A DNA stretch of 21,754 bases from the IMG/VR virus record IMGVR_UViG_3300020733_000088, positions 1 through 21,754 of that record, one strand, 5' to 3'. Shown in pieces: positions 1 to 21,754 of the stretch (position 1 is the first letter of the stretch; each line of letters starts with the position of its first letter). The notes below the pieces were generated by a model that was not told the DNA's origin, did no database searches, and worked only from the letters and a program-made list of their open reading frames with translations. The translations under genes were made by a program, and so were the position numbers. This DNA is from a virus.

Positions 1-265
1 GCTCGATAGTAGATACAACCCAAACGATGCACTCGTTCCCGTTTTCATTCGTGCGGGTCTTGCCGGAATCGTAGATCAACCCGTCTTTAAGCAACTTGCC
101 CCGAGTTGGGCGCAGGGTATCGCCACTCATCTTGAGAACAGACTGCATCTCTTGATCGGTAGCTCCGCGCTCCATGCAATCAACTAGGTACTGATATACG
201 CGAGCGCGCTTTTCACTCATGCGAGGCGCGGCCTTGATCTGCGCTTGAATAGATGTAGCTCTCAT
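1..265 (-). CDS. Winged-helix DNA-binding protein, 3' end outside window
   Basis: Starts at an ATG that overlaps the TGA of the upstream gene (ATGA junction), so translation is coupled. About 88 residues are visible and the frame is still open at the left edge. The visible part reads as a compact winged-helix fold: a helix with KRARVYQYLVDCMERGATDQ, a recognition-type helix around SGDTLRPTRGKLLKDGLI, then a wing ending in the hydrophobic strand CIVWVV. The pattern of a 'GATDxE' helix, an 'R-x-L-x-x-x-G-L-I' turn and a C-terminal IVW strand is common in small actinophage winged-helix proteins. The target site is unknown. It could be a transcriptional regulator or a replication accessory protein. 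Confidence 0.7.
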   Translation of the reverse strand, partial: MRATSIQAQIKAAPRMSEKRARVYQYLVDCMERGATDQEMQSVLKMSGDTLRPTRGKLLKDGLIYDSGKTRTNENGNECIVWVVSTIE

Positions 266-513
266 CGCTGACCTAGCGCAATCTGCGCGCAGAGATCCTG
301 CACCTGTAAAAGTGAGTTCTCTAGCCCATTCTTCACAATCTGCTTACGGCGCGTTGTAAGATCAAGAGCGCAAATCTCTTCGTAAATCTCAAGGCGAACT
401 CGGGCTTGAATAGCCTTAACCATCTTCTCAACTGCTTCTTGACCTTCAGGAGTATCAAGCACCAACTTCGTGCCATTGATCTTCCAATGGTTTTCTTTAC
501 AAATAACTTTCAT
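262..513 (-). CDS. Hypothetical protein, 83 aa
   Basis: Not recognised. I chose the ATG at 513, giving MKVICKENHW, because an AAAGG ribosome-binding site lies 7 bases upstream; a longer reading from TTG at 531 would put the start before that site. The protein opens with a short beta-like stretch (KVICKENHWKINGTKLVLDT), followed by a long charged, probably helical region (EGQEAVEKMVKAIQARVRLE and onwards). No membrane segment or metal-binding cysteine pair is present. It overlaps the end of the small membrane gene upstream by 17 bases and is coupled by ATGA to the winged-helix gene downstream, so it is clearly part of the early operon. Confidence 0.65.
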   Translation of the reverse strand: MKVICKENHWKINGTKLVLDTPEGQEAVEKMVKAIQARVRLEIYEEICALDLTTRRKQIVKNGLENSLLQVQDLCAQIALGQR

Positions 514-598
514 CAGTAAGCCTTTCTTCAAGCATAAATACGAGTTGTAAGAATCCTAGCCCCACTACTGGAATCACGATAAAAAAGAATACAAGCAT
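497..598 (-). CDS. Small single-span membrane protein, 33 aa
   Basis: Short reading frame MLVFFFIVIPVVGLGFLQLV..., with residues 1-22 forming one strongly hydrophobic span followed by an acidic tail (EERLTDESYL). Its ATG follows directly after the TAA of the upstream gene, and its end overlaps the next gene by 17 bases, which fits a translationally coupled gene rather than chance. An AAAGG/GGTAGG stretch upstream could serve as ribosome-binding site. Tiny membrane proteins in phage early operons often act on host membrane functions or exclusion, but nothing here shows a specific role. Confidence 0.5.
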   Translation of the reverse strand: MLVFFFIVIPVVGLGFLQLVFMLEERLTDESYL

Positions 599-820
599 TT
601 ATGCACCTACCTTTTCTATAATTTTATTAAAAGGAATCCACTCGGTAACATCTCCAAAACGCCTTGGGTTTGGTACTGCTCTAACAGCAAATGTATCTGC
701 ATCAAGATATTCAACCTCAGCATTGTAGTTGCCAACTTTGACAACTCTTACAGGTACAGTCACAGTTCTAAAAAATTTAATATTATAAATTGCGCCGACT
801 TCTACATTTTTCTTTTGCAT
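599..820 (-). CDS. Hypothetical small beta-rich protein, 73 aa
   Basis: Not recognised by family. The sequence alternates hydrophobic and polar residues in several short strands (GAIYNIKFF, VPVRVVKVGNYNAEVEYL, TFAVRAV), followed by a basic turn (NPRRFGD) and a short C-terminal segment, suggesting a small beta-barrel of SH3/KOW type. Its ATG overlaps the TAA of the zinc-knuckle gene upstream (TAATG), so the two are coupled. It resembles in general layout the 63-residue protein at 1490-1681, but no clear sequence relation could be established by eye. Confidence 0.6.
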   Translation of the reverse strand: MQKKNVEVGAIYNIKFFRTVTVPVRVVKVGNYNAEVEYLDADTFAVRAVPNPRRFGDVTEWIPFNKIIEKVGA

Positions 821-957
821 TATGCAATCACCTCTGAGCAGTCATCGCAGAAAACTCCGCTTTGAATTTCAATCGCTTTTGCCTGAGTTGGATCTCCGCA
901 AGCGCAATCGTTGCAAAAGACTCCACCATCTATCTTGTTTGTATATGCAGTAATCAT
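820..957 (-). CDS. Small double zinc-knuckle protein, 45 aa
   Basis: A 45-residue protein with two similar cysteine units: GGVFCNDC near residue 11 and SGVFCDDC near residue 33, plus one extra Cys (CAC) after the first. The paired CxxC units predict one bound zinc. A strong ribosome-binding site (GGAGG, 7 bases before ATG) decides the start, and the stop overlaps the next start as TAATG. It is the first gene downstream of the SOS-box region at 1069-1090 and would be the first product of a promoter there. Function unknown; zinc ribbons this small usually bind nucleic acid or protein partners. Confidence 0.7.
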   Translation of the reverse strand: MITAYTNKIDGGVFCNDCACGDPTQAKAIEIQSGVFCDDCSEVIA

Positions 958-1068
958 TTCTTGCCTCCAGTTGCTTCGGGGTCGTTCGCCCCTAACAAGA
1001 AGAACGATACGCCCACTCAGGGCTAAAGGGAAGGCTATTTGGCAAGTTTTTTACTTTGTTACCAAATC

Positions 1069-1074
1069 GTTATA
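1069..1074 (-). promoter_or_regulatory. Possible -10 element (TATAAC) overlapping a dyad
   Basis: On the minus strand TATAAC lies 3 bases downstream of the SOS box and about 110 bases before the zinc-knuckle gene. No good -35 hexamer is visible at 16-18 bases. It lies in a 13-base dyad (TCGTT-ATA-AACGA, 1067-1079) that runs into the SOS box. The support is mainly position. Confidence 0.35.
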
Positions 1075-1076
1075 AA

Positions 1077-1090
1077 CGAACAGATGTTCT
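1077..1090. promoter_or_regulatory. Candidate LexA/SOS box
   Basis: The 14-mer CGAACAGATGTTCT matches the Gram-positive and actinobacterial SOS box CGAAC-N4-GTTCG at 9 of 10 fixed positions, with a perfect GAACA/TGTTC dyad. It lies between the end of rusA and the next leftward gene. It sits just upstream of a TATAAC hexamer (1069-1074 on the minus strand), so a bound repressor would block that possible promoter. The region 958-1100 holds no gene. Confidence 0.6.
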
Positions 1091-1100
1091 AATTTGCCCC

Positions 1101-1493
1101 TTATAAGCAATCAAATTCTGAATAAGGAAATACCTCAATCGTTACTTTGTGTTGATTTCCGTAATTTTTAGTAGCTTCAACCGCTATAACCTGTGAGTCA
1201 TCCTCGTAGCAAATGCCTGTAAGTGAATCAAAAACAGCTCTGATATTTTTATCAATGTCGGGTGGGGTAGTTGGATATTCCCTTTTAACTGTTTTTGGTC
1301 GAGCAAATTGAAATCTTATTCTCATACCAACTGGCCCATCTATAAGAGTGGCTCCCGCTTCTTTAGCCTTGAGAGCAAGCATTGACCGATAAACTGCTAA
1401 TTCTGATCCCTTACTGTGGATGACATGACCGTTAATAACTTTCATGGATCCCTGGCTTACAGGTTTGATGCCCTCCAGTTCAAACTTAATCAC
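1101..1493 (-). CDS. rusA: RusA-type Holliday junction resolvase, 130 aa
   Basis: RusA is a dimeric, magnesium-dependent endonuclease that cuts Holliday junctions and branched DNA; phages use it to clear recombination and packaging intermediates. The family signature is clear: PDIDKNIRAVFDSLTG at about residues 78-93, carrying Asp79, Asp81 and Asp89, followed by YEDDSQV (Asp98/Asp99) and a terminal beta strand. An N-terminal QGSMK motif near residue 14 and the length (about 120-140 in the family) also fit. Translation begins at GTG, overlapping the upstream stop as GTGA. It sits in the same operon as the annealing protein and Cas4-like nuclease, which supports a role in phage recombination. 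Confidence 0.93.
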   Translation of the reverse strand: MIKFELEGIKPVSQGSMKVINGHVIHSKGSELAVYRSMLALKAKEAGATLIDGPVGMRIRFQFARPKTVKREYPTTPPDIDKNIRAVFDSLTGICYEDDSQVIAVEATKNYGNQHKVTIEVFPYSEFDCL

Positions 1494-1681
1494 GCCTCAA
1501 CGCTGAGTGTTTCATAATCGGCGTAAAACTTCACCGTTGTACGGCCTGTTGGCTCTTGAAGATGTAGCTCGCGCCCAAAGCGATAAACCTCAATGTCGGT
1601 CACCATGAGGTGCTGACCGCCAAAATAAATTACATCGCCAAGGCTTACATCGCTTGCTTTGCGTACTCGAAGAGTTTTCAT
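1490..1681 (-). CDS. Hypothetical small beta-barrel protein, 63 aa
   Basis: Not recognised. A GGGGGA ribosome-binding site lies 3 bases upstream of the ATG. The sequence has a basic N-terminus (MKTLRVRKASDV) and a 'LGDVIYFGGQHLMVTDIEVY' stretch like the first strands of SH3-like barrels. Two more strands follow (RELHLQEP, TTVKFYADYETLSV). The stop is shared with the GTG start of rusA (GTGA), so it is coupled to that gene and may be co-expressed at a fixed ratio. A nucleic-acid-binding or accessory role is possible but unproven. Confidence 0.6.
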   Translation of the reverse strand: MKTLRVRKASDVSLGDVIYFGGQHLMVTDIEVYRFGRELHLQEPTGRTTVKFYADYETLSVEA

Positions 1682-1728
1682 AGTTCCCCCTAGTTGTAAC
1701 TCTTACAGAAAATGGTGACACAGATTAC

Positions 1729-2457
1729 TTACTGGTGCAAATCGCTCAAACGCCCCAAAAGCGCCTTTACCGAATCGGGCATAGGAGCGCCCTGCGGGGC
1801 TTCGTCAGCCGAGTACCTAGGCGGTATAGCGGTTGGGGTAGTTACGAGCCTCTGAGAGCCGTTTGCGGGCGTTTTAGGTGGCAACAACGGATCGCCCCAT
1901 CGGTCAGCATTGAGCCAAGTCGAGGCGTGAGCCGTATAGCCGGGGTTTCTGTTGGGATCTTCAGCGTATCTCCGAGCGCCGGCAACGATCTCCTCGGGCG
2001 TAGCTCGCCTGATGGCTTTCTCAAACGCCTTGAAAGCCGCGCCCTTGCCTACCTTCAATGGATAAATATTCCAAAACTCATCCCAGTAGTTATTTATGTT
2101 ATCTGTATTCTGTATTCTGTTATCTGTAAGCGTTTTTTCAGCGTTAGTAACGCGTGATCGGTAGCGTTCGCCACGCTCTCGGCCCTGCTCGCGCTTCTTC
2201 TCAACCTCGGCTTTAGGGGTTTGGTACTCGGTGTAATTGACGATTTGATAGCCGCCTTCGACCTCTTCCCAAATGCCAGCCTCGACTAGCTCCTCGGGAT
2301 CGCCCATGCGCTTAACGATGACCTTGTTGAGTAGCCCATCGGTGAGGTACTTCCCTGAGTAGCACAAGCCTTCGATGTAGAGCCTGAAAGCCGCATCACT
2401 TAATGGAAGAATCTTTGGGTTGGCGGGAAATCCGTCATCTAGTTTAATCCAAGTCAT
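1729..2457 (-). CDS. Replication initiator / helicase-loader-like protein, 242 aa
   Basis: The N-terminal 90 residues (MTWIKLDDGFPANPKILPLS...) match the winged-helix domain of phage replisome-organiser proteins, where 'W.K.D...F..h.K...L' opens the fold. It is followed by a charged, low-complexity linker (EKKREQGRERGERYRSR, then Thr/Asn-rich). A C-terminal domain starts near residue 125 (WDEFWNIYPLKVGKGAAFKAF...), the pattern seen in DnaD-like or primosomal C-terminal domains of such proteins, with a 'TWLNADRW' motif near 185. The two-domain layout and location next to recombination genes suggest it brings host helicase to the phage origin. No helicase or primase gene is in the window. ATGA-coupled to the methyltransferase. 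Confidence 0.75.
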   Translation of the reverse strand: MTWIKLDDGFPANPKILPLSDAAFRLYIEGLCYSGKYLTDGLLNKVIVKRMGDPEELVEAGIWEEVEGGYQIVNYTEYQTPKAEVEKKREQGRERGERYRSRVTNAEKTLTDNRIQNTDNINNYWDEFWNIYPLKVGKGAAFKAFEKAIRRATPEEIVAGARRYAEDPNRNPGYTAHASTWLNADRWGDPLLPPKTPANGSQRLVTTPTAIPPRYSADEAPQGAPMPDSVKALLGRLSDLHQ

Positions 2458-3374
2458 TTAATTTCTGCCCCTAAGCCAATTCGTTCAATAGCAATCTGAG
2501 CATACTCGGAATTTAATTCCGTACCAATAAAATTGCGCCCATTTGCAAGTGCAACAACCGCCACCGTTCCCGATCCAGTAAAAGGATCTAAAACAACATC
2601 TCCTTCCCGAGAGCCAGCAAGAACGCAAGGTTCAACCAGCGCTTCAGGCATGACTGCAAAATGCGCGCCCTTAAAAGGCTTGGTGTTTATAGTCCAAACA
2701 TCTCGCTTGTTTCGAGTTGCGCTAGGCTTCCAAACATTTCCTGATTTAGTTGCGTGTTTTGGATCATTGCTATCTCCATATTTATTTCCACCAAATCTGA
2801 TCTTGGCATTTCCAACATTAGAAACCGCAGGTTCTTTAATTGCTTGGTTGTCAAAATAATAACTGCGCGATTTACTAAGCAAGAAAATATACTCATGAGA
2901 TTTGGTACATCTATCTGTAACGGATTCAGGCATTGGATTTGGCTTTGCCCAAATGATATCTTGGCGTAAATACCAACCGTCTGCTTGCAAAGCAAAAGCA
3001 ACGCGCCAAGGTATTCCAACGAGATCCTTTGGTTTTAATCCATCTGGAACTATTGCGGAATGTTTCTTTTCCATATTACGCTCATCGTGAGCCGCACCAA
3101 GATTTCCCGCAGGGCCTTTTCCGCTTCCCGAATAGCTATCTCCAATGTTAAGCCAAAGCGTTCCGTCATCTCTTAAAACACGCCAAACTTCTCGAAATAC
3201 CTCAACCATTGAATTTACATATTCTTGCGGACTTTCTTCTAGTCCAATCTGTTCATTTTCACCATAATCTCTTAAACCCCAATATGGGGGAGAAGTTATA
3301 CAGGTCTGAATAGATCCATCTGGGATTTCCGCAAGCCTTGTTCTTACATCTCCAACCAAAATAGTTGCACTCAT
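2454..3374 (-). CDS. DNA methyltransferase, N4-cytosine/N6-adenine type, 306 aa
   Basis: Transfers a methyl group from S-adenosylmethionine to an exocyclic amino group of DNA. Motif IV, TSPPYW, is at residues 27-32 and motif I, DPFTGSGT, at 263-270, followed by a strand ending GTELN. Motif IV before motif I with the target-recognition region between is the beta-class order. The SPPY form occurs in both N4-cytosine and N6-adenine enzymes, so the modified base is not decided. No restriction enzyme gene lies beside it, so it is an orphan, probably protecting phage DNA or marking it. ATGA overlaps at both ends couple it into the early operon. Confidence 0.93.
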   Translation of the reverse strand: MSATILVGDVRTRLAEIPDGSIQTCITSPPYWGLRDYGENEQIGLEESPQEYVNSMVEVFREVWRVLRDDGTLWLNIGDSYSGSGKGPAGNLGAAHDERNMEKKHSAIVPDGLKPKDLVGIPWRVAFALQADGWYLRQDIIWAKPNPMPESVTDRCTKSHEYIFLLSKSRSYYFDNQAIKEPAVSNVGNAKIRFGGNKYGDSNDPKHATKSGNVWKPSATRNKRDVWTINTKPFKGAHFAVMPEALVEPCVLAGSREGDVVLDPFTGSGTVAVVALANGRNFIGTELNSEYAQIAIERIGLGAEIK

Positions 3375-3658
3375 TCCTCGCCCCTTAAAAATCCAACTGC
3401 CTTATCAAAAGCAAACTTAATCCACATCGCGGCAGTACCTTCCTCGGGATCTTTGGTCAGCACCATGAAATCTCTAGCCTCTTCAAGATCGCCGGCAACC
3501 TCTGACCTGATTCGAGCCTCTAAGCCCTTCTCGTAATCTTCTAACCTCTTTATAAGATCGTAGTGATTTAAGTGGCATTTCCTTAAATCTTTCTCTAGGC
3601 AGAACGATTCGTGAACCGTGATAAACGCGGTCTCCGCTTCCTGAAGAATAGTTTTCAT
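3371..3658 (-). CDS. Hypothetical acidic helical protein, 95 aa
   Basis: Not recognised. The sequence is rich in Glu, Lys, Leu and Ala and predicted mostly helical. It has a 'CLEKDLRKCHLNHYDLIKRL' region with two Cys and two His in about 15 residues, which could bind metal but does not match a named zinc finger. A helical C-terminus ends in LRGEE. The start overlaps the stop of WhiB and the stop overlaps the start of the methyltransferase (ATGA at both ends), so it is translated from the same message with tight coupling. No membrane segment. Confidence 0.65.
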   Translation of the reverse strand: MKTILQEAETAFITVHESFCLEKDLRKCHLNHYDLIKRLEDYEKGLEARIRSEVAGDLEEARDFMVLTKDPEEGTAAMWIKFAFDKAVGFLRGEE

Positions 3659-3996
3659 CTAGAACCTCCTATGGCTTCCTCTAGCGTAATGCCAAAGTCC
3701 TCTAAATGACGGCGTACTGGGTTCATGTCCGTGTCGTGAAGATTGCCGTTGCGGATATACACGCGCTCTCGCCTCGTAAAGCCTCCCCAAATCCCGAACT
3801 CCTCTTCCATGCCGGCTTTGAGGCACTCCTTCTGTATCAAGCAAGTAAAGCAAATCTTGCGTATAGCTCGATTATCTAACTGGCGCTCTCGCAGGTCGGC
3901 CTCTTCATGGTAGAAAATCTCGGTGTTGAGTCCTCGGCAGTTAGCCCTATCCCAATCCGTTCCGCGTACATTGATCTCTCTCACTTGCCAACACAT
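3655..3996 (-). CDS. whiB: WhiB-family transcription factor, 113 aa
   Basis: WhiB-like proteins are actinobacteria-specific regulators carrying a 4Fe-4S cluster and usually acting with the housekeeping sigma factor. All four cluster cysteines are visible: Cys20, then C-x2-C-x5-C at 49, 52 and 58. The diagnostic GIWGG turn is at 68-72, followed by a basic stretch TRRERVYIRNG for DNA contact. The ATG overlaps the end of the Cas4-like gene by 16 bases. Phage copies can redirect host transcription or interfere with host WhiB function and septation; that is known for a mycobacteriophage homologue and is inference here. It is the best single indicator of an actinobacterial host. Confidence 0.95.
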   Translation of the reverse strand: MCWQVREINVRGTDWDRANCRGLNTEIFYHEEADLRERQLDNRAIRKICFTCLIQKECLKAGMEEEFGIWGGFTRRERVYIRNGNLHDTDMNPVRRHLEDFGITLEEAIGGSR

Positions 3997-4637
3997 CCGA
4001 TCTCGCCAGTAGGGTCATAGAACTTGCAGTAATGCCGGCAGAAGAAAGCCGCTGAATTTTCCGGAGCAGGTGGCTCGGTACGCGACTTCACATCGGCTAC
4101 CCACGCCCTAGCCTCTTCGACCAGTTTAGGATCGTAGTCGGCTTGCCAGACTTTAATATCGCTCATCTTGCCGTCTCTAGGGATGAATACCAGCCCTACG
4201 GTTTTAACGGGGTATTGCTGAGCGATCAGGCTTGCGTAAATATTGACCTGCATTTTCTGTTGCTTGGTAGGTAAGCCGCCCTTTGCCAACTTCGCTAGGG
4301 TCACGCTCTTCCAATCAAATACCGCTTGATCCTTGCGTGAGTAGAAATCGCAGTTGCCTACGAAGTATTCATCCTCAAACTTCTCTTCTAGGAGAAAGTC
4401 ATCGCCAAAGATATCTGCGGCTTTCATCGCCTCAAAGATCGCGCCGTGTATCGCCGTTCCGATTATCGCCGCTAGGTTCTCGGTGTTGTGATTGGTAGCC
4501 GGGGTCTGCTGAAGAATGTGCCAAGCCTGACGGCGGCAACCTCCAACCGATGATGCCCCGAGAGCTACCTGCTTAGATCGCTCTCGGTTTGAGTCTGCAT
4601 CTTTAAGCGCAGTTGTAAGAGTCTTGATTATGTCCAT
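3981..4637 (-). CDS. Cas4/RecB-type PD-(D/E)XK nuclease with Fe-S cysteines, 218 aa
   Basis: Likely a 5'-to-3' exonuclease for phage recombination. The PD-(D/E)XK core is visible: GTAIHGAIFEAM (His64), GNCDFY (Asp97), the catalytic FDWKS (Asp108, Lys110) and QMQVNIYASL-type motif QKMQVNIYA (Gln130, Tyr134). Four cysteines in the Cas4/AddB arrangement, Cys34 in GGCRRQ and Cys200, Cys204 and Cys215 near the C-terminus, suggest a 4Fe-4S cluster. Start ATG has GGAGG upstream. Its partner is probably the annealing protein at 5480-6025. There are no cas genes nearby, so it is not part of a CRISPR system here. Confidence 0.88.
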   Translation of the reverse strand: MDIIKTLTTALKDADSNRERSKQVALGASSVGGCRRQAWHILQQTPATNHNTENLAAIIGTAIHGAIFEAMKAADIFGDDFLLEEKFEDEYFVGNCDFYSRKDQAVFDWKSVTLAKLAKGGLPTKQQKMQVNIYASLIAQQYPVKTVGLVFIPRDGKMSDIKVWQADYDPKLVEEARAWVADVKSRTEPPAPENSAAFFCRHYCKFYDPTGEIGCVGK

Positions 4638-4770
4638 TTATAGAATCCTCCACTTCTAATAAGGTGCTAAAGTCAATCGTGCATTTGGTACAGATAAAGA
4701 CCTTGTACGAGTTATACCAGCGCTTATGCAGTTTTCTATCCAACTTGGAACAGATTGCACAAGCCGCCAT
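4603..4770 (-). CDS. Small zinc-ribbon protein, 55 aa
   Basis: Starts MAACAICSKL and holds two CxxC pairs, CAIC at residues 4-7 and CTKC at 27-30, separated by a basic helix-like stretch (DRKLHKRWYNSYK). This is a treble-clef or zinc-ribbon pattern. Its start overlaps the stop of the previous gene (TAATG). The last 35 bases overlap the start of the Cas4-like gene in another frame, which could couple the two. Probably nucleic-acid binding; no closer identity can be given. Confidence 0.6.
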   Translation of the reverse strand: MAACAICSKLDRKLHKRWYNSYKVFICTKCTIDFSTLLEVEDSINGHNQDSYNCA

Positions 4771-4892
4771 TAGTAAACTCCCGAAGCCTCAGCCGCGAGA
4801 AGATACTCGCTTGTTTGGCAGTTCGGGCATACAGGCTTTTGCTTATCGGTCTTGACGAGTTTTACGCAGTTATCGCAATATAAAGTAATCAT
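4770..4892 (-). CDS. Small zinc-ribbon protein, 40 aa
   Basis: A 40-residue protein with CDNC at residues 6-9 and CPNC at 22-25, separated by a basic loop (VKLVKTDKQKPV), then a short acidic/hydrophobic tail. This is the rubredoxin-like zinc-ribbon pattern. GGAG precedes the ATG by 5 bases, the start overlaps the stop of the coiled-coil gene (TAATG), and the stop overlaps the next start (TAATG). The start region is one copy of the 17-base repeat described at 4885-4901. Probable function: binding nucleic acid or a protein partner. Confidence 0.65.
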   Translation of the reverse strand: MITLYCDNCVKLVKTDKQKPVCPNCQTSEYLLAAEASGVY

Positions 4893-4901
4893 TACAACTC
4901 C
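4885..4901 (-). repeat. 17-base start-associated repeat, copy 1
   Basis: On the minus strand GGAGTTGTAATGATTAC, identical to 5229-5245. It contains the Shine-Dalgarno GGAG, the overlapping stop/start TAATG and an 11-base palindrome GTAATGATTAC read as GTAAT-C-ATTAC on the plus strand. Confidence 0.8.
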
Positions 4902-5236
4902 AATGTGGCTTTGATGGATGAGCTAATAGAACGGGTGATATCTACCTGAGTGCGGATTCGATTCACATTGGCCCGGCAAGCCTTTACTGATGCTTCGGCT
5001 ATCGCTAGGCGTAGGTGCATGGCTTCGTTCTCAATAAGCGCCTGATCCTCGCGCATAGTCGCGGTCATCTTAAGATCAGAATGCGAGTTCTTCATACGAG
5101 ATTTAGCCATTGCGATTTCATAGTTTGCTGAGGCAGAGTGGAACTCTTGCTCTGCTCCTACTAGATCGGCGTGTGCCTCATCCATCTCTTTAGATAGATC
5201 AAAGAGGCGCTTTTCTACTTGTTGCGGTGTAATCAT
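4892..5236 (-). CDS. Coiled-coil protein, 114 aa
   Basis: Not recognised. Nearly the whole protein is predicted alpha-helical: long stretches of Glu, Ala, Leu, Met, Lys and Arg in heptad-like spacing (EKRLFDLSKEMDEAHADLVG, ENEAMHLRLAIAEASVKACR), with no Pro after residue 4 and no metal or catalytic motif. It ends in a Ser/Thr-rich tail. Both its start and the start of the following gene lie in copies of the same 17-base repeat, so it is bracketed exactly, from ATG to ATG, as a module. A structural or partner-binding role is likely; an anti-host protein is possible. Confidence 0.65.
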   Translation of the reverse strand: MITPQQVEKRLFDLSKEMDEAHADLVGAEQEFHSASANYEIAMAKSRMKNSHSDLKMTATMREDQALIENEAMHLRLAIAEASVKACRANVNRIRTQVDITRSISSSIKATLEL

Positions 5237-5245
5237 TACAACTCC
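5229..5245 (-). repeat. 17-base start-associated repeat, copy 2
   Basis: Identical to the copy at 4885-4901, again carrying GGAG, TAATG and the palindrome at a translation start. Start-to-start distance between the copies is 344 bases, the length of one gene. The 45-residue gene at 957 has a similar but shorter form (GGAGG then ATGATTAC). Confidence 0.8.
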
Positions 5246-5346
5246 CTACATTTCCACCCGTTACGGGTCTGAACGATCATGTGCGAATCTTCCTCGGGCA
5301 AATAAGATTTACCGCATAGGCAAACCCTTAAATCTTCCTCGGTCAT
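5236..5346 (-). CDS. Very small cysteine-containing protein, 36 aa
   Basis: Reads MTEEDLRVCLCGKSYLPEED..., with a CLCG pair at 9-12 and a lone Cys near 33 (WKCREL), so a full four-ligand zinc site is not evident; His22 could complete one. The ATG overlaps the TGA of the small membrane gene upstream (ATGA) and the TAA overlaps the next ATG (TAATG), so it fits seamlessly into the coupled chain. That tiling, rather than the sequence, is the main support that it is real. Function unknown. Confidence 0.5.
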   Translation of the reverse strand: MTEEDLRVCLCGKSYLPEEDSHMIVQTRNGWKCREL

Positions 5347-5483
5347 TTGAGCAGTAGCCCAATCTCATACATACCGATTAGAAAACCAAAGAACGCGGCG
5401 TTCCAAAAGATATAGCGGACTACTGTGCGAACTTGATAGTAGCGAGGCGAGCGACTTTGAGGGAGCGGGTGCATCATGCTCAT
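5343..5483 (-). CDS. Small single-span membrane protein, 46 aa
   Basis: Starts MSMMHPLPQS with a basic/proline N-terminus (RSPRYYQVRTVVRY), followed by a hydrophobic span around residues 24-44 (IFWNAAFFGFLIGMYEIGLL) and a Lys end. Predicted topology is positive end inside. ATG overlaps the TGA of the annealing-protein gene upstream and its own TGA overlaps the next ATG. Role unknown; similar tiny membrane proteins in phage early regions are often superinfection-exclusion or host-modulation factors, which is speculation here. Confidence 0.55.
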   Translation of the reverse strand: MSMMHPLPQSRSPRYYQVRTVVRYIFWNAAFFGFLIGMYEIGLLLK

Positions 5484-6025
5484 TTGGTGTTCTCCAATAC
5501 CTTCTTACGATCCGCGACTGCCTTCTTGATCGTAGTGTTGTTAGTTGGGATATCTAGGAGATTTGCTTCGTTGCAACCCTGATAAAACAACTTGAGTTCT
5601 GCAACCGAATCAATATTTGCAACCTGCTCTAGCGCTTCTACTGCCAACGCCTTCTGCTCATCAGTCCAAGCGGGTGCGGTGACAACTTGCTCTTCGCGGC
5701 GAGCTACCTTCTGCATTTCTTCGCGCGATGGGCGCTTACCCTTTGCGGCAAATCCACCATTCGCTAAGGCGCGGCCCAAACATGAAGTCTCGCAGTTCTC
5801 GACCCACGCATCACGATTTACTGGCGATGAGCCTTTGATCTCTTCCGCGATTCCAGTTGCAATCGGGTTAAGGTCATTGCGATCCGCGTAGATTGATCCG
5901 ATCATCAAGATCGAGTTCTCGGTCTTTTCTAGTACCGCAGTATGAGTGCGACCATTTGGATATTTTTCCCAAAAGCGTTCTAGTCGAACTTCTACTGGTT
6001 CATAGTTATCTAGGTTGTAAGCCAT
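5480..6025 (-). CDS. Candidate single-strand annealing protein (ERF/Sak-like), 181 aa
   Basis: Annealing proteins coat single-stranded DNA and pair it with complementary strands in phage recombination. The central motif ENCETSCLGRALANGGF at about residues 80-96, followed by GKRPSREEM, matches the 'T-S-x-x-G-R-A-L-x-x-x-G' core seen in phage ERF-like proteins; the C-terminus has a helical accessory region (EQKALAVEALEQVANIDSVA). AGGAAGGAA lies 5 bases before the ATG. A Cas4-like exonuclease gene follows six genes downstream in the same operon, an expected nuclease/annealer pairing. It is the first gene of the leftward early operon. The exact annealing family cannot be fixed by eye. Confidence 0.7.
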   Translation of the reverse strand: MAYNLDNYEPVEVRLERFWEKYPNGRTHTAVLEKTENSILMIGSIYADRNDLNPIATGIAEEIKGSSPVNRDAWVENCETSCLGRALANGGFAAKGKRPSREEMQKVARREEQVVTAPAWTDEQKALAVEALEQVANIDSVAELKLFYQGCNEANLLDIPTNNTTIKKAVADRKKVLENTK

Positions 6026-6131
6026 TGCCGTTCCTTCCTAATCTGCCGGGATTGGCATTAGTAGGACTGTAAGGGATGACACCCCCAAAAGGCAAGGATC
6101 TTGTAAGGTGTTTTACCGCTATCCTTGGGGC
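6026..6131. promoter_or_regulatory. Divergent promoter region with a dyad at the plus-strand start
   Basis: This 106-base gap separates the plus-strand gene from the leftward early operon, so it must hold promoters for both. Weak candidates: leftward TTGCCT with TACAGT at an 18-base spacing (near 6065-6094), rightward TTGGCA (6052-6057) without a convincing -10. A 7-base dyad CAAGGAT (6093-6099) and ATCCTTG (6121-6127), 21 bases apart, ends just before the plus-strand ATG and could be an operator or an mRNA stem. Promoter positions are uncertain. Confidence 0.45.
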
Positions 6132-6320
6132 ATGATTTCAGTAATGGTGCGGGTATATGACTTAGAGGTAGAGATCCAATCCAGCGAGAATTTCCCTGAC
6201 CATTTAGACGATATCTGCAATAGAGCTACTAAGCTCTTTGCTGAGGCCATAGATACTATGAAGTTGTCCAATATCGCCCTTACGGGCGAAGATTTGATTG
6301 ACGGCGAAGAACAAGGCTAA
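6132..6320 (+). CDS. Hypothetical acidic protein, the only plus-strand gene, 62 aa
   Basis: Not recognised. I chose the ATG at 6132 (MISVMVRVYDLEVEIQ); an earlier ATG at 6108 would add eight residues but lies inside the dyad region, and 6144 is another option because no strong ribosome-binding site is seen. A beta strand (VMVRVYDLEVEIQ) is followed by helices (HLDDICNRATKLFAEAIDTM) and a very acidic end (GEDLIDGEEQG). The support is the terminator on the plus strand immediately after it and its divergent position against the early operon, where phages often put regulators. No helix-turn-helix is apparent; a small acidic antagonist or DNA mimic is possible. Confidence 0.6.
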   Translation: MISVMVRVYDLEVEIQSSENFPDHLDDICNRATKLFAEAIDTMKLSNIALTGEDLIDGEEQG

Positions 6321-6348
6321 AATCCTCACCCCCCCTGAAAAGCAAATA

Positions 6349-6381
6349 AGCCCCCACTCGCCATTGAGTAGGGGCTATTTT
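6349..6381 (+). terminator. Intrinsic terminator of the plus-strand gene
   Basis: Stem AGCCCCCACTC (6349-6359) pairs with GAGTAGGGGCT (6366-6376) apart from one C/A mismatch, with loop GCCATT, then ATTTTGTTG. It lies 28 bases after the plus-strand stop. Read on the minus strand the same stem could also help stop leftward transcripts coming from the HNH gene. Confidence 0.75.
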
Positions 6382-6389
6382 GTTGAGTT

Positions 6390-6432
6390 AAAAAAAATAT
6401 TTTTTGGGGGGTATCCATATCCTACGGATATG
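6390..6432 (-). terminator. Possible leftward terminator after the HNH gene
   Basis: On the minus strand the HNH stop codon lies in a hairpin CATATCC-GTA-GGATATG (6416-6432), followed by GATACCCCCC and the palindrome AAAAAATATTTTTT (6392-6405) running into more T. The T-run is 10 bases past the stem, farther than usual, so this is weaker than the neighbouring plus-strand terminator. The two together form a bidirectional stop between convergent genes. Confidence 0.45.
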
Positions 6433-6964
6433 TCTTAGCCCCCTTGCGTTTATTGCAAGCACCGTGAGAAGGTCTGACATTGGCAAGCGTATCATCGCCA
6501 CCTTTGGCAATCGGCACTACATGATCTAAGTGCAACCCCATTTCCCACCCTTCCTGTCCAACCTTGCGGGGCAGGGATAAATCAATAGCCTCAGCGCATA
6601 TATGGCAGATCGCTCCGTATAAGTCCAAAACATCTTGCGTAGTGTATTTCTCGGTAAGAGCGTTCATCTTTCTAGCCCTGCGCCTATGATAAGCCCGAGC
6701 AGAGACTTCGCGCCCCTTTTTAGATTTGATATATTCTCGACCTTTTTCCTTACGGCTTTCTTGAACTTCAGGGCGAGAGCGATATTTGGCGCGGGCTTTT
6801 TTGTTTATTTCCTTAGCGCGCTCAGGATTGCGAGCATATTGTTTGGCTGCCGCTATACGCTGAGCTACTTTGCAAGGCTCGCAAGTCGGTTCTTTTAATT
6901 TTAAATGGCGGTTATATCCACCGCGTGTACCGCAAGATGCTACGGGTCTGTTATTCTTATTCAT
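6422..6964 (-). CDS. Stand-alone HNH endonuclease, 180 aa
   Basis: HNH nucleases cut DNA with one metal ion. Start chosen at the ATG at 6964 because AAGGAG lies 7 bases upstream; a longer frame from 7021 would run through an RNA stem. The N-terminus carries the actinophage motif CGTRGGYNRHLK...CEPC (residues 11-30), a probable zinc-binding start. A long, very basic helix follows (ARAKYRSRPEVQESRKEKGR region), then the HNH domain: CHIC near 121, LHLDHVVPIAKGG near 145, NVRPSHGACNKRKG near 162. It is flanked by hairpins and terminators, so it may be an independently acquired gene. It could be a homing endonuclease or a packaging-associated HNH; context favours neither. Confidence 0.9.
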   Translation of the reverse strand: MNKNNRPVASCGTRGGYNRHLKLKEPTCEPCKVAQRIAAAKQYARNPERAKEINKKARAKYRSRPEVQESRKEKGREYIKSKKGREVSARAYHRRRARKMNALTEKYTTQDVLDLYGAICHICAEAIDLSLPRKVGQEGWEMGLHLDHVVPIAKGGDDTLANVRPSHGACNKRKGAKTYP

Positions 6965-6990
6965 GTACGAACTCCTTACAGTTTGTGCCA

Positions 6991-7019
6991 GCCTCGGGGT
7001 GTTTCCGCACCGCCGAGGC
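6991..7019 (-). promoter_or_regulatory. Leader hairpin upstream of the HNH gene
   Basis: On the minus strand GCCTCGG-c-GGTG pairs with CACC-CCGAGGC (one bulged C), loop CGGAAA, with no T-run after it. Just upstream lies TGCTAGAAT (7024-7032), an extended -10 motif, so transcription could start near the hairpin and put it at the 5' end of an HNH transcript. The stem is certain; the promoter is weak (no -35 seen). Confidence 0.45.
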
Positions 7020-7033
7020 ATTTATTCTAGCAC

Positions 7034-8047
7034 TTAATCTAGCCACACCTGATACTGAGAAGTTAAGCGACCTTTTTCGGGATCAACAAAGGACAATCGT
7101 TGGCTAGGCGCACCTGATACTGCCATTGAATCTCTAGCGTAGCGGTTATCTGATTCGGTGCTACCTGTCCAGTAGATAGACCCTAAGCCATCGGCTAAAG
7201 GTTCCTGAGCGTGGCGATGGTAATGGCCAACCCAAATATCTCTGAAATCCCACCCAAAGGAAGACTTCCAGCGATTACCGGCAGCAATCCAAGCGCTAGG
7301 AGAAGCAAAGCCTCCGCGACCAATTTCGTCACCATGCATAAGAAGAGCGCGATAGTTACCGATCTCAACTTTCTGAATATCCTCGGGATCATCTTCCCAA
7401 GTCAATCTCTTCTCGCCTGAAAGTAATTGGCGCGACATTTCGTAAGTCATTCGATCAATGTTATCTTCGCGTGGAACCTCATCGCGCTTTGATCCAATTC
7501 TTCCGTGATTTCCAGCAGTAGCGATAACTGTTACCTTCTCAAAGTGAGATAGTAGGTAACGCACAAAGTCCACCTCTAGGCGAGAAACTGTAACGAATTG
7601 CCCAAAGAGAGAGTTATCAATCTGCCAGAGCTGAGCAGGGTAGTTGAATAAACCCTCAACCATATCCCCGCCAAACATAACCACGCACTCTTTAACCGGA
7701 TGATGAGCGCGTTGTAATTCTGTTAGCGCAACTACCTTTTCGGCAAACTGCATAACGCGCCTACGCATAATGTCTGAGTTGTAACTTGTCGTTACTTTAG
7801 AACCCTGCCAGTCAGTTGAATGGATAAGGGCTACCTCTGGGCGAATCTTGCGCTTGTCTATTTTAGGCGCGACAACAGAATTAACGCCACCCATTGCAAG
7901 CATCGCTTCAAATGCTCCTTTATGAGTTGCCTCAACAAGTTCGCTAGTTTTTAACTTGATCTTTGCAAGTTCCCTTTGCGTATTGAGTAGGGCTTTGCGA
8001 AGATCGGCAATCTGCGGATCGGGTTCTAGGTTGTCTTTTAGGCTCAT
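7034..8047 (-). CDS. Calcineurin-like metallophosphoesterase, 337 aa
   Basis: A two-metal phosphoesterase of the Mre11/SbcD-like superfamily, probably a DNA or nucleotide phosphoesterase. Motifs in order: HSTDWQGSK (Asp79), FGGDMVEG (Asp128), TAGNHGRIG (Asn180, His181), LMHGDE (His238) and GHYHRH (His275, His277). Motif I has Gln where DxH usually has His, a substitution also seen in phage relatives. An N-terminal helix (EPDPQIADLRKALLNTQREL) precedes the core. The ATG overlaps the TGA of the small upstream gene (ATGA); a GTG start nine bases earlier is less likely. In many actinophages such a gene follows the late region; whether it acts in repair or nucleotide metabolism is unclear. Confidence 0.92.
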   Translation of the reverse strand: MSLKDNLEPDPQIADLRKALLNTQRELAKIKLKTSELVEATHKGAFEAMLAMGGVNSVVAPKIDKRKIRPEVALIHSTDWQGSKVTTSYNSDIMRRRVMQFAEKVVALTELQRAHHPVKECVVMFGGDMVEGLFNYPAQLWQIDNSLFGQFVTVSRLEVDFVRYLLSHFEKVTVIATAGNHGRIGSKRDEVPREDNIDRMTYEMSRQLLSGEKRLTWEDDPEDIQKVEIGNYRALLMHGDEIGRGGFASPSAWIAAGNRWKSSFGWDFRDIWVGHYHRHAQEPLADGLGSIYWTGSTESDNRYARDSMAVSGAPSQRLSFVDPEKGRLTSQYQVWLD

Positions 8048-8271
8048 TTGGCGCACTTACAAATCTTTTTAAGATGCTTGTCCACACTTGCCCAAGCAAC
8101 CGAATATCCTTCTTTTTGAAGTGCGGTCAATAGACCATTGGTAGATATTTTCTTTTCTATTGCCCCATCAAATGCTTTTTTATCCTCATCGTTTAACTGA
8201 TAATAGATAGTAGCAACAGGACATAGTGCAGATTCATAATGAACGGTTGATAATCTTTCGGCTAGTGCCAT
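8044..8271 (-). CDS. Small helix-turn-helix-like protein, 75 aa
   Basis: Start at MALAERLSTV, because GGAGG lies 7 bases upstream; a longer frame from 8307 would read through the terminator stem. The C-terminal half (ISTNGLLTALQKEGYSVAWA) followed by SVDKHLKKICKC resembles small actinophage DNA-binding proteins whose final helix ends in basic residues and a CxC pair. It could be a regulator or a terminase-type DNA-recognition protein; neither is shown. It lies directly after the late-operon terminator and is coupled by ATGA to the phosphoesterase. No promoter is obvious in the 35 bases between. Confidence 0.65.
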   Translation of the reverse strand: MALAERLSTVHYESALCPVATIYYQLNDEDKKAFDGAIEKKISTNGLLTALQKEGYSVAWASVDKHLKKICKCAK

Positions 8272-8305
8272 AGTTAAACCTCCCCTTGAGAGAAGGGTAA
8301 CAAAC

Positions 8306-8334
8306 AAAAAAGACCCCCACCAATTAGGTGAGGG
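8306..8334 (-). terminator. Intrinsic terminator ending the late operon
   Basis: Minus strand: CCCTCACC pairs with GGTGGGGG around loop TAATT (one G-T pair), directly followed by TC and a run of six T. Stem arms are 8327-8334 and 8314-8321 in plus coordinates. It lies 18 bases after the last gene of the lysis cassette. Confidence 0.92.
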
Positions 8335-8351
8335 CGTGTTGAATGAAAAAG

Positions 8352-8579
8352 TTATTCTGTGAGGTTGTTCTGATACGGCGTAATGATGTGAGATTCGGAT
8401 GCGATGTTGGGTTGGCTTGGTGGATTATGAGGAACGGCAGCGCCACCCATAAATGACGGAACGACAAACATCAATACTTTCTTGATATCGGTTGAAAAGC
8501 CGGTAGCGCCCCAAGCGGTCATGCCTGTACCTGCGGCAAGGGTAAGAGCCTTTGGATCGGTCAGTTTTAATCGAATCAT
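8352..8579 (-). CDS. Small hydrophobic protein after the endolysin, 75 aa
   Basis: Two hydrophobic stretches, ALTLAAGTGMTAWGATGF (about 11-28) and VLMFVVPSFMGGAAV (about 35-49), separated by TDIKK, then a hydrophilic tail. The first is only moderately hydrophobic, so one or two membrane spans are possible. Its ATG overlaps the endolysin TGA (ATGA), making it the last gene of the late operon, just before the terminator. A holin, antiholin or spanin-like helper is plausible from its position; no family is recognised. Confidence 0.6.
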   Translation of the reverse strand: MIRLKLTDPKALTLAAGTGMTAWGATGFSTDIKKVLMFVVPSFMGGAAVPHNPPSQPNIASESHIITPYQNNLTE

Positions 8580-9421
8580 GGCAACTTCTTCATCAGCTCG
8601 GTATAGGTTGCTTGGTTAATACCTGTAATTGGCAGTTTATTGGCGCTCTGAAAGGTTTTGACGGCATAGGCTTGGGTATCTGACCAACCGCTATTTTCGT
8701 AGGCTTGTGGGAGCAACCCTGCCTTAAATAGAGCCTTCTCAACGGCAAGCACCGCAGCAGTTTTGCTAGTCGGCTTGTAATCGCTCGCGTTCCATGCGGG
8801 CGCGGAAAAGGTTATAGTTGGCTTGGTTGTGGCGGGGCTTGTGTTATGGGTGACGGCTACGCCACCTGCACCAAGAGCAGTAGCTCCGGCAACGCCCCCT
8901 GCTACGAATTTATTTGTGCCTAGAGATTGAGCAGGTTTAATAGTTGTTGAATAGGCAGGGCGAACAATCGCCATGACATAAAGATAAGGGCGATGGCGAA
9001 GATAAACTCCACCCCCATTGGCTTGTGAGGCTGAGAGCGCATGATCAGGTGAGGTGTTAGCGCCAACCGTTGTAATGCCATCTTTGCTTGCGCCTACGAT
9101 GATCTCAACATGAGAAGCCTGACCATTACCCTCAAAAGAGTAAAAAACTAGATCGCCGGGCTGACCATCATATTTGGCAACTACTTGATTATTGCGCTGA
9201 AACCACGCTAATCCAGCAGGGCAGTAGGAAAAGCCTTTAGGAGTCTGCGCGGCTATTAAATGAGATAGATTGTTTTGAGCAAATACCCACGATACAAACA
9301 TAGCGCAGTATGGCGCGTTAGGTACGCCATACCAATCGCCGTAAGGGTTGGCATTATTCGCGCCTTCAACAAACCCAACTTGTTGTTGTGCCGTGTGGAC
9401 AATATCAAGCGCGTTAGCCAT
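8576..9421 (-). CDS. Endolysin: CHAP amidase/peptidase plus peptidoglycan-binding domain, 281 aa
   Basis: Degrades host cell wall at the end of infection. Residues 1-155 form a CHAP domain with the catalytic Cys39 in APYCAMFVSWVF, His104 in ASHVEIIVG, and the GDLVFYSF strand before it. Residues 218-281 form a PG_binding_1-type helical repeat (AVEKALFKAGLLP ... YAVKTFQSANKLPITGINQ ... YTELMKKL). Between them lies a Gly/Ala-rich hydrophobic segment (171-191) that could sit in a membrane. No good Shine-Dalgarno site precedes the ATG; it lies 3 bases after the upstream TAA, so re-initiation is likely. It lacks an N-terminal signal peptide and so needs a holin. Confidence 0.93.
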   Translation of the reverse strand: MANALDIVHTAQQQVGFVEGANNANPYGDWYGVPNAPYCAMFVSWVFAQNNLSHLIAAQTPKGFSYCPAGLAWFQRNNQVVAKYDGQPGDLVFYSFEGNGQASHVEIIVGASKDGITTVGANTSPDHALSASQANGGGVYLRHRPYLYVMAIVRPAYSTTIKPAQSLGTNKFVAGGVAGATALGAGGVAVTHNTSPATTKPTITFSAPAWNASDYKPTSKTAAVLAVEKALFKAGLLPQAYENSGWSDTQAYAVKTFQSANKLPITGINQATYTELMKKLP

Positions 9422-9424
9422 AGG

Positions 9425-9730
9425 TTACTTAGTTGCTTCTGTTGCAACAATCTTCTGAGCATCCGCAAGTGCGGCGGCAACGATTGGGGCGGTAAGAGTT
9501 GCTGGCGCACCTGTTACTTCATCAATTTGATTAACAAGTGACTTAGGGTTTACGCGAGCAAGGATTGGAGCAAGCAAGCCACCAACTACTGCCTTACCTG
9601 CAACTACCTTGAGTGAATCGTGTGGAGCGATTTCGTGTGCAGCAAGACCTGCGGCAAGGATGCCGTAGAAGTAATGCTCGATATATGCTGCTTCTGACTT
9701 GCTGATCTTGAAATTAACTTTACTTGCCAT
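9425..9730 (-). CDS. Candidate holin, 101 aa
   Basis: The ATG at 9730 is preferred, with GGAG 6 bases upstream; an ATG two codons earlier would be inside that spacing. After a basic N-terminus (MASKVNFKISKSE) come two moderately hydrophobic, Ala/Gly-rich segments (YFYGILAAGLAAHEIA about 20-35, VVAGKAVVGGLLAPILARV about 42-60) and an Ala-rich amphipathic tail. The next gene is the endolysin, the usual holin position. The spans are short and interrupted by charged or polar residues, so topology is uncertain. Other membrane proteins upstream are rival holin candidates. Confidence 0.55.
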   Translation of the reverse strand: MASKVNFKISKSEAAYIEHYFYGILAAGLAAHEIAPHDSLKVVAGKAVVGGLLAPILARVNPKSLVNQIDEVTGAPATLTAPIVAAALADAQKIVATEATK

Positions 9731-10166
9731 TGTCATCTCCTGAGATATGTTCGGCGGCTGGTAATGTGCCAGCCTTTCTAAATCTTAGCGCATCCCAAAG
9801 CGGGGCAGGAATGGCGTGAATACCAAAGTGAGTGCGGTGGTGAGCTACGCAGAGAACCTCAAGATTGCCTGGGGATTCAATCCACGCTTGAAAGTCCTCA
9901 TCGTTCTCAAAGTGCAACCCAAACGCCTGAGCCACCTTTACTGGATCGGTGTTCTCAATCTGAGAGAACTCAATGGTGGAGTGGTGGAGTTCGGCTTCGC
10001 CCGAGCAGAGATCGTCATTAACTACGCACTTCCAAAGCCCTTGGCGCTTGATGCGAGCCTTAGCCTCGTTGAACATATTGTAATGAGGATCGTCAGTTCT
10101 TGGCGCGTGTTCGGGAACATTGGTAATCATGTGGAGCGTTAGATGCTCTGAGTGTGCATCCGTCAT
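9720..10166 (-). CDS. HNH-like zinc-finger protein in the lysis region, 148 aa
   Basis: Matches a family common in actinobacterial phages and prophages near the endolysin. Features are KCVVNDDLCSGEAELHHSTIEF (about residues 46-68) with paired Cys and HH, and SPGNLEVLCVAHHRTHFG (about 107-125), where Asn and the final His residues complete an HNH/zinc arrangement. The N-terminal HNH 'CxxC' is replaced by C-x6-C, so catalytic activity is not certain. It overlaps the two-span membrane gene by 4 bases and the candidate holin by 11 bases. It may be a nuclease for DNA degradation or late regulation; its location among lysis genes is typical for the family but unexplained. Confidence 0.7.
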   Translation of the reverse strand: MTDAHSEHLTLHMITNVPEHAPRTDDPHYNMFNEAKARIKRQGLWKCVVNDDLCSGEAELHHSTIEFSQIENTDPVKVAQAFGLHFENDEDFQAWIESPGNLEVLCVAHHRTHFGIHAIPAPLWDALRFRKAGTLPAAEHISGDDNGK

Positions 10167-10504
10167 TCTTTATCTTCTAGCAAGTCATGTAAGTGTTCAA
10201 TCTCTTGCTTTTCCAATTTGAGAATATGGCGAATGATTTGAGCATCACGCTTGGTTTGCCCGATCATGGCGATACCGATGATGAGTTCAACTGTAACTGC
10301 AAGCCATGAGGCTAGGTTCATCCACTTAACATAGGAGGCATCATCGCCAAACCAATGAGGGCGAATCCACCACACAATCGTTACGGCAGTCCAGCCGATC
10401 ACAAAGAACCAGTTGCGGATTAGCCCCTGAATCCACCAAGAAATCTGTTCTGAGAAGGTAAGAACATCACCAGTAACAGAGTGAATATATTTTTTCTTGA
10501 ACAC
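10163..10504 (-). CDS. Two-span membrane protein, 113 aa
   Basis: Begins at GTG directly after the TAA of the preceding gene, with GGAG five bases upstream. Two membrane spans are clear: NWFFVIGWTAVTIVWWI (about 31-47) and LASWLAVTVELIIGIAMI (about 64-81). A charged helical tail follows (QTKRDAQIIRHILKLEKQEI). This layout resembles the DUF1003 and low-affinity iron-permease-like two-span families; neither is certain. In the lysis cassette, it is a strong rival for holin function. The positive residues around the spans suggest both ends are cytoplasmic. Confidence 0.65.
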   Translation of the reverse strand: MFKKKYIHSVTGDVLTFSEQISWWIQGLIRNWFFVIGWTAVTIVWWIRPHWFGDDASYVKWMNLASWLAVTVELIIGIAMIGQTKRDAQIIRHILKLEKQEIEHLHDLLEDKE

Positions 10505-10684
10505 TTAATCTCCATCCGGGAATTTATCTCTAGGGTCAATCCATCTAAGCAATACAGGAACTAAGGCGGCTACGGAAGCCTGAATGAGAAGGTCGGGTTT
10601 AATTAGGTCTTTAGCGTGTAAGACAATCTCAAAAGCTACAAAAGTTTCAAACCAAGTAGCAACAATTCTGCGCCATTTAATCAT
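10505..10684 (-). CDS. Small membrane-associated protein, 59 aa
   Basis: Reads MIKWRRIVATWFETFVAFEI... with a first hydrophobic segment of about 17 residues (VATWFETFVAFEIVL) and a second (LLIQASVAALVPVLLRWI, about 32-49), each with some charge. The ATG overlaps the TGA of the preceding gene (ATGA); its stop is followed directly by the GTG of the next. Probably a membrane-associated phage lysis or holin-class protein; no family recognised. Confidence 0.6.
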   Translation of the reverse strand: MIKWRRIVATWFETFVAFEIVLHAKDLIKPDLLIQASVAALVPVLLRWIDPRDKFPDGD

Positions 10685-10953
10685 TCTTCAATTTTAGATT
10701 TCAGGACTTCAACATCTACTTTGATTGTCTGTTGGTTCTCTATAAGAAGATCAACTTTGTTGATAAGCCCGGTCTTGCCTTCATTGTAGAGAGCGTATTC
10801 AACTCTGCGCATCCGCGAATCCATAGCGTGAAAGTGCTTGATAAGCCATCCAATACCACCGAGGATCATGGCGGCTACTGCGGTGTAATAGTAGATAGCC
10901 CCTGAGAAATTGGCTTGATTTACAAGAACATCGCTAGTGGCGGCTTTGAACAT
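10681..10953 (-). CDS. Single-span membrane protein with helical tail, 90 aa
   Basis: One membrane segment around residues 18-40 (SGAIYYYTAVAAMILGGIGW) followed by a His/Lys-rich turn (KHFHAMDSRMRR) and a long charged coiled-coil region to the C-terminus (NKVDLLIENQQTIKVDVEVL). The start is an ATG with AAAGG 6 bases upstream. A single N-terminal span with a cytoplasmic helix resembles several small actinophage membrane proteins of the DUF2746/holin type. Its location between tail fibre and endolysin fits a lysis function. Confidence 0.62.
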   Translation of the reverse strand: MFKAATSDVLVNQANFSGAIYYYTAVAAMILGGIGWLIKHFHAMDSRMRRVEYALYNEGKTGLINKVDLLIENQQTIKVDVEVLKSKIEE

Positions 10954-10968
10954 AGTTGCACCTTTCGG

Positions 10969-11142
10969 TTATGGTTTGATTCCCTGCGTTCCTACTACAT
11001 CGGGCTTATCTGTGACTGCCGTTGTTGTAGTTGGCGGGGTTTTGAGGGCGGTTATTGTTGCTTTAAGGAGTGCGATCTCTTGGGCTTGATTTCCAATAGT
11101 TTCGCGCATTTCCTTTAATACTTCGTCAATAGGTAGTTCCAT
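10969..11142 (-). CDS. Small helical protein after the tail fibre, 57 aa
   Basis: Reads MELPIDEVLKEMRETIGNQA..., a helix through residue 34 that could form a short coiled coil, followed by a Thr/Pro-rich tail (PPTTTTAVTDKPDVV). Its ATG shares bases with the TAA of the tail-fibre gene (TAATG), so it is coupled to it. It may be a fibre-associated or assembly protein, or a linker between tail and lysis expression. No family recognised. Confidence 0.55.
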   Translation of the reverse strand: MELPIDEVLKEMRETIGNQAQEIALLKATITALKTPPTTTTAVTDKPDVVGTQGIKP

Positions 11143-12626
11143 TATTTGCCTTCTAACTTAGTTAAGCGGTCATTGATTTCTTTTAATGCCGATATGGTGA
11201 ATACGCCTAATTTATCATAAGCAATAGCATCTGGTTGATTATCTTTATTGTAAGTAACCATTGGTTTTAATTCAGGAATTAAATCCACATCTTCTGCAAT
11301 TAAACCAAATTGTTTAACATTTGGGGTATCGGATACTTCTGCCTTATATGTAAAACTTACTGGATTAAGTTTAACAAGGGCAGAAAGATAACCAGTATTA
11401 TCAATTTTTATATTTTCTTTATATCGCCGTGAAGATGAATTGTAATAAAATCTACCATTAGACGATCTCCACCAAACGGCGTAATCGGTTGAACTGTTGT
11501 AAGTAGTCATTGCGTGAACTTGAAGATTTCCACCTATATCGGCAGTTCCAGATGTAGTAAGCGATGCGGCAGTAAGCGCTCCGGCGGCTGACCAATTATA
11601 GATACCAGAGAATCCAAGAGTTACTGAATTAAAGGTAGCATCTCCAGTAGAAGAATTAAGGAAGAAAGCACCGCTACCACTTAAATAAGTTGAACCAATC
11701 GTAAAACCACCAACGGTTCCAGCAGAAGCATGGATTGTTCCTGTGATATTTGCGCTAGTGGCGGTAAGATTTCCTGAACTATCTACATGAAAAGTTCCTG
11801 ATCCGTTATTTATATCAAACCCTACAAGATTTCCAGCCGTTATTTGAGTTGCTTGAATAGACCCTGCATAAACATAAGATGAAGATATTTGAGTGGCAGT
11901 AATGGTTCCAGCGGCAATTTGAGTTGCGGTTATTGTTCCAGATGTAATAACGCTTGCGTTTAATGATCCTGTTTGAATTCTGCTTGCAGCAAGATAGCCT
12001 GTTGAAATATTGCCAGCATTAATGTTTGATACATTAACTACGCTTGCATCAATAGTTCCTGATGTAATTTTATTAGCAGAAAAATTAGCAAGAGCGTTTG
12101 TTCCAAGCGATGTTGGACTCCAGCCAGAACCAGTCCAATAAGAAATTGCGTTATCAGAAGAAGTGTTAAACCACATATCGCCAGTAATAAACTGAGTACC
12201 TGTGTATGGGGTTGTTGGGGTTGATCCTTGACGATAAATAGCGTTCTTGCCATTAGCGGTACTTTGAGCAGCAGTAATAGCGGAATCTTGAGCAGAAACC
12301 CAAAATGAACCATCCCAAATAAAAAGTTTGTTTCCTAATGCCGTATCAATCCATTGGTCATTAACTGCATTGGCGGTTGGGGCGGTTCCTGAATAAAAAA
12401 CTGTGTTCTTTGTGCCAGCAAGGGCAATGGCGGTAGTGGCTTGGGTATTAGCAAATTGGGCGGCAGTAGTGGCTTGAGTTGCAAGAACGGTAGCTTGAAC
12501 CGCCGTTGCTTGCGCGGCATCGGCAGTATCCTGCGGCCCACTAGGGCCAGTTTCTAATTTACGCAAACGATCATTTATGGTTGCAAACATATCTTGTATG
12601 TTTGGGGTCATATTGATATAAGACAT
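11142..12626 (-). CDS. Tail fibre with C-terminal S74 self-cleaving chaperone, 494 aa
   Basis: Probably the receptor-binding fibre, a trimer. Residues 1-80 form a collagen-like/helical attachment region rich in Ala/Gln/Thr (AQATAVQATVLATQATTAAQ). Residues about 180-265 have repeats of the type 'ITSGTITATQI' expected to make a triple beta helix. The last 98 residues form a peptidase S74 intramolecular chaperone: the motif SSRRYKENI (from 398) has Ser398 as nucleophile and Lys403 as base, so autocleavage before Ser398 should release the chaperone after trimer folding. The helix ALKEINDRLTKLE ends the chaperone. The ATG overlaps the TAA of the upstream tail gene. Confidence 0.88.
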   Translation of the reverse strand: MSYINMTPNIQDMFATINDRLRKLETGPSGPQDTADAAQATAVQATVLATQATTAAQFANTQATTAIALAGTKNTVFYSGTAPTANAVNDQWIDTALGNKLFIWDGSFWVSAQDSAITAAQSTANGKNAIYRQGSTPTTPYTGTQFITGDMWFNTSSDNAISYWTGSGWSPTSLGTNALANFSANKITSGTIDASVVNVSNINAGNISTGYLAASRIQTGSLNASVITSGTITATQIAAGTITATQISSSYVYAGSIQATQITAGNLVGFDINNGSGTFHVDSSGNLTATSANITGTIHASAGTVGGFTIGSTYLSGSGAFFLNSSTGDATFNSVTLGFSGIYNWSAAGALTAASLTTSGTADIGGNLQVHAMTTYNSSTDYAVWWRSSNGRFYYNSSSRRYKENIKIDNTGYLSALVKLNPVSFTYKAEVSDTPNVKQFGLIAEDVDLIPELKPMVTYNKDNQPDAIAYDKLGVFTISALKEINDRLTKLEGK

Positions 12627-13825
12627 TAGTTAGTCACCACCTGTCCTGTGCCAAAAAGCGGTTTAGTAAGAGTGACTGTAATTCTATCGGGGCCGTTTTC
12701 GCCCGGCTGAGCGTTCATAGCCACAATTCGATATTGGGTACTTAATCCGTTAGGAAAACGATCATCTTGTAAGACAAGGCGAACAAAATCACCTACGCCA
12801 TAAGTGCCAAATTGAGGATCGCCATAAGAAGGCAAGACCACCTGAACAGTAGTTGGAGGTTGGGATATAGCATTGAGATTGCCAAGAGTAATAGAACCAA
12901 GAAGCGGCTTGCTAACCACATCGATAAGGCTGATGGAATCTTCTAAGAGCGCGGCGGTTCCGGTAGAGCTGATAGTTCCACCTGTTGTATCGTCAGTAGC
13001 GGTGGCTTGATATTTATTAACATTTGCGCCATAGCCCAAACCATAAAGGGTATTAGCAGATTTAATGCCATCTTCGGGGAAAGTGTATTCAACAAGATTG
13101 CCTGGAAATTGAAATACTGTAGTGGCTAAACTTAAACCATTGCCAAGGTAAGGCGATCCCATAGCAAAGTTTTTAACAATTTTGTTAGATGATGAACCTT
13201 CGGCTGACTGGGTGTAGGTAATAGCAAAATCAAAGAATGGCTGAGCAGTACCCACATCAAGACCATCAGAAAGGTCTTTAATGGCCTGATACAACTGTTT
13301 TAATTCAAAGTTGTAATAAGTGCGGCTGACCGAATAACCTGAGGTTGTAGTAGTGGTTTTTAGCCCAATATTGCCATGAGATACGCCTTGAGCGTAAGAG
13401 ATAAGATCATTAGCAATATAACAAGGATCTTTTGAAGTGTAGGCAATTTGAGTGTGGCTTGTGGAATAGTAACTAGGGTTATTAGCCGATGTGATTCTTC
13501 GCCGAGTAAAGTAACTCATCATTTCTTGAGCAGTAATACTAAGGATTTGAGTTGAGGAATCCCAACTGCGATCCCAAATAATTCCACCCCATACAATTTG
13601 ATCGCCATACATTACATAAAGGCAAGTTTGAGAAGGTGAAGTTCCGTCAAGGGCGTTCATTCCTATAACATCAATACCTGACAAAAGGAGATCGCCTGTA
13701 AATGTTCCAATGCTATTTAGTTGCTGAGTAAAATTTACATTTGTGAATGGCAACTCAGAGAGAATTGGATTAGGCGTTGCACCGTTCTGCCATAGGGCAG
13801 TAGTCATATATCGAAATTCTGACAT
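12626..13825 (-). CDS. Minor tail protein, baseplate hub/tail-associated, 399 aa
   Basis: The order of a distal-tail-like protein, this gene and a fibre matches siphophage baseplates, where the equivalent protein forms the trimeric hub and carries fibres or lysin domains. The sequence is beta-rich (RYMTTALWQNGATPNPILSE at the start, WGGIIWDRSWDSS, a DDRFPNGLSTQYRIV strand near the end), typical of SiphoGp37-like proteins. No peptidase motif was seen, so cell-wall cutting activity is not predicted. Start and stop overlap neighbouring genes by single bases (TAATG), so stoichiometry is tied to the tail genes. Confidence 0.75.
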   Translation of the reverse strand: MSEFRYMTTALWQNGATPNPILSELPFTNVNFTQQLNSIGTFTGDLLLSGIDVIGMNALDGTSPSQTCLYVMYGDQIVWGGIIWDRSWDSSTQILSITAQEMMSYFTRRRITSANNPSYYSTSHTQIAYTSKDPCYIANDLISYAQGVSHGNIGLKTTTTTSGYSVSRTYYNFELKQLYQAIKDLSDGLDVGTAQPFFDFAITYTQSAEGSSSNKIVKNFAMGSPYLGNGLSLATTVFQFPGNLVEYTFPEDGIKSANTLYGLGYGANVNKYQATATDDTTGGTISSTGTAALLEDSISLIDVVSKPLLGSITLGNLNAISQPPTTVQVVLPSYGDPQFGTYGVGDFVRLVLQDDRFPNGLSTQYRIVAMNAQPGENGPDRITVTLTKPLFGTGQVVTN

Positions 13826-14631
13826 TAGAGATACGCATTTCTGTAATTAATTTGCATAGTTCCGCTACTCATTGTCCAGGTTGCTGAACTTTGTGGTGGC
13901 ACATTAAGCCAATAGTAACCTGAAACAAAAGTATTTCTAGCCGAAGTTGCGCCCTGACCAATGACTCTTTGAAGAAGGTCAATAGTCATTGTTGCGCTAC
14001 TGCTCGTAGAAAAGAGCATATTGTAAGTGCCGTCAGAAATGGTAAAGGTTGATGGAGTTGTTGTTATGGTGATGTAAGGGCAAGTTGTGGCAGTTCCGTT
14101 ATTTACAAGGGAAATAGAGCTACCCGAACCAGTTTTGGCAGTATCGTCATAATAACGAGGGTCAGGGAAAAAGAATTCAACTTGAGTGGTGATATATCCG
14201 TAAGTGTAATCAGGATCAATAGAGGTTTCAATTTTGCGAACTCTGCCATACATACGCTTCAAACCTGTAACTGTGGAGTCACCGGCGAGAGATTCATTGA
14301 CAAGTTGGAATTGGAATAAACCAAATATTTGCAACTGAGAAGGTGTGCCAATTTGTAAAGGCATAAAGGCGGTTTGTAACTGCTTGTAGTAATACTGAGC
14401 GTTGTGAGTTCCATCGCCAATAATGACAATATCAATCGTAACTGTTCGACCATCATAGAAATCGCGCCCTGAATACGAGCCGTCAATATAACCTCGGTTA
14501 TCATCTTGAACACGCAAAGGCGGTAGGCTGGCAAGCCCATCTACATTCTCAACAATGTAAGGCGTTCCCGATCCAAAGATAAAACCATTGTAAGCAAACT
14601 GATATGGATTTAGACTTGATACGCTTCCCAT
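13825..14631 (-). CDS. Distal tail protein (Dit-like), 268 aa
   Basis: Located directly downstream of the tape measure, the standard position of the Dit hexamer that joins tube to baseplate. The N-terminal part has the expected 'NPYQFAYNGFIFGSGTPYIV' and DGRTVTIDIVIIG strands; 'FQLVNESLAGDSTVTGLKRM' and the tail-tube-like 'TTQVEFFFPDPRYYDD' are in the middle, and the C-terminal 90 residues are a beta sandwich (TFTISDGTYNMLFSTSSS, WTMSSGTMQIN). Start and stop overlap neighbouring genes. The fold assignment is from position and general pattern, not a residue-level signature. Confidence 0.75.
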   Translation of the reverse strand: MGSVSSLNPYQFAYNGFIFGSGTPYIVENVDGLASLPPLRVQDDNRGYIDGSYSGRDFYDGRTVTIDIVIIGDGTHNAQYYYKQLQTAFMPLQIGTPSQLQIFGLFQFQLVNESLAGDSTVTGLKRMYGRVRKIETSIDPDYTYGYITTQVEFFFPDPRYYDDTAKTGSGSSISLVNNGTATTCPYITITTTPSTFTISDGTYNMLFSTSSSATMTIDLLQRVIGQGATSARNTFVSGYYWLNVPPQSSATWTMSSGTMQINYRNAYL

Positions 14632-15908
14632 TATTTGCCTTTCGTAACGCCTAGTGTTGCTTGTTTTGTAACTTGTGCAGCAACCGCGCTAGGGTTTGGA
14701 TTATTAATAATATTAGTAATTGTAACTGATCCAGTCTTGGCTGATTTGCTATATCCGCTTTTTGCTTTGCTTGTCTTTGTAGATGTGTCATAACGAGTTA
14801 CACCACGACCAGCAAGATTGGGAGTAACACTTGGTTTAGGGGTTGGTGTTGCAACTTTAGAAGCACCCGATGAAGAGAGATCTTTATGAAGCAAAAAACC
14901 GCCATAGACTGCGGCAGCTCCAGCAAGGGCGGCAGTTGCGGCGGCTACGCTAATACCACCCGTTGCAAAGGCATCTGCAATAGCGGCTGCGGCTGCGGCA
15001 TCTCGAAGTGCTTGATACGCTTTAATCATTGTGCCAATAGCAGATATGATTCCGGCAACTTTAGGAACTGCCCAAATAACGGCTAGGGCTACGCCAAGAC
15101 CTTCAAAAATTGTCTTGTGATCGCTAATAAACTTGAATAACTTTTCTAAGCCTGGAATACCTGTATTAGTAATCCAGTTGGTGAGTTTTGTAAGGGTTGG
15201 TACGAGTTTAGTTCCGACCTGAACTTCAAGCGCTTGGAAGTTAGCCTGAGCGACTTGAATAGATCCTGATAGCGTGTTTTTAAACTGATAAGCCGCACCG
15301 CCAGCGCGTGATTCAATAGCCTTAAGGATTTCAGCAAAAGAAGCGCCTTTAGGAATTGTCTTACCAAGGGCAAGACCTAGATCGCCAAGACCTTTAGCTT
15401 GACCAATAGAGGCACGAGCTACAAGAGTTCCTGCATCGGCAAGGGATATTTGTTTAAACCGAGCAAGATCGGCTGCGGCTCCAAGGCTATTAAGGGCAAG
15501 TTGTGGACTACCTGAAGCGGCGGTCATCTTGGCTAATGCGCCGTAAGTATCGTTATAGGTAAATCCAAGAGCCATCATTGCTTTAGCGTGTTCGTCAATA
15601 ACAGGCTTAGCGGCGGCAAAACTAACGCCAGTATTTTTAACGGCTATCTCAAGATTAGCCTGAGATTTCTCAACGGTATCAAGAGTCTTTACGCTGGCAA
15701 TACCAAAAGCAGCAAACGCTCCACCCAATCCAAGGATTGCCGTACCGGCAAGTTTAGAAGCTTTTTCCATTTTACCAAGAGCGCCACTAGCAAGAACGCC
15801 ATTCTTTTCCATTGTTGCAAGTTCTTTATTGACTTTGCCAAAAGTAGCAAGAGCTTCAGTAGCTTTAGCCTTTATCTCAAAGAGAACTGGGGGAAAGAAC
15901 TCTGCCAT
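14631..15908 (-). CDS. Tail tape measure protein, 425 aa
   Basis: Tape measure proteins set the length of the tail and are ejected with DNA. Features: helical N-terminus (EIKAKATEALATFGKVNKEL), Gly/Ala-rich hydrophobic segments (GTAILGLGGAFAAFGIA near 54-70; GLGVALAVIWAVPKVAGII near 270-288; Ala-rich up to about 340), Ala/Lys helices and a Thr/Ser/Lys-rich C-terminus. At about 0.15 nm per residue, 425 residues predict a tail of about 64 nm, short for a siphovirus. GAGG precedes the ATG. It follows the chaperone and gp10-like genes, confirming the tail region. Confidence 0.9.
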   Translation of the reverse strand: MAEFFPPVLFEIKAKATEALATFGKVNKELATMEKNGVLASGALGKMEKASKLAGTAILGLGGAFAAFGIASVKTLDTVEKSQANLEIAVKNTGVSFAAAKPVIDEHAKAMMALGFTYNDTYGALAKMTAASGSPQLALNSLGAAADLARFKQISLADAGTLVARASIGQAKGLGDLGLALGKTIPKGASFAEILKAIESRAGGAAYQFKNTLSGSIQVAQANFQALEVQVGTKLVPTLTKLTNWITNTGIPGLEKLFKFISDHKTIFEGLGVALAVIWAVPKVAGIISAIGTMIKAYQALRDAAAAAAIADAFATGGISVAAATAALAGAAAVYGGFLLHKDLSSSGASKVATPTPKPSVTPNLAGRGVTRYDTSTKTSKAKSGYSKSAKTGSVTITNIINNPNPSAVAAQVTKQATLGVTKGK

Positions 15909-15917
15909 AGTAGCCTC

Positions 15918-16319
15918 CTAGAGAGCCAAGTGTTTGCGGATAATGCCAAGTGCCATAGGTCTAAACTTTTCCCACGCTGGCTTCATATATGGGAACTTTG
16001 TATCTTTAGGCCAGTTGCCCCCACCAAGTTCAACCCTGCGACCATAGATAATTGTTGGGCCAACTACGGCTGAATAGGTGGCAAACCCCTCGCGCATCTT
16101 CTCGCCCTTAATAGATCGGCGCAAGTTGCCTGTGCGGTTCATTGGTGGCTTGTTGGGTTCGGCTTTAGTACTAGGTTGGCGCTTGCCTTTAATTTGTTCT
16201 TTAGAAAGTTGAATAAGTTGAGTCATCATCTCATCGCGCGCCATACGAGCGCCATCATCAATACGAGTCTGAGCCTTTAAAATTGAACGCATAACTTCAG
16301 GAATGTTGTTCTCGATCAT
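15918..16319 (-). CDS. HK97 gp10-like tail completion protein, 133 aa
   Basis: The family pattern is visible: a helical N-terminus (NIPEVMRSILKAQTRIDDGA), 'P.NRTGNLRRSIKGEK' near residues 60-76 and 'SAVVGPTIIYGRRVELGG..' near 84-100, followed by 'FPYMKPAWEKF', the signature 'P.M.PA...' end of gp10-like proteins. These sit at the head-tail joint or at the end of the tail tube. AGGAGG lies 6 bases before the ATG at 16319; an earlier TTG would leave no spacing. The location between the chaperone and tape measure is unusual; the gene generally precedes the tube protein. Its start overlaps the end of the -1 frame product. Confidence 0.82.
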   Translation of the reverse strand: MIENNIPEVMRSILKAQTRIDDGARMARDEMMTQLIQLSKEQIKGKRQPSTKAEPNKPPMNRTGNLRRSIKGEKMREGFATYSAVVGPTIIYGRRVELGGGNWPKDTKFPYMKPAWEKFRPMALGIIRKHLAL

Positions 16320-16844
16320 TTTCAACCTCCTTGACTATGCCCCATATTTTGATAATCCAATCAACTATTTCTGCGGGTTGCTCGTCTGTTTCTTGAGGAG
16401 TCCAACCAAATTCTTTCGCGCATAAATAGTAAAAATATTCTTCATAAGGATAATCAAAGTTTTCGTTAGTTTGATTACCTTCTATAACCCACTTTAGGCG
16501 TTCAACTCTCCTAAAGGGCTATCGGGGTTCTGCTGGTTAGCAGGGGTATCGGTAAAGTCTGTAAAGATAGCCGATTGAGCCTTAGCCGCTTCTGCCGCTA
16601 AAGCATCGTAGTCAGGCATAGTTAGCTCATCAAGTGAGACGATGTGAATTGATGGGATAATAAGGTCAAACGACCACGACTCGACAAGAACCGCAATTAA
16701 GCCATCGGTCATAGACATAGCCTGAAGCAAGCCTTCTTGACCATTAGCCGCCGCAACAACCTTCTTGCGATCTTTCACGCGTAGGGTTGATGGGTCGCGC
16801 AATACTGCGGTGTTACCTGATGGGAGCGTAATAGTTTTAGACAT
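16297..16844 (-). CDS. Tail assembly chaperone frameshift product (G-T type), about 182 aa
   Basis: Predicted -1 fusion: 111 codons of the upstream reading frame, then 71 residues in the -1 frame, beginning RRVERLKWVIEGNQTNENFD and ending at the TGA at 16297. The -1 frame is stopped by TAG immediately before the heptamer CCCTTTA and open from there to 16297, so the slip must occur at CCCTTTA. The extension is acidic and aromatic (YPYEEYFYYLCAKEFGW, DWIIKIWG), like the T domain of siphophage chaperones that binds the tube protein. It is not a separate gene: no start codon precedes it with a good ribosome-binding site. Confidence 0.8.
16494..16844 (-). CDS. Tail assembly chaperone, short form (G-like), 116 aa
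   Basis: Located between the tail tube protein and the tape measure, the fixed position for siphophage chaperones that guide tape measure and tube assembly. It starts MSKTITLPSGNTAVLRDPST; the ATG at 16844 has GGAAGG five bases upstream, whereas a longer version from 16871 lacks one. The central region (SMTDGLIAVLVESWSFDLII) resembles the helical G domains, and the C-terminus is Asn/Pro/Asp-rich, ending in the slippery region. The short and long forms share residues 1-111. The product is needed for tail assembly and absent from mature particles in related phages. Confidence 0.8.
   Translation of the reverse strand: MSKTITLPSGNTAVLRDPSTLRVKDRKKVVAAANGQEGLLQAMSMTDGLIAVLVESWSFDLIIPSIHIVSLDELTMPDYDALAAEAAKAQSAIFTDFTDTPANQQNPDSPLGELNA
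16512..16518 (-). promoter_or_regulatory. Slippery heptamer for -1 frameshift
   Basis: CCCTTTA on the minus strand reads C-CCT-TTA in frame, an exact X-XXY-YYZ site: the tRNAs can move back to CCC-TTT. It comes six codons before the frame-0 stop (TAA at 16494-16496) and right after the -1 frame TAG. A stem overlapping it is described in the findings. Confidence 0.8.
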
Positions 16845-16882
16845 TGGTTTCCTTCCAACTTGCCTTCGCAATAATAGCCCGA

Positions 16883-16911
16883 CTAGGAGAGGGGAAGGCG
16901 GCCTCTCCTAG
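16883..16911 (-). repeat. Perfect hairpin after the tail tube gene
   Basis: Arms CTAGGAGAGG (16883-16892) and CCTCTCCTAG (16902-16911), loop nine bases. It lies 15 bases after the tube stop and no T-run follows on the minus strand, so it is not a classical terminator. It may mark an mRNA end or partial stop that lowers downstream expression. Confidence 0.75.
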
Positions 16912-16925
16912 CGGGATTCTATCGG

Positions 16926-17915
16926 TTACTGGAATGTTCCGCTTGGGAGTGCGTTCTGAAGCGTGAACTTAACAGGTGAATAGCCAGCAGTTGCGCCAAC
17001 ATCTGTTGTATTTCCAAGACCTTCGATATCTACGGTCACTTCAACATAATCAGCGTTGCGCTCAATCGCGCCAGTTACATAAGCACCCTTTGAGAGAGTG
17101 AAAGCAACCTGAGTAGCAGTTGCACCTGAACCTGTTGAGAAGTTGAAGGTAAGGGCTGGCTGAGTGTTGGTGATGTAACGAGTAAGTTCTGCATCATCCT
17201 GCATAACAAAGGTGATCTTACCCTTAGCAGTTAGCGCGCCAAGAAATACCTGATATGGGGATTGAGTATTAGATAGACCCCAAATAGCTTCTGACTTGCG
17301 TGAGAGATCAAGGGTTCCGGTACGAACATAAGCGATCTGCGATCCACCAACTGTTACCGTTCCAGTCCATACCTGAGTAGGAAGAACTGTTGAGAACGAT
17401 GGGGCTGGAGCAGTTGTAGTAACTGATGGGAAGCCCATAGCCTTGACCGTGTATTCCAACATTCCGTCAGCGTTGAATGTAAGACCAAAGTCTGTAATTT
17501 GAGCGCCTGGATATTGGCGTGTGTTGGCTGAATAGAAGTCTGTGATGGTGAGAGCCTTTGGCTGAGCATCGCCAGTTGTTCCTACGGCGTTCTTAACCGC
17601 AATAGCGTGTGTGTAAGGGGCTGATGAACCTGTTGTGGTTACATCGCCAAGTACGCCAGCGATCCAGTAGCCGATTGTGTCTGCAAAGACTGGCCCACCA
17701 AAGTCAATGGTTGTGTGACGGCGGCCCTGAACATAGGCGTAGTTCTCAACGAGTGAGCCACGAAGCCCTGTGTCGTAAAGAGGTGCGATTACATCAACAG
17801 GCTTAAAACTGTTCATGGTAACTGGCACAAAGTTTGTAGCCGTTACTGGTGTTCCTTTTGTCGTTTCTAGGGCAACGCCTAAATACGACTTAACGGATGG
17901 TTGTGCTAGTGCCAT
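16926..17915 (-). CDS. Major tail (tube) protein, 329 aa
   Basis: Position before the chaperone and after the terminator-like gene is that of the tube protein. The N-terminus (MALAQPSVKSYLGVALETTK GTPV) and the 'HTTIDFGGPVFADTIGYWIA' stretch (residues about 66-85) are typical of actinophage tube proteins. The body is beta-rich: FGLTFNADGMLEYTVKAMGF, WTGTVTVGG, QVAFTLSKGAYV and VEVTVDIEGLGN. The C-terminus may add an Ig-like surface region, but this is not clear. ATG overlaps the TAA of the 51-residue gene by one base; a hairpin follows the stop. Expected to be the most abundant tail protein. Confidence 0.85.
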   Translation of the reverse strand: MALAQPSVKSYLGVALETTKGTPVTATNFVPVTMNSFKPVDVIAPLYDTGLRGSLVENYAYVQGRRHTTIDFGGPVFADTIGYWIAGVLGDVTTTGSSAPYTHAIAVKNAVGTTGDAQPKALTITDFYSANTRQYPGAQITDFGLTFNADGMLEYTVKAMGFPSVTTTAPAPSFSTVLPTQVWTGTVTVGGSQIAYVRTGTLDLSRKSEAIWGLSNTQSPYQVFLGALTAKGKITFVMQDDAELTRYITNTQPALTFNFSTGSGATATQVAFTLSKGAYVTGAIERNADYVEVTVDIEGLGNTTDVGATAGYSPVKFTLQNALPSGTFQ

Positions 17916-18070
17916 TATTCATCTCCTACTGTTGGCTTGGACTTGGTGGACTTTGATGAAACATTTGCTGCGCTGAAATCTTCAGGCGCTTCAAAGGTGT
18001 CATTAGGTTGAACTGTTACTGCGATACTTGGGAAAACTCGCTCATCTGAGCCTGTATAAGTGAACTGCAT
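17915..18070 (-). CDS. Small head-tail region protein, 51 aa
   Basis: Short gene MQFTYTGSDERVFPSIAVTV..., with a strong AGGAG site before the ATG and a one-base overlap with the tube gene (TAATG). The sequence begins with a short beta segment (QFTYTGSDERVFPSIAVTVQ), then an acidic middle (NDTFEAPEDFSA) and a Ser/Lys-rich tail (SSKSTKSKPTVGDE). Small genes of this type precede the tube gene in many actinophages and read like a short stretch of tail-tube or neck protein. No function established. Confidence 0.65.
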   Translation of the reverse strand: MQFTYTGSDERVFPSIAVTVQPNDTFEAPEDFSAANVSSKSTKSKPTVGDE

Positions 18071-18078
18071 GATTACTC

Positions 18079-18585
18079 CTATGCGTTGATTACTTGGGTA
18101 ACATCAAATCGAACAACCGCCCAAGTTTCGGTAGCAGTACCATTGGTGGACATTGGTTCGCCGTAAGATGTGTTAATGACTGGTTCTGCCGCTTGCCATA
18201 CAAGTACACCTGACTTATCGCCAAACTGATGATCTGAGCGAAGGCGGTTCTTGAGGTTGTCTATCACTCGGTCAAAGTCAGCCATAGCATCCTCGGCATC
18301 ATTTTCTAGCGAATGATGAAAGAGCTGAATTGCTACTGAGTAATCAACCTTCTTGATGCCAGTAGCCACACCTGCTGAGGTATAGCCACCCAAGCCGATA
18401 CGAGTTTCGGTTTCTGACTCAATAAAGACTACGGCAGCGCAACGGCTTCTCTGAGAAGGTAGGGCATTGACCTCAAAGTTAATACGCTTAGGAAAAGAGG
18501 TAAAGACCTGATTAATGCCATCTACCTGCGGTGGCTTGATGAAGGTGGCAATAGTATCTCGGGCTTCTTTGCGACCTACTGCCAT
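18079..18585 (-). CDS. Tail terminator-like protein, 168 aa
   Basis: In the position before the tube gene where tail terminator and head-closure proteins lie. The N-terminus (MAVGRKEARDTIATFIKPPQ) is followed by strands (RCAAVVFIESETETRIGLGG) and helices that include VDYSVAIQLFHHSLENDAED and MADFDRVIDNLKNRLRSD; the C-terminal 'TATETWAVVRFDVTQ' gives a final strand pair. The mixed alpha/beta pattern matches terminator-type proteins, but no residue-level signature was found. Its ATG overlaps the TAA of the adaptor gene (TAATG). Confidence 0.65.
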   Translation of the reverse strand: MAVGRKEARDTIATFIKPPQVDGINQVFTSFPKRINFEVNALPSQRSRCAAVVFIESETETRIGLGGYTSAGVATGIKKVDYSVAIQLFHHSLENDAEDAMADFDRVIDNLKNRLRSDHQFGDKSGVLVWQAAEPVINTSYGEPMSTNGTATETWAVVRFDVTQVINA

Positions 18586-19478
18586 TATCTGACCCTACGA
18601 TAAGGGGTAAGGAGTTCTTTAGCGAGCGCAATATCTTCGCCCATCTTATCCTTGCCCGCAACAGTTTGACCTGCGGTATTTGAGATCGCCATAGTCATTG
18701 AGGAATCGCCACGAACCTTGAGCATTGCAGTAGTCACCAAGATCGCTGCTTCTTTGACGGCTGGCGGTAGTGCTGAGATTGAAACGCCGGTTCCGTGTGA
18801 GTAAGCCAAAGGCGAGGCAAGGGCTACTGTGGAATTGCCGTAGGTGTGGTTGCTGGCGATTGTGACTAACTCTGAGTTGAAGCCGTCATAGATTTGTAGG
18901 CTTGAATTAGCGATGATACCTGTTGGATCTGCGACTACCAGGGTGGATTGCCCTGCGGTTGCGCTTGTAATGGTCGTATTGGCGTAGCCAGCAACATACT
19001 GAAGATTAACAAACAACTCACGGCGAGGAGTCATTGGCAAGCCGAATTGGAGTGGGCCTTGGGTGGTGTAGTTAAAGCTGAGATTGCCAATCGGCATAAT
19101 GATTTGAGAATCCTCAATCCACGCAACGGATGGATCAACGATTGGGTTCATCTGAGAAGTAGGGTTGCCGTAACTGAAAGCAATAACGGCAAGAATAGGG
19201 TTGTAGCGTGGGTGGATACGCAGGGTTCCATCGCTACTCAAGCGACCACGCATATTCTCGGTTTCGGTTGTAGCCGCGAGAACCTGATTGCAATATGTGT
19301 CAATCCACGATGAGGCGCGGGCGATCACATTAGAGAGTTCGGCATCCTGCACATCGGGGTCTTGAGAGTTGAATACTAGATTGTCAATATCAATAGCGGT
19401 AGGGGCGTTCTTGAACTCAGCAAGGGTCAGGTAAGGGGTGGAGAACTTATGTGTTGTGTTGGTATAAGCATTAGCCAT
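18585..19478 (-). CDS. Head-tail adaptor with an inserted beta domain, 297 aa
   Basis: Ring protein joining portal to tail. Helical beginning (STPYLTLAEFKNAPTAIDID) and the 'QDAELSNVIARASSWIDTYC' helix, with 'GRLSSDGTLRIHPRYNPILA' and 'PRRELFVNLQYVAGYAN' match adaptor proteins such as HK97 gp6 relatives. Residues about 172-236 (TSATAGQSTLVVADPTGI ... YGNSTVALASPLAYSHGTG) form a compact beta domain inserted before the C-terminal helix (PAVKEAAILVTTAMLKVRGD). The length (297) is greater than the usual 100-150, because of the insert and N-terminal strands. Overlaps the zinc-ribbon gene by 8 bases. Confidence 0.75.
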   Translation of the reverse strand: MANAYTNTTHKFSTPYLTLAEFKNAPTAIDIDNLVFNSQDPDVQDAELSNVIARASSWIDTYCNQVLAATTETENMRGRLSSDGTLRIHPRYNPILAVIAFSYGNPTSQMNPIVDPSVAWIEDSQIIMPIGNLSFNYTTQGPLQFGLPMTPRRELFVNLQYVAGYANTTITSATAGQSTLVVADPTGIIANSSLQIYDGFNSELVTIASNHTYGNSTVALASPLAYSHGTGVSISALPPAVKEAAILVTTAMLKVRGDSSMTMAISNTAGQTVAGKDKMGEDIALAKELLTPYRRVR

Positions 19479-19734
19479 TTATTTCTCCGCACTTTGAGCA
19501 TTTCTTGAAGAATGAACCGAACCCGCAGGCTTTACAAGGAAAACCTACTGCCGAACTATTAGCGATTACGCCGCTTGCGCTCGCTACGCCTAAGCCTTCT
19601 GCCTTGAGTTTCTTGACCAGTTTAGGATCGTTGATATGGAGTAATCCATCTTTACCAACGAACTTGCTTTTCTTGCCATTGGGCGTGTTGATTGAAACGC
19701 TGGTCATACCCTTTGGTGGAATCATCTTTGTCAT
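19471..19734 (-). CDS. Zinc-ribbon protein between capsid and adaptor, 87 aa
   Basis: Residues about 5-35 (IPPKGMTSVSINTPNGKKSK) form a beta region, then a 'HINDPKLVKKLKAEGL' helix. The C-terminus has CKACGFGSFFKKCSKCG (about residues 68-84), two CxxC pairs eight residues apart, a compact zinc ribbon. Head genes with a zinc ribbon here are unusual; this one could bind DNA or a capsid protein, or be an assembly factor. The ATG has AGGAGG upstream, and the stop overlaps the adaptor start by 8 bases. Function unknown. Confidence 0.7.
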   Translation of the reverse strand: MTKMIPPKGMTSVSINTPNGKKSKFVGKDGLLHINDPKLVKKLKAEGLGVASASGVIANSSAVGFPCKACGFGSFFKKCSKCGEING

Positions 19735-19755
19735 TGTTTGCCTCCTTTTATGAGA

Positions 19756-19781
19756 GAGAGCGCACCTTGCGATGCGCTCTC
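19756..19781 (-). repeat. Perfect hairpin after the major capsid gene
   Basis: Arms GAGAGCGCA (19756-19764) and TGCGCTCTC (19773-19781), loop of eight bases, 13 bases after the capsid stop. On the minus strand no T-run follows (CTCATAAAAGGAGG). It sits like the hairpin after the tail tube gene, so the two may have the same function. Confidence 0.75.
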
Positions 19782-19794
19782 AATCGTTGTGATA

Positions 19795-21426
19795 CTAAGC
19801 AGCCTTGATACCGGAAACTGCACCTGACCATGTTGGGCCATATGCAACGAATGTTCCACGGAAGTAGGTTGATGCTTCGTTCTGCAACTGGATCTTAGGC
19901 CAGTTGAGATATGTGTAATCCTGCACATTCACAGCAGCCCAGAGATTTGAAACCTCTGAGTTCTCGAATGGAAGGACATAAGAAAGGATTGGAGCAACGC
20001 CCTGTGGAAGGTATGGGTGAACTGTGAGATCCACGAGCTTACCTGTAACTTCGTTGTGGAGTGCATCAATCGTTGCGCCACCGACATAAGAGCCGGTTTC
20101 GCTCTGAGTGAGGTTCAAACGGTATGCAGATGTTGAGCCAGCAGACTTGATTGCATCTGAGAGCTGCTTACGATCTGAACCATTCATGAAGATCTCATCA
20201 GGGTTAGCGAGGTTGTTAGCGTACATTGCAGCAAAAGCAGTCTGGAACTCTACGCCAGGGTTGCTTGTTGAGAATGTGCTATTGATGTTGTTGTTGTAAC
20301 CTGACTGTGCGCCAAGAACATAAGCCAAGATTCCGTCATAACCTGCTGAGTAAGCAGATGTGTCGGCAGCGTGGTTTGAAGCAACATCGCCTGTTGTAGC
20401 AAGAACGCCCTGAAGGGTGAACTTGAGGGTAGCAGTACGACCCTGATAGAACTTAGCAGTATCAGCAGGCTCAGAAGCGCCTACGCCTGAGAATACCTTG
20501 TATCCGAGAGCGCCTGAAATTGCTGCTGAAACGACAACATCGATAACCTGAGTTGATCCGTCTGGAGTTGCAGAAGCAACTGAAGATACAACTGAGTCAC
20601 CGAATGAACCAGCATCAGAAGTAGCCTTGACCCATACCTTAGTACCAGCAGAAATAGGTGTTTCACCTGTAACGGCAGTACGAGCAGTAGCGGTGATTGT
20701 TGGAGCAGCAAGTGCGCCTGAGAATCCGTTACCAGCAGTTCCGCGACCCATCAAAAGCATACGCTCTTCAGCGAGCATTGTTGAGTAGAGGAGTGAGCGA
20801 GCAGAAGTCGCAATGAGATCCTGGTATCCAAGACCTGAATACTGAGCATCAAATGTTACATCATCGCTCAAGCCGAATGAGCTATAAGCGAAGATTTTAT
20901 CGTCAGCAGTATAGGAAATCTTTGGGCCACGGTTGAGGTATAGAGGGTTAGCAGAACCATTAACTGCAAAGTTGTTCTGTGTAGTTTCTGTGATACCTGG
21001 GTGGATGTTTGATGTACCTGTGATCGCGTTAGTGAATCCTGTGATTCTCTTGATGCGGTGTGCAGTACCGACACCCTTTGTACGAGGGAGCTTGTTACGA
21101 AGTGGTGTTGGAACTGGTACGAGGTACTTAGCAGGTGCTTCGAGGTCGAAGGCTGCGAAGGATGAGTTAAGTGGTGATGTAAGGCTGATATCCTTGGCAA
21201 TGTCAGCAGTTGATTCTGCGAGAGCATTGTTAAGAGCAGCAACTCCATCGGCTGAGAGTGACTTGTTAGCAAAAGCCTGTGGAAGTCCTGCATCCACCTT
21301 CTGCTTGAACATTGGGTCAAGGTTTGGCGCTGCTACTGCTGACTTAAGAGCAGTTTCAAACGCCTCGTTCTTGGCAGCCAAGTCCTTTGGCGATGTTTCG
21401 CCAAACATTTCTTGTGCGTTAGGCAT
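19795..21426 (-). CDS. Major capsid protein (HK97 fold) with an inserted domain, 543 aa
   Basis: Forms the icosahedral shell. The N-terminal 95 residues (MPNAQEMFGETSPKDLAAKN ...) are a helical delta-like scaffold region, normally removed on maturation. The core includes the P-loop/strand PTPLRNKLPRTKGVG, 'YSSFGLSDDVTFDAQYSGLG', the spine helix region ending AEERMLLMGRGTAGNG, then 'NPDEIFMNGSDRKQLSDAIK' and 'PILSYVLPFENSEVSNLWAA' in the A domain. Residues about 240-350 (GTKVWVKATSDAGSFGD ... GALGYKVFSG) form an Ig/FnIII-like insert. The length, 543, is well above the usual 300-400. GGAAAA lies before the ATG (about 4 bases), and a hairpin follows the gene. Confidence 0.9.
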   Translation of the reverse strand: MPNAQEMFGETSPKDLAAKNEAFETALKSAVAAPNLDPMFKQKVDAGLPQAFANKSLSADGVAALNNALAESTADIAKDISLTSPLNSSFAAFDLEAPAKYLVPVPTPLRNKLPRTKGVGTAHRIKRITGFTNAITGTSNIHPGITETTQNNFAVNGSANPLYLNRGPKISYTADDKIFAYSSFGLSDDVTFDAQYSGLGYQDLIATSARSLLYSTMLAEERMLLMGRGTAGNGFSGALAAPTITATARTAVTGETPISAGTKVWVKATSDAGSFGDSVVSSVASATPDGSTQVIDVVVSAAISGALGYKVFSGVGASEPADTAKFYQGRTATLKFTLQGVLATTGDVASNHAADTSAYSAGYDGILAYVLGAQSGYNNNINSTFSTSNPGVEFQTAFAAMYANNLANPDEIFMNGSDRKQLSDAIKSAGSTSAYRLNLTQSETGSYVGGATIDALHNEVTGKLVDLTVHPYLPQGVAPILSYVLPFENSEVSNLWAAVNVQDYTYLNWPKIQLQNEASTYFRGTFVAYGPTWSGAVSGIKAA

Positions 21427-21441
21427 TATTTTCCTTTTCGT

Positions 21442-21754
21442 TTAGAGTGTTAGCTTGTCGATACCGGCGGCTTTTAGTGCTTCGTTAGCCATTTCGATGT
21501 ATCCACGAGCGAGCATTGGATCAGTTGAGGCATCTGCCTTAGCCTTGAATTGCAAAGCCTTGGTGATATTCTCATTTTGAGTATCTGGTGATTGCTTTGT
21601 TGCGGTGCGCTTTGGCCCACCTGCAACGGTTTTTTCTAGTGCCGTTGCTAGTTCGGTTTCAAGACCCAAAGCCTTCTCTACTGCTGACTCTTTTTCAGCA
21701 ACTAGAGCGACTTTCTCTGCTTCAAACTTTTCCATAGCACTCTTAACGGCTTCT
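21442..21754 (-). CDS. Scaffold-like coiled-coil protein, 5' end outside window
   Basis: Frame is open to the right edge: codons before the ATG at 21735 read E-A-V-K-S-A, so that ATG is internal and at least 103 residues are in the window. The visible part is helical: AEKVALVAEKESAVEKALGL, ETELATALEK, then a Thr/Lys-rich stretch (GGPKRTATKQSPDTQ) and a final helix pair (TKALQFKAKADASTDP, GYIEMANEALKAAGIDKLTL). A helical protein directly before the capsid gene is usually the scaffold or the C-terminal part of a protease-scaffold fusion. The upstream portal and protease genes lie outside. Confidence 0.65.
   Translation of the reverse strand, partial: EAVKSAMEKFEAEKVALVAEKESAVEKALGLETELATALEKTVAGGPKRTATKQSPDTQNENITKALQFKAKADASTDPMLARGYIEMANEALKAAGIDKLTL

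Follow-up and report, generated by a model that had tools for sequence, protein, structure and literature searches.

The window, i.e. the whole stretch of DNA analyzed here, is a virus record of 21,754 bases in which nearly all genes are directed leftward. Read from the right, it contains capsid and tail genes, followed by genes for an exonuclease, WhiB, a methyltransferase, a replication protein and a RusA-type resolvase, then a gap of 143 bases and a run of small genes that reaches the left edge. The first-pass annotation had placed a dyad resembling an SOS box in a gene-free gap of this length, and the gap was located at 958-1100, between the rusA-type gene and the first of the small genes, both on the minus strand (Table 1). 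That first gene changes from phage to phage, as if it occupied a slot for variable cargo. Defence families were looked for in the operon behind the SOS box and none was found. WhiB-like genes occur in 48 of the 61 family loci, and the WhiB gene in the window points to an actinobacterial host. From WhiB, the G+C content and the habitat, we infer that the virus infects a Nanopelagicales-like actinobacterium.

Table 1. Positions of the control elements and neighbouring genes in the window
Feature	Position	Strand	Remarks
rusA-type Holliday junction resolvase	1101..1493	-	upstream neighbour; outside the switch
Candidate LexA operator (SOS box) CGAACAGATGTTCT; minus strand AGAACATCTGTTCG	1077..1090	.	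only exact dyad in the window; 20.1 bits; in 25/25 loci of the same rusA type
Tandem box TTATAACGATTTGGTAAC = RTAAC-N6-RTAAC	1058..1075	-	one base from the SOS box; repeats span 1058-1073; includes TATAAC (1069-1074)
Promoter-like pair, -35 TTCCCT (1032-1027), 17 bases, -10 TATCGT (1009-1004)	1004..1032	-	conserved alignment position
Leader hairpin, loop (G/A)AACG	970..998	-	ahead of the ribosome site; stem sequence changes among relatives, loop kept
First gene behind the SOS box, 45 aa, zinc-ribbon-like	820..957	-	matches below Pfam cut-offs
Second operon gene, 73 aa, no family	599..820	-	
Third operon gene, 89 aa, no family	262..531	-	kept in relatives G006 and G021
Fourth operon gene, phrog_1123, function not known	2..265	-	runs off the window

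In the near-complete relative G006 (36.5 kb) all genes lie on one strand, and the box is followed by small genes and by genes for dNMP kinase, a transglycosylase-like protein, an HslV-type peptidase, HNH, SSB, a weakly excisionase-like HTH protein and the terminase. The peptidase, of the HslV/proteasome type (L067, 11767-12303), belongs to the early operon of this phage. The absence of a repressor or integrase from the window, remarked on in the first-pass annotation, held true and was extended to the relatives. Tyrosine integrase (PF00589) was not found in 24 records of the group, nor S24 peptidase (PF00717) or serine recombinase (PF00239) in 22, and 20 further records bearing the composite site described below gave one weak PF00589 match (1 of 44 overall). 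A search of 296 Nanopelagicales genomes for the capsid protein and of 201 for the exonuclease, run without a positive control, gave no match, i.e. no prophage was seen. An integrase or plasmid-type maintenance together with a repressor, the combination expected of a temperate phage, was found in none of the records searched; most of these are fragments, and missing lysogeny genes are therefore no proof of absence.

The SOS box and its counterparts in host and phage genomes

The window contains one exact GAAC-N4-GTTC, namely CGAACAGATGTTCT. The actinobacterial LexA motif is tCGAAC-N4-GNNCGa (PMC9380542), and the window site agrees with the palindrome tCGAAC-N4-GTTCGa except for one outer base. 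A 16S pattern led to Nanopelagicales genomes, and a LexA gene was present in 59 of 61 genomes of this order. It can be seen that in these hosts, first, lexA is preceded by two SOS boxes about 60 bases apart, and secondly, recA and the dnaE2 operon have one each. The host recA operator CGAACAGATGTTCG and the window site are identical but for one outer base. A scoring matrix was made from 38 host operators, which were chosen by the consensus CGAAC-N4-GTTCG with at most one mismatch for those near lexA. On this matrix the window box scored 20.1 bits, the host operators themselves 19.6-29.6 bits and the runner-up site in the window 2.9 bits, and none of 200 order-2 Markov simulated windows of equal length reached 20.1 bits. 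In the 1.5 Mb genome of IMCC19121, only four sites reached at least 18 bits, i.e. two at lexA and one each at dnaE2 and recA. The first-pass annotation had described the GAACA/TGTTC dyad as a near-consensus SOS box of the actinobacterial type, and this was borne out, for the same sequence and the same variants are found in the lexA, recA and dnaE2 operators of Nanopelagicales. Judged from these sequence comparisons, the dyad at 1077-1090 is almost certainly a LexA operator.

The lexA, recA and dnaE2 promoters of IMCC19121 (L301-L376) also carry a PafBC/ClgR-type element, TTGTCAGT-N8-TANNNT, with the LexA box just behind it. TACCTT had been considered as the -35 of the host recA promoter, and this was dropped because TACCTT is the -10 of the PafBC/ClgR-type promoter before the LexA box.

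The first-pass annotation had proposed to look for the dyad at the corresponding place in relatives. A search that used the replication protein as query brought in 58 related loci. Where RusA ends in FDC, the box lies directly behind the rusA stop without exception (25 of 25 loci; these include repeats of one contig and amount to about 15 distinct sequences), and none of the 19 loci with other RusA types has it. It is kept despite divergence of rusA to about 50% identity, and also in L042, L043 and L047, where another gene replaces rusA. Three loci differ in having CAAAC/GTTTG half-sites (L003, L004 and L021), a change shared with the second host lexA box. Across 570 kb of family loci, 27 sites of at least 15 bits were found, all of them at this place, and the matrix read backwards gave 0; whole contigs have as a rule one such dyad each.

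These data bear on two other explanations of the dyad. The site might act as an RNA hairpin, for example as a terminator of rusA, since it lies directly after the rusA stop and its arms change together in some relatives (AGAAC..GTTCT in L016, CAAAC..GTTTG in L021). However, the stem is short, no T run follows it in most relatives, the site is absent from the terminator-scan list, and it is kept where rusA is missing and before unrelated genes. A terminator after rusA was therefore rejected, and a role as RNA hairpin seems very improbable. A chance palindrome without function might also be considered, since the bare 8-base dyad is not rare alone (by our own estimate, under uniform composition, about 0.3 are expected per window, i.e. 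about one per three windows of this size). It is contradicted by the conservation in place, by the host-operator score and by the fixed spacing to a second motif in unrelated phages (see below), and is the least probable of all the explanations weighed here.

The tandem box and a putative promoter of the early operon

TATAAC, on the minus strand at 1074-1069, is two bases away from the 14-base SOS box. The composite GAACANNTGTTCGNTTATAAC, in which the SOS box is joined to TTATAAC, was found in 49 contigs, whereas the reversed pattern gave 2. Most of these contigs share no or few genes with the family of the window, and their G+C content ranges from 35 to 54%. In 28 of 31 distinct sequences a further RTAAC stands exactly six bases after TTATAAC, and in none at other spacings. 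When the spacing between box and repeat was left free, 32 distinct sequences fell at one gap and at most 5 at any other, and at the fixed gap the first repeat is ATAAC or GTAAC. The composite lies mostly in intergenic spacers ahead of runs of small genes; in several unrelated contigs it separates small early genes from the terminase and is divergent from the latter. About half of the window's own family has the SOS box without a direct tandem box, and the tandem box by itself was found in more than 119 viral contigs, most of which have no SOS box. No composite was found at 80% coverage in isolated or named phages and plasmids.

The more than 119 viral contigs just mentioned are from freshwater (L183-L261, e.g. 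L235, L184 and L256) and contain TTATAACNATTTGRTAAC, a widespread regulatory box that sometimes forms tandem arrays with an 11-base period. In L190, L206, L216 and L241 (about 38% G+C) the tandem box is flanked by the inverted repeats ACAAATCGGACAT ... ATGTCCGTTTTGT. One contig of 107 kb, L428, has two SOS/tandem composites, at 1008-1039 and 2649-2680.

The occurrence of the composite in contigs with few or no shared genes points to a common host factor. The dyad could also be the operator of a phage-encoded regulator that shares or imitates the specificity of LexA, for example in superinfection control. Relatives do encode small HTH proteins (e.g. G006, 31504-31668, weakly excisionase-like), phages keep the dyad, and a protein of their own would be inherited together with its site. 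This seems rather improbable, because the 22 records searched contain no S24/LexA-type repressor, the composite extends to contigs nearly or wholly unrelated to the family, and the half-site variants equal those of the host lexA. Host LexA is the more likely reader of the dyad.

The second half of the composite is probably the site of another host regulator, of the OmpR type (MtrA- or GlnR-like). Its period of 11 bases is that of sites for OmpR-type regulators. The nearest known sites, the Streptomyces MtrA box (GtnAcC-n5-GTnAcn as cited in PMC13189361) and GlnR-type boxes, are likewise direct repeats of GTnAC at an 11-base period, a pattern found at 1058-1073 as RTAAC-N6-RTAAC. MtrA is present in Nanopelagicales hosts, two of which share such boxes before amtB, glnA and argS, with an N6 count only slightly above that of other spacings. 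The host argS box has the same GATTYG spacer as the phage tandem box.

TATAAC had been taken in the first-pass annotation for part of a possible internal early promoter, and a reading of it as the -10 was not supported. First, no sigma-70-type promoter passed a consensus scan at 800-1200. Secondly, the base run varies between ATAAC and GTAAC in unrelated phages, and no consistent -35 is present where one would be needed. Because RTAAC-N6-RTAAC has a fixed spacing and begins with either ATAAC or GTAAC, TATAAC is more plausibly one half of the tandem box. The promoter-like pair is located downstream, at a distance of about 45 bases. In nearly all relatives a TANNNT with a TT-type -35 at 16-18 bases occupies the same alignment position, and the distance from the centre of the LexA box to the -10 is 74-76 bases in most lineages and 63-64 in three. 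TTCCCT-17-TATCGT is regarded as a putative promoter only, because it was picked knowing the alignment and is below the strict consensus scan. The transcript would then start near 997. The leader hairpin, which follows the pair at a constant place in nearly all family members, resembles a conserved RNA element, and it has no match in Rfam.

With such a start, the SOS box would lie near -87, further upstream than is usual where LexA blocks RNA polymerase directly. This unusual distance might indicate that LexA binds without repressing, either because many genome copies titrate LexA and so help SOS induction, or because LexA activates, as has been reported for Streptomyces mobaraensis (PMC11157053). 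There is, however, one site per contig, and the fixed spacing to the second regulator box, together with the place before the operon, argues for gene control rather than titration. Binding without repression is therefore considered unlikely, if the least so of the alternatives.

A proposed LexA switch and known systems

The site most likely serves to place the small zinc-ribbon gene and the genes behind it under the control of host LexA, and it is quite likely that this control is a repression of the early operon which lasts until SOS induction. In the undamaged cell, LexA would occupy the operator in the compact control region before the small early genes. There it would adjoin, and probably overlap, the space of an activator on RTAAC-N6-RTAAC, and it may keep the TTCCCT-17-TATCGT promoter low either directly or by excluding that activator. 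When RecA is activated, by damage or by the phage DNA itself, self-cleavage of LexA would free the operator and the operon would be transcribed. In Rhodococcus infected by phage WC1, SOS genes are up by 5 minutes (PMC10986025), which indicates that infection itself can trigger the SOS response. Self-repression of early genes is odd in a phage that shows no lysogeny genes. A wider reading is that the composite switch, common to many unrelated freshwater actinophages without a lysogeny module, ties the early operon to DNA damage and to a two-component signal, and so serves as a gate for lytic deferment in which no phage repressor is needed. We put this forward tentatively, as possible rather than probable.

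What is known of the use of host LexA by phages comes mainly from temperate ones of a few laboratory hosts. In the present case this signal is apparently read, through a composite site that recurs in unrelated genomes, by phages that show no lysogeny genes and whose hosts are among the most abundant bacteria of fresh water. Should LexA bind, the SOS state and damage by sunlight in lakes would directly affect when infection proceeds. Cultures now exist of Nanopelagicales and of phages that infect them (PMC10202952), which makes the idea of a LexA switch testable. No paper on LexA in phages of Nanopelagicales turned up in a literature search.

That phages use host LexA was already known; the novelty is that phages in which no lysogeny genes are seen share a composite operator. 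A close parallel is GIL01 of Bacillus thuringiensis, in which host LexA likewise acts on early genes through an SOS box (promoter P1, dinBox1/dinBox1b) and no prophage is integrated (PMC4551915, PMC9700832). GIL01, however, is a tectivirus of small size; in its temperate state it is a linear plasmid, and it depends on a gp7 of its own, whereas the present genomes are tailed and actinophage-like, with no gp7-like partner or temperate state known. A similar search in tectiviruses of Streptomyces gave no LexA site (PMC6950372). A host LexA operator in a phage promoter region is also found, as outlined in PMC9437464, in temperate phages with LexA-controlled antirepressor, co-repressor or lytic genes. 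In that outline the LexA sites serve prophage induction, while the family records searched here gave no S24 repressor, serine recombinase or tyrosine integrase. The same source mentions CtrA sites in phages of Alphaproteobacteria (lytic deferment) and Spo0A sites in phi29, in which a host master regulator is likewise read, at sites in phage promoter regions, by unrelated phages without lysogeny. In contrast to those cases, the regulator here would be the DNA-damage repressor LexA, its site is joined to a second motif, and deferment is hypothetical. Finally, the phage operator has the same sequence and half-site variants as the operators at the Nanopelagicales lexA, recA and dnaE2 promoters. 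The surroundings differ, since host SOS promoters have a PafBC/ClgR-type tTGTCRgtg-8-TannnT (consensus from PMC5656591) just before the LexA box, and the phage LexA box is instead followed by the tandem box.
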